NCBI GenBank assembly: GCA_025201345.1
Contig: JAIXMG010000022.1
Location: 434,001-498,000 of the forward strand
DNA length: 64,000 bases
Source of the DNA: Thamnidium elegans
Lineage: Eukaryota; Mucoromycota; Mucoromycetes; Mucorales; Mucoraceae
Reading direction: 5' to 3'
Shown here: positions 1 through 64,000 of the stretch, one piece after another
Layout of the letters: every line of letters begins with the position of its first letter
How positions within the stretch are numbered: the first letter of the stretch is position 1
The notes under the pieces: model-generated
The model's input: the letters and a program-made list of their open reading frames with translations, nothing else
Told to the model about the DNA's origin: nothing
Databases searched by the model: none
Position numbers and translations under genes: made by a program

Positions 1-15
1 AATTATTATTCTTAC

Positions 16-1206
16 CTGTTGGTGTATGACTCAAAGTATATGCATGACCCACCTCATGTAACTATATATATATATGTATTTCAACCAAAGTTAGCATAAT
101 TATTTAAGACACACGCTAATAAATTTTTACCATAGCACCTAACCCAATATTAGCTGCTCTCCACCACTCACCAGACTCATTTGCGTCATTCGCAACGTAC
201 CTTATATCCGTCTTTGTACTATTCATAAAACAAGGCACGATATCTTCGACGCAAGTCGGCCAAGCATGTAAAAGATGCGACCCAAACACACCTAACCGAG
301 TATCACCTGCCCCTCCGCCTAAAGCAGTATGACCTAACGTAACATTTTTCTCAACATCCCAATGCGAGTCCAAAATCAGCCCAGCCACCATACACCCAGC
401 TCTACTGTTAAACGGTGCCTTTTCATGTAAATCCTCAAAAAAGAAATCAAACAAACTTTCAAAATCTTCATCCTCGTCATCGCTTTGTTGCGCACGACGT
501 ATATCACGTATCTCGGCTACTGTATGCTTGGACCGAATAATATGCACTTTAGCTGTGCTTCTTACAACTCCTTTATCTTGACAGGAAACGGTGTCTGGTG
601 AGACCTCTTCCTCTAAACGGAACGTGCGTCTGCCCATGCCGTTGCGGTACATTTGCTCAGCACAAAACGCTTGCCACATATACCCAGCGGTACGAAGCTT
701 TTCAACCGCAATCGAAAGTGTGTCCTGCCCCCGTTTTTGAGGAGGTACGTCAAATGTACCAGGCGAATCAGAGCCCATAAATATGACCAGAGACAACGCA
801 GGATTCTCTAGCAGAGGCACATAATTGACATGGAAATGCAATTCTCGTCTGGTATGAGCGTCTAATTGCAAAATAAACGAAACCGTGTTGGGTCCGGGCA
901 ACAGATGGACCATGGCTTTAAAATGTGAATTGACGCAGGGCCAACTTGTTGGAGGGAAACCATTGCAAAGCACTTGTAACGGTTTATCAAACTGTTCCTG
1001 TCTAGGACCTGCTCTGCCGTTTACTAAAAGAAAACGCTGCCGAAAAGTTTATAGTTTAGAAAAGCGTAAACCAAGTAGTACTTTTTTTTTTTTTTTTTTA
1101 CTTGGTGAACAGTTTCTTTATCCTTGACGTTGGTTATTTCAATTGAATCATTATTAGGTCTAGGAGGAATAGGCGGTTGACTGTAGGGCGCTTGGTAACT
1201 TATCAT
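16..1206 (-). CDS. Putative zinc metalloprotease, YIL108W-type (3' partial)
   Basis: Minus-strand gene running off the left edge. I read exon 1 at 1206-1102 (35 codons from ATG), exon 2 at 1036-131 (302 codons) and exon 3 at 61-16, followed by a GTAAG donor at 15-11. All joins are phase 0. Family landmarks are an N-terminal CNGFPPT segment, a central acidic stretch (residues about 225-240), and GAGDTRLGVFGSHLLHAWP just before the end of exon 2. Exon 3 begins LHEVGHAYTLSHT, which is the HExxH zinc motif, so the intron falls one codon before the catalytic motif. This arrangement matches the fungal Metallopep family typified by yeast YIL108W, whose substrate is unknown. About 340 residues are in the window; the C-terminus is missing. 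The family call is from recognition, not search. Confidence 0.82.
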
Positions 1207-1708
1207 ATTACAGACAAGAAAAAAAAAGGGACGTGAAATGTGATGGAATGCTATATCGCGTCACAAGATTATAACAAAAAAAAAAGCTTAAAATGTGGTA
1301 GTACGAAAGATTACATACACCGCTAATACATGCATTTTTCTCAACTCTCTTTTTTAGCAATAACGCGCTCACAGAGAAAAAAAAAATCAATGAAAATAAT
1401 TGAGACAAATGTTGGGGGAGCAATAAATTTGGCACAGTACAAGAGAAAAGCTTAATTCGAGTGTAATACCTCCTTACCCCAAGACAAACCAAGTAGTTTT
1501 TAATACACTGTACAACCCAAGGTATCGTTGCGGCCAATTTCAATTCAAATAAGAAATAAGCCAAATTGAGCATTTTACGAAACCCAGTCCTATTGTGTCT
1601 TTTCACGTGAAAATATTATTGCCCTTAAAAAAAAAAAAAAAAAAATTCCCTTTGGAGAGTTTTTTCTATTCTTTTTTTTTCTTCTTTATAACACTATACA
1701 TATCTTTA

Positions 1709-3350
1709 ATGGAAATCTATCATAAAAAACACTTGCAACGTAACCAAGATTATAAAGAATATCAACATACGATTGATAGTATACAAAATGCGTTACGTAG
1801 AGAGATACCACAGTTGATACAAGAGTTTGAATTAACGGTACAAGAAGCGACCGAAATTGATGAATTTGTAAACGATCGAGGTAAATATATATCTTACTTT
1901 AATATTTTTGCAGTACTAACGCAAATAGAAATAGCCACTATGTTTCGTTTTTTACGCAAGAATAATTATTCTTTACCCACAACACTTTCATTATTACTGG
2001 ACACAATCCGATGGAGAATCCTGGCTGATATTGACAAGATCCGAGTTTCAACAGTAACAGAATTTTTAACCCAACCACTGGTCTATTTCCACAAGGCAGA
2101 TAAATTGAACCGACCTGTCCTGATCGTCAATCTTGCATATTTGCCAAAAGCACCTGTAGGGTATGATGTCACTGAATTCTTGACGCCCCTTGTTATATTT
2201 GTGTTGGAAACGGCACGATTATTAATCTGGGATATGACAAAAGAAAGAACTGAACTAGGTGTAATAGATCCACTGATTATGGAAACTGTTGTATTGGTTG
2301 AATTTAAAAATGCCAATGCGTTACCTACGGTAATACTAAATTTATGTGCTGCAGTAGCTGTAGAAATTAATTTCCCTCTCCAATATAGGATATAACGTTA
2401 CTAAAGTCATTTATTGCACTATTAAGAAGATATCCTGGAATGACTGGTACAGTCAATTTACTTAATTTTGGCTGGATGTATCAAGGCCTTTGGCAAATGT
2501 GTAAATTAATATTATCTGAAGATGCAAAATCAAAAGTGAATTTTCCTAAAGTAAAAGATTTAAAGAACCTAATTGAAGAAAAAGATTTAATAACTGGTAA
2601 AAAAAAAAAAGTATATAATACATGTGTGGAAATATTCTTACAGTTCTGTGCTTTATAATAGAGTTTGGTGGAAAAGATGAATTTATATGGAATTCAATGA
2701 TTGATCCTTATTATGCAAAATATAGACCTTTTATTATTAGTCGTCGTAACTCCAACAGTTCAATGTATTATGATACAATAGATCCTTTTACCAGGCCACC
2801 ATCTTCATTTAGCGTATATGGTACACCTCTTGGATCATTAACTCCTGTAGCAAGCCATACCAACCTAAACAGTCTTGCAAAAGCATACTCTTCACTATCA
2901 CTTCAGTCTAAAATAGGTAATGGTATGCCACCAAGGCTTCGGTCTACCATCAAGACACTATTTGTTACACCTACATCGTCATCATCATCCACCACAGATC
3001 TTATTGGAGGAGTCCCTTCATGGGTTCTGTCAGAAAAATTAAATGCTATACATGATGAAACAAATAACAACAATAATAACAATAATAACAAATCTTGGTT
3101 ATTAAAGTTAATAATGAAATGTGAACATACAGTTCGGTATGTAACAATAAGAATATTAAAGAAAATGATTCGATACAAGAGTACATTTTATTGGATGATT
3201 GCATGCTTCCTGTTAAGAAATGGAGTTCAAGAACTTATTCAACATGTATTTATGCTAATGATGCAAGTAGTACTTGATTTTAATTCGGTCAGAGATACGG
3301 TCGGATTACGCAGTATACTTAGTCTAACTAATGGTCAAATGACTCTTTAA
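1709..3350 (+). CDS. CRAL-TRIO (Sec14-like) lipid-binding protein
   Basis: Three exons: 1709-2329, 2389-2596 and 2662-3350 (505 residues). The ATG at 1709 was chosen because the in-frame sequence upstream is a poly-A/T leader. Intron 1 (2330-2388) joins LPT to DITLLKS; intron 2 (2597-2661) joins DLIT to EFGGKDEF. The N-terminal helical part has FLRKNNYSLPTTLSLLLDTIRWR. The lipid-binding fold follows with RPVLIVNL, an LVEFKNAN strand, LLRRYPGMTGTVNLLN and the closing EFGG-K-DEF motif. The tail is low-complexity Ser/Thr-rich, contains a run of Asn (about nt 3063-3089) and ends with hydrophobic helices (about nt 3184-3276) that may associate with membranes. Members bind phosphoinositides or other hydrophobic ligands; the ligand here cannot be read. 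Confidence 0.85.
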
Positions 3351-3490
3351 ATTGTCTTGCTGTAAATGACCACAAACACTTAGACTTTTTTTTTCTTCCG
3401 GAGGGAACGTCATGCAAAACCATGATCGGCCTCTCGGTTTACACAAGAATTTACACATATAAAACCAGATGATATCAACACGTGATATTT

Positions 3491-3862
3491 TTAAACATCT
3501 AAATATTTATTTTTATTATTATCCATCATTTCAGCTCTAACAATTAATATATCTCTATCAGGTAAAGATCCTAGTAGCATAGCTGGATAAAGAGTTATTT
3601 CTTGTTCAAAATGACTGTCGTTTAGGCGTACATAAAGACAATTATGATCATACTGAATAAACTCATGTATAGAATCATCTTCTTCATCTAAATCAATGTC
3701 TTTTATAATAGTATCTTGTAGTAAATGCTGTTGCTGAGATAGTATAAATTGAATTAGTTCTTCGTGATGTCGGTAAACGTATTCTAGTTTCTTTTGATTG
3801 ATCCTATCAAATGGAATCCACGCGTTGGCAAATTGATTATTCTCGAAAAACCAAGTAACCAT
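3491..3862 (-). CDS. Small WWE-like domain protein
   Basis: A single uninterrupted 123-codon ORF, convergent with the CRAL-TRIO gene. The start WFFENNQFANAWIPFD...LEYVYRHHEEL resembles WWE domains and the N-terminus of DDHD phospholipases (aromatic pair, then W.PF, then LE..Y). The second half, with a CLYVRL...ITLYPAMLL segment, fits the same small fold. No catalytic domain follows, so this would be a stand-alone WWE-like module; WWE domains bind ADP-ribose derivatives or mediate protein contacts. It could also be a shortened copy of a longer DDHD protein. The family call is tentative. Confidence 0.5.
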   Translation of the reverse strand: MVTWFFENNQFANAWIPFDRINQKKLEYVYRHHEELIQFILSQQQHLLQDTIIKDIDLDEEDDSIHEFIQYDHNCLYVRLNDSHFEQEITLYPAMLLGSLPDRDILIVRAEMMDNNKNKYLDV

Positions 3863-4287
3863 GGTTATGTATGTTATGCGGTGCTAAAAGAAAAGAAAAA
3901 GAAAAGAAAAGAAGGGAAAAATTAAATTTATAGCCTACTTTTCTCTGTATAAACTACATGGCACATGTGATAAACAACATTTTATAATAAGGCATACAAG
4001 CTTAAATTATTTTAGCTCCCATTCCATCGTCATTGTACTTACACCGGACTTTTTCTATTTTGCAGTGTATACAGTATAATGTGCAACAACAACTAAATTT
4101 CTGTCATTCTTCAACAATTGGTTTGTTGGTCTCTCTTTTACAGTACCATTTTTATTTATTTTTACTCCTTTTTTTTTTTTTTTTTTTTTTTGCCCAGAAG
4201 GTATAAAGCAAAAAAATAAGCTTATTCTTTATTCTTTCTTTTTTTTTTTCTTTTTTGCACAATAATTAAAAAAAAAAAAAAACGCGA
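3863..4287. promoter_or_regulatory. Divergent intergenic region upstream of the GATA gene
   Basis: AT-rich spacer between two divergent genes. It holds a purine-rich AAAAG repeat at about 3886-3913, an 18-20 nt T run near 4170-4190 and more T/A runs up to the GATA gene ATG at 4288. No ORF or RNA gene is seen. Both promoters must lie here or nearby, but no specific element is identified. Confidence 0.4.
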
Positions 4288-5491
4288 ATGACTCAATACT
4301 ACTTTAATTTACCTTCATCTCAAACAACAACAACAACTAATAATAATAATAAAACAATTGACATGTCTTCTCAATCTATTTTACCACCACTAACGACTGA
4401 AGCTGAAAGGTAACCGCACGTCTCTTTTATATAATGTGTGTCTGTATAGCTAACATAATAATTATATCAGTAGAGCAGTAACAAATGATTTAAACGAGGT
4501 ATTTCTTTTTTTCTTTGTTGTTGTTGTAAACTGATTTTTTTATATTCATTAAATAAGGTTTACGGTTGTGCAGCACAAATTTCCAATCAATTACTGGTCG
4601 GGCCATCTATCATTAATGCGTCAGCTAAAAATAAAACGGTTCATTTACCCAGTATAAGTGAGCTTGACTGTATGATTGACAGTACCGGTAGAATGATGCG
4701 TGTATTAGACGATGCTAAGCATAAATGGTTTATTCCGTCTTCTCCCCCTTTACCTGTAACACAATATCGGACAGTTGTGTCAAATATACCACAAGATGGT
4801 CGTACTACTATAACAAAGCGTCCTTTCAAAAGACAGGTAAAAAAAAATTTACTGCACCAAAATACTATTAATGTCACTAATCTAATCTTTTTTTTTAAAA
4901 AAAAAAAAAAATAGCGTACGGTATCTTTAAACAATAATAAAGTGAAAAATAAATGTCATTCATGTAAAAGGTAAAGTGTGTTGCATACCATATGTAAAAA
5001 TTATCTGATTTTCTTTATGCTCTTTTTTAATAGCACTGAAACGCCCGAGTGGCGTAAAGGACCCCTAGGTTGGTTATTTTATATACATATACAACAAGAA
5101 TAATGTCAATTAAATACTAGATTTATATGTATAGGCCCTCGTACTTTGTGTAATGCATGCGGTCTAAGTATGTGCATTGTCTGAAAGAAAAAAAATAATT
5201 AAATCTTGTCGTACTAATTTCTTTGTTCTTTTTGCCTAGTTTGGACTAAACTTTGTAAACAACGACTTGACGACGATATCTCTAGAAGAAAGTTTAAAAA
5301 TAATTCATCAAACTCTTCATCAATTATATCCGACGACTGTAAAAAAAACACGCTTTTTTTTTTCTTTTTTTTTTTTGGTTTATAAATTAAACACTTTCTC
5401 TCCTTCTTTTATAGGTAATTCAGTCAACACTACCACTTCTTCAACTAGTTTAAATAACAAAAAATACACCCTTTCATTTTTATTATCTTAA
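4288..5491 (+). CDS. GATA-type zinc-finger transcription factor
   Basis: Eight exons with consistent phase: 4288-4409, 4471-4498, 4558-4836, 4915-4970, 5034-5068, 5135-5167, 5240-5338 and 5415-5491, giving 242 residues. The zinc finger is split over four exons: CHSCKS (exon 4), TETPEWRKGPL (exon 5), GPRTLCNACGL (exon 6), then WTKLCKQRL (exon 7). The spacing Cx2C...LCNACG is that of GATA fingers, and the ETPEWRKGP...RTLCNACGL wording is closest to WC-2/SREP-like fungal fingers. No PAS domain is present, so it is not a full WC-2 photoreceptor partner. The finger sits near the C-terminus with a short basic then Ser/Asn-rich tail. It should bind GATA sites in the nucleus; targets are unknown. Exon 2 has tandem acceptors (CAG then TAG). 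Confidence 0.88.
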
Positions 5492-5538
5492 AAAAAAAAT
5501 CCCTTCTCTTTTTTTATTGTAATAATATAATATCTTTT

Positions 5539-8090
5539 TTAAACGCTAGGAAAAGTAGCTTGTACACTACGCTTGATACGAAGCATTTCTTTAAATGTAT
5601 CTTCATTACCATGTTGAACTTCAAAGTCATGCCATGTTTTCCAAAATCCAGGCTGAGTCTATTTTTATAAAAAAAAAGGGGGGGGGGCGGTTAATTTTAA
5701 TAATATTCATTATGCGACTATTTCACTTACTCTTGGGTCAAATATTTGTGATGCAAATCCATAAATAGCACGTGCACGATCGATTTCACCTAATTTTCTT
5801 TCAAGTTCTGCATATCTTAAACTCATCACACGTACATCCTTATCGGGAAGGGCTTCAATAGCGCGTTCATAGATTTCACGTGAAGCCATGATACCAAAGG
5901 ACTCAGTTGCCTTGGCAATATAGTACTCAAACATCACCATGCGATCTTCATCCGCAACCGCTCTTGTAGCACGATCATAGATTCTCATTGCATGACGAGC
6001 CAACCCATGTTCCTCTTCCAACTTGCCGTACATTAAGTAAATGGGCTTAGCGTACTTGGGAGGACAGGCATCCAACGCCTGTTCGAACAAATCCCTTGCT
6101 CTTTCCAACTTGGTTCCACCATAACGTTTCAAAAATCTCTCTAAATAAATATTCCACAACTCAAACGCAATTGGCCAGCCAAACAATTCAATACCACGTT
6201 CGTATACCTTGAACGACTCTTCAAAGTACTGGTTTTCTTCCAAAAACGTAGCATAGTTCACAATCACTTGCGGGTTGGCGATTCTTAAATCCATCACTTG
6301 ATCGTACACTGACTTTGTACTTTCAATCGATCCCACACTTTCTTCAAGATCGATATAGAAACTCCATAATCGAAGACTTTTAAATACACGCTGTTGAACA
6401 GGGATAGACTCGTCGTGGAAATTCACTTGTTTAGGGTTCACGCTCAATAACTTTGGTATTTGCGTCGCTCTGGCCATCACTTCAAGAGCCGCATCGAAGT
6501 TATCATGACGTGTTTCCATTTCGGCGTATTCACACCAGACTTCAGCTAAATCATTGACATTCTTGTAATTGACCTTGACTGCCTTTTCAAATATAGCACG
6601 AGCAGATGCAACGTCGTCGCCGTCCTCGTAGAATTTAGCAAACTTGGCCCATAATTCATGTAATTTACCGTGTGCTCTTTTTGGGTTAATCGTCTGTACA
6701 GCTTGCGTATATGTCTCAACAACCTATAAGAAATAGATTAAACATATGCTATCTCCCATCTATCTTTTTTTTTTTTTACCTTTTCTTTGTTATCGCCCCA
6801 AAGTATCGCTCTTTGCTGCCACTCCAACACATTATTAGGGTTCTGTCTTAAAAGCACATCGTTTACCAAGAAGGGACGACGATCCATCAATCTCTCGAAC
6901 CTCAACAACCTCAAATCCAAATCCAAGTCTTCATCTTCATCTTTCTCACCCGCAGCCTCACGTTCAGCTGCCATTTCCATTTTCGTTGTGATCATTTCTT
7001 CTTCGAATTCAGCATAGGCGTCAAAGATGACTGTGAAATCTCGTACTGTCATAACGGTGGTAATACCTTCCTCAAAGATATCGCGTGCCTTTTCAATCTG
7101 TGCCATCTTGATCCAGTACATTGCCAATCGTGCGTACAAAATACCGACCTGATCTGTAAACCGCTTAATACCGCTTCGAATAATAGGCTCCACTTGCACG
7201 CTCTTAATATCCTCGCAATGGTCAACTGCTAGCTCGCATAACTGCTGCCATAACTGGTAGTGTGATTTTCCGCGAGAGGATGCAAATTTAGTGTTGTTGA
7301 CAATCTTGACAAGTTGAATAGCTGCTTCGTCATAGTGTCCAAGTTTAATTAAGCTGTCAATATAGTTTTCTACAAATGAAGGTTCCAACTAATATATTGT
7401 TTTAGTTTTACTTTTTTTTTTTTTTGAAAAAGAGTGCTTTTCTCTTTCTTTTTTTTTACCTTTAAATAACGACGATGAATACAAATGGCTGTTTCTCCAC
7501 CAGCTGCTTTAGCGAATTGTAAATAAAGATCCCAAATACGACCGTGTTGAGTGACAGGAAGAGCACGTAAAGCATTATCAAACGAACGTCTGGTTTTTGT
7601 AATCATGGGTAATGTAGTTAATAAAGAAAGATAATCTAACCAAATTCTAGGCATCTAATTAAAAAAAAAAAAAAAAAAAAAAAAAAGTTAGCTCACAGTC
7701 TCTTTTCTTTTTTTGCAAATGTTTACCTTGTTGAGTAGAACAAGAGAACGTTCATATAAAGCAATAACAGTACTATACAGAGATTTATGTCTAACAGCAT
7801 TCAACCCTTTCAATGTGTCGCGTCTAATATCAAGATACTGTTTCCATAACTTGTACGAGCCGGGTAATTCATTAAGTGCACGCTCATACACAAAATATAA
7901 CTCGTTGGCTGATCCATTACGTTTATGATCAATGTATCGTAACCAAACACGAAGTGAATAGGGGCTTCGAAGAAGTTCCTCTTCGTATGGTATATCGTGT
8001 TCGTTCTACATGTAATAGATTAGCGTGTGTATCTTTATTACTTTTTTGTTTTGCCCTTACAATCAAGAATTCTTCGTGATTGGCAACCAT
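5539..8090 (-). CDS. SYF1: Pre-mRNA-splicing factor SYF1 (HAT-repeat protein)
   Basis: Six exons, all joined in phase 0: 8090-8061, 8005-7727, 7654-7460, 7388-6780, 6723-5731 and 5658-5539, giving 741 residues. The protein is a chain of half-a-TPR (HAT) repeats: W..Y, A..IYERA and similar signatures recur throughout. [24 protein letters not shown] and the C-terminal [18 protein letters not shown] are characteristic of SYF1/XAB2, a scaffold of the NineTeen complex in the spliceosome, with a role in transcription-coupled repair in animals. The first exon is only 10 codons. It ends soon after MLRIKRSVQ, so it lacks the longer acidic tail of animal XAB2. The last intron holds a run of G (about 5681-5688), unusual for this AT-rich locus. 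Confidence 0.93.
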
Positions 8091-8304
8091 TTTTTGGTTT
8101 TGTAGATTTAAAAAGAAAAAAAGGCTCGAAAAAAAAATTATCGTTCAAAAAAAGAAAAAAGACTGACACACAAAAAAAAAAAAAAAAGACGTCATCAGCG
8201 TAAGCTGGATTTTTTTTTATCGAGATCAAAAAAAAAATATGTAAATTTTATTATAAGGGGGAAAAAAAGGACATACAAATACAATACAAAACAGAATATC
8301 AAAT

Positions 8305-10245
8305 CTATTGATACTTCATTTCAGATTCCCAGAAACCGACAGTAGGGAAAGCAGAAGCAAAATCAGAGACTTCCTTCTTCAACTCTTGAATAGAGGTGAT
8401 GTGAGTACCGTCTCCAATATGAGCCTTAAAGTCGCTCAATTTCTTTCCGTCGACCTTTGTCTTTTCCTCTTGTGTGATCTTGACAGCGCGGTCAATAAAG
8501 TCAGCAATCTTGATAAAGTCGTTTTCCTCCAACCCACGAGAGGTCATAGCAGGAGAGCCCAAACGAAGACCACCAGGGATCAAAGCAGACTTGTCTCCAG
8601 GCACGGTGTTCTTGTTGGACGCAATATTGATCAACTCAAGCACACGTTCAACACGAGCACCGTCCACGCCCTTGGACTTCAAGTCAAGCAACAACAAATG
8701 GTTATCGGTACCGCCAGAGACAAGATTATACTCAAGTTGAAGGAATCTATCGGCAAAAGCAGAGTTGTTGCTCAAGACTTGGGTTTGGTATTCTTTGTAT
8801 AAGGGTGACTTGACTTGCTTTAATGCAACGGCTAAAGCACCAATGGTATGGTTATGAGGTCCACCTTGATGACCAGGGAACACAGATTGGTTAATAGGGT
8901 TTTCTAAATCATATTGGATTTCTGAAAATAAAAAAAAGTTAATTAACCTGTAAATTCATAACACACATATATTTTTATATGTACCTTTGCCCTTCTTATC
9001 AACACTACGAAGACCCTTTCTGAAAAAGATCATGGCACCACGAGGACCACGAAGAGACTTGTGAGTAGTAGTAGTGACAATATCAGCGTACTCAAAAGGA
9101 CTGGGCAAGACACCAGCAGCGACCAAACCAGAGATATGTGCCATATCTGCCATCAAATAAGCACCACATTTATCGGCAATCTAAAAGAGAACGTTTTAAT
9201 TGGTGTGTTTTTTTAAAAGAAGATCATCTAGAAATATTAACCTTTCTCATTCTAGCATAGTCAATGTTACGAGCATAAGCAGAGGCACCAGCAACAATGA
9301 TCTTGGGTCTGTAAAGCATAGCGTTTGATTCTAAAGCGTCATAATCAATACGACCAGTAGATTCATCTAAACGGTAAGGCAAGGTTTCAAAGTAAGCAGA
9401 GACGTTGGAAATCTTCTTGTTGGGAAGTTGATAACCGTGGGATAAACTTCATAAAAAAAAATAAAAAAAACTTTAATTCTTGTACACCCCTCTCGCTTTT
9501 TATATAATACTTACTGTCCACCGTGAGGAAGATCAAGACCCATTAAACGTTCATGAGGCTTCATAAGAGCACCATAAACGTACAAATTGGCAGGGGCACC
9601 AGACAAAGGTTGAACATTGACACCCCACTTTTCGGTCTCAAGATCGAATGCCTCTAAAGCTCTCTTACGACAAAGGTTTTCAGACATATCAATGAACTCG
9701 TTACCACCATAGTATCTATTTAAGGATTGTTAAAAATCAATTTGTAAAAACCTTTCAAGTTTTATTACCTAGCACCGGGATAACCTTCAGAGTACTTGTT
9801 TTGCATAACACTACCAAGAACATCCATAACAGCTCTGGAAGTAAAGTTCTATTGAATTCATTAGTAGATACTCTTTTTATCTTTTTTTCGTATGAAATTA
9901 CCTCGGAAGGAATAAGATCAACACTCTCTTGTTGTCTCTTCTTTTCTCTTTCAATGATATCGAACATCTCAGGATCCATCTTATCAAGTCTTTCGTTAAG
10001 GAACTATTTTTTTTTTTTATTAGTATACATACTTTTCTAAAAAAAAAACATGTAATGTATATCAATATTACCTCTTGTTGTCCAGCAGGGAAAACGTAAC
10101 CACGCTGCATACATTTAAAAAACGAAACAATTAAAGAAAACACGTTAAAAAATTTACTTTATAAACTTACAGATTGGACCATAGCAGGTCTCATCATACG
10201 CAAGGTAGAGGGCTTTGCAGCATTAGTGATAAGAGATCTAAGCAT
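8305..10245 (-). CDS. SHM1: Serine hydroxymethyltransferase, mitochondrial form
   Basis: Eight exons: 10245-10171, 10104-10072, 10003-9902, 9848-9769, 9715-9515, 9446-9242, 9180-8985 and 8921-8305, giving 502 residues. PLP-dependent enzyme converting serine plus tetrahydrofolate to glycine plus 5,10-methylene-THF. The PLP lysine lies in [10 protein letters not shown] (exon 7). Other family motifs are SENLCRK-type strands, [14 protein letters not shown] across intron 5, [14 protein letters not shown] and [13 protein letters not shown]. The N-terminus is rich in Arg, Ser, Ala and Leu without acids ([18 protein letters not shown]), a likely mitochondrial presequence, which favours SHM1 over the cytosolic SHM2. 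The first two exons are short and hold mostly the targeting region. Confidence 0.94.
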
Positions 10246-10988
10246 TTTTTTTTTAAAATTTATGTATCAATAACAAAAGAAATATATAAAAAAAATGAAA
10301 AAAGGTACTTTTTTTATACAAAAAAAAAAGGCGGGGACGGAAGATGAAGACAAAAGAGGTAATCAATTCTCCACCGAGTCAATCCACCGCGTCAGAAAAA
10401 AAAAAAAAAAAAAAAAAAAAAAGAAGATGACACGCCTTTTACTGGGGAACGTATCATTTTGTTGTATATACACAATCGCTTTATTTATTTATTTATTTTA
10501 AAAAAAAACATTGTCATTTGACAAAAAGTTATTGTCTTCTTGAAAGAGTTGGGTTAAGTTATAAAAAAGAAATTTGTATGTAGTAGTAAAAGGAAAAAGT
10601 TAAGGTTAGATGGAAGAATAACTGTAATTTTTGAAGCGGCCATTTAAACAATAAAGATGGTGAATTTTCTCCACGCTTTTATACCAGTACATCTTCTTTT
10701 TCTTTTTTTTTTTATCTCAAGTATTTAAAACAATGATCTTTTTTTTTTCGCGTGCATGAATGCGAGTTTTTCCCCTTTTTTTCGTGTACTAAAAAAAAAA
10801 ATAGCAATAACCTCTCTCCCTCTCTTTGTGAAACACTTGATATATGGCAATTCCTTAAGTGTTTTTTTTTAAAAAAAAAAGTGTGTATTTATGTATAAAA
10901 AAAATAACTATTTAAAAAGTTGGGATGTGATCGCGGAGTATTGTGTGTGTGTTGTTGTTGTTGTTATTGTTGTATGTCTAAAATATAT
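10246..10988. other. Intergenic, between SHMT promoter and uL15m 3' end
   Basis: AT-rich sequence of 743 bp with several long A and T runs (for example A about 10398-10421), a T9A10 block at 10862-10880 and a TTG/TTA repeat around 10951-10973. It must carry the SHMT promoter and the uL15m 3' UTR. I see no gene or RNA. Confidence 0.5.
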
Positions 10989-11086
10989 TTATGCTTCTTG
11001 TTGAGCTAAATAACCTCTGTTCTTGGGATCAATATAATATTCTAAAAAAAATATATATATATATTTTGATTAGTATTACATCTATC

Positions 11087-11123
<37 letters not shown>

Positions 11124-11795
11124 TACTAAGTTCTTCCTTTCGTAATGGTGCAGCCAACTTGGGAGTTTGTGCAAACTTTTCAGGATGAATAACAGATCTT
11201 AAACCAATAGCATTATAGTAACGAGTAACAATCTTTCCGCCTACTTTCTCAATAGCTTCAATAGCTTTTTGTGATGCTCTGGAAACTTCAATTGTGATGG
11301 GAGTGTTAAAAGTATCAGCGCCCTGTGATGATCATTTAAAATTACATTTAGTATACAAATATATTTATATATTTTTTTTGACACTTACAACACTCAATAA
11401 TTTAACACCATCCTCAATCTTATGAATACAACGGCTATCTAATAAATGCTTCATAGTAATAGGTTGAGAGGCATCAATACGACCAGTGGTGATCCAATGT
11501 TGAAGACGATCCAAGTTTAATTCTTGGTAATCTTTACCATGACTAAAAAAAAAAATAAGTATATAAATCTCGAAAAGTAGTTTGTTTTTTTATATTTTAC
11601 ATGTTGAAGAAACCACGCTTAGGCAAACGTCTAACTAAAGGTGTTTGACCACCTTCAAACCAAGGTACGGGTTGACCATTACCACATCTGGCCTTTTGAC
11701 CTTTGTGACCACGACCGGAAGTCTTACCCTTACCATAACCGGGACCACGACCTAAACGAGTACGCTAATAATAATATATTTTTTAGTCCATGCTC

Positions 11796-11826
<31 letters not shown>

Positions 11827-11980
11827 GACAAGTTACCTCAGAAACGGCACCATGGTTATCGGACAAGTGAGCAAGGTTGACAGGGGTCTTGGGTGGTTGA
11901 ATGACAGCCTGTGTTGAGAATGCACGAACGGGTAAGGCAGTGGTGAAACGACCCTGGGTTGAAAGTACTGAACGAAGCAT
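10989..11980 (-). CDS. MRPL10: Mitochondrial large-subunit ribosomal protein uL15m
   Basis: Five exons: 11980-11837, 11764-11601, 11542-11389, 11322-11127 and 11041-10989, giving 236 residues. Uncleaved N-terminal region [21 protein letters not shown] looks like a mitochondrial presequence, which is why I chose the ATG at 11980 over an in-frame ATG at 12052 that would add a charged, non-targeting leader. Exon 2 carries the bacterial L15 signature: [19 protein letters not shown], then [18 protein letters not shown]. The C-terminal domain follows with [16 protein letters not shown]. It belongs to the mitoribosome large subunit and corresponds to yeast MRPL10. Confidence 0.92.
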
Positions 11981-13279
11981 TTCTATTTTAATCGGATCAA
12001 TGACAAGGGAAAGTCTTTTTTTTTTTGAAGGCTTTTCTGGGGTGTCCGCCAAATTTGACTAAAAAAAAAAAATCTCAACCATTTTTTCGAGTTCGGTGCC
12101 CGATATGTGACGTCGCCGCCCTCAGTGTTCTATGCTGAGTTAGGACTTGGTACTTGACACCTCTCCCTATTGTATAAATAGAATATGCTTTTGAAAATTT
12201 GAGTACAGTATTACGTATCTTAAAAATAAAAGGAAAATTGCCTTCATATAAGATGAATAATGCGCGATCATCGGTAGGCAATACTAACAGAAAAATACTT
12301 TTTTTTTTTTGAAAATCTCAGGGCACAATTTGGAATAATAAGTAGATCAGGAGTACTACTATATATTAGTAAGAAAGAAGTTTATAAATAAAATCGTATT
12401 GTCGTAACTATTCCAAAAGTGGCAAAATTGTCACTAGGGCAAGGAAAAAAAAAACGCAATTGCAACGCTGTTAGATGTTAATAGTTTTTAGAAAAAAACC
12501 GAAATATTTTTTAACTGTAGTTGAAAAGAAAATATTTGAATATGAGATACATATAAGCCCTCCATAAATCAAGAACTTGGATATATCCGTTTTTAAACGA
12601 TTTCAGTAGTAAGTTTTATTCCAGAAGTCGGGATTATGCGCCAAAATATGTGTTACATTGGTCCGCTAATTACTAGTATTACCATTCCAGCTGTTCAAAT
12701 TGTTATTACCATTGTTCCCTTAGTAATAAAGTTGCGTTATACTTTTTGTATAGTTACCAGTCTTTTATTACTTGCAAATAATAACTAAAAATAACCAAGA
12801 CTGTGGGGGTTATTTAACTTTTTTTCGATTTCTACCATGTCTTTTGTAAAAATGACTGACTGTGGCGGATTTTTTTACATTGGACAATAGCATGCGTGTT
12901 TTGTCTTACTATAAATAGTATCCATCTTCACGTTTCTAACACGCCACAACATGACTTCTAATTTTTCTGTTTATTTTTTATCTGTACAGAAAAACGAATT
13001 GAATACTTAATAACAGAAAGACAGGTTTCAATACAAGTATTTAGAATAATAAACCTCTTTTTCTTTTCTATTGAACTTTAGAATATATACAAAGTAATCA
13101 TATAAACGAAAAAAAAAAGCCTGTTCTTGGCAAAAAATAACAGGAAAAACGGCCCGATATGATTTAGGCGCAAGTTCATTTCTCCGTTTTCGGCGATAGA
13201 ATCCCTTAATAAGAAGAAAAGAAGAAAAAAAAAAAAAAGGGAACAAATACACTTTCTTTCCTTTTCTTTAAACAAAATA
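11981..13279. other. Intergenic region, divergent promoters
   Basis: About 1.3 kb between the divergent uL15m and SH3 genes. It contains A/T runs and one short minus ORF (12281-12075) with no family resemblance. I see no RNA gene and no clear repeat. Base composition is slightly less AT-biased around 12090-12170. Confidence 0.45.
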
Positions 13280-14417
13280 ATGTCTGAAGCAGATTTCGCT
13301 AAACACGTTTTATCATCAATTCGTAATGAATTGAACTTATTAAAGTCTCACAACTATATTCAACCTCAAGCCTATGACGAAATCTTAAGATTGTTACCTT
13401 CAAATATTACTAACAATCAACGTGATATGCCAAACATGGGTGCTTATTCTTCTAACCCTCCTCCCTTTTCTGGGGGTATGATGCCCGGTGCTTCTCCTAC
13501 TCATTCTGCTGCTAGTATCCCTTCTACTCCTGCTACTATCCTTCCTCCTCCTTCATATAACGCTTCCGCCAATGACCATAATAAACTCGGTTCTGCTGAA
13601 GCACTATACGATTATTCTGGTGAAAACCCTAATACAGATTTGAGCTTCCGTAGAGGTGATACTATTCAATTAACTGAATTAGGTAAATTATCTTTCTCTT
13701 TGTTATATCTTCGTTATTAAAACCTTGTTATCATTTATTAGTAAACGATGATTGGTGGAAGGGTACTTTACATGGAAAAAACGGTCTTTTCCCTCGTTCA
13801 TATGTTAGAAAATTGGAGTAAGTACAAAACATGTATACAAGTAAATGATTTACTTATATAGTATATAATTAGACCGATCGTAAGTGAAAAATCATTCTCT
13901 CCTCCTGCTCCACCTGCACGTCAACAACAACGTGATAGTTACGGTTATTCTTCTATGCCCCCCAAGCAAGACTCATATGAATACCCTCCTCCTCCTGCCC
14001 AAAACTCATCTTACGGTGCTCCCCCTCCTCCTTCTCAAAACTCATCTTACGGCGCCCCTCCTCCTCCTGCTCAAAACACATCTTACGGTGCTCCTCCTCA
14101 ATCTCAATCATATGCTCCTCCTCCTGCTGAGAATAGCTATAGTTCTTCTCAACAATATGCAGCGCCACCTGAGCAAAGAATGGCTAATTACAGTGCTCCC
14201 CCACCATTAAATTCCACTTCTTCTGCACCTGCTGTAGTCGAACAACCTCATGAAGAAAGTAAGATGTCTGGCTTTGGAAAAAAGATTGCGGGTAATGTAG
14301 CTAACGCAGCTACTTGGGGTTTCGGTGCAACAAGTAAGTTCAAAAAATAAATTCATTGTGAGTGTACTAATTTATCTTTTTATAGTTGGTGGTAATGTTG
14401 CAAACTCTATTTTCTAA
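13280..14417 (+). CDS. LSB1/PIN3-like SH3-domain protein
   Basis: Four exons: 13280-13682, 13742-13817, 13873-14333 and 14386-14417, giving 323 residues. The N-terminal helix (ADFAKHVLSSIRNELNLLKS) matches LSB1/PIN3. An SH3 domain spans residues about 110-160: AEALYDYSGENPNTDLSF, then DDWWKGTLHGKNGLFPRSYV. A Pro/Tyr-rich region follows with tandem SSYGAPPPP units (about nt 13980-14105). The C-terminus FGKKIAGNVANAATWGFGAT...GGNVANSIF is the conserved LSB1 tail. Yeast LSB1 and PIN3 bind Las17/WASP, work in actin regulation and influence prion formation. The last exon encodes only the final ten residues. Confidence rests on the matching domain order at both ends. Confidence 0.88.
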
Positions 14418-14917
14418 ACAATAAAATATCCAAAATACTTCTCTTTTTAAAAAATAAAATTGGTTTAAAAAAATTCAAATTAATAGTCGCAGATTCTTAT
14501 TTAAAAGATATTGAGACAATATACTTAAATAAAGATATATATGAACGTGTACGATGAGAGTGAAGTTGAGGTTATGAAAAAGGATATCCCAGCACTATAA
14601 AGCAATTCGTGAATCATCCGGACTTGGAACTAAACATCTTCAAAATATTGTTTAAAAGCATTTTTTTATTTTTATTTCAGTGTGAATCAGATACAATGAA
14701 AGTAACAACAATCAGTTATAGCCACTCTTTAATATACTGATATTAAATAGTAACAATATTCCAGATCCCAAAAAGGAAATAAAAAATGATAGCTTAAAAT
14801 ATTTCTACTTTACCCGAAGTATTCAAACCGCACAGGCGGCGAAGCATAGTCTGGCGCACCACCGCTTTAAAGCATGTGTTTTTCAGGTGGCCAGAGGCGA
14901 AAAAGATATAAATATTG
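14418..14917. other. Intergenic, no gene seen
   Basis: AT-rich 500 bp between the SH3 gene and a decayed transposon fragment. No ORF, RNA gene or repeat structure stands out. Confidence 0.5.
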
Positions 14918-15766
14918 CTAATGTTTAGATAAAGGAGGAAAGTTTTGATTGTATAAAACTTTCGTCATTGCGAATATTCCTTTTGCTGCAGCAGACATAA
15001 CATCACGATTATTGGTTGCTCTTCCATGTTTGAATGCGGGATAATCAGGATTTAAACAACGAGAAGTTTCAAGGATTCTTTTATTATCCAATGTTCGAGG
15101 ATGAACGATGGGGAAATAACAATACAGACATAATTGGGACGTCATATACTCATCTGTCATGATTATTTGTACATATCTGTTGTGTAAATTCGCCAGCCAT
15201 TTTCCCCCTCGTCTGTCAGAACCTTTAATACGACTACTAACTCCTGTACAGGCTACTTGTGAATGCTCTTAGTCGTATCTGAAACGCTAGCGCTAAACCA
15301 AGCATCAGTGCTTAGAACGTTAAAACTCGTCTTGGTGATAGTCTCTCCAAAGTTCAATGCTTTTTCTTTTAGTTGTTTTCGTTAAGCGAATCAGGAATAC
15401 AACGATCGAATTCACTGATACGTTGATACTCTGTTAAGCATTGGATACCACACCTCTCGGAAGTTGAGTTAATTGTAATAGAGAGCTGTACAGATCTTCT
15501 AAAAAGCCTCTTTTGTCGCGACATTCACTGATTTTGTTTAGGATTCTAATCTTGAATTGTTCATGCAATGAATTGAGGTTCCTTTTATTTTCATCCTTTG
15601 TCGTTTTTTCTTTTCTTTGAATCGCTGTCGTTGTCGGTTTAAAAGCTGCTGAAGGGTTTATCCTGCTAGCCCCAGAAATATAGATACTTTTTTGTCTTCT
15701 TTTGGACCGCATCGATTTGACATACAATATAAAAAAAGAAAGAAAGAAGAGATCAAATGTTGACAA
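14918..15766 (-). pseudogene. Decayed TnpB/Fanzor-like RuvC nuclease relic
   Basis: The best-preserved part is an open stretch 15268-14918 without a plausible start. It reads RRGGKWLANLHNRY, then TDEYMTSQLCLYC, then CLNPDY, then GRATNNRDVMSAAAKG and ends FPPLSKH. The order DEYxTSxxCxxC...C...NRDxxSA is that of the C-terminal RuvC plus inserted zinc-ribbon part of TnpB-like proteins; I recall similar proteins in Mucorales genomes. The second zinc pair is damaged (CLNPDY where a Cys would be expected) while the RuvC-III-like Asp in NRD is kept. Upstream the frame is closed by TAA at 15271-15269. A second open stretch (15766-15434, RNLNSLHEQFKIRILNKI...) in another frame could be an older part of the same gene, but that link is weak. 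I read the region as a frameshifted, truncated copy. Confidence 0.5.
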
Positions 15767-16085
15767 TCATGATATATATATATATATATTTTTTTTTTTT
15801 TTGATATATTCTTTTTTCTTATAAAAATCATGATAAATATATGATGTCGTGTGGTGAGGCCAGATGATTAGCCAATTAAAGATAATTCAAGAAGCTACGG
15901 TTAGAAACGTTAAACGATAATAAACAAGACGCAATGAAAAAATAAAAAAACACTAAGGCTGTTCCCAAGCAAAAAAATAAATAAATAAACGCTCCTCTTT
16001 TCGGAACAAAAAGTAAGTCTCCCTCTATAAGGCCATTGTAACCTTAAAAATTCATACTCCTTTAACCTTAGCTCACATATTTACA
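15767..16085. repeat. AT-rich spacer with (TA)n microsatellite
   Basis: Contains an alternating TA tract at about 15771-15790 followed by a T run, then unstructured AT-rich DNA with no gene. Confidence 0.5.
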
Positions 16086-16300
16086 CTACTTCAGTCTGAG
16101 ACTAGTCTTAGGAGGGAGATACTGTTCAACCTTTTCTACGCCATTATGAACTACTTCACCGTAACCAGGATATAATTTTGAGGGTTGTAATTCCTTAATT
16201 ATATTTAAACCACCGATATATTCTGTAAGGTCTTCAAATGCAACAGAACCATGACCAAGGATACAGTCCACGCTCTTTTTGTTGAAATTAGCTGACAGTT
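16083..16300 (-). pseudogene. Fragment of a LACTB2-like metallo-beta-lactamase
   Basis: An open minus-strand stretch reads SVDCILGHGSVAFEDLTEYI, then ELQPSKLYPGYGEVV and ends in a short tail. This matches the C-terminal half of the LACTB2-type metallo-beta-lactamase core: the G-D-x-LG-G-x-FEDL segment and the LYPGHGPVV segment. The metal-binding His of PGHG is replaced by Tyr and the preceding GD pair reads VD. The frame is closed by stops within about 35 codons upstream and there is no upstream MBL HxHxDH motif in the neighbourhood. LACTB2 proteins are nucleases or hydrolases. I interpret this as a decayed partial copy, not a functional terminal exon. Confidence 0.6.
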
Positions 16301-16420
16301 ACTATATGCATTGCTACAATCAGTAAACAAGTCATAAAAATGACTAGAATTATATATGTATATTTATCTTGTTATTGAGCTAATATATATCGTATCATAG
16401 TGATTAGTATATTCAGGGCA

Positions 16421-16460
<40 letters not shown>

Positions 16461-17371
16461 TAAATGGTAAATATGACTTGACACTCACAAAATTCATCGT
16501 AAATATAAACATTTCGGTATAACTATAGTAACAAGTTATGAGATACTTAAATAAATCACTGATTTTTTTTTTTTCATTGATGCATTAGAAAGCTACATTA
16601 TATTGCCACTTAGAGAAATAAAATAAAAGACAATAAGTTTACAGAGAATTATATAATAAAAGAATATAATTCAAGGGATCTTTATAAGTAAGAAACTGAA
16701 AATATAGAGTATAAAATATAGGTGAAAAATAAGATCGAATGTATTGATAAGTAAAATTATGTGGTATTTATATTCAAAGGTGTCCTTCGAATCTTGTAAA
16801 ATATCTAAAATATCAGAAATAACTTTGTTCCTTTTGATTCTAAATAATGTGTAATGAATAGATTTTTAATCTAGTTTGCAGTTTTTGTTCTAGTTAACTA
16901 ATATAATAAAATAAATTGATGTTTTTACAATCAGAAAGAACTAAACGTCATTATAGATGTAAATAAAGAGATGGAGTAACATATCTGATGTTAAATGAAG
17001 GATAAACTTGAGTAAAAGTAATAATAAAGTTAAGTGTGTAGAAATGTAACCGAAACTGAGGTTCGAAATGAAAAATAAACTAATAATCTGAAATAATAAT
17101 GGAGAATAAAATAATGATAGCAATTGATCTAGAAATAAAAAGGGTAATTTTGGTTCTGAAATTAAAAGTAATGAAAACGTGTAACAGGAGAAAAATAAAA
17201 CAGATCATTAAAAAGTGATGTGATAATAAACGGAGTGAAAATAATATTTGTTCAAATAAAAGTGTAAAATAGGGCTTTAAACCGGTACGATATTCTTCGA
17301 TTTGTAACATTGCTAATAGTAATTGCAAACAATATAAACGTCTCACCAAAATAGAAAAAGCAAAAAAGAAA
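16301..17371. other. Gene-poor AT-rich region
   Basis: About 1.1 kb with a 36-nt T homopolymer at 16423-16458 and otherwise featureless AT-rich DNA. The short minus-strand ORFs here are hydrophobic, unrelated to anything I recognise and consistent with chance in AT-rich sequence. Confidence 0.5.
16423..16458. repeat. Poly(T) tract, 36 nt
   Basis: Uninterrupted run of T. One of the longest homopolymers in the window. It could be the A-tail scar of a retrotransposed sequence on the minus strand, but no target-site duplication was found. Confidence 0.7.
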
Positions 17372-17445
17372 TGATTTCTGCCAGACTTGAACTGGCGACC
17401 GTCTGCGTGTTAAGCAGACGTGATAACCGACTACACCAAGAAACC
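17372..17445 (-). tRNA. tRNA-Val (anticodon AAC)
   Basis: Minus strand, 74 nt. The 7-bp acceptor stem pairs GGTTTCT with AGAAATC (one G-U). The anticodon arm is TCTGC-TTAACAC-GCAGA with anticodon AAC. The T arm is GCCAG-TTCAAGT-CTGGC. The discriminator base is A. No intron. A TTTTTT pol III terminator follows directly (plus strand A run at 17362-17367). The 5' end coincides with the left border of the retrotransposon at 17446. Confidence 0.95.
17431..17445. repeat. Target-site duplication, left copy
   Basis: CTACACCAAGAAACC, identical to 23444-23458. On the minus strand it is the start of the tRNA-Val, covering the acceptor stem and the beginning of the D arm. Confidence 0.93.
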
Positions 17446-17611
17446 ACCTTTCTTTCACTTTTAAAACACTTTTTTAAATTTCGTGTAACCACAATTTTGG
17501 CACTGTATAACCCTTAAATCTTACTCCGATACTCTAAAAAAAAAAAACAAAGATATCAATACAGCTAATAATTACTCCAAAAAAATAATAATAACGTAGA
17601 CTCTTACCTAA

Positions 17612-18308
17612 ATGGATAATTCTACTCCCTCTGGATCTCAATCTGGAGAAAACCCAACCTCTGCTATTAAACCAGCAGTTGCTACTACTACCATTAACTC
17701 ATCTGATAAAGATGTAGAACAAAAAAAAAATAATAATAATAACCAAAAAAACACTGAAAAAAATAACACTGAACAAAAAAATACTGAACAAAAAAATAAA
17801 AAAGAACAAGAAAATAAAAAAAATAATAAAAATATTATAGGAGGTAATAGTAGTAACTCTAAATATAACACTCGAACAGGAAAATCTGGCGTACCAATCC
17901 TAGTCACTCCTTCGTCTAGTGCATCATCAATTTATGCACCTACTCCTTCCACCACAACAAAATCAACAACATCAACAGGAAAAAGAGGTGCACCATCCAG
18001 CACCCCACCTCCCCTCTATGGATCCAATGAAACATTAATGTCTTCAGTGGACTTGCAAATAATGGAAGAATTCAAAGCAAATAGAGGCATAATCTGTTGC
18101 CCTAAATGCAATGAAAAAGGTACAATAAACAAAAACGGTCATACCAGAAACACCAAGCAACCAAGACCTCAATTTGTCTGTAAAGAATGCAAACAAATAA
18201 TCACTATACAACAGATAGAAACTGAAATTATCTCCGTAACAGGAAGTAATAAAAAAAGACTAACTGAAAAAATTAAGGAACAAAATCAACAAGAAGATAA
18301 GGTTTCCC

Positions 18309-18339
<31 letters not shown>

Positions 18340-18580
18340 TGAACAACAAAACGAACAACAAAATAAACCATCTGTTATTGAAGACTCCTCAGATGAAGAG
18401 GAATTATCTTCATACGACTTTGATGATGATATTCCTATGGAAGATGTGGATAATATTATCAACAAACACACAACAGCAACAAAAATAACAACAACGACAG
18501 CAACAACGACAACAACTACAATCTTGCAAACCGTGTATCGGAATTGGAACAAGGATTCCAAGGGATGCAACAAATTATAA
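17612..18580 (+). CDS. Retrotransposon ORF1, first frame
   Basis: A 322-codon ORF opening the element. It starts Ser/Thr/Asn-rich, continues through a long Lys/Asn/Glu low-complexity stretch (residues about 40-75) and a Ser/Thr-rich part. A zinc-ribbon-like segment follows at residues about 162-193 with CPKC and CKEC pairs flanking a KNGHTRNTK...FVCK stretch. It ends with a poly-Gln run and an acidic segment (SSDEEE, DDDIPMED). The CPxC...NG...FxCKxC pattern resembles the transposase-type zinc ribbons of bacterial elements, not the CCHC knuckles usual in ORF1 proteins. It terminates in a different frame shortly after the start of the coiled coil of the next ORF, so it is probably the N-terminal half of one nucleic-acid-binding ORF1 protein. 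Confidence 0.75.
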
Positions 18581-19575
18581 AAGAAAACATTGAACTGAAA
18601 AATGAAGTACAAAAACTAAAAAACCTTTTAAAAAATTACATGCAAGCTGAAAAAAATACTGAACAGTCAAATGCACAAAAAAATACACAAAAAAATATAC
18701 AAAAGAACACACAAAAAAATAATAATAACACTATTACTGAAAATAACAATTCTTCCAGTTTAGATGTAGGTTTTGAAATGGAATACCCAAACCTCACTAC
18801 AGATACTACTACATCTCAAACCAACACTGAACCCCCTATCTCTTATGCTCAGGTAACAAAAAGTAAAAAAAATCAATTTAGAAAAAAAAATATGAGATAC
18901 AGGTCAAACAATCCTACCGAAAAGGAATTGATTATAGCAGAACGAACTTTCCAGGAACGTGCCCCTGAAGATATAAATAAATTTTTATATGTATATGTAC
19001 CCGTTAAAAGACGTATGCGATCTAACGAGCTAAGAAAGAAATTAACATTATTAGGCATTGACAACATACAAGTCCTTGATGTATACTGTCCTGATTGGTC
19101 TGTAGCAGCCATCTTAGTACATGAAAAATACGTGGAAACAATTATGGACAAGTTCTCAAAAGCCAAAATCGAGCTTAAATCAGATTACAACCACATGGAT
19201 CCTATCCATATTAGAGACCCTAAGCTACAAAGCCTCACTATTGAAGAAAAACTGGAACAGTCCAAAAAAATATTTAACAATAACATGATGAGAGCATTAA
19301 GTGGCATGAGATACACAGCAAGATACTCTGTCGCACGTTGTTTTTTCAGGGACAACCTCATTACTCTAGAACAACTGCAATCCATCCTGAAAGGAAATAC
19401 AAGCAACAACAACATCAATAATAGTGGGTTTGTTGTAACATCATCAGCAACAGAAAATAACAATGACAATAGTACACAAGTAGATGTACTCATGGATGGA
19501 AGACAATTAACACCACTTGTACCATCAACTTTAGATACACCAACACCACCAATCATTAATCAATTAAATGAGTAA
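18544..19575 (+). CDS. Retrotransposon ORF1, second frame (coiled coil plus RRM-like domain)
   Basis: A 343-codon ORF in the -1 frame relative to the preceding one, overlapping it by 37 nt. The first residues form a coiled coil (IIKENIELKNEVQKLKNLL) and the same frame stays open upstream to about 18452. It then carries an Asn/Lys-rich spacer and an RRM-like region at residues about 140-215: FLYVYVPVKRRMRSNELRKK, IDNIQVLDVYCPDW, AAILVHEKYVETIM. This is the trimerisation-plus-RNA-binding architecture of LINE ORF1 proteins. Its stop codon overlaps the ORF2 start within ATGAGTAA. A frameshift near 18452-18540 separates it from the upstream half. Confidence 0.75.
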   Translation: MEQGFQGMQQIIKENIELKNEVQKLKNLLKNYMQAEKNTEQSNAQKNTQKNIQKNTQKNNNNTITENNNSSSLDVGFEMEYPNLTTDTTTSQTNTEPPISYAQVTKSKKNQFRKKNMRYRSNNPTEKELIIAERTFQERAPEDINKFLYVYVPVKRRMRSNELRKKLTLLGIDNIQVLDVYCPDWSVAAILVHEKYVETIMDKFSKAKIELKSDYNHMDPIHIRDPKLQSLTIEEKLEQSKKIFNNNMMRALSGMRYTARYSVARCFFRDNLITLEQLQSILKGNTSNNNINNSGFVVTSSATENNNDNSTQVDVLMDGRQLTPLVPSTLDTPTPPIINQLNE

Positions 19576-22500
19576 TAACACAACATATGAAAACTCTTTT
19601 TTTAAAATAGGCTTATTTAATGCAAATGGGCTTACATATGAAGCAATCGATAATATAATTAACTACTTGCCCTTACATACAAACATTCTTTTTATAACAG
19701 AAACATGGCTACTATCTCCAAGACGTTTAAACACTGACTGGGAACAACAAAACACATATGGCACTAAACGACTAAATTCATATACTGGACAAGATGGACT
19801 TTCATATATAGTCCATCCTGGCTTTCCTTTTCCAGTCATTCCAATCATTAACAATAATCCCCAGCATAACAAATACACAATATCATGTAGAATTCAAAAT
19901 CTAATTATTCACTGCTTTTATTTACCTCCTCGAGTATCTGATAGCTTATGCATGACAATTATACAATCCTTTATAGACCAATATGACGACTCCGAATATG
20001 ACGTTATTTTTTGTGGTGATTTTAATGCAAGGATGGGAATCCTAACAGGCGATTATCGCACAACAAATACAACACAAACACCTCGTACTAATAACAGAGG
20101 AAACCTTATGCTACCATTAATTATCAACAATGGATTAACTTTATGGAATGAAAAATTATGCTATGGCATACCAACTTACCTTACTGGAACAACTAATTCA
20201 ACAACAAATGTAAAATCAAGTATAATTGATTTCTTCCTCACAACTACAACAGACAAATTTTTATGCCCTGAAATGTCAATAGCAACTGACTTATCACTAG
20301 GATCAGATCACAAACTCGTAACTTTTGGGTTTCAATACCAATTCAACCAACCTACAGTCACTACAGAACAACAACATCCCCGTAAACTATGGAAAATAAA
20401 AAAGTTAAAACCAAAAGAAAAACGGGTAAAAACTGAATCATATGAAAAAAATATACTTAACTTTACAGATACACCACAATCCTCTCCTTCTAATACCTCT
20501 GATACCTATGATACCAATCCTTCTCCAAAAGAAACACAAGACACCAACTATGAACAAGATAATAAGTATATAAACAATTATCGAGACAAAATAATATTTT
20601 TTTTTCAAAATAGGGTAGAACCTCTATTTGAACAACCCTCACCCTCAATTAACTTGATTAACACAACAATCGTCGAATCTATTCAACAAGCACTGGATTC
20701 GTCAGTTGGTGAACAGAAAAAAAGAAAAAAGCATTGGCGTTGGTTCTGGAATGAACACCTACAGGAAGAAGCAACAAAAAGAGAACAGCTCTACAAAAAA
20801 TGGAATAGAGCACACGGTATCAACAAAATTGAATATTGGAAGTCACACCTGGAACAATCAGAAAAAGTAAGATCTCTAATCAAACAATACAAAAACAAAT
20901 ACTTTCGCTCTTTCTGCAACAAACTTTTGACAGATGAATATTCAAAAACACTGCAAAAATTAAAAACAATTCGACGTAGCAGAGATAAAACTGTTACATT
21001 CCAAAATGAAAATGGTCCTGCAGCAGCAGCTGAAATAATGGTAACAAAGTTAAATAATATATTTAAAGGACCACAGGATAATATACTTGCTACACTTGAT
21101 AGATACCCTGATATGGACCCATCAATTTTTGATGGTATTAATACTGGCACCAACATTACAACAGAATCAACACAATTAGATGAGAATGGCAACTCACTCC
21201 CTTTTACACTATGGCACATACAACAAGCCATCGAAGATCTCCCTACCAACAAAGCGCCTGGCATAGATCACCTAAAAGCAGAAATGTTCAAACCGATAAA
21301 TGAACACCTTTCAAAAATCTTATTTAAATTTTATGATTTATGTTGGAAACAAGGAAAAACACCAAAGGACTGGAATATCGCCCAAGTAATACCAATTTAC
21401 AAAAAAGATGATCCAACAGATGCAGCAAATTACAGACCGATCAGCCTAATATCAGCACTAAGAAAAATCTTTGAATTATGCCTATACCCAATACTGTTAA
21501 AAGTATCACCGGTAATAGATGTAGCACAAGGGGGATTTCGAGACCGAAGAAGCACCTTGGATCAAGCACTATGCCTACACCAAATAATGGCCCACCAAAA
21601 AAAAATTACCAGATCCCAGCAATACGTTGCTTTCCTGGATATTAAATCAGCCTACGACACTGTCAACAGAAATATCATTTGGAATTCATTACAAGAACAT
21701 GGAAAAATATCAACGTACTTCCTGAACATTTTAAAATACATGTTTGATAATATACTTGTGCAAGTTTTATTATCTGGTTACAGTTCATCTAACATACACC
21801 CCGAATTTGGTATACTACAAGGATCAACTTTATCTCCTCACTTGTATTCTATATTTATCAACTCGTTACCTACAGTACTGCGCGAAAGCATACCAGAAGT
21901 AACAGGTCAAATAAATATAGAATCAACTCCCTTTACAATTCGATATCCTCAACAACCTAATGACGTTAGTCTAGGTATAAACAGCCTATTATTTGCAGAC
22001 GATGTAGCATTAATTGCAACGAAAGAAAATTTACAACATTTACTAAATGTATCAGAACAGCATTCAATTACATTAAACTATAGATGGAATCCAAAAAAAT
22101 GTGCCATCCTTGTGCCAGACAATCAAACCGATATTGAGTTTAGATTATACCAAGAAATAGTATCAACGGTTACAATATTTAAATATTTAGGAATCCATTT
22201 TAATTCAAAAGGAATCAATTCAAAAAGTTTAATCATTGGAAACGCAACAAAAGCTGTCAACAGTATGAAAACCTTACATTTCCTCGGTGCCAACCATAAT
22301 GGTTTTGACAAATTTCTATCTCTCAAACTTTACAAATCATTTATTCGCCCTGTACTGGAATATGGAGTCTCAATCATTCGATCCAACAAAAAAGATTTCA
22401 AACTACTAGAAGATGCGCAAGACCAATGTGTACGATTGATGTTTAATGGTCACAAAACATCATCCACAAAAGTAATCCGTCACCTCAACAATACAGCATC

Positions 22501-23206
22501 AATGGAAGAGAGAATGGTTTCTTTAACAGCAAAAAATATCTTTAGAATTATAAACTTCCAAAGCCCTAAGTCACTTATCACAATAGTAAACAAAAAACTA
22601 CAACACGAAAATTATATCACCCACTGGATATATTTACAAAGACATAATCCAATATGGTGTATATTCGAAGCCTATTTACAAACAGACCCACTCATAGTTA
22701 GAAACAAAGGCGAACAATTAATACAACTGAAAAACAAAATCATAGAATGGCGAAAACAAAACCTAAAACAATTACAATCAAAACAAACATATCTTGGACT
22801 CTGCAACTCTGAATTAAGAAACGATCCAGTTATGTTTATACCAATGTCAAATTATGAAAGAAGTAGAGTACTTAGGTGGAAAATGGGGTGGCTCCCAGGT
22901 AAACCCCAAGTATGTCGAAACTGTAATAGCAATAATAGAACAACTCGCACTCATTTAACAACATGCTTACGCATTCACAACAAACTAAACATGTCAATAA
23001 TCTATATCTCACCAATAGATGAAGTACTAAATCACTTACCAAGATATACAATTACAAACAATTGGAAAAAAAATTACTGGCGTAGAGTATGGCCAATTGT
23101 TTGTGAATTACTCTTCAAAATAGAACAACTTTGTTTACCAGCAGAAGAAGAAGTAAACACGGATCCTCTTTTCGGCGATCCATTCCTGCAATCACTCAAA
23201 CCTTAA
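19568..23206 (+). CDS. Retrotransposon ORF2: APE-type endonuclease, reverse transcriptase
   Basis: A 1212-codon uninterrupted ORF. The N-terminal endonuclease has the exonuclease-endonuclease-phosphatase motifs: FNANGL, ITETWL, GDFNARMG (residues about 150), SIIDFFLT and the GSDH catalytic pair (about 244). The reverse transcriptase follows with IPIYKKDD...NYRPISL, GGFRDRRSTLDQA, AFLDIKSAYDTV, ILQGSTLSP, the FADD active site (809-812) and FKYLGIHF. Near the C-terminus a CRNC...HLTTC...H segment (about 1116-1140) is the usual LINE zinc knuckle. All catalytic residues I know for these domains are present, so the protein could be active. No RNase H domain was recognised. Confidence 0.95.
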   Translation: MSNNTTYENSFFKIGLFNANGLTYEAIDNIINYLPLHTNILFITETWLLSPRRLNTDWEQQNTYGTKRLNSYTGQDGLSYIVHPGFPFPVIPIINNNPQHNKYTISCRIQNLIIHCFYLPPRVSDSLCMTIIQSFIDQYDDSEYDVIFCGDFNARMGILTGDYRTTNTTQTPRTNNRGNLMLPLIINNGLTLWNEKLCYGIPTYLTGTTNSTTNVKSSIIDFFLTTTTDKFLCPEMSIATDLSLGSDHKLVTFGFQYQFNQPTVTTEQQHPRKLWKIKKLKPKEKRVKTESYEKNILNFTDTPQSSPSNTSDTYDTNPSPKETQDTNYEQDNKYINNYRDKIIFFFQNRVEPLFEQPSPSINLINTTIVESIQQALDSSVGEQKKRKKHWRWFWNEHLQEEATKREQLYKKWNRAHGINKIEYWKSHLEQSEKVRSLIKQYKNKYFRSFCNKLLTDEYSKTLQKLKTIRRSRDKTVTFQNENGPAAAAEIMVTKLNNIFKGPQDNILATLDRYPDMDPSIFDGINTGTNITTESTQLDENGNSLPFTLWHIQQAIEDLPTNKAPGIDHLKAEMFKPINEHLSKILFKFYDLCWKQGKTPKDWNIAQVIPIYKKDDPTDAANYRPISLISALRKIFELCLYPILLKVSPVIDVAQGGFRDRRSTLDQALCLHQIMAHQKKITRSQQYVAFLDIKSAYDTVNRNIIWNSLQEHGKISTYFLNILKYMFDNILVQVLLSGYSSSNIHPEFGILQGSTLSPHLYSIFINSLPTVLRESIPEVTGQINIESTPFTIRYPQQPNDVSLGINSLLFADDVALIATKENLQHLLNVSEQHSITLNYRWNPKKCAILVPDNQTDIEFRLYQEIVSTVTIFKYLGIHFNSKGINSKSLIIGNATKAVNSMKTLHFLGANHNGFDKFLSLKLYKSFIRPVLEYGVSIIRSNKKDFKLLEDAQDQCVRLMFNGHKTSSTKVIRHLNNTASMEERMVSLTAKNIFRIINFQSPKSLITIVNKKLQHENYITHWIYLQRHNPIWCIFEAYLQTDPLIVRNKGEQLIQLKNKIIEWRKQNLKQLQSKQTYLGLCNSELRNDPVMFIPMSNYERSRVLRWKMGWLPGKPQVCRNCNSNNRTTRTHLTTCLRIHNKLNMSIIYISPIDEVLNHLPRYTITNNWKKNYWRRVWPIVCELLFKIEQLCLPAEEEVNTDPLFGDPFLQSLKP

Positions 23207-23387
23207 CTATACCTCTTTTTTTTGAAGTACATATATCTTATATTACTCAAATCTATCTCTTTCTCTCTACTTTTTATTTCACTGCTATTATTATAATAGC
23301 CACAATTCTCACCCTACATTATTTTTTATTTCCTTTACATATAAGGACTTTTTTTAGTTTCAATTTATTTTAACATTACAATCGAGG

Positions 23388-23421
23388 GAGTAACTAGTAC
23401 TCGCTTGTTCATCACGAACAA
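23388..23421 (+). other. Two stem-loops at the retrotransposon 3' end
   Basis: GAGTA-ACTAG-TACTC at 23388-23402 and TTGTTC-ATCAC-GAACAA at 23405-23421, followed by AATAAA and then the target-site duplication. Such 3' structures are used by some non-LTR reverse transcriptases to recognise their RNA. Function is inferred. Confidence 0.55.
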
Positions 23422-23443
23422 ACCTCAAAAATAAAGTCTTAAT

Positions 23444-23458
23444 CTACACCAAGAAACC
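23444..23458. repeat. Target-site duplication, right copy
   Basis: CTACACCAAGAAACC, identical to 17431-17445. The sequence after it (CTGTTGATTTTTAG) would be the original 5' flank of the tRNA-Val gene before insertion. Confidence 0.92.
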
Positions 23459-23817
23459 CTGTTGATTTTTAGACCAAGAATTATAATATGATCATTAAAC
23501 ATAAAAACGTAGCAATCACGTGATAACCCCGTGATAGTCACGCGGAAGTAAGCTACATCCACTACTTTTAGATATTATTAGAAAACAACATCAAATATGT
23601 TAGAAATTTGTATGTAAATACAAAGATACTGCGGTCGGAAGTAATAAACTCTTCAGATTCACGTGTAGATATATATTCCAAATAGTTTTATTACGAGGTA
23701 TATATTATAATGTAGTTAGATAAAGTAATATTTTAGCCAAAATATATTGCATCATAACAACCTTTGTTTTTTATTTAAATATTTTTACAGTGAATAATTA
23801 TTTTTTTTTTACGAGCC
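23459..23817. other. Original upstream flank of tRNA-Val, no gene
   Basis: AT-rich sequence between the element and the phosphate carrier gene. It has an ATCACGTGAT palindrome near 23516-23525 followed by further CGTGAT/TCACG motifs. No ORF or RNA is seen. Confidence 0.45.
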
Positions 23818-24956
23818 TTATACTTCATCGATTTTGATATTTTCAGCAGGAGCTGGGTCGCTACTACCAGAGGTTGGAAGACCAACAGCAACCTTGAAGG
23901 TATCATATATTAACCACTGAAGACCAGTCAAAGTACCAATCATAAAAATACGAGGACCTAAACCTGTCCAAAGACCACGCAAACCTAATTTTTTGATAAC
24001 TTCTAGTGCTGTGGTTTGATGTTCGCCGGCTTTCACTTTGTCCAAATTATTCAATTTAGAAACCAATACGTCTGCAGGATGAGATACGACAGCGCACAAA
24101 ACACCGGCAATGTAACCACCAGCAAAACTAACACCTAATTGCTGAGACTTATTATACTCGTGCTTGGGCCTAGTCATAAATGTCTTGTAAAGTATTTCGA
24201 CTGTTTTCTCAAAGGAAGCGAATTTAACCATAGTATATGGGACCTATATACAAATCAAATAAATATTTCAACTCGTTTTTTTTTTTTTTTTTTTACCTGA
24301 CGAGCCCAAAGAGGCACAAGACCTTTATAGAACCCATTAATACCTTCAGTTGCCATAATCTTCTTGAAACCTTCACCGGTAGTCTTTGCAAAAGGAGGGA
24401 TAGAAGTTTGCATTCTTACTTTAAGTGCTTCCATAGGACAAAGTAAAACATCAGCAATTAATTCAGCAGATGCGGATGCACCTAGAAATATGAGCGTACG
24501 ATGCTTATGAGCAGCTTCCTCACCCACCAAATTGGAATACTTGTATTTAAACACCTCATAGAAGCCATACTTTCCTGCTCCTTGAAGTGAATACCCGATA
24601 GCGGTAGGGCCAATACCAGTGAATAACCCACGAAACCCTTCTACCTTTGTAATTGTCTTCCAACCATCAAACACGCCTTTGTACAATCCAGGCTGTACCT
24701 ATATTGATAATGTATCTTGGATGATTAGGGGGCTGTGTAAAAATCAATGAAGCAACTATTTACCTGTGTACGACATTTAACCAAGTCCAAAGGTGTTACA
24801 AGCATATGAGTAGGTCTATATTTTTTTTTGTTTAGCAAATATATTTATAGTAAAGACAAATATCAGACATTACCCGCAAGCAAGAATACCACCGATGGAG
24901 CATGCTAAAAAGTAATTTTTAGAATAGAGTGGAATAGAGGAAGTTTCAGATATCAT
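23818..24956 (-). CDS. MIR1: Mitochondrial phosphate carrier
   Basis: Four exons: 24956-24874, 24815-24764, 24698-24297 and 24243-23818, giving 320 residues. Mitochondrial carrier family with three repeats, each with a PxD/ExxK/R signature: PLDLVKCR, PMEALKVR and PADVLVSK. The family pattern continues with GWKTITKVEGFRGLFTGIGPTAIGYSLQGAGKYGFYE, KGLVPLWARQ-VPYTMVKF across intron 3, and FEKTVE. That combination is specific for the phosphate carrier (yeast MIR1, mammalian SLC25A3), which imports phosphate with H+ across the inner membrane for ATP synthesis. It has a short N-terminus typical of fungal forms. The C-terminal tail is Ser/Pro/acidic. Confidence 0.93.
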
Positions 24957-25513
24957 TTTTCAAATGTAAATAATAATTATAGAAAAGAAAAAAAGAGCAC
25001 CTATTTATACTCAATAATTGTTTACACATGACATCGTAATTATTCGCGACTTAATTTAGCTTATCTTTTTATTCCTACGGTTTGTACTTATTAAACTTTA
25101 TGCTTGCAACACTTTTTAGCAGTAAAAGATAGAATGCAGGACATTTATAAAGAAAGATAAAATACGACACGCTCACATTAAAAAAAAACCAAGTTACAAC
25201 TTGTTCAAAAAAAAACGAAATAAGGTATATTAAGCGGGTATAAATGGGTAAAAATTATATAAAATGAAATGAAAATATATTATGACTCAAACGGCATTTT
25301 ATTATTTCTGCAGGAACACATTAAAGGAAAGATGAAGTATGAAATTTGTACTCAGTGGCTTTTAATTCATAAGACTGCCTTTTCTTTTTTTTCTGTTTTT
25401 TTTTGAAACTGAGTTGAATACAAGAATGACAATTGAAAGGGAAAACAGAACCAATTTTTTTTTTTTTTTTATACTCTAGGCATTTTTTTTGTTATAAAGA
25501 CCTTTATTCTAAT
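24957..25513. promoter_or_regulatory. Divergent promoter region, phosphate carrier / Pol I subunit
   Basis: About 560 bp between two divergent starts, with long T runs just upstream of the RPA190 ATG (25458-25470). No ORF or RNA gene and no specific binding site identified. Confidence 0.4.
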
Positions 25514-28500
25514 ATGAACATTTCAGTTCCTATTGGTACGGAGGTTAGCTCTGTATCCTTCTCATTCTATGAGCCTAGCGAAGTTAGAAAGATTTCTGTC
25601 AAACAAATTGTCAATCCTGTTCTTTTTGACACTTTAGGTCATCCTACAAAGGGTGGTCTTTATGATCCCGCACTTGGTCCCTACCAAAAGTCTCAAATGT
25701 AAATAAAAAGAGAGAGGGAGAGAGAGAGAGAGCCGTTCATTAAAGTAAAAGTAGTTGTTAAACTAACTTTGCTTTATTTTATTTTTAGTTGTGCTACTTG
25801 TTCTCAAGATCACTTCAACTGTCCTGGTCATTATGGTCATATTGAGGTTCCTATTCCTGCTTATAACCCAATGTTCTTTGATAACCTTTATGCTATCTTA
25901 CGTTCCAAGTGTGTTTACTGTCACCATTTCCGTATTTCCAGAGCTGTGGTAAATAATCATTTTGATCCTAAAAAAAAGTATATTAGGATAATATGATTAA
26001 TTTTTATCATATATGTAGATGAAAAGACTTACTGCACAATTAACATTATTACAACATGGTTTAATTCGTGAAGCACAAGCTTTAGATGAAATCTATTTCA
26101 ACAGTAAAAAAGCTAATAAGAAGGACGAAGAAAATTTGGAAGATAGAATGGAAGAAACTAGTCTTGTTTTATCAAGTGCCGAGGATTACATTGATTATAT
26201 TGATGAATTCGTAAAGACTTCTTTAGCTGATACAGAAAGCCGTAAATACTCAGCAAAGGATTATAAGGTCACTGTTATCAATGATGTTCGTAAGAAGGTT
26301 ATGGGTGAATTTATGAGATTATGTCTTCACACCAAGAAGTGTATGAACTGTCAAGGTATTTCTCCTCCCGTTCGTCGTGATGGTGCTGCTAAAATTTTCC
26401 AACTTTCTCTTTCAAAGAAGGAACAAGCTCATATGGATCGTTTAAGAGATAACTTGGGTGCTGCTCATGATGTAAAGAACTTCAATAGCTCTGGCCAACG
26501 TTACTTGACTCCTTATGAAGTTCGTGATCATGTTCGTGAGTTATTCGAAAAGGAAGGCGAAGCCGTCACTTTACTTTACGGTGCCCGTGATCCTCGTACT
26601 CCTTCTTACATCAAGAAGGCTTCTTATCATATGTTCTTTATCGAGACTCTCGCTGTTGCTCCTACTCGTTTCCGTCCTCCTTCCGTTATGGGTGACAAAA
26701 TTTTCGAGTCTCCTCAAAACGAACTCTTGTCTAACATCTTGAAGGGCAGTCACAGTGTTCGTGATTTCTCTGAAGAGCTTCAAAAGACGATTGAAGAATA
26801 TCCTACTGACAAGAACAAAATTGATCGTATTCGTAACAACTTTGTTGATTCTATTATTAATCTTCAACATGCCGTCAACTCATTTATTGATTCCACAAAG
26901 AATCCTACACAAGTTGCACAAGGTGCTACTTTACCTCCTGGTATTCGTCAAGCATTAGAAAAGAAGGAAGGTTTGTTCAGAAAGCATATGATGGGTAAGC
27001 GTGTTAATTATGCTGCTCGTTCTGTTATTTCTCCTGATCCTTTCATCGAGACTTCTGAAATTGGTATTCCTCCTGTCTTTGCTACCAAGTTAACTTATCC
27101 CGAACCTGTTACTCCTCATAACATTAAGGAAATGAGACAAGCTGTTATTAACGGTCCTAACAAATGGCCTGGTGCTACTCACGTTCAAAATGAAGATCAA
27201 TCTATTGATGTCTTGGCTGATCTCAGTATTGAGTCTCGTATTGCTCTTGCTAACTCTCTTTTAGCTCCTCAATCTTCTCATACTGCTCAAACCGGTAACA
27301 ACCCTTACCCTACTCGTACTCAAACTATCAACAAGAAGGTTTTAAGACATGTTCGTAACGGTGATATGCTTTTGTTGAATCGTCAACCTACTCTTCACAA
27401 GCCTTCTATCATGGCCCATAAAGCTCGTATCTTACCTGGAGAAAAAACTATTCGTATGCATTATGCTAATTGTAACACTTATAACGCCGATTTCGATGGT
27501 GATGAAATGAATATTCATTTCCCTCAAAACGAAGTTGCTCGTGCTGAAGCCGCATTCATTGCCAATACTGATAATCAATACTTGGTACCTACTTCTGGTG
27601 ACCCTCTTCGTGGTCTTATTCAAGATAGTGTTGATTCCGGTGTATGGGTAACCTCTCGCGATACCTTCTTTACCAAGGAAGAATATCATCAACTCTTGTA
27701 CGGTTCTCTTCGTCCTGAAATCGATGGTACTGGTGGCGGTAAGATTCAAACTTTGCCTCCTGCCATTATGAAGCCTAAGCCTTTGTGGACTGGTAAGCAA
27801 GTTATTTCTACTGTTCTCAAGAATTTAACTTGGAATAAGGCTCAACTTAATATGACTTCCAAGTCCAAGGTTCCTGCCAAGTATTGGGGTCCTAATGCCG
27901 CTGATGAAGAAATCGTTTTAATTGTTGATGGTGATTTGATGCACGGTATTTTAGATAAGTCTCAATTTGGTGCTTCTGCTTTCGGTTTAGTTCATAATGT
28001 TTATGAAATTTACGGTCCTGAATCTGCTGGTATGCTTTTAAGTATCTTGTGTCGTCTCTTTATCAAGTTCATCCAAAACCATGGTTTCACTTGTCGTATG
28101 GATGATTTGCTCTTGACTAATGAAGGTGATAAGTGGCGTCGTGACTTGATCGATGGTGGTAAGGAATTAGGTACTGAAGCCCATTTAGAGTTCCTCGGTT
28201 TAACCGATACTGCCAAGACTGCTAGCAATGATGTATTAGTCAAAGAATTCAATCTTCGTATGAACGAAGTTATTCGTGATGATAACAAGTTGGCTGGTTT
28301 AGATAATGCTATGAAGGCCAAGGTTAACAAATTAACTTCTGCTATTACACAAACTTGTTTACCTAATGGTCTTGTTCGTCCTTTCCCCAAGAATGACATG
28401 CAATTGATGACAGTTTCTGGTGCCAAGGGTTCTAACGTTAATGCTACTCAAATTTCATGTTTGTTGGGTCAACAAGAATTGGAAGGTCGTCGTGTACCTT

Positions 28501-30682
28501 TGATGGTTTCCGGTAGATCTTTACCTTCTTTCCGTCCTTTTGACACCTCTGCACGTGCAGGTGGTTTCGTTACCGGCCGTTTCTTGACTGGTATTCGTCC
28601 TCAAGAGTACTATTTCCATTGTATGGCTGGTCGTGAAGGTTTAATTGATACTGCTGTCAAGACCTCTCGTTCTGGTTACTTGCAACGTTGTTTGATTAAG
28701 CATCTTGAAGGTTTGCGTGTTCACTACGATCACACTGTTCGTGATTCTGATGGTTCCGTTTTACAATTCCATTATGGTGAAGATTCTTTGGATGTTATCA
28801 AGGCTAAGCATCTTAACCAATTCAGTTTCTCCGCTCGTAACTTTGAAGCTCTTTCTCAAAAATATAACCCCAAGGCTGCTTTAAGTTCTCTTGAAACCAA
28901 GGAGGGTGCTGATTATGCCAAGAAAGCCTTAAAGAAGCCCAACAAGTATGATCCTGCTTTATCTGTTTATAACCCTGGTACTCATCTTGGTGTCGTTTCT
29001 GAACGTTTCGCTATTGCCATGAAGGAATATATGGAAAAGAACCCTGATCAAATGCCTTTTGATAAGAGTGCTGAACCTTCCAAGAATACTGCTCGTTATG
29101 CTGGTTTAACCAAGAGCAAGTTCAATGCTTTAATGAACCTGAAGTATCTTCACAGTTTGGTTGAATCCGGTGAGGCCGTTGGTCTTTTAGCTGCTCAATC
29201 TGTTGGTGAACCATCCACTCAAATGACATTAAATACTTTCCATTTTGCTGGTTATGGTGCTGCTAACGTTACATTGGGTATTCCTCGTCTTCGTGAAATT
29301 ATTATGACTGCTGCCAAGAAGATCAAGACTCCTACCATGTTGTTACCTCTTCGTCTTGAAACCAATGAAAAGAAGGCTTCTCAATTCGCTAAGGCTGCTT
29401 CTAAATTGACTTTGGCTCAATTAGTCGATCATGTTTCTGTTACTGAAAAAACTACTACCAAGAGTGCTGAAACAAATTACCTTAGATCAAAGATTTATTC
29501 TATTCGTCTTAACCTCTTCAATGAAAGTGAATATAACGAAGAATATCGTGTCACTGCCAACAGAATTAAGGAGGTTTTATCTTCTACTTTCTTGAAGGAT
29601 TTAGAAGAATTAATTCGTAAGGATATCAAGGATACCAAGAAGGTTGAGGATATTTCCAAGGCTCATAAGATTACTGATACCATGGATGATGATGTCAATG
29701 AGAACCTCGGTGATGCTGCTGCTAAGGATGATTATGATTCGGATGCTGCTGATGAAGGTGATGCTAAGGCTGCTCGTAGAAATGCTCAAAACAAACAACA
29801 AGCTTCTTATGAAGATGCTGATGAGGATGATATGGTTATTGATGAAGTTGATAAATCTTTAGAAGATGAAGAAGCTGAATTCGAGGAAGCTGTTTTAGCT
29901 GGTGAAGAAGATGATGAAGATGCACCTAAGAGAGCTTCTTCCAAGAACGGTAGTCTTGAACAAAATGCTGTACAAAAGAGCAAGTATTGTAAGAAGTTTG
30001 TCTTTGATGATATCAATGGCTCATGGTGCCAAATCGATTTGGAATTCCCTGCTGATACCAAGAAGATTTTAATGGTCGGTTTGATTGAAGAATCTTGTGC
30101 TCGTACTGTTGTTCATGAAATCAAGGGTATTAAGACCTGTTTCGAGTATGTTAACCCTACTGAGAACGATACTTCTAAGCGTCTTCAAACTGAGGGTGTC
30201 AACTTGAGAGGTATGTGGCCTTTTGCCGATTTGATTGATGTCAACTATATTGATACCAATGATATTGGTGCCATCTTAAACACATATGGTGTCGAAGCTG
30301 CTAGAAATGCCATTATTAAGGAAGTTGCCGCTGTCTTTGGTGTTTACGGTATTAAGGTTGATCGTCGTCATTTGACTGTCATCGCTGATTACATGACTTT
30401 CGAAGGTGGTTACAAGCCTTTCTCTCGTATTGGTATTGGATCTAACGTTGCTCCTTTCCTTAAAATGAGTTTCGAGTCTACTTGTAAATTCTTAACTGAA
30501 GCTACTCTGTAAGTATTTTTTTATTTATATTTTTTTTTATATTGTACTCATATTTTTTTTTTATTAGTCATGGTGATTATGATAGTCTTGACTCCCCTTC
30601 ATCACGTATCGTTGTTGGTCGTGTTGTCGAAGGTGGTACTGGTTCATTCGACGTTCTTCAACCTCTTACCTCTGAAGCTTAA
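25514..30682 (+). CDS. RPA190: DNA-directed RNA polymerase I largest subunit
   Basis: Four exons: 25514-25698, 25789-25948, 26019-30508 and 30568-30682, giving 1649 residues. Clamp zinc site in GGLYDPALGP...CATC and CPGHYGHIEVP, then CVYC and CMNCQ. The catalytic magnesium loop NADFDGDEMN is at residues 604-613. The bridge helix has GREGLIDTAVKTSRSGYLQR and the trigger loop VGEPSTQMTLNTFHFAG. A long Asp/Glu-rich insertion in the jaw region (about nt 29680-29940) is typical of Pol I. YDPALGPYQK and the short C-terminus without a heptad CTD exclude Pol II; the tail is a short GDYDSLDSPSSRIV segment in its own exon. It transcribes the 35S rDNA in the nucleolus. Confidence 0.96.
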
Positions 30683-31038
30683 AAAAATTTCATTTTTAAT
30701 TATTTCATTCTCTTTTTTTATATAAACACGCACACACACACACACACACACACATCTTTTTTTCACGCTTATAAATTGTAAAAAAAAATCAAATAAAGCT
30801 TATAGTTTTTTGCATTTTTTTAGACATAATGCGAAACTATCAAAAAATCGGGTTTTTTTTTTGACATTTAATGCAAATGATTCATACCTTGTCATAAGTT
30901 ATTGGCTGAGAGTTAATCGGTTACTTAATTATTAACGCTTTACCTCCGTACAAGCGAGCGATTTGTACATAAAGATAGGCTTGCATTTTGTTTTCTTCCC
31001 CCCTTTTTTTTATCTATTTATTTATCTCACGTTTTACA
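30683..31038. other. Intergenic, with (CA)n tract
   Basis: Holds a CA microsatellite at about 30731-30754 in the RPA190 3' region and T runs; it must contain the promoter of the next gene. No ORF or RNA is seen. Confidence 0.5.
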
Positions 31039-31179
31039 ATGAGCGACTTACCTGCCCTTAGACAAAAAATCGATTCTCTTGATCACACATTGGTCAACAT
31101 ATTAAATGAACGTGCTCGCGTCTCACTTGATATTGGTGCTGCCAAAAGAAAAGACACGTAAGTTTTTATCATTATTTTC

Positions 31180-31230
<51 letters not shown>

Positions 31231-32415
31231 ACTTTTTTGACTTTTTTGCTTTTAGTAAAGAAGAAGATCTTGCTGCCGCCGATGTTCAAGTTTATAGACC
31301 TGGTAGAGAAAAGGAGATTTACAAAAAGGTATAACCGAAGAGTTTGTGTACTTTTAACAGAAGGTTGATTGTTTTTCTTTTCTGCTTAGTTGACTAGTCT
31401 TAACGGTGGACCTTTGAATGACGATTCTTTACATGCTATTTTCAGAGAGGTAAAATTCTTATTATGCTTTATTTATTTTGTTATTAATACATATATATAA
31501 AAGATTATGTCAGCTTCAATTGCTTTACAAAAAGATGTATCTATCGCGTATCTTGGCCCTCCGGGTACATTTTCACATCAAGCTGCATATAAACGTTTAG
31601 GAGATAGTGTAGCCTATGTTCCTCAAATACAAATCGATGGTAATAAACGAATATATTTTATTGAAAAATTACTTACTTTTTTTTGTGTAGATGTATTTGC
31701 AGCTGTTGAGAAGGGACAAACAACATATGGTATTGTACCTTACGAAAACTCAACTTTTGGATCTGTTGTTGAAACTTTAGATTATTTCATTCATACTGGC
31801 GTTAGAGTACGCGCGGAGACTTATTTAACAGTGCATCAATGTTTACTTTCCAACAGTAAATTAGATAAGATTACAAAAGTGTATAGTCATCCTCAAGGAT
31901 TAGGTCAAACTCAAAAGTGGTTATCTGCTCATATCCCTAACGCTAAGCGTATCTCCGTTAAATCTACCGCTGAAGCAGCTCAAAAGGCATCGTTAGAAAC
32001 CGGTGCTGCTGCTGTTTGTAGTGAAATATGTGCTGATTTATATGGTTTGGAAGTAGTTCAAGCAAATATTGAAGATCTTGCAGCCAATACAACACGTTTC
32101 CTTATTATTGGTGCGGCTAGTGACTCACCTACTTCTGATGACCATACATTGATTACCTTCACTGTTGATCATCGCCAGCCTGGTGCTTTATGTGATGGAT
32201 TAAAGGTATTCAAGGATTTCGAATTAAATCTTTTTAAAATCGATTCTCGTCCCAGTGGTCAACGTCCTTGGCATTATGTATTCTTTGTTGAATGTTCTGG
32301 TCATATGGAAAATGACAAAGTGAAGCAAGCACTAAAAGAACTTGAAAAGTATTGCTTAGATGTTATTGTATTGGGTAGTTTCCCCAATCAAAGACCAGAA
32401 AAGACTGAAAAATAA
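31039..32415 (+). CDS. Bifunctional chorismate mutase-prephenate dehydratase (P-protein)
   Basis: Five exons: 31039-31157, 31256-31328, 31390-31449, 31504-31639 and 31691-32415, giving 370 residues. Residues 1-90 are an AroQ-type chorismate mutase (LRQKIDSLDHTLVNILNERA, AAKRK, VYRPGREKEIYKKL, AIFREIMSASIAL). A prephenate dehydratase follows from about residue 98 with AYLGPPGTFSHQAA, VPYENSTFGSV and the TRF catalytic motif at 264-266. An ACT regulatory domain ends the protein with PGAL and a DSRPS motif at about 314, the Phe-binding pair. The exon phases join the two enzymes without a stop. It converts chorismate through prephenate to phenylpyruvate and is probably Phe-inhibited. Length and order match bacterial PheA; yeast uses separate ARO7 and PHA2. 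Intron 1 is a long TTTTC/T tract. Confidence 0.93.
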
Positions 32416-32486
32416 ATCCCCATTCTTTATCTGTTTAAAGCTATCTAATTATTATTTATTATTTTTTTCTGTAAAGAATATATTAT

Positions 32487-34000
32487 TTAAAGTTTTGCTT
32501 CGTTAGATACAACATGACGCTTTAAGTAATCATTTAAAAACATCCCATTGGGATCTAATTGTTGGCGTACTCGTAGGAAATCATTAAATTTAGGATAAGA
32601 AGCCTCTAAATCATTTCTTGTTTGACCATGTGCTTTGGCCCAATGAGGACGACCATTATACTCACGCATAAGATCTTCATACCCCTTCCAATATTTTTTA
32701 TAAGGCACTGCTTTACCATAAGGTCTATACATGATAACACCAATATAGCATGTCTTTCGTCCGTAGGCGGGACTTAACCATACATCGTCTTCATCCACAA
32801 ATCGAATTTCTACGGGAAAATGTACTTTTAAATCATTTTCACTGATAAATTTATCCAATTTACGAAGCATATCAGGTGCATCCTTCCAATCAATAGCCCA
32901 TTCATTTACGTATTGAGGAAAAAGACAATCAAAGTTAAAGACTTTGTTTGATACATCAACCACTTCAATAGGTTTGGAATGCAAAGTTCTAAACATCATC
33001 TTTGTCAAGTAAGGAATCAAGTTGGTACTGTATCTGGTTATATTCAACATGGCTTGATAAGCATGGAAACCATACCAATTTTCCATAATAAAACTAGGAC
33101 CCTTTCGTGATATTTCTTTAGTAGTACGGTTCGCTCTCCAAATGACACAATCATCTGTATGAGGGTACCACCATACACGAGCATGTTCTGCTGAGTGAAT
33201 TACTGCGTCCCAATCATTCAAGACATCTGAAAATTTGTATGCTTTTTGGATTGCTTCTAATTTAAAATCGGGTTCTGCTTGTAAAGTCATACGTGTAATA
33301 ATACCCAAGGATCCTAAACTACAGCGAGCTGCTTCAAATACATCACTATTCTCGGTAGGTGAACAGTAAAGGATACTTCCATCTGCCGAAATTAAAGTTA
33401 AATCAAGAATCTAGAGAAATAATTGGTTAGGTTTTTTTTTGTGTAGCAAATAAACAATTATAAAAAAAAAAAACCTTACAATAGTTGAGAGACAACCGAA
33501 ATGAGCACCGGTACCATGAGTTGCTGTTGCCATAACACCAGCAACAGACTGGTCTGAAATAGAACCCAAATTACTAAGGGCAAGACCGTTCTCTCTCAAG
33601 ACCTTGTGTAAAGTGTGGAGTGACATACCAGCCTCTACAGTAGCAGTGCTGTTTTTACTATCTACCTTTAAGAGACGATTCATCTTGTCAATGTTGATCA
33701 TGAAACCGGGAGAACATGCCAAGTCTGAAGGTGAATGGCCACTACCAAAAGCTTTAAGGGGCTTATTCAACTTTTTAGCTAACAATATGACCTAAAAAAA
33801 AAAAAAGAAAAAAAAAGTCAAAATAATAAAAAAATTAGGGTTACAATTTTCATTACTTTTTGAACCTGTGATTCTGTTACAGGTGTAAACAATAACTCTG
33901 GTGTACATTTAAAAGTTTTAGCCCAATTTTGAAAGGTAAAGTTATCAACTGCAATTTGCTGAAGTTCAGGTTCTAATTGTTCAATCTGATAAGGGCCCAT
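32487..34000 (-). CDS. ALO1: D-arabinono-1,4-lactone oxidase
   Basis: Three exons in phase 0: 34000-33845, 33791-33480 and 33410-32487, giving 463 residues. FAD-binding PCMH fold with the flavin-attachment histidine in GSGHSPSDLACS, followed by SLHTLHKVLRENGLALSNLG and THGTGAHFG. The ALO C-terminal domain has EIRFVDEDDVWLSP, the HWAKAHGQ motif and MFLNDYLKRHV. The enzyme makes D-erythroascorbate from D-arabinono-1,4-lactone in fungi, transferring electrons to oxygen with H2O2 release; plant and animal relatives make ascorbate. Yeast ALO1 is mitochondrial outer-membrane associated. No clear transmembrane segment is seen here. Convergent with the P-protein gene, 71 bp apart. Confidence 0.92.
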
Positions 34001-34530
34001 GATATTTTCTTAATATTTGTAATACTAATTAAAAAAAAAAGTGATGAAAAAGAATGGTAAAATAACGCCTTTATTTATTAAATTTCCGCCTTTTTAAGAG
34101 AGAGAGAGTTAAAACCCTAGAAAAGAATCCCAGACGCGGACAACTAAATGAAGATAAGTGGGACACAGCACACTTCATCGAGTCGTATAAGCACTGAGCG
34201 AGTTAATACTACATTTTTTGATAAATAGAAGTGAATAGATAAATCTTGTGAGCGAGAATTTCAGACCGTATCCTACTCTTAAAGGTGGGGCACTTTCTTT
34301 TAGAAGGGACGGTAAAAATATTGCTATTTCAGAATAACCCTTGGTCGTTATTAGCTTTTAACAGCTCTAGTGATGAAGAAAGAAAGAAACAGTATTACGA
34401 CGCACTAAAATTAAATATCGCAAATACACTTGTCGGATACATATTAATGGCATAAACGCTTTATATCAAACTTCAAATATTATAACTAAAATCAAGTTTT
34501 ATTACTATATAATAACTTTTTTTATTATCG
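34001..34530. other. Intergenic upstream of the lactone oxidase
   Basis: About 530 bp, with a GA-rich tract at about 34096-34110 and otherwise mixed AT-rich sequence. It should hold the ALO1 promoter. No gene recognised. Confidence 0.4.
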
Positions 34531-34857
34531 TCAGTCCTCGTCTTCTAAAGTAAATGACAATTGCTCGTTAAGCTCCACTTCTTCTAAACATAGCGTATGT
34601 ACCATAACTTCTTGTCCTCTTTCAAAAAAGTAAAATTTGTACATCTCTAAAAAACCATTTTTAATTGCTTCCTTCGATGTAAATTCGAAAGAATACGTAT
34701 TATTTCCGGTATAAATTGATCCTTTACGACTAAAATGTATATCTTGTTTAAATCCAAATGATCGGATAAACTGTAAACCTTTCTCTGCGTCCTCAAAGAT
34801 ACCAATTGTTGTTTTCCCGAAACCTGCGGAATAAGTGTACATATGCCAAACCCTCAT
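34531..34857 (-). CDS. Small protein of unknown function
   Basis: A 108-residue ORF from the ATG at 34857. I do not recognise the family. The sequence is well-behaved: mixed aromatic and charged residues (MRVWHMYTYSAGFGKTTIGI, then FRSKGSIY-type segments, then MYKFYFFERGQEVM) with an acidic C-terminus. The ORF is open upstream to 34974 and that extension would add a hydrophobic leader, but it runs through AT-rich promoter-like DNA, so I prefer the shorter form. Genes lie on both sides. It may be one exon of a larger gene, but no adjoining coding exon was found. Confidence 0.4.
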   Translation of the reverse strand: MRVWHMYTYSAGFGKTTIGIFEDAEKGLQFIRSFGFKQDIHFSRKGSIYTGNNTYSFEFTSKEAIKNGFLEMYKFYFFERGQEVMVHTLCLEEVELNEQLSFTLEDED

Positions 34858-35508
34858 TTTTTTAAAGAGTATTCTTTGGCGAAGATAAAATAAGAGCGAA
34901 AAATATATTTCGACACAAGAAAATAAAGAAAGTAAAAAGAAGAGAATAACCAGGTATTGTGAAATATCTAACATTAGTAGTTAAATAAATACTCAAATCA
35001 AATAAAAAAAAAGAAAAAAAAAAGTATTATCTTTGAGGTAAACTAGAATTATACCTGTTATTTTCCCCCCAGTTTTTATTAATTCAAAATATTCGAGTAA
35101 CTATATCAATAAGTATTTATCAATATTTTTTCCTCGATACCTTCGTAAATTGTCGTTTCCCGAAGCGGAAAACCATTACACCCAAATTTTTGTTTCTCGA
35201 ATGACTGAAATTTGAAAAAAAAAAAAAAAAAAAGTGGGTGTAAGATATTCCTTATTAGGAAATTTAGTGGGTGACATTTAACGATTCTCTTACAATAGAG
35301 TACAGCATTGGAATTATATTATAAGTTTACATTCGAACGAGCTTCTGTAAATGATGTCTAATTCAAAAGCAATGTTTAGACACTCAAAGTAAATAAACGA
35401 AAGTAACAGTATGCGAATTATTTTTTCAGAAGTGAAAAAAAAAAAACTTGGTGCGAAAACCTGGTGCGTCTATCTTTCCCTTTTTTTTTACACTTTTTTT
35501 TTTTCAAG
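34858..35508. other. Divergent intergenic region
   Basis: About 650 bp with A and T runs (35220-35233, 35435-35447) and no gene or RNA recognised. Confidence 0.4.
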
Positions 35509-36256
35509 ATGATTCCCACAGTCGTTGCAAGATCTCCAGAATTAGTTCAAAAGGTTTTAAAGGTATATACGGTAAAAAGACTCGTTTTAATATTTAAAGG
35601 TAAATTAATATTGAGATAATACAGAGCTTTTTATCTGCAGGTGGTTATGATTCACTTGTCCTTCCAGGGGTAAAAATATCCTTTTTTTTTTAAAAAAAAC
35701 TGTTAATAAGTTTTTTTTTTCGGTGTAGCTTAAAGTAGTCAATAGCAAAAGTGGTCAAGTATCTGCTGAATTTCAAGTTGAGAAGTATCATTTGGTAAGT
35801 AAATAATAAAAAAGCTAATAATAAAAAGCTAATTTAAACTAGAACCGACTCGAGTCAGTGCATGGTGGGTTATTAGCCACAGTTGTAAGTTGAAACAAAT
35901 GAAATCACGTGCATAACTAATACAGGTAAAAAAAAAGGTAGATGTTGGAGGGTCTTTGGCTATCGCATCAAAAGGATTATTTGCTACTGGTGTAAGTACA
36001 GATATTAATATTAGTTATATTTCTGGTGTGAAACAAGGTGAAACGATTCAAGTTGAAGCTCGTGTCGATAAATTAGGAAAAACATTGGCGTTTACTACTG
36101 TAGAATTATTTTCCAACGGTCGTTTAGGTATATAAAAAAAAGTACATTTATTTTAACACTGTGCTAATAAATATATAAAAAATAGTTGCTTTAGGCCGCC
36201 ATAATAAATTTGTTGCCAAAGCATATGATCATTCCGAAAATATACTTGGAAAATAA
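35509..36256 (+). CDS. ACOT13-like hotdog-fold thioesterase
   Basis: Six short exons: 35509-35562, 35625-35669, 35729-35794, 35843-35884, 35938-36127 and 36186-36256, giving 155 residues. The hotdog signature SVHGGLLATVVDVGGSLAI straddles intron 4 and contains the HGG and catalytic Asp of the 4HBT/ACOT13 family. Later segments, TDINISYISGVKQGETIQVEA and a closing VALGRHNKF, are typical. These enzymes hydrolyse acyl-CoA thioesters; ACOT13 relatives are mitochondrial or cytosolic tetramers. Exon 5 has two in-frame acceptors (CAG and AAG, nine bases of coding sequence apart plus the repeat), and I chose the downstream one because it keeps the motif compact. The gene was too fragmented to appear as a long ORF. 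Confidence 0.87.
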
Positions 36257-36465
36257 ATAAATCTTTTTTTAGTGATAGATGTATACTTTTTTTAAAAAAA
36301 AAAAAAAAAAAAATAGAGAATAAAACGCGGAAAACGCGTTTTATTTAGGACTCCGTTTTGTATCTCGCAAAACGCGTGGAGATAGAAAAAAAAAAAATAG
36401 GTTTTTTCTTTTTTGAGGTGCATTACTCCACTGACAATAGGCCCTTTCACTCCGCTTTCCAACAC

Positions 36466-36499
<34 letters not shown>

Positions 36500-36516
36500 G
36501 TTATACAGAAAAAAGA

Positions 36517-37336
36517 ATGACCTTTTCTATTTTACCACAAGTTGATGAACACAAACATCGTCACCAAACGAATTTATATACCCCTTCAACCCTTAATTAT
36601 CAAGAAAACCCCGTCGCATCGCAAAATGATGTATCAAAAGTGAGTACAAGCCCAAAACATTAAAAATCGCTTTTTTCTTTTTTTAATTGACTGATTTTTT
36701 TATTATATATGACAGCATTTGAAGTCATTGCAAGTAAGGCTTCATTTTGCCCGATTCAAACTGAATGAAGGCTGGGAAACCTCGACATTATTAGATGTAG
36801 AACAACTATGGAAACAAAAGCAAAGAAAGTCAATAAGGGAAATACCAAAACCTCGATTCACGCAACGAGATATTATTGATAAACGTGTATTTATACCTTC
36901 TCCTGGTGCGAAACATGCCAAAGTGAAAAAGGCTAAATTAGTGAGAACTTATTCTAATCCAATAACTAACTCAAAGCCTGCTCTTTATTTTCACCATTAC
37001 AAGCATGCCCCAAAGCAACAGGAATCAACTGATTCTTCTTCCTCTGACTGTGAAAACTCTACTAGATATATAGCACCACCTTCACTTCCTTCTCCACCAC
37101 TTAGAAATTCGTTGGACTACTTATCATATGCTATTGCTATGACCGAAAATGATCCTGGTATCTCTTCTCAACCATTACCTGATATTAGCGACATAGAACC
37201 AAATTTAATTGATGAATTAGATGTTGGTTCTACTACAAGCACTAAAAGTAAAAAAAACAGCCCATTATCATCACCTATCACCTCTGCTGCTAAGGCTATC
37301 ATGATGTTTATAAACCACCCAACACCAAACAATTAA
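36517..37336 (+). CDS. Possible WHI5/NRM1-like cell-cycle transcription repressor
   Basis: Two exons: 36517-36639 and 36716-37336, giving 247 residues. The segment SLQVRLHFARFKLNEGWET at residues about 45-63 resembles the GTB motif (LxxRLxxAxYKxxxGxE-like) by which Whi5 and Nrm1 contact SBF/MBF. The remainder is disordered: basic, Ser/Pro-rich, with SP and TP sites and an LDYLSYAIAMTE stretch near residue 180. Whi5-type proteins are short, mostly disordered G1/S repressors regulated by phosphorylation, which fits. No other domain is visible. The assignment rests on one motif. Confidence 0.5.
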
Positions 37337-37420
37337 TCGCCATATATATATCTCCTTTTTTTTTCTTTTTTTCTTGTTTGCTCTTTAATAAATTCTCTTA
37401 ATTTATCCCCACTACCTAAA

Positions 37421-37446
37421 AAATAAAATAAAATAAAATAAAAAAA
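37421..37446. repeat. (AAAAT)n microsatellite
   Basis: Tandem AAAAT units between two convergent genes. Confidence 0.7.
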
Positions 37447-37586
37447 TATAAAAAAACCCACTCAAATCGCGCTTTGAACGCGTTTACTGTACGTGTTCTT
37501 TTAAAAAAAAATTGTTTCGCGATATATATTTTTATATTAAATAACTGTAAATTCTTTTTTTTTTTTTTTAAAAAAAAAAAAAGGGT

Positions 37587-40500
37587 TTAAAATGCTCCTT
37601 CAGGGAATGGTCCATACTGTGCAATATCATCCTTCTTTTCTCCATTAAGGTCATAAGATATACGTAAACGAAGTTTAACCGTAGTCTACATAATTAAAAA
37701 AAAAATTAGCCTTACATACATATCTATAAATATTTATATAACTCGCCTGTTGTGGGTTATTAATTCTCATAATTTGTTTTTCAGTCGTATTAGGTCTAAC
37801 TGTGGTATTGCTTGCAGCATTCATTTGTAAACGTTGACTTTTTGGTACAGCAGCTTGGAATTGCAAATCACTAATCACACCTTGAGACCCATTATTTGAG
37901 AACAAAACTTGGATATTGATAATTGCTGGATTGGCACGATCTCTAGAAGGCAAAAGTCTAATTGTCAATCCATTCTTTGTGTATGCTTCATAACCTTGGG
38001 CAGAAGGTGCGGGTGCAGATGCGGGTGCAGGTGATCCCATAGCGGGACTCGTAGGTAATGATTGTCCTAATCCTGCAAGTGAATCAAGACCATAATTTGT
38101 AGAATTGGCAAGAGGTGATGTAGGTTGTTGAGGTATAGTTTCACCACCACCTAAAAGATCCATTAAACTATTATGATTACTTGTACTAGTAGTAGTAGTG
38201 GCGGTGGTGGTTCTAGCAGGAGAGGAGGGCACAGGAGATGAAGAATCTCCGCCACCAAACAAGTCTGCTAAAAGGTCAACATTGGATGTCTTTGGTGGTG
38301 CAGGAGAGGATGTAGTGATAGGACTTTGAGGCATCATATCGACTGACTCTACATCACCTCCACTGGTACCAACACCCATAAGGTCCAAAAGTAAATCTTG
38401 GTCACTAGGACCCACTCCTCCAGTAGATGTACGACGAGCATTACTGTTATTAGAAGGACTAGATTCAATAATGGTACGAGCTTCAGGAATAGGCATACGT
38501 TCCAAAACAGCAGGACGAATGGAATCATAAGAGAACAAGTTGGTGTATTCTACAGCACGTTGTTGAATTTCAACTTCCATACTAACTGTATGCTGCAAAA
38601 GTAATTCCTTGATCTTATTTTGAGCATTTCCTTCAGATAAACGTGATGAGAGTTTCATAAGTGCAGTCATGACATATTCACGAGTTACTTGGTTTGCATA
38701 AGGTCCCATTAAAATTGATTCCAATAATCCAACAACTGAGTAATCAGTTACTTCTATAACAACTCCTTCTTCCTCTTCAAAATTTCCACTGTCAACCAAG
38801 ACATCACCATATTCACCGATAACCCAAACACTAGCTAAAACTAAACCCTCCTATATTTATATTTTAGATTAAGTAAAAAAAAAAAAAAAGAAAAAAAAGG
38901 TATTATATATATTATGCGTACCTGAGAAATATCTTGTTTCAATGCAGCAAATAATTTTTGAACAGTATATTGATGTAAATCAGAAGTTTGTGCAATAAGA
39001 CGAATGAAACCAGCAAGTACTTCTTCTCTAATAAAACTACCAGCTAATTTTAACATACGTAACATTGTATCAATATGCCATCTTTGATTAGGAGCAAATC
39101 TTTCAGCGGCCAAAGAGATCTTTGTAGTCATGCCTTGCTTAAATTCAGAATCAGCTACTTCTAAAAATGCAAGTAATTCACGCGTGAGCACACGAACATT
39201 TCCTTCATTGATCAAAGCAAAACTCAATTCTAAAGCACGACGACGAATAGAAATATCACCATCACGAAGACAATCAAGAATAATGTTACGATGTCTTTGA
39301 ACAGCTTGTGTTTCAATACCCACAGTCTTGTTTAAAGTTTCTAAAGCTACATATCTATTATATATAATCCCTCCTTATTAGTCACTAATAAATGTGTTAT
39401 ATTTCCCCCATCATACCTGATATTATTATCTCTGTTACTCAAAAACTTTCCGAGAATATTAACAGCCAATACACGTAAACCAGCTTCACTTTGAATATCC
39501 ATAATAGTCAATACAGTTTCATACAAAATTGAGTTACCAACATTCTTGGTACTTTCAGTATTGGTTGCCACTTGAGCTAAAATATCATTCATGGATTCAG
39601 ATGCTTCACGATCATTCTTGGCAAGAATACGCAAGAGACGAAGGATCTTGACTTGAAGGAAAGGATCTGTGACACCTGTAACATCATGTTCAGGCGAGAA
39701 GCCTGCACTAGCAAGATTCTTAAGATGTCTGACTAAAAGAGGTACAGCCTATTTTTTTCATATATTAATTTATTTATTTTTTCATGCATTTTTTTATTTT
39801 TTATTTACCTTTCTAAAGATGACAACGTTTTCAGGGTTTTGTTGACACATTTCAGTAACCAAAGTAATACCAGTAATAAGAACACCATGACTACGATCAT
39901 TTAAAAGTGATTTAGATCTTGAAATGAAATTTTCATGAAGTTCAGGAACTCGAAGAATAACTCTTAAAGCACATAATGCGGCCTAATCATTATTATTTTT
40001 TTTTAACTAGTAAGGTACTTTTTTTTCTTCCATTTACTAAATATAACCTTATGTTCTTACCTTCTTACGGATATAAGTGTTGGAACTACCCATAAGCTTT
40101 TCAACTTCAGAACATAAATCACGAGCCATTTCAGAAGAAGAAATGTTACCCATGGTACAAAGTGCTAAACCGACAATAAACATATTACTATGGTTTAAAT
40201 CACTAATTTTTTTTTTAAAAAAAAGATTAATATAAACATATACGATATATAAAAATAAAACTTGATTACTTTTTCAAACTGTTTGTTACTAGAGTCAATA
40301 CTTCGGTCTTTTCATCGATTAAAAGCATGATACCTAAATAACCTAAACGCTTGTCAGCGTATTTAGGACTAGCTACCAACTTTAAACATTCCATTTGACC
40401 AAAATGAGCAGGATAACCGAGCATATGAATATAAAGCAACTTTGCTACATTGGTGTGACGCGTGTCAGGATTTTCGTTTTTGAATGCTGTTCTAATGTTG

Positions 40501-40724
40501 GCACTTTCTTTTTGAATAACTGCTCTTTCTTCTGCTGCTGTCTTACAAGCTCTAACAGCTTTGATGAGATCTAATTTTGTTTATATAATTTTTTGTAGTT
40601 AATAACGTTAAAACTCGGTCTAATAATAGTTTCTCTTGTTCATCTTTTATTCTTTACCTTTCAACCTAAAAAGTGGAAGTTTCGCAAGAATTTCTTGCGA
40701 AATTTTATTAATACTGTTCATCAT
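37587..40724 (-). CDS. APL4: AP-1 complex subunit gamma (gamma-adaptin)
   Basis: Eight exons: 40724-40658, 40570-40270, 40202-40061, 39982-39809, 39748-39417, 39354-38922, 38850-37747 and 37685-37587, giving 883 residues. The alpha-solenoid trunk carries hallmark segments: [57 protein letters not shown] and [11 protein letters not shown] flexible hinge rich in Ser, Pro and Thr with [17 protein letters not shown] and SLMDLLGG repeats follows (nt about 38160-38420), and then the gamma ear. AP-1 sorts cargo with clathrin at the trans-Golgi and endosomes. The last intron (37686-37746) begins GCGAGT, a GC-AG intron. The first exon carries an 11-bp inverted repeat. Gamma rather than alpha is shown by the ear and hinge motifs. 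Confidence 0.93.
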
Positions 40725-41927
40725 CTTGAAAGAATTGAAGTCTTTTTGTAACTGTTTAAAATAAAAATAGACGGTTCCCTTTTTTCGTTCTTTCTTCTAG
40801 GAAGCGAGATTAAATGGGCTTTACAATGGAAAGTTTTCAATGAGAGAAAGGAAAAAAGTAGATGAAACTAGAATTATAAAGTATTGGTTCAAAACTTCAT
40901 ATTAACACAACTGTTAGACGTCACGAATTGAGAAATTCTGGTTTTTAAAAAAAAAGGGGACATGCGATAGAAGAGAATGTATCACGACGTATCTAATTAA
41001 AAAAAAGTAGGATAGCCCTTTCAATACTATCAGTTAAGGTGCCTTACAGATTTGTTCGTTGTAAGAAAATACCTATTTTCTATTTTGATGTATATTTAAT
41101 TTTTGGGAAATCTTTTCTGGATTTGTTTTTATAAAGTTTGAGTTTATAAATGGAGAACAAGTTAATTATTTCTACATTAGCGATAAAAGCTTATATTCGT
41201 CTGAATTTTCAGAAAGATATCAAAATCCCGTCTTCCCCATTATAGCATTAATATGCAAAAAATTGAAATACTCGTTTTGTATGATTTTGACATAGAAAGT
41301 GCTGTGATGCTTCGTCGCGGGAAGCTTCAAGAACCCTACGACATAAGTGGTGACAGTGAAATACCCACTTATATATTTTATATTATAAATTAGATAAAGA
41401 TATCGTATGTTTAATGTTTAATAACATCGTTTAGCAACGGTTTTTATTGCGCTGTAAAATTTAAGCGACAAATGCGTCTTTATTCTTTTTTTCTAAAACG
41501 ATTATAACTAAGATTGATGTATAATTAAATTTTCGCTTTAGAATTCAATACCAAGTATCAATAGGTGACTTCTTTACATGTCCTATATATTATACATAAT
41601 TGACCATTCAAAGCCTTTTTTAAGATGAAAAATAAATGTCTTTTAAACGAATAATTCCATTCTACATATTCGAATTCAGTCTTCGCATATCGTGATAAGA
41701 CATATTGATTCCAGAAAATGTATCAATGCATGTGTCACTGGTAACTGAGACCTGTAGTCGTTTCTCGTATGTATAATTTCAAATTTAAAAGAGGATTTTT
41801 AGGCTTTAAACTTATTGAGGATTAAGTAAATCAGTTAGTGAACGCATAAAATAATGGTCTTTTACATTGAAAAAAACCTCAAGTACGTCTCACGATATTG
41901 AGAAAATTACAAAAAAGAAATGAAAGA
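40725..41927. other. Intergenic, no gene seen
   Basis: About 1.2 kb between the AP-1 gamma start and tRNA-Thr. AT-rich, no ORF of interest, no repeat recognised. Confidence 0.5.
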
Positions 41928-42000
41928 TGCCTTCTATCAGAATTGAACTGATGACCTTCTGCTTACTAGGCAGACGCTCTGCCAACTGAGCCAAGAAGGC
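41928..42000 (-). tRNA. tRNA-Thr (anticodon AGT)
   Basis: Minus strand, 73 nt. The acceptor stem pairs GCCTTCT with AGAAGGC and the discriminator is A. The D arm contains GGCTCAGTTGGCAGAGC. The anticodon arm is TCTGC-CTAGTAA-GCAGA with anticodon AGT. The T arm is ATCAG-TTCAATT-CTGAT. No intron. A TTTTTT terminator follows (plus A run at about 41911-41916). Confidence 0.96.
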
Positions 42001-42904
42001 GAATTCATATTTTGAATGCTTTTAAAAGATATATATTTTAAAAATAAAAATAAGCCAATCAGAGGTTTTCGATCACATGATTTGTGTAATTACGCGCTTT
42101 AATTGGATGTATTTTGTGTAGCCACATGAATATTTGGTTTTTATTTCATAAGTATAATAACGTAGAACCGTTTTTCTTAAACTTTTTCGGTAGAAAAAAG
42201 TGTTCAGTAGTTTTTATACAGCATAAAGTTTAAAAGGAGATATTTAATAAGTTTTCATTTAAATAATAGTAGGTATCTATAAAAAAAGAGGGATTTATTG
42301 TTGCTTGTGCGATGTACTGTGAAGTGAATTTCGTACTTATTTTTTTGTTCGCTGTGAGATTTGTTAAGAGAGTTCATAAGCTTCAAGAATTCTGGTGGTC
42401 ACTTCATCCTCAATTGAATATTCAGCTAACTTTATCAGATCAAGGCCACTGTCAACAAAGAAAGAAACTTGATGAACTTGGTAAACTTGGTAAACTTGAC
42501 TACCATTTATGTTCTGAAAGATTTCATATGACCGTTTTGTCAAAATGTTATAGTTCTTTATCAATCTAAATTCACGTAATAATAATTAAAAAAATATTAG
42601 GATAAGATATTGTTTCAAATAATTAAAACCTTGTTCATCATGTTCCAAATGTTGTTGTAGTTCACTTTACGATGAGGTTTTCTATCATCGTAGGAATCAT
42701 CAACCCTCACTATGTCAATTCTAATTTGATGAGGCGTTGTCTGTTCCTATTGATGATTTTCCAGCCGTAAACACAAGCTTCGTTGATAGCATTGAGGCAT
42801 TCATTCCTATCTTTCGCTTAAAAAAAAAAGAAAAAGAAAAAAGAAGATAGAACGGAAATTGAACAATAAAGGGGATTGCATTATATACATTTTATTCTTT
42901 TTTT
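42001..42904. other. Intergenic with short decayed-looking ORFs
   Basis: About 900 bp between tRNA-Thr and EAF6. Short ORFs occur on both strands at 42312-42569, one reading VDSGLDLIKLAEYSIEDEVT, and a further open region near 42640-42770. They resemble coding remnants but no family was recognised. Confidence 0.35.
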
Positions 42905-43647
42905 CTAAATATCTAGTTCATCATCACTATCTCTGCCTGCAGAGCTCTTTTTCTTTTTTAGACTACCACCTTCGTGCCCTTTAAGTTTACGTTTCTTTTC
43001 TCTTCTAGTTGATAATGATGCAACTGATCGATCATCCTGACTTGAGTCTTGGTCCTTTTCTTCCTTTTGCGCTAAAGCCTACAAAGAAAAACACATTAAT
43101 TTTTTTGGTGGAAATTGAAGGCTATAATTCTATAGTAGTGTTACTTTTTGATATGTAGAAGAAGATAAAGAGAAAAGTCGATCTAATTCTGTAAACTTTG
43201 GCTTTCTACGATCGGGTCTATTGGTCAAATAACCATCAAAACCACGAATAATATTACCGTTTTGTTGTGTATCTTCTAAATAAGACCCTTCAAAGGCATA
43301 AATTGCATTTTCTAAATTTATCTGTCGTAATAGTATATTAAAAAAAAAACCCGGTTTTTTTTTATTTATTTATTTATATTAATTTACCAAATTCGTATCC
43401 ACTTGTTTTTTTCTAGCTAATAAAGCTTGTAATTCATGCTTTACTTCCTCGTATTTTTGTCGAGTAACCTGAGGCGGCTCAGCTGGCAACTCTGTACTTT
43501 GTGTTGCATTCTAAACATGAAGGAAAATTAATCGATGGAAATATTTCAATTAACTCTCATCTCTCTCTTTATTATTATTCAAGCTTTTTTATTTTATATT
43601 TTTTTTAAAGCTAGTCTTCTTACGTTAGTTTCTTTTATATCTGGCAT
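42905..43647 (-). CDS. EAF6: Chromatin modification-related protein EAF6 (NuA4 subunit)
   Basis: Four exons in phase 0: 43647-43624, 43510-43388, 43321-43145 and 43078-42905, giving 165 residues. Exons 2 and 3 encode the EAF6/MEAF6 core: a coiled coil [19 protein letters not shown], then [17 protein letters not shown], then [14 protein letters not shown] and [16 protein letters not shown]. Exon 4 is a basic-then-acidic tail with several Lys/Arg clusters likely to act as nuclear signals. EAF6 belongs to NuA4 and related histone acetyltransferase complexes. The tiny 8-codon first exon was placed on the basis of a good GTAAGA donor and phase; other first exons are possible. None of the exons exceeds 60 codons. 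Confidence 0.9.
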
Positions 43648-44627
43648 TATATATTATATATACTCGAATGTTGCCTCTTTGTTATTATTATTCACTTTTG
43701 TACAAAAAAAAAAAAAAAAAAAAAAAAAGTTAAACATTTCTTCAATTTAATCGAATAAAAGAGTCACATGAGTAACAACTAAAAAATAACTCTAATTAAA
43801 AAAGTATGCAAGGGCTGAATAGACTTCTTCCTTCTGGGTCTTGAGTCTAGATTTAAACCATGAGTTACAGAGAAAAAAGAAAAGGCAGCAGGTTCTTTTT
43901 TTAAATGTTGGTTATAAATACTTGGGAACATGGTTCTATCGTGACAGATACCAGCTACAGCTGTCATACGATTCAAGTCATGGCCGTGCCTGAACCAAAT
44001 CGATAAATTAAAATAGTTACTGTTAAAAATCACTTGATTTGTTATGTAATATTTTATAGAAAAGAGCTACATATAATCACCTTCAATAGTTAGCGTATTA
44101 TTGATGATACCATCTTTAGTAAGTAAATTAATTAGGGGCATCCTTACAAAAAGAGATATTTTATTTATTTTATACAAGTACATAGTAAATATTTGATACT
44201 TATATTAACATGTGCACGTATTTTGAATGTAATATTTAACTAGAAAGAGTAAAATCATGTAGCTACTATTTGCACATAAAAAAAAAAGAAAGTAGTGTGT
44301 ACAAATTACTTCTCAAAAAGGGTAATACAGCGGGGCTTATATGTATTATTTCACTTTTTTTTAGTAGCCCTTCTTTTGTAACTTTTTTTATTTATTTCCT
44401 TTTCTTTTTTTTTTTTTTTTTTTTTTTACTCACTTTATAGTTCAAGGCACAGTAAAAGTAAATATATATATCTAGCGTATAAAGCTATACTTTTTTTTTT
44501 CTTACATGCTTATATAAATAATATACGATGAATACTTATTTGTCTTTTTTTACTTTTTTTTTTAAAAAAAAAAAGAAACTCGATATATTTTTAAAAGCAT
44601 CTTGTAGTATTTTAAAAAAAAAAGAAA
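43648..44627. other. Intergenic region, divergent promoters
   Basis: About 980 bp with long A/T runs. A minus-strand open stretch at 44033-43779 contains FRHGHDLNRMTAVAGICHD, and a short ATG-led segment lies near 44140, but I could not join them in frame or name a family. Confidence 0.35.
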
Positions 44628-47600
44628 ATGTCAGAACCAGAAGTCAATTTACAATCTCCCTCGATAGAGATAACACCAGCTACAGAAGTAGAGACACAAG
44701 CAGAGAAACAAGTCGAAGCAGAAGCAGAGACACAAGCCAAACCCGAAGTGATACCAGAAATAACAGCTATTCAAGACAATATACCAATTATTGTAACGGA
44801 ACAAGAAGAGGTACCACAAATTATGATTGTTACAGATGAAGAAGGGCAAGAAAAGAGTACTGAATTTGTTGTAACGGATAATACAGCGGATGAATCTGAA
44901 ACTACATTACCTGATGATGAATCATCTTATTCCACAGTTACACCTGAATCATTAAACGATGATACTAAGCCCATTCATGTAGACCAAACTGACTTTCAGG
45001 GTCCTGTAATTGATTTTTACAAGAACAAGAATATTTTAATGACAGGAGCTACTGGATTTGTTGGAAAGGCAATTTTATGGAAATTAATTCAGGCACTACG
45101 TCAAGATATTGGTTCAATTTACATTCTAGTTCGAAGTGGTAGTATTAAACGTAGTAAAATCGGTAAACCAGAAGAAAGACTTCGTAATGAAATATTTAAC
45201 AATAAGGCCTTTTTGATCTTGAGGCGTATGATGGGAAAAAACTTGTTTGATTCTATTGTCAAGAATAAAATTATTCCTATTGCCGGTGATATCATTTCTC
45301 CTGATTTATCAATGACTGATTTTGATAGAGAAAAAATTACTGAAAATGTAAATGTTGTCATACACTGCGCAGCCACTCTTAATTATAACGAAAGACTGGA
45401 TCTTGCTTTAGAGGTAACCACATAATATTTTTAACCCAATCAAAAAAAAAAAAAAAAAAAAAAAAAATCTCTTCTAATATCACATGTATATAGACAAATA
45501 CTTTAGGTACACTTCGAATGATGGATTTAGCCGATGAGTGTAAACATATGGAGGCGTTCGTTTATATGTCATTAGCTTACACAGATCCAAATATCCCGGA
45601 TGGTCATGTTCAAGAAAGAGTATATCCTATGAAAGTAGGCGACCCTGAAGAACTTTTAACAGAAATAGTCGATCTTGAACTTCAAGATATTCCAAAAATG
45701 ACACAACGTATCTTGGCTCACTATCCAAACACTTATACTTTTACAAAATCATTAACAGAACATTTAATTATGAAGAGAGTTGATTTAAATCGTATAGAAG
45801 AAGCTCAACTTGGTAAAGCACAATGGCCTGTTGCTATTGTTAGAGCTACTCAAGTAGGTGCTGGTGTATTTGAACCTCTTCCTGGCTGGGTAAGAATTAG
45901 TGTAGCTATTTTTAAATCCGTTTATTTATTTATAAACAAATTTTTTTTTTGTGTGTCTGTGTGTGTAGGTGGATGGTGTCACAGGTGCAAACGGAGCTGT
46001 CTTTTTAATGGGAAAAGGAATTCAAGCATTACAACCTGATATGGGTGAATTGTTAGCCGATATCGTGCCTGTAGATTATTTAGTCCGTGCCATCCTTGGT
46101 AGCGCTGCATTTATGAAATTCCCTGGGTTTCGATTCCTTTTACCTTACAATGAAGTGTTAGCTGATGGAGATGATAGTGATAGTATTATTGTACCCAATA
46201 TACAATACTTTCCATACATTTATCAAGTATCTGCTAGTGGATTTAATAGAACAACTTGGAATAAAGCGTACAATTCTGTACGTACTTATTGGCATAGAAA
46301 CACAAAACTTATTTTACCATCTGCAGAAGAATATTTTGTTGCCAATCGATCTTTATTTAAAGCTAAATTTTTTATGAAGTATCATTTACCTCAATCTATT
46401 TCTTCTGTTACAGGTGCTATTGGTGTAAGTAAATCATCTACTTCTTCTTCAGATGCCAATGCCACAAATAGAACGATTGAAGTTGCTTCTCGTGTTGCAG
46501 AATCAGTACAGCCCTTTTTACGTCATCGATGGATTTTCGATCATCAAAATGTACAACAAATGGAAAAGGATATGTCAAATGATTTACAGTTCTCGCTTTC
46601 TCAGTATGAAAATATTAACTGGGAGACATATATGATTAATTTTGCATTTGGTGTACATGCTTATATTACTCAATCTCCTCCAGCCGGGCTAAGAAATATC
46701 ACTGTACCTGCTGGTTGGGCATGTGCTCTTTACTTACAACCTGGTTCTACTGCACATACAATTATTGATAAACAAATTGAATCCGTTATATTTAGTGCTT
46801 CAGATATTCAAAAGAGAACTGATCGTATGTTACAAGAACTTATTAGTTCGCTTGAAAAACCAGGTCAAGAATTAAAAGATAAAAAAAAGATGGAGGAATG
46901 GGTCAATGATTTTGATGCTAGCTTGGATGATTGGTGTCATGATGATTCTGATATTTTAAAGGACACTAAAAATATGGCCCATTTAGGTCATTGGGTAAAT
47001 ACTTCAGATTCTCATGAAGAACATATTAGAATCGAAGTACTTAATGATAGAAGAGTCGGTCAAAGTATTAGACAGGTAAAAAAGTATATCAAACATGTTA
47101 TATGTATAACATTGGCTGATTATTTGTTTTTATGTACAAGATAATTGAAACATCAGGTGTCCCCCAAAAGACCGTCGTTGGTGAATCACTAAAGATTCTT
47201 CAACGTATGAAGGAGAGAACTCAATTACCTTATATTTGGTCTGCTGGTGCTTTTCTAAACACTTTATTTAAGCGTTTATTTACTAGTTTACGTATTAACG
47301 AACTCGATATTGCTAAATTGAAGGAACAAATTCAAGAAAAGAATGTAGTCTATGTTCCTGTTTCTAAAACAATTATTGATCAGTTATTAGTTTGGTATAT
47401 TTGTTTACGTTATAAATTACCTGTTCCTGCTATCGTTTGTGATGAAGCATTGGCATTACTTGGTCCAATTTCAGATATCCTTCGTATTTCAGGTGCTTAC
47501 TTTGTTCGTCGTGACCTCGCATCTCGTTCACCTTTGAATTCGTCCGTTGCTGCTGCGTATACAGAAGTTTTATTAAAGGAGCACGGTGCATTATCGATGG

Positions 47601-49550
47601 TAGTGGAAAGAGCTCGTTCTCGTACTGGTAGACTTCAAACTGCTTATCATGATGGTCTTATTAATATGGTCATTGATGGTACGCTTGGTAAAAACCAAGC
47701 TTCTCCACCTCACTCTCCTCAACCACAACAAAAGTTATCTCCTCTTCCAACTCCTACTGGTTCATTTTCTTCTTTATCTGTTAAAAAGGAAACCGTTTTT
47801 ATTCCCGTGAATATTACTTATGAAAAAATTCCAGAGTTACGTACTTTAATTGATCAAGTCTTGGATCAAAAGCCTCGTAGTTTAACCGTAACTTCTACTT
47901 TCCTTCGTCCTAGCGCTACTTTGGCTGACAGAGCCGCTACAAAAGAAAATGGCATTATTGAGCAAGGCAAATACGGTCGCGCCTTTGTTGGATTTGGTAA
48001 TCCAATTAGCGTAAGAGATGCTGTAAAAGAAGCTAGTTTACCTGTCAACACGAACAAGAGATTAAGTACAATCGCTGTAAAAGATGAAGATACAATTGCA
48101 GATTTTGTCGTTCGCAAAATTCAACGTGGTCAACACGATGCAGCAGTTGTTAGCCCAGTTACACTTGTAGCTGCCACTTTATTATTTGGCAGAGTTACCA
48201 GCGGTATCACACTAGGTAAAATTAACAAACATGTTACCTGGCTTCGTGAAGAGATTGTAGAAAGAGGCATTAGTATTGACTGGCAACCCGATGAAGATGT
48301 TACTACCATTGTATCTTATGCACTCAACCTTTTGGATGCTCGTAATAATGTAACCATGGATGGTAAACGTGTTACTGAACATACGATTGTAAGAGTGGTC
48401 GAGCACGCTGATAATGTCATGGATCTTTCATATATGGCTAGTCAATTAATCGAAATTTTCTTACCCGAGGCGTTGTTTGCTGTTGTTTATCTTTCTGGAA
48501 CAGTAAAGAAAATGACAAAAGAAGAACTGTATGCTCATTTTACGTTTTTGGTTCGTTTGTTTAAACATGAATTCATATATCCTTGGAGCAGAGAAGAGGT
48601 AATATTTTTATATATATATACACAAACACGCAAAATATTAAAAGTATATCATGTAGAAATTCAATGTTCTTTTGGATTGGTTTATTAAAAAGAACTTGCT
48701 TGTTAAAAATGACGAGGGTTTATATACCAAAGTAGTGACAATCGAGAACAACGAAGCTGAGTATACCCGTGTTTGTCTATTAGCCTCATTAATATACCCA
48801 ACCTTGGACGCTTATTGGATTACATCTTGCTCTCTTTCTGCTCTTCGTGATTTACCTTACATGCCTCGTAAGATTGTACCCGTATTATCTCAATGGATTG
48901 CTGCTCATTTAATCACTGGAAGAAGAACTGTGTATCGTGAAGTTTTGTCTACTGAAGCAAGTCAAAATGCCGTTGATAACTTTTTAGCTATTGGGTTTAT
49001 TGATGCTGTACATCCAAAGACTAAACTTTCTCCTGATGCTCAAATCTTGCTATTAGAGTTGGGTATTACTACGAATGAAGATTTGGTCATGGTATCTACT
49101 AGAAACATCGAAGAAAATGATACTGTAAGAAAAAAGCTTTTTTATTGTACTCTTCTTTTGTAAAGGATTGAACTAACACATCTCTCTTTTTTTTTTTTAA
49201 AAAAAAAATAGATTTCTGATGTTCATGAAAGTGAAAATATTCTTTTAAAACTTGAAGATATTGCATCCCTTTGTCATGAAATTGAAAAGTATCGTTTTGT
49301 AACTGATAATGTCAACTTGCGTTCGAATGCACAAGTATTTGACAAGTGTCAAAACCAAATTCGATCCATTTTAAGAGCTGATCAAAGTTACGCTACACAA
49401 CATGGTATGAATTTGGATAGAGATGAAGACCAAATGATTCAATTAGTCTATTCACTAAAGGCTGCTTCAAGCACTCCTATTTTATCTGATGATGGGTCCG
49501 GTAAACACTCTCGAAGAGTTTCTCAAGCTTATAACTTAAAGTCATCTTAA
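44628..49550 (+). CDS. Fatty acyl-CoA reductase-acyltransferase fusion protein
   Basis: Six exons in phase 0: 44628-45413, 45494-45889, 45969-47075, 47141-48598, 48657-49124 and 49212-49550, giving 1517 residues. Residues 1-125 are an acidic disordered leader. A fatty acyl-CoA reductase Rossmann domain follows: TGATGFVGK (about 138-146), catalytic Ser (288), YTFTK (Tyr343, Lys347) and RATQVGAGVFEPLPGWVDG. A helical FAR_C-like part ends at about residue 760. A PlsB/GNPAT-type glycerolipid acyltransferase domain then carries block I VPVSKTIID (838-843), GAYFVRR (881-887), ERARSRTGR (919-927) and IPVNITYEKIPE. The His of the HxxxxD motif is Ser, and the block III EGTR is ERAR, so the acyltransferase may be inactive. 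No stop or extra ATG separates the halves. FAR makes fatty alcohols; GNPAT-type enzymes acylate DHAP in ether-lipid synthesis. Confidence 0.88.
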
Positions 49551-49693
49551 AAAAAATCTTCAAAATCATATATTTATTATTTAGATAACATTTTTTTTTG
49601 TTAATGTTGCTTTTTATTACAATTATGAACTTTTAGTGTAAATAAATAGTTGTATATACAAAAAGGTTTTTTTTTTTTGAGTGGTTGATGTAG

Positions 49694-49729
<36 letters not shown>

Positions 49730-49848
49730 TTGGTGGACAAATGCTAATAAAAAGTACATAGAAAATGGGAATAATTGTATATTTTTGTTTTTTTTTAAAA
49801 AAAAAAGAGAGAAAGTATTTTGTAGAATAGAAATGAAAAAAAATGCAA
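49551..49848. other. Convergent intergenic region
   Basis: Short spacer with T runs at about 49668-49677, 49700-49727 and 49788-49805, holding two 3' ends. No further feature. Confidence 0.5.
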
Positions 49849-51704
49849 TTAATCCTCCTCATCCCAATGAGATTCCTTCTTAGGAGGCTTGGGACCACCA
49901 GCGGGCTTGGACATGATGATTTGATCAACACTGAGGATAGTGATAGCAGTATCAGCAGCTAATTTCAAAGCACAAGCCTTGGAAGCCAAGGAATCAAAGA
50001 TACCAGCAGCAGTAGCGTCCATAGTTCCTTCAACAGGGTTTTCAATATCAACACCAACAGATTTACCAGACTTGTCTTCTTGGTAATGAGCAGCATATAA
50101 ACGAGATAAAACAGCAGTGGCTTCCATACCAGCATTTTCACAAAGGGTACGAGGAACAACTTCTAAAGCTTCAGCAAATTTCTTGATGGCATGTTGGTTT
50201 AAACCAGGAGTTTTAGCAGCAACTTCTTGCAAACGCTTGTTTAATTCCATTTCCATGGCACCTGCACCAGGCAACAAACGGTTATCACGAGTAGCAGCCT
50301 TAATGACACTGATACCATCATCAAGGGCACGTTCAATATCGTCCATATGGTTTTGAGTAGCACCACGAATAACAATAGTGGTGGTACGGGTACTGGCATG
50401 TTCTTCTTGACGGAAGACAGTGACCATATCAGAACCAATCTCAACAGTTTCAACAATATCACATTCACCCATCTCTTCAGCCATAGGTGTACCTAAACGA
50501 GCAAGAGCAGTGGCACCAATAACACGACAGAGACGACGAAGGTCGAACTTTGAAAGTACCTTGACAGCCATAATATTGAATCTGTTTAAATAATGCAAAG
50601 CCAATTCACCAATACCGTTACCGGTAACAACGACAGTGACACCAGCATCAGCTAAATCTTGGAAAATCTTTTCTACTTGCTTTTCTTCATCCTTACTGAA
50701 ATTCAACATTTCCTTGGCGTTGTGAATCAAAACTGTACCCTTGGTTTCAGTTTGAGTAAGGTCCAAAGGACAGGTGAAAACAGCAATCTTGGCCTTCTTG
50801 GTGGCACGAATAAGACCCTCAGGTTCACGTCCAAAAACCATACCCTTTACAACTCTAGATTCATGAATACTAGAACCCATTACCTTTACAACACGAATAT
50901 TATCAACATTAAAGTCCTTGGGGTTCTTGGGCATAATGTTTAAAGCAGCTTCAACAACAAGTTCACTTAAGAGATCTTCATAACCGTATTGCTTTGAAGA
51001 AATAGGTGCCTTAATGATTTTTAATAATTCCTTCTTGTCAGTCATAGACTTGATTTGATCAACCTCAAGTTCTAATATTACAAAAAAAAATTTTTTTTTA
51101 GATAATCTCTTCTTTCCCTTTTATCCAGTATTACTTACCAGGCAAGATTTGTAAAGCACGGTCTCTAGCTAATTGATAACCTAAACAAATTTCAGAAGGG
51201 TGGAGACCCATTTTGATGAGGTACTCAGCCTTTTGTAAAAGAGCACCAGCGAATACAACAACAAAGTTGGTGTTATCACCCATTTCACTTTCTTGTTGTT
51301 GAGAAGCCATAACTAATAACTTTGCAGCAGGATGGACAACATCTAATTCACGAATAATGGTTGCAGCATCGTTGGTGACAAAAAGCTTTTCGAGATGATT
51401 GATGATCATCTTGTTACGACCTATTTACGTTTTTTATTTATATAAGTATACGTGTACTTTTTTTTTATCTTTTTTTTTTTTTTTTCATCACTTTACCGTT
51501 AGGTCCCATGGAGGTACGAACAACTTCAGAGAACTCATGGGTAGCATCAATATTACGCAAGACAGCTTCTTCAATACCTGATTGAAACTAACAATTTTTT
51601 TATTTATTTATTAGATCATCATCATTATTTCATCATCTAGAATTTACCTTGTAACCATCCTTGAAAAGTTGAGGAAGTGTGCTTTTAGGTACTCTTAAGG
51701 CCAT
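49849..51704 (-). CDS. CCT8: T-complex protein 1 subunit theta (CCT8)
   Basis: Four exons: 51704-51648, 51587-51497, 51420-51139 and 51071-49849, giving 550 residues. Group II chaperonin motifs: RTSMGPNG-RNKMIINHLEK across intron 2, VTNDAATIIRELDVVHPAAK and GDNTNFVVVFAG. The substrate-binding lid region follows, and the ATPase half has VTGNGIGELALHY, LLPGAGAMEMEL and VDQIIMSKPAGGPK. The MALRVPK start and the FVVVFAGALLQKAE and HWDEED-like end distinguish theta from the other CCT subunits. CCT folds actin and tubulin in the cytosol. The P-loop Gly of the common GDGT is Asn here. Confidence 0.94.
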
Positions 51705-52540
51705 GTTGTATATATAGTTTTTTTTGTTAAAAAAAAAAAAGTTGATCTACAAAGTAAAGAACGAAAACTTTTCGGTCTTACCCCCCTTTTCTTTAGCAAT
51801 AAATCGCTTTTTGACACTCCGTATGATGTTTTTTTTTACTTTACCACGTTTGTGTAATGTAGTATGCACTGTCAAAGACGTGACATTTAGGTCACTCGAT
51901 TCAATTAATACCCAAGCTTTTATTAACTTTTAAAATGTCGGCCAAGTTTGTATTATTTTCAAATTTTAGAGTTTTTCTTTATGTAAAAGATTTTTTTTTG
52001 CTAGACAATAGTCTCAATGTAAAACAAGTAACACGAGGATTTTTATCGAATCAGGGAAAATGTCTTGCTAAACCAGAAAAAACGAGTTTTTTTAACCTTT
52101 TTTCTTTCAGACCATCGCTTCTTATTATTTTTTCGAATTCGGGTGTGTTTGTAGGGTCGACGTTTTCTCTCTCTCTTTTAAAGACAAAGTGGTCTAGTAT
52201 TAATATTTTTTTTTGCTCGTTCCACTACAGGTATTCGTAAAGATAACGTTTACCCAAATAACTTTCTTTTTTTTTTTTAAAAAAAAAACCACACCTAAAA
52301 GGGTGAAATATAAAAAATAAAAGAACGAAATAACAAGAATTGTTAATTTGTACTTACAACCCAATTCGAATTGGTGTTTAATATACCCTTTATTTTACAA
52401 TTCACATATATATTGTCTTATTTTTGTAATACGAACATTCATATGTATGGCTTACTGTCGATACATTGATTAAATTGATTGTTTCAATCTTGGGATTTAT
52501 TATGGTTTATGTGAAGGAAAACAAAAAAGGTATTTTTATA
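51705..52540. other. Intergenic region upstream of CCT8
   Basis: About 840 bp. It has a plus-strand ORF (51935-52240, 101 codons) rich in Phe and Leu that looks like chance in T-rich DNA, and a T11A9 block at about 52270-52289. No gene called. Confidence 0.4.
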
Positions 52541-53173
52541 TTATTTAGAGAAGGGGGTGGATTGTCGACCTCGACGACGAGGATTGATGCGCAGAGACTC
52601 TGAACGTTTATGGTTTTTACTACTTGACTTAGGAATATGTTTCCTGGTACGTTTATCTCCACTAGAATAGTCTGGATCTTTACACTTATCATCATCGTTA
52701 ATAATACCAGCTTGGCATTCATTATCACAAATATCGTCATTATCATTATTAACAGTACCAACATCTTTTTCGGTTTCATCATTACTTATAACAACACTCT
52801 CCACAGAGATAGATCTAGGGATAGTATATATTATATTAACAATATGCAATTCCGTGGCTACGAGGACGAAGAGAGGAGCTGTCTCTGGCTGTTCTAAAAA
52901 GCTGTAATTACGAGCCCTACGGACATTTCCTTTTATATCAATACGTAGGACTGAGGATTGTTCCAACGCATTAATACGGTACCGCGTATAGACAGGTTGC
53001 ATTGCTTCCCGCATTTGTGCTGCTGTGGTACGGATAATAACAGAAACTTGGCTATCTAAGAGACGAGCCAAAAAAGTTAGGGTCTCCACACCTTGGTTGT
53101 TAACGGTCGAAAATATACGATTGGAGAACACGACCGCGTTGGTAATAGTCACTATATTCGGATATGCATCCAT
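52541..53173 (-). CDS. Hypothetical protein with basic C-terminal tail
   Basis: Single-exon ORF of 210 residues. I do not recognise the family. The N-terminal 110 residues look folded: an Ile/Val-rich start MDAYPNIVTITNAVVFSNRIF, then FLARLLDSQVSVIIRTTAAQMREAM and IDIKGNVRRARNYSFLEQ. An acidic Asn/Asp segment follows and the tail is strongly basic with clusters such as KRTRKH and NPRRRGRQ, suggesting a nuclear or nucleic-acid-binding protein. Flanked by an empty 1.5 kb spacer and the CCT8 promoter. No domain or motif beyond composition can be supported. Confidence 0.55.
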   Translation of the reverse strand: MDAYPNIVTITNAVVFSNRIFSTVNNQGVETLTFLARLLDSQVSVIIRTTAAQMREAMQPVYTRYRINALEQSSVLRIDIKGNVRRARNYSFLEQPETAPLFVLVATELHIVNIIYTIPRSISVESVVISNDETEKDVGTVNNDNDDICDNECQAGIINDDDKCKDPDYSSGDKRTRKHIPKSSSKNHKRSESLRINPRRRGRQSTPFSK

Positions 53174-54654
53174 TTAGTTAAAGAAAAAAAGAAGAAAAAA
53201 AGAAGAAAGAGAGAAAGTAAAAAAGAAAAAGAAAGAAAGGTATGTTCATAGTGATGCCTGTAAGCTATATATCTATCTGTTGATTTAGAGACTGTTTAAA
53301 CATCTTTGTTTGATAATTACTAATTGATTATTGATATAATAAATAGTAACCCAGCTTATTTTATTGATAAAGAATTAATACAATCAAATTCTCCATAGAT
53401 TATTTAAACAAATTTACGCAATAAATTAAAACCTGTTTCTTATATGATAAATTAATAAGATGGTACCATATAACGAATCGTCATATAAGTGAGTGTACAA
53501 TTTTATATAAAAGAGGTTTTTATAAATACGTTCGAAAGCAAAAATAAACACCTGATATTGTAAAAGACACTAGAGTAGTAGATAGCTGATAAGAGTTTCT
53601 AACTGTGCGATATTCTCCATAAAATCTCATAGTACGTCGCATGCAGCTCAGTGGTAACCGCACTACCCTTCCGGTTCAGGGTCATAAGCCCGTTTGGCAC
53701 TGTTTAACGAGATAGAATACCAAATATTTATAAAATAATAAGTTTAAACTATATTACACAAGTTACAACATTTGTTCTCACTTTAAGGATTAACCTAGTT
53801 AAGTGGCGCGTACAAGAAAAGTCTCAGTGTTCTAGATATAAAGCATTGTATTATTGATACGAATGCTATTTAACAAATTAATAAAATATTGGTTGTCATG
53901 ATTTTGGAAAATTATCGATACGATCAAAAAGTATTGTAAACGTGAAGCAGAATAAACTATCTGAAATTACTAGTTAAGCTGTATTCGACTTTAATAAGTA
54001 GCTACTTAACAATAAGGAAGTATACCACCTTTTGGTTTACAACACAGTTACTAAAGGGTTCAAAAAGAAAAAAGAAATAGCTCTAGATTATTAAAAGTAT
54101 CTTTAACACTGCTGGTAACAAGAGATCTCGTTGAAGGATTCGAAAGTTATTCGCATACTGTAATGTATAGTAAGACGAAAAGAAACTTTTTTTTAAAAGG
54201 GGAACTGTAGTTTACAGTAATTGTCCATTTAGTACATATTTTATAAAGAGGATTATCTTTCATCTTCCAATTAAAAACTACTCTTTGTAAAGATAAAGTA
54301 ACACATATTAGACATAAATTTCCTTTTTTTTTAAAAAAAAAAACTCTTCTTAGAGCTACTATTTGGGTTTTTATTTTTAGGTAATACGAATAATATTACA
54401 TTGATTTTTTCTAACAAAAAAAAGGTATACTGATGACCAACCAGCGAATGATAAGTTGGAATAAGTTTCCACTGTGCTATATTCGATTATTTCAGTCACG
54501 GTATGCTAGTTTTTACGTCCGACTTGCACTGACAACTTTTTTATCTTTGATGTCACGATTTTGGTAACTTTACTAAATAAATCACACCTTTTTTCTTTTC
54601 TTTTCTTTTTTCTTTTCCTTTTTTTTTTTTTTTGTATTCTCAAAGTAAAATAAA
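53174..54654. other. Gene-poor region upstream of the F-box gene
   Basis: About 1.5 kb, AT-rich. A weak tRNA-like segment lies at 53641-53700. A GGA/AGAA purine-rich tract occurs at 53185-53240 and T runs precede the F-box ATG. No protein gene is recognised. Confidence 0.4.
53635..53705 (+). other. tRNA-like / possible tRNA-derived SINE head
   Basis: GCAGCTCAGTGGTAACC looks like a pol III A box in a D arm. It is followed by CCGGTTCAGGG, which only partly resembles a T arm or B box. The segment does not fold into a proper tRNA with an acceptor stem and there is no clear anticodon, so at best it is a decayed tRNA-derived sequence. Confidence 0.25.
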
Positions 54655-56481
54655 ATGCCAAACAATAGTTTACATTCGTGGAGTGAATTACCAGCAGAGT
54701 TATTACAGTATATACTACAAGAAATAGAGGACAGCAAATCTATTTTTCAGTGTCTACTAGTTTGTAAAGCATGGAGCAAGGCTGCGGAACAATTTTCTTA
54801 CCGTACTATTGACCTTTCAAGTTACAGTGTACAATTAAAAAACCTAGTCAACACTTTAAAATCATCAGAACATTTGGGAAAACGTGTAAACCAGATTAAT
54901 TTCAATATAACAATTCGCAAACCCCAAAAATCTTGGGACCGAAGTGGTTTCTTTGAAAAACTGATTGATTGTTGTCCCAATGTAAAAGTTGTAACAGCCA
55001 AAGGTTCCTGTCATGGATTATGGACGCAGTTACTTACAAAACGACACAAATGGAAAAATCTGCAGGAAATTCCAAGACCTTTTCATGATCGCGACATGGA
55101 AGCGTATACAAAAACTGCTCTCGAATTTAATGATAGACTCACCAATCTTATACTCAGATTATACTATGGAGTATACGTGCATTTCTTCTCACATCGACAC
55201 CAGTGTAGATGTTTGCCATCTTACTTATCAACATTCAAGTGTTTAAAACATTTGGAGATACATGGAACCGATAAATTAAAGCTAGAAGAAGTAGATATAA
55301 TACTTGATAACTGTCCAAAGCTTACTAGTTTTGCAGCTCTTCAAATCCGTGAAAGTGGTATGAGTGAATATAATTATTTGATAATCCCAGTAATTAGCCG
55401 TCCTCTTGAGTTATTAGATAAAATTAATCTTTTTAAACCAAAGACAAGTTTAAGAAAATTGAATTTTAGTTTTACTATTGATGGTGGAGATGAAGTATTA
55501 ATCTACATAATGCGCGTGTTGCCAAATCTAGAAACCCTTTACCTCAATCAAGCCATTGACAAAACAAATCTGGTTTGTAGCGACCCCGTTATAATTTCAT
55601 TTCTTCAATATTCTCTCAACAGAAAGACCATCGATGTAAAATATCTCGCTTGTGAAGATCCAGCCTCATTATTACCTATATTTTGGCAATCCGAAGAATA
55701 TATAGCAGTTAATAAGAAGGAAGTATACTTAACAATAGAAGAATCTAATTCTACCGGCACTCGTTCCACCAGAAAACCGTATATCAGTATGGATACTAGA
55801 CGTGAAATAACAGTTTCTTACAGAGCATTTAAGGAGACTTCTTCGCCTGTTGAATTAATAGAAGAAATAGGATTACTCATAACCAGTTTGAAGATAAAGT
55901 TTAATTATCCCAATTTTAGTAGTACGAAAGCTATGTATCAAGGACACATCTTAGATCATATATTCGAAAACTGTCCTTCGTTGAAAAAAATAGAATGCTC
56001 TTTCTATTTTCTACAGTCTTGTAATCCTAAATTATCTATCAATACATCGATCGAAGAACTAGTCTTGAACTCTATCGAAGTCCACTCCTATGTGTTGGAA
56101 CAACTATCAATTCGATTACCAAACTTGAAAGTTATGTCATTCATGGAAAGTGAATATATAAAATATGATGGAAGGTATATAAGCAAAAAGAAGCTGGATA
56201 TCAACATGCAATGTACGAGATTTGATAAACTATATATTGCTAGAAAAGTTACCGCTGTAAAGTATTACTCAGATCTGTTTTTAAAACTCTCAAATGAAAA
56301 TGGAGATAACTATTTTTATACTGATCTCAAATCAGATTTTACTGAGTTTTCCAAGTGTTCTCAAATGGAATATTACGATAAACTCACTAGCAAAAAAACG
56401 TACTTTATAAACCTTCGATGTCAAGATGTTCGTGAGTTGACAGTTAAGCTTGGTTCAATGAAAATAAAGTTGTTAGCTTAG
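54655..56481 (+). CDS. F-box protein with leucine-rich C-terminal part
   Basis: A single-exon ORF of 608 residues. The F-box is at residues about 7-50: SWSELPAELLQYILQEIED, then FQCLLVCKAWSKAAEQFSYRTIDLS. The rest is an irregular leucine-rich solenoid with recurring CPNLK/CPKLTSF-type turns (residues about 110, 220, 445) typical of fungal F-box/LRR proteins. Such proteins act as substrate receptors of SCF E3 ubiquitin ligases via Skp1. The substrate is unknown. It is unusual in this window for having no intron in such a long frame. Numerous paralogues with diverged LRR parts exist in these fungi, so no one-to-one orthologue is proposed. Confidence 0.85.
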   Translation: MPNNSLHSWSELPAELLQYILQEIEDSKSIFQCLLVCKAWSKAAEQFSYRTIDLSSYSVQLKNLVNTLKSSEHLGKRVNQINFNITIRKPQKSWDRSGFFEKLIDCCPNVKVVTAKGSCHGLWTQLLTKRHKWKNLQEIPRPFHDRDMEAYTKTALEFNDRLTNLILRLYYGVYVHFFSHRHQCRCLPSYLSTFKCLKHLEIHGTDKLKLEEVDIILDNCPKLTSFAALQIRESGMSEYNYLIIPVISRPLELLDKINLFKPKTSLRKLNFSFTIDGGDEVLIYIMRVLPNLETLYLNQAIDKTNLVCSDPVIISFLQYSLNRKTIDVKYLACEDPASLLPIFWQSEEYIAVNKKEVYLTIEESNSTGTRSTRKPYISMDTRREITVSYRAFKETSSPVELIEEIGLLITSLKIKFNYPNFSSTKAMYQGHILDHIFENCPSLKKIECSFYFLQSCNPKLSINTSIEELVLNSIEVHSYVLEQLSIRLPNLKVMSFMESEYIKYDGRYISKKKLDINMQCTRFDKLYIARKVTAVKYYSDLFLKLSNENGDNYFYTDLKSDFTEFSKCSQMEYYDKLTSKKTYFINLRCQDVRELTVKLGSMKIKLLA

Positions 56482-56569
56482 TTAAAATAAATTTTTTCAC
56501 TTTTTTTTTTTTTTTTTTTTTGCGTGTGACCCTCAAAACTTATTATTTTCCTGCAGGCTTTACCATGCT

Positions 56570-56605
<36 letters not shown>

Positions 56606-57810
56606 GGCAGTCGAAATTGTATTGAGCCAACATGTTGATAAACAGCTATTACGTATCGTACTACTACTATCTGTTACCATCATATCTGATTGAATCATTT
56701 ATTTAGTCTTCGTCTACTATTTTTTTGACAGGTGTCACTTCTAAATATATTTACACAAACAGCTATAGCCAATGTTCAATTTATTTAGTCGTGGATACCA
56801 CTCAAGCAAATCACTGTTTATTATTGATTGCAAATGGTATGCTAGTTTTTTTTTTCGAGTGTGAGAATAGATTTACTAATGAATCATGTGCTGTAGTACT
56901 TTTTTGTTCGTTAGGTATTTAAACCTTTTCTTTTTTCATCTTTCTCTTTCATAGCTAATATATTTTATTTTATTACTATTTTACCAACAATCTTGTATTA
57001 TTATATTGTATTTCAATAAAATTTTATACAGCTTTAAAACAAGTTGTCCTAAATGGAGATGGAGCTTACTAGACATAAAAGATAATGATCAACAACGACA
57101 AACTCTTATTTAATTTCAGCTAAAGATCTCTTTTTTTTTACTCAGTCATATAAACAAGGGAGATGGTTTCCATCTAGTAACTATTGATAAATGATCATAT
57201 GTTTCCATGGGAATTGTATTTAAATTTTTTATCTTTCTAACTTGCGCAAAGTAAACAAGCCATGCAAAAAAAGGGAAAGTGGTATTAAAGGTTTAATTCC
57301 TTTTTTATATCTTTATAACAACTCGAAAGAGTATGTTCTTGGGTTTTGAATAATTCCCTTTTCGCTTTCTATGATATGGGAAGTAGAAGTTTGAAAATCA
57401 GTGTAGACAGATCAACTTTTCGCACTTACCATTTATATCTTTTTACATGTCAGAAATGACTTATAAAATTGGCGTTTTCCATCAATAAAAATTGTGTATA
57501 ATTTGATTCTTTATCAAAAGGCACAAGTAATAAATACATTTAGTTATTGACAAGTATAAAGCTTTTCAAGAATACTAAGTGTGCGTATCGATATCAAACG
57601 ACAATGCATATTTATTCGTATGTCTAGATCCCCACATTCTTTGATTACTTTTTTTCTGACGATATACGAGAAAGAGAAAGTTCCTCATAGATAGTCTTTC
57701 TATATATTTGCAATTAAACGAAACTTGAGAGATACCGTTTCTTTAAGAAAGCTATCTACGGTTTTGACATTTTTTTATTTTTATTATTGAAATGAGTACA
57801 GATTTAAATT
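56482..57810. other. Intergenic, no gene seen
   Basis: About 1.3 kb between the convergent F-box gene and an acidic-protein gene. It has a T run at 56501-56521 and an A run at 56570-56602. A 65-codon ORF near 56725-56922 has no family resemblance. Confidence 0.45.
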
Positions 57811-58669
57811 CTATACTCTTCTGTTATTATTGTTATGAAGCTGTCCATCATCGAATTCTTCATCATCTTCTTCATCATCATATGCTTCATCTTCGTAGCG
57901 TTCATAATTCATTGGATCGGAATCGTCTGAATCTGCATCGTCTCCCTCTTCGTCGCTAGGTCCATCATCGTCAGGACGCGGGATACGTGTTTCGGGGTCT
58001 AATCGTAAACGATTCATTGTTAAACTCAAATCATCAGCTAAACTTTCGGCTGCTACACTTCCTCTAACTGACTCCATTTTCTTTCTCATATTAGCTAACT
58101 TTATATTGTTTTGTTGTAACTCTTGCAACTTCATTGATTCTTCTAAACTCATCATACGCGCAGTTCGTGTCTATCGATAATTTCAGTATATTATACACTT
58201 CAAAAAAAAAAAAAAAAAAAACTTACGTGTTGTTCGTCTGCATCATGAGCTCTTAGTAAGTTATGAGCATGAACTTCTTGTACATTGTTCGACCTTAAAA
58301 CAGTCTCTCTTCGGACATCAAGTTTTTCATTAAGTGATAAACCAGATACTTTTTCTGTAATACCATTAGCAATAGTGTTTTCGTTATTCATTATCGATTG
58401 TATTTGTGCCAATTTATGTCTTAATTTAGCTCCACCATCAGGTAACTTTAACCCTCTAAAAAAAACCCCAATTGTTATAAATAATATGCCGATTGAATAA
58501 AAAAAAGAAGACAATCTTACGGATTATTCAGCATAATGCTCGTTTTTTCATATAGTTCTGAAAGTTCTTTGGGATCCATATCTTCCAACTTGCGTGTTAA
58601 AGGTTGTGAAAGTCCATCAAGTTGTCGGTTGGTACTACGCCAACCTTTACCATTGAATTGAGTATTCAT
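57811..58669 (-). CDS. Acidic-tailed protein, possibly GRINL1A/Gdown1-like
   Basis: Three exons: 58669-58521, 58455-58227 and 58170-57811, giving 245 residues. The N-terminus has WRSTNRQLDGLSQPLTRKLE then LNNPGLKLPDGGAKLRHKLA, which distantly recalls GRINL1A/Gdown1 (POLR2M), where a LxDKGxK-type motif sits in a similar place. A middle helical part follows, and the C-terminus is strongly acidic with Asp/Glu runs (DDADSDDSD, YDDEEDDEEFDD), common in nuclear proteins. Neither a catalytic motif nor another domain is visible. Gene structure is secure; the family suggestion is weak. Confidence 0.55.
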
Positions 58670-58901
58670 TTTATGTTTTATATTGAAAAAGGAAGTTTTT
58701 TATTTTTATTTGCTTTATAAAAAAAAAAGCCGTCCGCATTACTATTACTTATTTTGGGAGGTTAAAATTCTTTGTATGAGGATCATACTTGTATATAATT
58801 GAATAAAGATGTTATTCATTCTTTCTCTCTCTCTCTCTTTTTTTTTTATTATTATTATGTACATTTATTTTGATTTTTTAATTTTTTTTCTTAGCAATTG
58901 T

Positions 58902-60167
58902 TTACCAATCCAACCAAGTTTTAAAGTATTCACAGTTCATAGGAGAGACGGGACCATCTTCTAAACAAAATGAGAACACAGGACATCTACCACAAGGAGT
59001 TTCAGTCAATGCCTCGGTTGGTAAACGACTAGCGACTTTACGAACAGCTTTATAAGACCATTGTACAGAAGAATCCTCATCATCATCGTCATCATCACTG
59101 AAATCTTCCATACCGGCCATAAAAGGCATCTTTTTCTCGACGACGCCATCATATACCAACACATCCAATAAACTTGTAATATCTTTTACAGATAAATCAA
59201 TAGAAGAAATACGAGATTCGGCAATAAAACGTCTTACTTCAGTAGCAGTAGGATAATGCTCATGATCTGCACTAAACACAGCATCTGTCACACCTTCAGT
59301 ACGAGGAAAACTCTAATATAAAAAGATAATAAATACACACTGAAATTTCAGCAAACTCTCTATTTTCTTACTCTAGAAGTGATATACTTTAAACAAGCAG
59401 CCTTTAAACTATCAATGAAATCAGTATCTAATTCTTGATCTGTATACCAGGCACCACCAGTAACTTCACTGGAAGGAGATAAATTATACAGCATATAAAT
59501 TTTACGTGTAGGATATTTGACATGTTTGACAGCTTTAATTTCTTGACGTTGTTCCAAAGATTTCAAGGTACGGTTCAAGACAATGGTATGAAGGTTGGTC
59601 TTTTTTTTTAACTCTTTAGTCCAGATACCTGTATTAGAAGCTGCTCGAATCATGTTGTAGACAAGACGTGCATCATCATTCAATTTGCTTGCTCTATTTT
59701 GTGTGTGTCAGTCGTGTTAATTAAATAGTTTTGTGCGTGTGTGTGTGAGTGCTTACTTTTCTGCATCTCTTAAATCAATAGCCTTCAGCATATTCTCGCC
59801 ATTAAGTGCAATTACTTCCAAAGTATTCTATATATACAGTTTGGTTAAAAAAAAAAAAGTAACGTTTCACTTTTTTTTAAAATAAAATCACCTTTTTCAA
59901 TAATGCATTCATTGCTAAATAGGACTCTTGCACGTCCATGTCTTCAGGACGATCTGTAAATTTGACACCCTACATATATATTCGACCCTGTTTTTGAGTT
60001 TTTTTTTTTTTTTTTATGTATAAATAAAGTTTATTAAAAAACTTTTTCTAAATGTATACCTTTGGAGAAGAGCGAACAAATTGATAAAACTTCCATTCTG
60101 CTGCGGATAAACCGAAAGGATTTTCACCATTGGCATCAGGGGTGCTATCTGTCATATCAACGTCCAT
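58902..60167 (-). CDS. RPC34: RNA polymerase III subunit RPC6/RPC34
   Basis: Five exons: 60167-60060, 59969-59892, 59827-59757, 59693-59372 and 59312-58902, giving 329 residues. Two winged-helix domains make the N-terminal half: LSAAEWKFYQFVRSSPKGVK, VQESYLAMNALLKK, and the second with MIRAASNTGIWTKELKKKTN and LNRTLKSLEQRQEIKAVKHVK. An acidic linker with a DDDDDDED run follows. The C-terminus carries four cysteines (CGRCPVFSFC and PMNCEYF), matching the 4Fe-4S cluster site of human RPC6 (POLR3F). The subunit belongs to the RPC82-RPC34-RPC31 heterotrimer that helps open Pol III promoters. Intron 3 splits a Lys codon. Confidence 0.93.
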
Positions 60168-60502
60168 AATGTAAGTTGTTAAAAAAACAGTATAATGAGA
60201 GAAAGAGAAAAAAAAAAAATAATAATCAAAAAAAAAAAAAAAAAAATTAGCACTTTTTCATAGTCACACTTTTGAATCAACAATATGAACGTGTAACGCG
60301 AATAATAAGCGTTTAAAAGGGTCTACATAAGAAGGAGAAAGGAGGTATGCTTATTACAATCATCGTCTCTCTTTTTTTTTAAAAAAAAATTGTAGTCAGT
60401 GTTAAAACATTTAAAGTTCAACCAAAAGGAAAGAAAGACGGTATTAAATTTAAAAAATTTATTTATTTACAAAAAAATATATACAAAGAACTATCCGTTT
60501 AA
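60168..60502. promoter_or_regulatory. Intergenic upstream of RPC34
   Basis: About 335 bp between RPC34 and the next gene on the same strand. Contains A runs (60229-60246), a T9A9 block near 60372-60389 and a purine-rich GAGAAAGAGAAA tract. No RNA or ORF. Confidence 0.4.
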
Positions 60503-60820
60503 TTATTCCATGGGATTGGTTTTACCGTCTTGAGGTCGCTTAGCACAATCGTTACCGTGGTGATGATCGCGCTGTAATGTTCCCTTGACAGTTTCCTTCA
60601 TATCGTGTAAAGCAGTTCTGAGCTTGGAGGGATGATCGTCAGTAGTTACGTGAGCGCCTGTAGTGGTATGTGTAGGGTTTAGTTCAGTACCTGAATAAGC
60701 AGTAGTACCTGGTTGTGCACTAGTAGAGCCCATGGCGCTATTGACGTTTCTTGTAGAGGCTTCTTTGGTTAAAAGAGGGTTGACATTGTTAGGAGGATAA
60801 GTAGAGTTCATTGCGTCCAT
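60503..60820 (-). CDS. Small hydrophilic protein of unknown function
   Basis: Single-exon ORF of 105 residues. It is low in hydrophobic residues, starts MDAMNSTYPPNNVNPLLTK, is Thr/Asn/Ser-rich, and contains a short amphipathic stretch LRTALHDMKETVKGTLQRD followed by a His/Asp-rich bend and a Lys/Pro tail. The composition resembles small stress-type fungal proteins with a KxxxHDxKExxKG helix, but no named family is recognised. The codon pattern and the ATG position support a real gene. Confidence 0.55.
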   Translation of the reverse strand: MDAMNSTYPPNNVNPLLTKEASTRNVNSAMGSTSAQPGTTAYSGTELNPTHTTTGAHVTTDDHPSKLRTALHDMKETVKGTLQRDHHHGNDCAKRPQDGKTNPME

Positions 60821-61071
60821 AATTGTTATTTAGAAAAGATATATTTATGATTAAATAAAAAGAAAAAGATAGAAAACTATCTCTTTTTATATCTTTCTTT
60901 GGCGGGTATATAGATGATATCATTAATTCCCTAAAATAGTAATTCCAGTTATGTCATAGCCAATCTATATTTATGACATCAGTTTGAAAAAAAGAACGTG
61001 AAAAGACAGAACAATAACCCTTTGAGCCAACAACAACAAAAAAAAATGCGTCATTCGATAACCTCCTTTTA

Positions 61072-61860
61072 TTAAAGTGTTGCAATTTTTTTACTGCTTG
61101 ATTTCTTTGGTGCTGTAGCTACATAGGCGTACTTTGCATACAAGATAATTTCTACAGTACCGATAAAGAAAGCACCTGCTAAACCCATCAACACTTGCTA
61201 TATACATAATAGAATTAGCAAATAATTAAAGAACAAAACCTTTCTACTTTACCAAACCAACATCTGTCATAATTGTTTTTGAAGCTTTGTATACAGCCAC
61301 ATAAACAGCGACCATTGAAAACAAGATATTAAAAATGGTTGCTATATGACTCTTTACTTCTTTTAATTCATCTGGTTTAATACCCAAATTAAACTTTTGA
61401 TCTTCTGATGTTATTACACTAGATATCATTCTCTTGTAATCTCTTTCTTGTTGTTGATGTCGTAACTTTTCCATGTATGCTTCAAATTCGGGATTCTAAA
61501 AAAAAAACGGTTTACTATATTTAAACTTTTGACACCAAAAAAAAAAAAAAGTTTTTACCTTGGGTTTAATTTCTTTAGGTTCTATATATACACTGGTTCC
61601 TTTAATTAATTCATGAAAGAATACACCATCTAAAATATGCATCAGTAAATATTACCGGAGAGAGAACACAAGAATAAAAATATACCCAAGCAATTTGACA
61701 CATGATGAATCAATTCAACCGAAATACCATGCTGTTTGTTTTCGTCCAACTTTAACTGAGTAATCATCTCGGCTTCTTCCGTATGTCTTTGTAAGAAACT
61801 TGGTTGTTTCATTGCCAACTCTACAGAGTCTTGCATGGCCTTTGTCAAATTTAATTGCAT
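61072..61860 (-). CDS. VMA12: V-ATPase assembly factor VMA12 (TMEM199-like)
   Basis: Four exons: 61860-61686, 61629-61559, 61495-61253 and 61197-61072, giving 204 residues. Cytosolic N-terminal half with KPKNPEFEAYMEKLRHQQQERDY, a family signature of VMA12/TMEM199, and an FHELIKGTSVYIEP segment. Two transmembrane helices follow near the C-terminus (HIATIFNILFSMVAVYVAVYK and LMGLAGAFFIGTVEIILYAKYAY), then a Lys-rich tail. VMA12 with VMA22 and VMA21 assembles the V-ATPase membrane sector in the ER. Last exon reads to TAA at 61072-61074. The protein is close to the usual length for the family. Confidence 0.85.
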
Positions 61861-62002
61861 CGCTTTTAAAAAGTAAAAAAGAAAAAGGGAATTGTTCAAG
61901 TTCCGAATTCCGTGATTTTTTTTTTATTGTTTTCACGCGTTTCAAAAAAAGATTTTTTTTTTTTCGTTCTTTATTCTTTTTTTTAAATATTATATGCAAA
62001 AA

Positions 62003-62329
62003 ATGTCTATATTAATGGGCTCGCTTCAATTAGGCCAAGGTAAAAATAAAGCATATTTTCTAGATTGTATCTTTATTTCTTACAATGTATATAACTAGAC
62101 ATTTCTTGGCATGGAGAGCATGTTTTAACAGGCAAACCATACTTTTTTTTTTGAAGGCGGAAACTATTAGCTGACATTAATAAAAATAGATCTATGTTTA
62201 TATACGGACGAATCAAGTGAACAAAGTCCTGCATTTGACGTTTCATTTCAATTACAGGCAATCATAAACTTGACAGCTGTTAAATTATTCATGTTTAAAC
62301 GAGATCGCTGGCGAGTGTAAAGTATAGTC

Positions 62330-62360
<31 letters not shown>

Positions 62361-63499
62361 TAAGGTTGTGATTTAACACATATCCTATAGAGCAATCATG
62401 GAACAGAGTAACGGGTTAACTAGTTTTTTAGGCCAATTATTTAATGAAGAGGTATGTCATTACACTGCTACATAAAAAAGAAAAATATATTAAATTGCAA
62501 TAAAAAAAAATAGACCAATTTATGTGGCACAACAAAGAAGGCCTTATTAGTGCGAGTGAATAAAACTACAGATACAAAACGTAAATCTATACACCTTTTT
62601 TTATATAAAAAGAGAGAAAGAGAAACTAATATATGTAGTATAGGAACCAATACAACTGGTTACCCATTACCCTCTAAATCCAACATGATCATCTATGGAG
62701 AACGACGAGACTCGAGCCTGTTTATTTACGCACACCCGCTTATTGACGATATGAAATTCCTACCTGTTTACGAAAGTAGTAGTACAACAATGTGTCCTTC
62801 CTGTGACGATCTGAAGAATGACCAAATGGTGCTTGATGAAATCTTTGGTGAAGCATACGCATTTGATTACGATAACCTGGTCTTATCCGCTCAACTGACC
62901 GACCCCACCAATAAACTGACCGAGACAGAGATAGTTGATAAGATCGCGTTTGACCAAAAGGATAAAGTAGAAGGTCGTGATTTAATCGCAGAAGCAAAGA
63001 ATGCAATGCAAGAAAAACAAAAATTGTTAAAAATGAATAGAAAACCTGTTAATCGTATATCTAAATCAAAACCGATTAAACTTAAGCATAAAGCTGAACT
63101 ATCACCTTACGAATCACTCACATTAGAAAAGAAGAACGTAAATATGACGATTTTAATTTTAAAGAAAGTTGCAGTTTGAACTCACCTTTTTTTAAATATG
63201 TATACATGCACACAGATGATAAAAGCTTTAATAAAGGAAACGTTAGACTCACCAGCAAAAGAAGATAAATCTATCAATCAACTGATATACAGCAGCGTTC
63301 GATATATATACGTAAGTTTTGAAAGAAACCTTTATGTGAAATAACTAAACAAAAATTACTCCACTAGCGTAATACCGTCATATCTTCAAGTTCAATAGAC
63401 CAAACTAAATTACGGTGCGTGATAAAAATGCATGCTGATTTTTACAACAATATTGGAAATATTGTTAATTTATTTTATTGCAATAATGAAGAACTGTAA
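62003..63499 (+). CDS. Possible SLD7-like replication initiation protein
   Basis: Seven exons with matching phase: 62003-62039, 62099-62121, 62171-62316, 62391-62451, 62514-63137, 63216-63311 and 63368-63499, giving 372 residues. The N-terminal part is beta-rich (LTLIKIDLCLYTDESSEQ, FDVSFQLQAIINL) and the middle has LLVRVNKTTDTKRKSI, NTTGYPLPSKSNMIIYG. The C-terminal helices (MIKALIKETLDSP, INQLIYSSVRYIY and IKMHADFYNNI) resemble the C-terminal domain of Sld7, the Sld3 partner (cf. MTBP). The early exons are very short and were linked by phase, so they are less certain than exons 5-7. The Sld7 idea is a low-confidence comparison made from memory; a translation-level search would settle it. 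Confidence 0.45.
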
Positions 63500-63743
63500 A
63501 AAAAAAGGGGGGGGGGGAGATGAAAAGGGGAGAGAAAGGAGGAAATGTACACTACTTTTTTTTTTTTTTTTTTTTCTGCTTTTTTTTCTCTTAAAGTATA
63601 CATGTCTATTGAAAAAAAAAAACATGAACAAATAAATTAATCAAGATATATCACAAAAAAGAAAAAAGGATAAAAAAAAAGGCGGGAGAGAAAGAGAAAA
63701 TAATGATATTACAATATTATAAAGAAGAAGAAAAAAAAAGGGA

Positions 63744-64000
63744 TTAAGGATGAGGTTGTTGAAATTGTTGTTGTTGATGTTGCTGTTGTTGTAAGAAATC
63801 TTCACGTCTTGATCTACCTCTTTTAAAGGGTGGTTCATATCCAGTTTCCATATTCATTGATCTTCCCATAAAAGAAATTTCATTTGGTACAATTCTTCTT
63901 TTTCCGTCATTCATAATTGTTTGATTAGTTGCTTGATCCCATAAACCAAGTGGAACATCATGTGTAAATGTGAATTGTGCATGAGGATCAATTTGAAAAG
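63744..64000 (-). CDS. Q-rich protein, C-terminal exon (5' partial)
   Basis: Open minus-strand frame entering from the right edge and ending at TAA 63746-63744. It reads FQIDPHAQFTFTHDVPLGLWD, then KRRIVPNEISFMGRS, YEPPFKRGRSRRED and a Gln/His run ending QQPHP. The composition suggests a disordered nuclear protein. Too little is in the window for a family call. A separate, overlapping 65-codon frame at 63641-63838 is not preferred. Confidence 0.55.
   Translation of the reverse strand, partial: FQIDPHAQFTFTHDVPLGLWDQATNQTIMNDGKRRIVPNEISFMGRSMNMETGYEPPFKRGRSRREDFLQQQQHQQQQFQQPHP

Follow-up and report, generated by a model that had tools for sequence, protein, structure and literature searches.

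Gene content of the locus

The window analysed here is a 64,000-nucleotide stretch of DNA from the Mucorales fungus Thamnidium elegans, in which a non-LTR retrotransposon (LINE) directly adjoins a tRNA-Val(AAC) gene; the features of the locus are collected in Table 1. Within Mucorales the host comes nearest to Helicostylum pulchrum. ARAGORN calls the tRNA gene at 17371–17446 (minus strand) and Rfam at 17372–17445 (60.4 bits), and by the Rfam placement the left copy of the target-site duplication is exactly nt 1–15 of the mature tRNA. The original prediction of a perfect 15-bp duplication bounding the LINE, with its left copy formed by the first 15 nt of a minus-strand tRNA-Val(AAC) gene that was left intact and divergent, is confirmed in each of these parts: both copies of CTACACCAAGAAACC are exact at the element ends, the tRNA gene is intact, and the two features lie on opposite strands. 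With up to 3 mismatches allowed, CTACACCAAGAAACC has 3 matches in the window, which is unremarkable since 24 of 100 shuffles reach 3; the exactness of the two copies at the element ends carries the weight, not the match count.

Table 1. Features of the tRNA-Val(AAC)–LINE locus, in window coordinates.
Feature	Position	Strand	Remark
tRNA-Val(AAC) gene, intact	17372..17445	-	mature sequence identical in 9 genomic copies found
Left target-site duplication copy	17431..17445	+	CTACACCAAGAAACC, exact; reverse complement of tRNA nt 1–15
LINE, APE-type	17446..23443	+	5,998 bp; divergent from tRNA-Val(AAC)
LINE 5' untranslated region	17446..17611	+	now the tRNA upstream flank
ORF1, first frame	17612..18580	+	322 aa; cysteine zinc-ribbon-like motif; frameshift-interrupted in window copy
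ORF1, second frame	18544..19575	+	343 aa as listed
ORF2	19568..23206	+	1212 aa; apurinic-type endonuclease and reverse transcriptase
ORF2 endonuclease domain	19616..20320	+	aa about 17–251
ORF2 RVT_1 domain	21401..22201	+	aa 612–878
Two stem-loops within closing stem	23384..23426	+	near RNA 3' end
Right target-site duplication copy	23444..23458	+	CTACACCAAGAAACC, exact; 15 bp
Displaced native 5' flank of tRNA-Val gene	23459..23500	+	match to unoccupied flanks

The element is an APE-type LINE by its endonuclease domain, its LINE-type reverse transcriptase and its target-site duplication. Its description as full-length holds for the length and fails for ORF1, which stops after 322 aa and resumes in another frame. 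ORF2, whose start overlaps the ORF1 stop (ATGAGTAA), matches RVT_1 (E 2e-27) and Exo_endo_phos_2 (PF14529; E 9e-9) above the Pfam cut-offs and Exo_endo_phos (PF03372; E 1.5e-4) below its own, and contains FNANGL, ETWL, GDFNA and GSDH motifs, which we take to be those of an apurinic-type endonuclease. Its nearest solved structures are 8c8j (named RNA-directed DNA polymerase; E 2.7e-19) and LINE-1 ORF2p (E 7.3e-19). No RNase H domain was found in ORF2 by Pfam at E-values up to 0.1, searching for homologues of the ORF1 zinc-ribbon stretch gave 0 matches from 12 candidates, and no relative of ORF2 was seen among the viral contigs scanned; a relative with 82% identity (P0001) lies on a 7.7-kb metagenome contig. 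A possible ribozyme at the 5' end of the LINE was also considered and set aside, as Rfam (E up to 1) returned nothing besides the tRNA and one snoRNA-like match below threshold.

When the two hairpins near the RNA 3' end of the window element are compared by eye with those of a further LINE 3' end, on contig C13, one pair change is compensatory, two involve G-U pairs and no pair is broken. The outer closing stem is not conserved in C13. Fold z-scores for the 3' end are modest (-2.0 and -2.2; -1.0 for C13).

Copies of the LINE in the host assembly

As the original prediction had pointed out, a single copy cannot tell targeting from chance, and copies were therefore tabulated over the host assembly (34.1 Mb); the best-scoring candidates were scored, and copy counts are lower bounds. 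ORF2 matches with at least 69% identity account for 9 of 24, and the locus scan took in 19 loci (L011–L022 and L024–L030; L021 overlaps L023). Searching with the LINE 5' region gave 87 matches, and those on contigs C15, C1, C31, C64 (357.6–358.7 kb) and C13 were counted as LINE. Most of the remaining matches fall on the Q-rich repeat part of ORF1.

Among the matches listed, exact CTACACCAAGAAACC occurs 12 times in the assembly—in nine tRNA-Val(AAC) genes and at three LINE 3' ends—and the LINE 3' end is present at three places, two complete and one a 74-nt match. All three of these ends adjoin the 15-mer within tRNA-Val(AAC) loci, and none of the three junctions has an oligo(A) tail. In R2-like manner, 3/3 LINE 3' ends found share the same exact position in a multicopy RNA gene, these being three cases only.

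LINE sequence lies 5' of four of the nine tRNA-Val(AAC) genes found, in each case divergent from the tRNA; it is directly at the tRNA in C15 and C1, and behind LTR-like sequence in C64 and C13. In both full-length copies (C15 and C1) the tRNA–LINE distance is 0 and the 15-bp duplication is exact. The C13 stretch (1,515 bp, without ORF2 matches) has the exact 15-mer at each end and one LINE 3' end. In C64 a later LTR insertion sits 12 nt from the tRNA; discounting it places the LINE 5' end at the tRNA. C13 and an older copy at C1 are composite, with an LTR-like 5' end in common, so the 5' junctions of both are indirect. At the other five tRNA-Val genes the 15-mer is present once, and only chance-level DNA matches to the LINE were found in 1.5 kb of 5' flank.

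Two abutting LINE fragments (C31 and C17; 95–99% identical) are the only pieces away from tRNA genes among the listed ORF2 matches of at least 69% identity, with no tRNA in the 9 kb around each; as they have neither end, they cannot report a target. They are what could be cited for chance insertion here of a LINE that is not targeted and whose endonuclease has a weak preference, a reading that is barely credible given that all three LINE 3' ends sit at one 15-mer otherwise exact, among the matches listed in the 34-Mb assembly, only in the nine tRNA-Val genes. The original prediction had named copies at non-tRNA sites, or a tandem 15-mer at an empty site, as evidence that would count against targeting; the former amount, among the matches listed, to these end-less fragments, and the unoccupied genes carry the 15-mer singly. 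Targeting of tRNA-Val by the window LINE is supported by the genome-wide copies, and the sample behind it is small (three 3' ends, two young insertions).

The C15 and C1 copies are 99.8% identical over 6,102 aligned bp, tRNA included, which invites the explanation that a single occupied locus was copied by segmental duplication or gene conversion, giving the repeated association. The composite 5' structure common to the older C1 copy and C13 points the same way, as do short stretches, 78–81% alike between C1 and C13 and in the two longer cases inverted, on the 3' side of the tRNA. We nevertheless consider this quite improbable, since C15 and C1 showed no similarity in 3 kb on the tRNA 3' side, nor past the second 15-mer; conversion could link the older C1 copy with C13.

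A position matrix was built from the five unoccupied tRNA-Val 5' flanks and run over the window. Of 127,922 window positions the highest score falls at 23458, one base away from where the displaced flank is predicted to start; the score at the predicted register (23459) is -4.5, which 4,025 positions equal or exceed, and in leave-one-out trials one of the five source flanks fails (-11.2). The sequence past the window's second 15-mer matches the native sequence on the 5' side of tRNA-Val genes that are unoccupied. With the same matrix no clear displaced flank was found in the C1, C13 and C64 stretches; next to the C13 tRNA the sequence reaches 12.3 at one base out of register, and so could be native flank and not LINE.

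The tRNA adjoins the LINE in both full-length copies, as would be expected if the tRNA gene were part of the element and moved along with it. Such an arrangement is highly improbable, however, as no LINE was found in the 1.5-kb 5' flank of five of the nine identical tRNA-Val genes, just 15 nt of the tRNA recur on the far side of each insertion, and the native flank beyond the window element contradicts it.

Probable mode of integration at tRNA-Val(AAC) genes

We consider it very likely that the window LINE is a target-specific APE-type element that integrates at a fixed place in the tRNA-Val(AAC) genes of its Mucorales host. Target-primed reverse transcription would be the route of integration. 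The predicted ORF2 endonuclease nick would separate nt 15 from nt 16 on the tRNA-sense strand, presumably inside the A box. The freed ...GGTGTAG 3' end would prime reverse transcription of the LINE RNA from its 3' end, which has stem-loops and no poly(A), and the second strand would be cut at the mature tRNA 5' end. Since such a stagger covers tRNA nt 1–15, repair would restore the tRNA gene and leave a half site past the element, so that the same gene would be open to another insertion. Transcripts reading into CUACACCAAG would account for LINE junctions without poly(A).

Alternatively, a LINE without sequence specificity of its own could be tethered to Pol III genes through TFIIIB or TFIIIC, as inferred for the TRE5 elements of Dictyostelium. 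The divergent orientation upstream of the tRNA is as in TRE5, the proposed nick falls in the A box, and LTR elements of the host genome are near tRNA genes too. Tethering predicts many tRNA species and slightly varying distances; among at least 80 tRNA genes listed, all four that were found occupied are tRNA-Val(AAC) genes, and there is a single, exact 3' junction. We therefore regard tethering as unlikely, though tethering and sequence choice may be combined. Most likely the RNP reads the tRNA-Val gene sequence directly, the gene perhaps being opened by Pol III factors. We propose, with about even confidence, that the LINE reads one tRNA species directly, nicks in the A box and uses a 15-nt stagger to the mature 5' end to rebuild a working tRNA, such that insertions stack without cost to the tRNA. 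Having nine identical target genes, five of them apparently free, would allow a direct test of DNA sequence against Pol III factors. A self-restoring cut would be of practical interest for placing DNA beside a tRNA gene without damage.

Related elements and other tRNA genes

In the literature cited here, most detail on tRNA-targeting LINEs comes from social amoebae, with scattered animal and protist cases (PMC5911963, PMC5006619, PMC3706591, PMC4640811). TRE5-A of Dictyostelium resembles the window LINE in having an APE endonuclease and reverse transcriptase, two ORFs, and a place 5' of tRNA genes in opposite orientation (PMC5911963). TRE5 elements lie 40–54 bp upstream of the mature tRNA with an oligo(A) end, whereas the window LINE is at 0 bp, without poly(A), and, unlike TRE5, has one tRNA species as its target found. 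NLTR-A of D. purpureum, also a non-LTR element very near the tRNA 5' end, inserts 2–6 bp upstream of tRNAs (PMC5006619, PMC5911963). As described there, NLTR-A carries an RNase H domain, not seen in the window LINE by Pfam, and does not begin at tRNA nt 1.

Dewa of zebrafish is classed as a Tx1-type APE element. It is, like the window LINE, target-specific at a tRNA locus, in its case the tRNA-Leu spacer, the two being likened by description (PMC3706591). The view that close tRNA targeting by LINEs is rare stands, now with NLTR-A and Dewa as precedents. NeSL-1_TV, LIN15_SM and LIN25_SM are specific for tRNA-Pro, tRNA-Arg or tRNA-Glu genes and are placed with the NeSL clade, one of those given as having a restriction-like endonuclease, in contrast to the apurinic-type enzyme here (PMC4640811). 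Grem-LINE1 of Mucor, an L1-like LINE of Mucoromycotina, is described as pericentric, unlike the window LINE (compared by description; PMC7377519). Ty3/gypsy retrotransposons of Rhizopus oryzae, likewise from Mucorales, are reported to co-localise often with tRNA genes but are of the LTR class (PMC2699053). Our literature search found no fungal LINE that is confined to one tRNA species and lies exactly at the tRNA 5' end. A nucleotide-precise fungal case of this kind would probably represent an independent origin of this safe-site strategy.

The first 15 nt of tRNA-Pro(AGG) agree with those of tRNA-Val at 14 of 15 bases. Its genes were examined as candidate sites and rejected, the 1.5-kb flanks of 8/8 giving chance-level DNA and protein matches (best E 0.017); with so few insertions, avoidance of tRNA-Pro is not significant. 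The tRNA-Pro(AGG) flank opens GCCTTTCTTTC, much like LINE ACCTTTCTTTC. A related LINE at tRNA-Ala (C16, L021) was also rejected, since the tRNA lies ~1 kb past the LINE fragment and is itself bordered by an inverted-repeat element.

LTR elements of the host genome also occur near tRNA genes. The count used 74 of 150 reverse transcriptase matches (three of LINE type and 73 weaker ones left out) and 63 scored tRNA genes plus the 9 tRNA-Val genes, without the 8 tRNA-Pro genes; together these are the at least 80 tRNA genes listed (63 + 9 + 8), the 63 being those scored of 1,882 candidates. At least four of the eight tRNA-Pro(AGG) genes have an LTR element in the 1.5-kb flank. The LTR elements at tRNA loci start 9–12 nt upstream instead of at nt 1 of the tRNA.

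The window LINE and its coding content

The LINE in the window carries the 15-bp motif CTACACCAAGAAACC (the 15-mer) at both of its ends, as found by motif search of the window, and this motif is the reverse complement of nucleotides 1–15 of the adjoining tRNA-Val(AAC) gene, which points away from the element; both the duplication and the divergent tRNA gene of the original prediction are borne out.

Positions of the LINE, its tRNA-Val(AAC) neighbor, and related features (bare coordinates, window; C, contigs of the host assembly; L, loci cut out of it)
Feature	Position	Strand	Remarks
LINE	17446-23443	+	5,998 bp, contains ORF1 and ORF2
tRNA-Val(AAC)	17372-17445	opposite to LINE	directly left of LINE
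Exact 15-mer at LINE 3' ends	C15:457444, C1:2403072, C13:315461		
Composite 5' end	L026 about 1088-2390; L029 about 4690-5990		LTR-like ~140 nt joined to ORF1 LINE sequence

ORF2 (1212 aa) combines a reverse transcriptase with an endonuclease domain of the apurinic type, the closest solved structures to ORF2 being 8c8j (named RNA-directed DNA polymerase) and LINE-1 ORF2p. Its first codon shares bases with the stop of ORF1 (ATGAGTAA in the window sequence). The window copy, on contig C15, has an ORF1 that ends after 322 aa and resumes in a different frame, with ORF2 open; the other full-length copy, on contig C1, has an ORF1 that reads through 653 aa and an ORF2 ending after 494 aa. These two young copies are damaged differently, and full coding capacity is demonstrated for neither. 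ORF1 includes a CxxC...CxxC zinc-ribbon-like motif (window 18092-18200), which we take to resemble the IS1 InsA type; the stretch has a single sub-threshold Pfam match (Dof-type, E 0.003), and a homology search found no homologs of it.

Named relatives of the LINE are mainly from Mucorales, including Mucor saturninus (32–43%), Rhizopus stolonifer (33%), Mucor velutinosus (29–33%), and others. The fungal host supposed earlier is borne out by a 397-aa CCT theta chaperonin fragment in the window: among the best 120 of 5,801 matches, Helicostylum pulchrum has 97% identity and Mucor mucedo 90%.

LINE copies at tRNA-Val(AAC) genes

A search of the assembly (34.1 Mb, 64 contigs) with ORF2 returned 24 matches, nine of them with at least 69% identity and located at six places (C15, a new and an old copy on C1, C13, C31 and C17); the remaining 15 have identities of 23–44%. 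Nine tRNA-Val(AAC) genes were found, all with the same mature sequence, and there are 12 occurrences of the exact 15-mer, one in each of these genes and three at LINE 3' ends. With one mismatch there are 15 further occurrences, eight inside tRNA-Pro(AGG) genes; the reversed 15-mer pattern, used as a control, gives five matches at one mismatch or fewer. A search for the LINE 3' UTR with its 15-mer (window 23207-23458) gave three matches, two of full length and one of 74 nt, all of which terminate with the 15-mer. Whether the insertion reflects targeting or chance had been left to other copies, and these favor targeting: all three LINE 3' ends found lie at the 15-mer, and LINE sequence is present on the 5' side of four of the nine tRNA-Val genes. 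That the 3' ends number just three is a weak point of the targeting evidence.

At the four occupied genes the LINE sequence is 5' of the tRNA and divergent from it, directly at two (C15, C1) and indirectly at two (C13, C64); at the other five, LINE matches in the 1.5 kb of 5' flank examined do not rise above chance level. The young C1 copy (C1:2396999) is 99.8% identical to the window copy (6,102 aligned bp including the tRNA), with identical first and last bases; a comparison of their flanks found no similarity, either across the 3 kb lying 3' of the tRNA or past the second 15-mer. Beyond it is an older, broken LINE, whose broken end gives way to an extended array of AATAAAAG-like repeats (L026 about 3150-3350).

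At C13:316991 a 1,515-bp stretch bounded by two 15-mers contains LTR-like sequence, parts of ORF1, and a LINE 3' end (85% identical), with no ORF2 match; no more than about 10 nt separate the second 15-mer from the start of an ORF2 fragment. The same composite 5' end is present in the older C1 copy and in the C13 copy: 10–11 nt, ~140 nt of LTR-like sequence, and then LINE from about position 909. Since a single event may have been spread here, through gene conversion or through a chimera that retrotransposed, neither was counted as a clean 5' junction. At C64:360932 the LINE 5' end is 2.2 kb away from the tRNA, with LTR-like sequence at the start and end of the interval; the 12 nt adjoining the tRNA and the sequence past the LTR align to the LINE 5' end, the 12-nt head alone reaching an equal score by chance in 20 of 2,000 trials. 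We read this arrangement as probable insertion of the LINE at the tRNA first and of the LTR element later, 12 nt away.

Copies at non-tRNA sites, named in the original prediction as contrary evidence, are represented by the fragments C31:1413-3400 (99% identical) and C17:553282-554694 (95% identical), with no tRNA in the 9 kb around each. They are uninformative on the target because both LINE ends are absent. Along the LINE, one stops where the other begins, at about 4004-4007 (L027:1413-3400, L028:3283-4695), and they look like halves of one copy broken by insertion or rearrangement.

The other alternative raised, a coincidental tandem 15-mer already present at the empty site, was addressed through the flanks. 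A motif near TTGTTGTTNTTTNNACCAAAAT is common to most 5' flanks of unoccupied tRNA-Val genes, and a position matrix of the first 40 nt of these five flanks was run over both window strands. The top score among 127,922 positions (21.0; runner-up 16.1) is at 23458, one base ahead of the predicted start, and this shift accounts for the score of -4.5 at 23459; in leave-one-out trials four of the five source flanks score 19.8–25.2 and the remaining one -11.2. We conclude from this match that the native tRNA-Val flank now lies on the far side of the window LINE, which counts against a pre-existing tandem 15-mer. The same flank speaks against the tRNA being part of the element. No clear displaced flank was found with this matrix in the C1, C13 and C64 stretches examined (best scores 8.5–13.5); next to the C13 tRNA the score reaches 12.3 at a one-base offset, so the flank there may be native.

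Target recognition and a proposed insertion mechanism

All four occupied tRNA genes found are tRNA-Val(AAC), among at least 80 tRNA genes listed (63, 9, and 8). By our arithmetic, the chance that three more insertions would all hit one of the nine tRNA-Val genes is about (9/80)^3 = 0.0014, assuming each listed tRNA equally likely and insertions independent; against tRNA-Pro alone it is (9/17)^4, about 0.08, which is not significant. These figures moderately favor direct reading of the tRNA-Val sequence by the LINE, possibly with the help of Pol III factors.

The 3' junction lies at the tRNA-internal edge of the duplication. Under the strand logic of target-primed reverse transcription, the first nick would then separate nt 15 from nt 16 of the tRNA-sense strand (GGTGTAG|TCGG), presumably within the A box by standard tRNA numbering; the second cut would fall at the mature tRNA 5' end. 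Two stem-loops lie at the 3' end of the RNA, with fold z-scores of -2.0 and -2.2 (window) and -1.0 (C13). Compared by eye between window and C13, one pair is changed on both sides, two become G-U and none is broken; the outer closing stem is absent from C13. No poly(A) is present at the three LINE 3' junctions found, and AATAAA precedes the LINE end by 8 nt (C15, C1) or 6 nt (C13); a transcript cleaved past it would read on into the target site, so that it could base-pair with the primer. On C1 the older LINE is the outer one, with the younger adjoining the tRNA; this single clear case weakly suggests that insertion does not use the half site left on the far side of an element.

LINEs that target tRNA genes are already known: TRE5 inserts 40–54 bp upstream of tRNAs in opposite orientation (PMC5911963), NLTR-A 2–6 bp upstream (PMC5006619, PMC5911963), Dewa sits in a tRNA-Leu spacer (PMC3706591), and NeSL-1_TV, LIN15_SM and LIN25_SM target tRNA-Pro, -Arg and -Glu (PMC4640811), with tRNA targeting by TREs termed unique to dictyostelids (PMC5006619). 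Ty3 elements of Rhizopus oryzae are reported to co-localize with tRNA genes, LINEs not being so described in the part available (PMC2699053), and for Candida and Yarrowia LINEs the text available mentions poly(A) sites, subtelomeres or AT-rich sites. Among the papers listed by the literature searches, which did not reach subscription papers or repeat databases, none concerned a fungal LINE with specificity for a tRNA gene; we regard the present element as a variant.

Other elements near tRNA genes

An LTR element (TGTCAATCTG...ACTTACA) begins 9–12 nt upstream of at least four of eight tRNA-Pro(AGG) genes (L055, L059, L060, L061), a Ty3-like position; the L059 copy is apparently solo, at about 513 nt, and related sequence is found beside a tRNA-Val gene (C64:358.7-360.9 kb). 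A reverse transcriptase match lies within 5 kb of 16 of the 72 listed tRNA genes of the assembly (~1.5 expected if uniformly placed), a count that took in 74 of 150 such matches and in which some pairs (C53, C61) seem to represent a single duplicated locus; the distances are often 2.7–3.1 or 3.6–4.0 kb. LTR elements seem to favor tRNA genes, in line with the Rhizopus reports.

By eye, a ~680-bp element with long inverted repeats (L021:2187-2938) directly abuts the 5' end of a tRNA-Ala(AGC) gene. A 10-mer near ACGTCTCACG is located about 20–35 nt from the 3' end of all nine tRNA-Val genes (L031-L039; at most one mismatch, by eye) and of the window tRNA-Thr, the two in the window being at 17338-17347 and 41885-41894; it is possibly a Pol III related signal.
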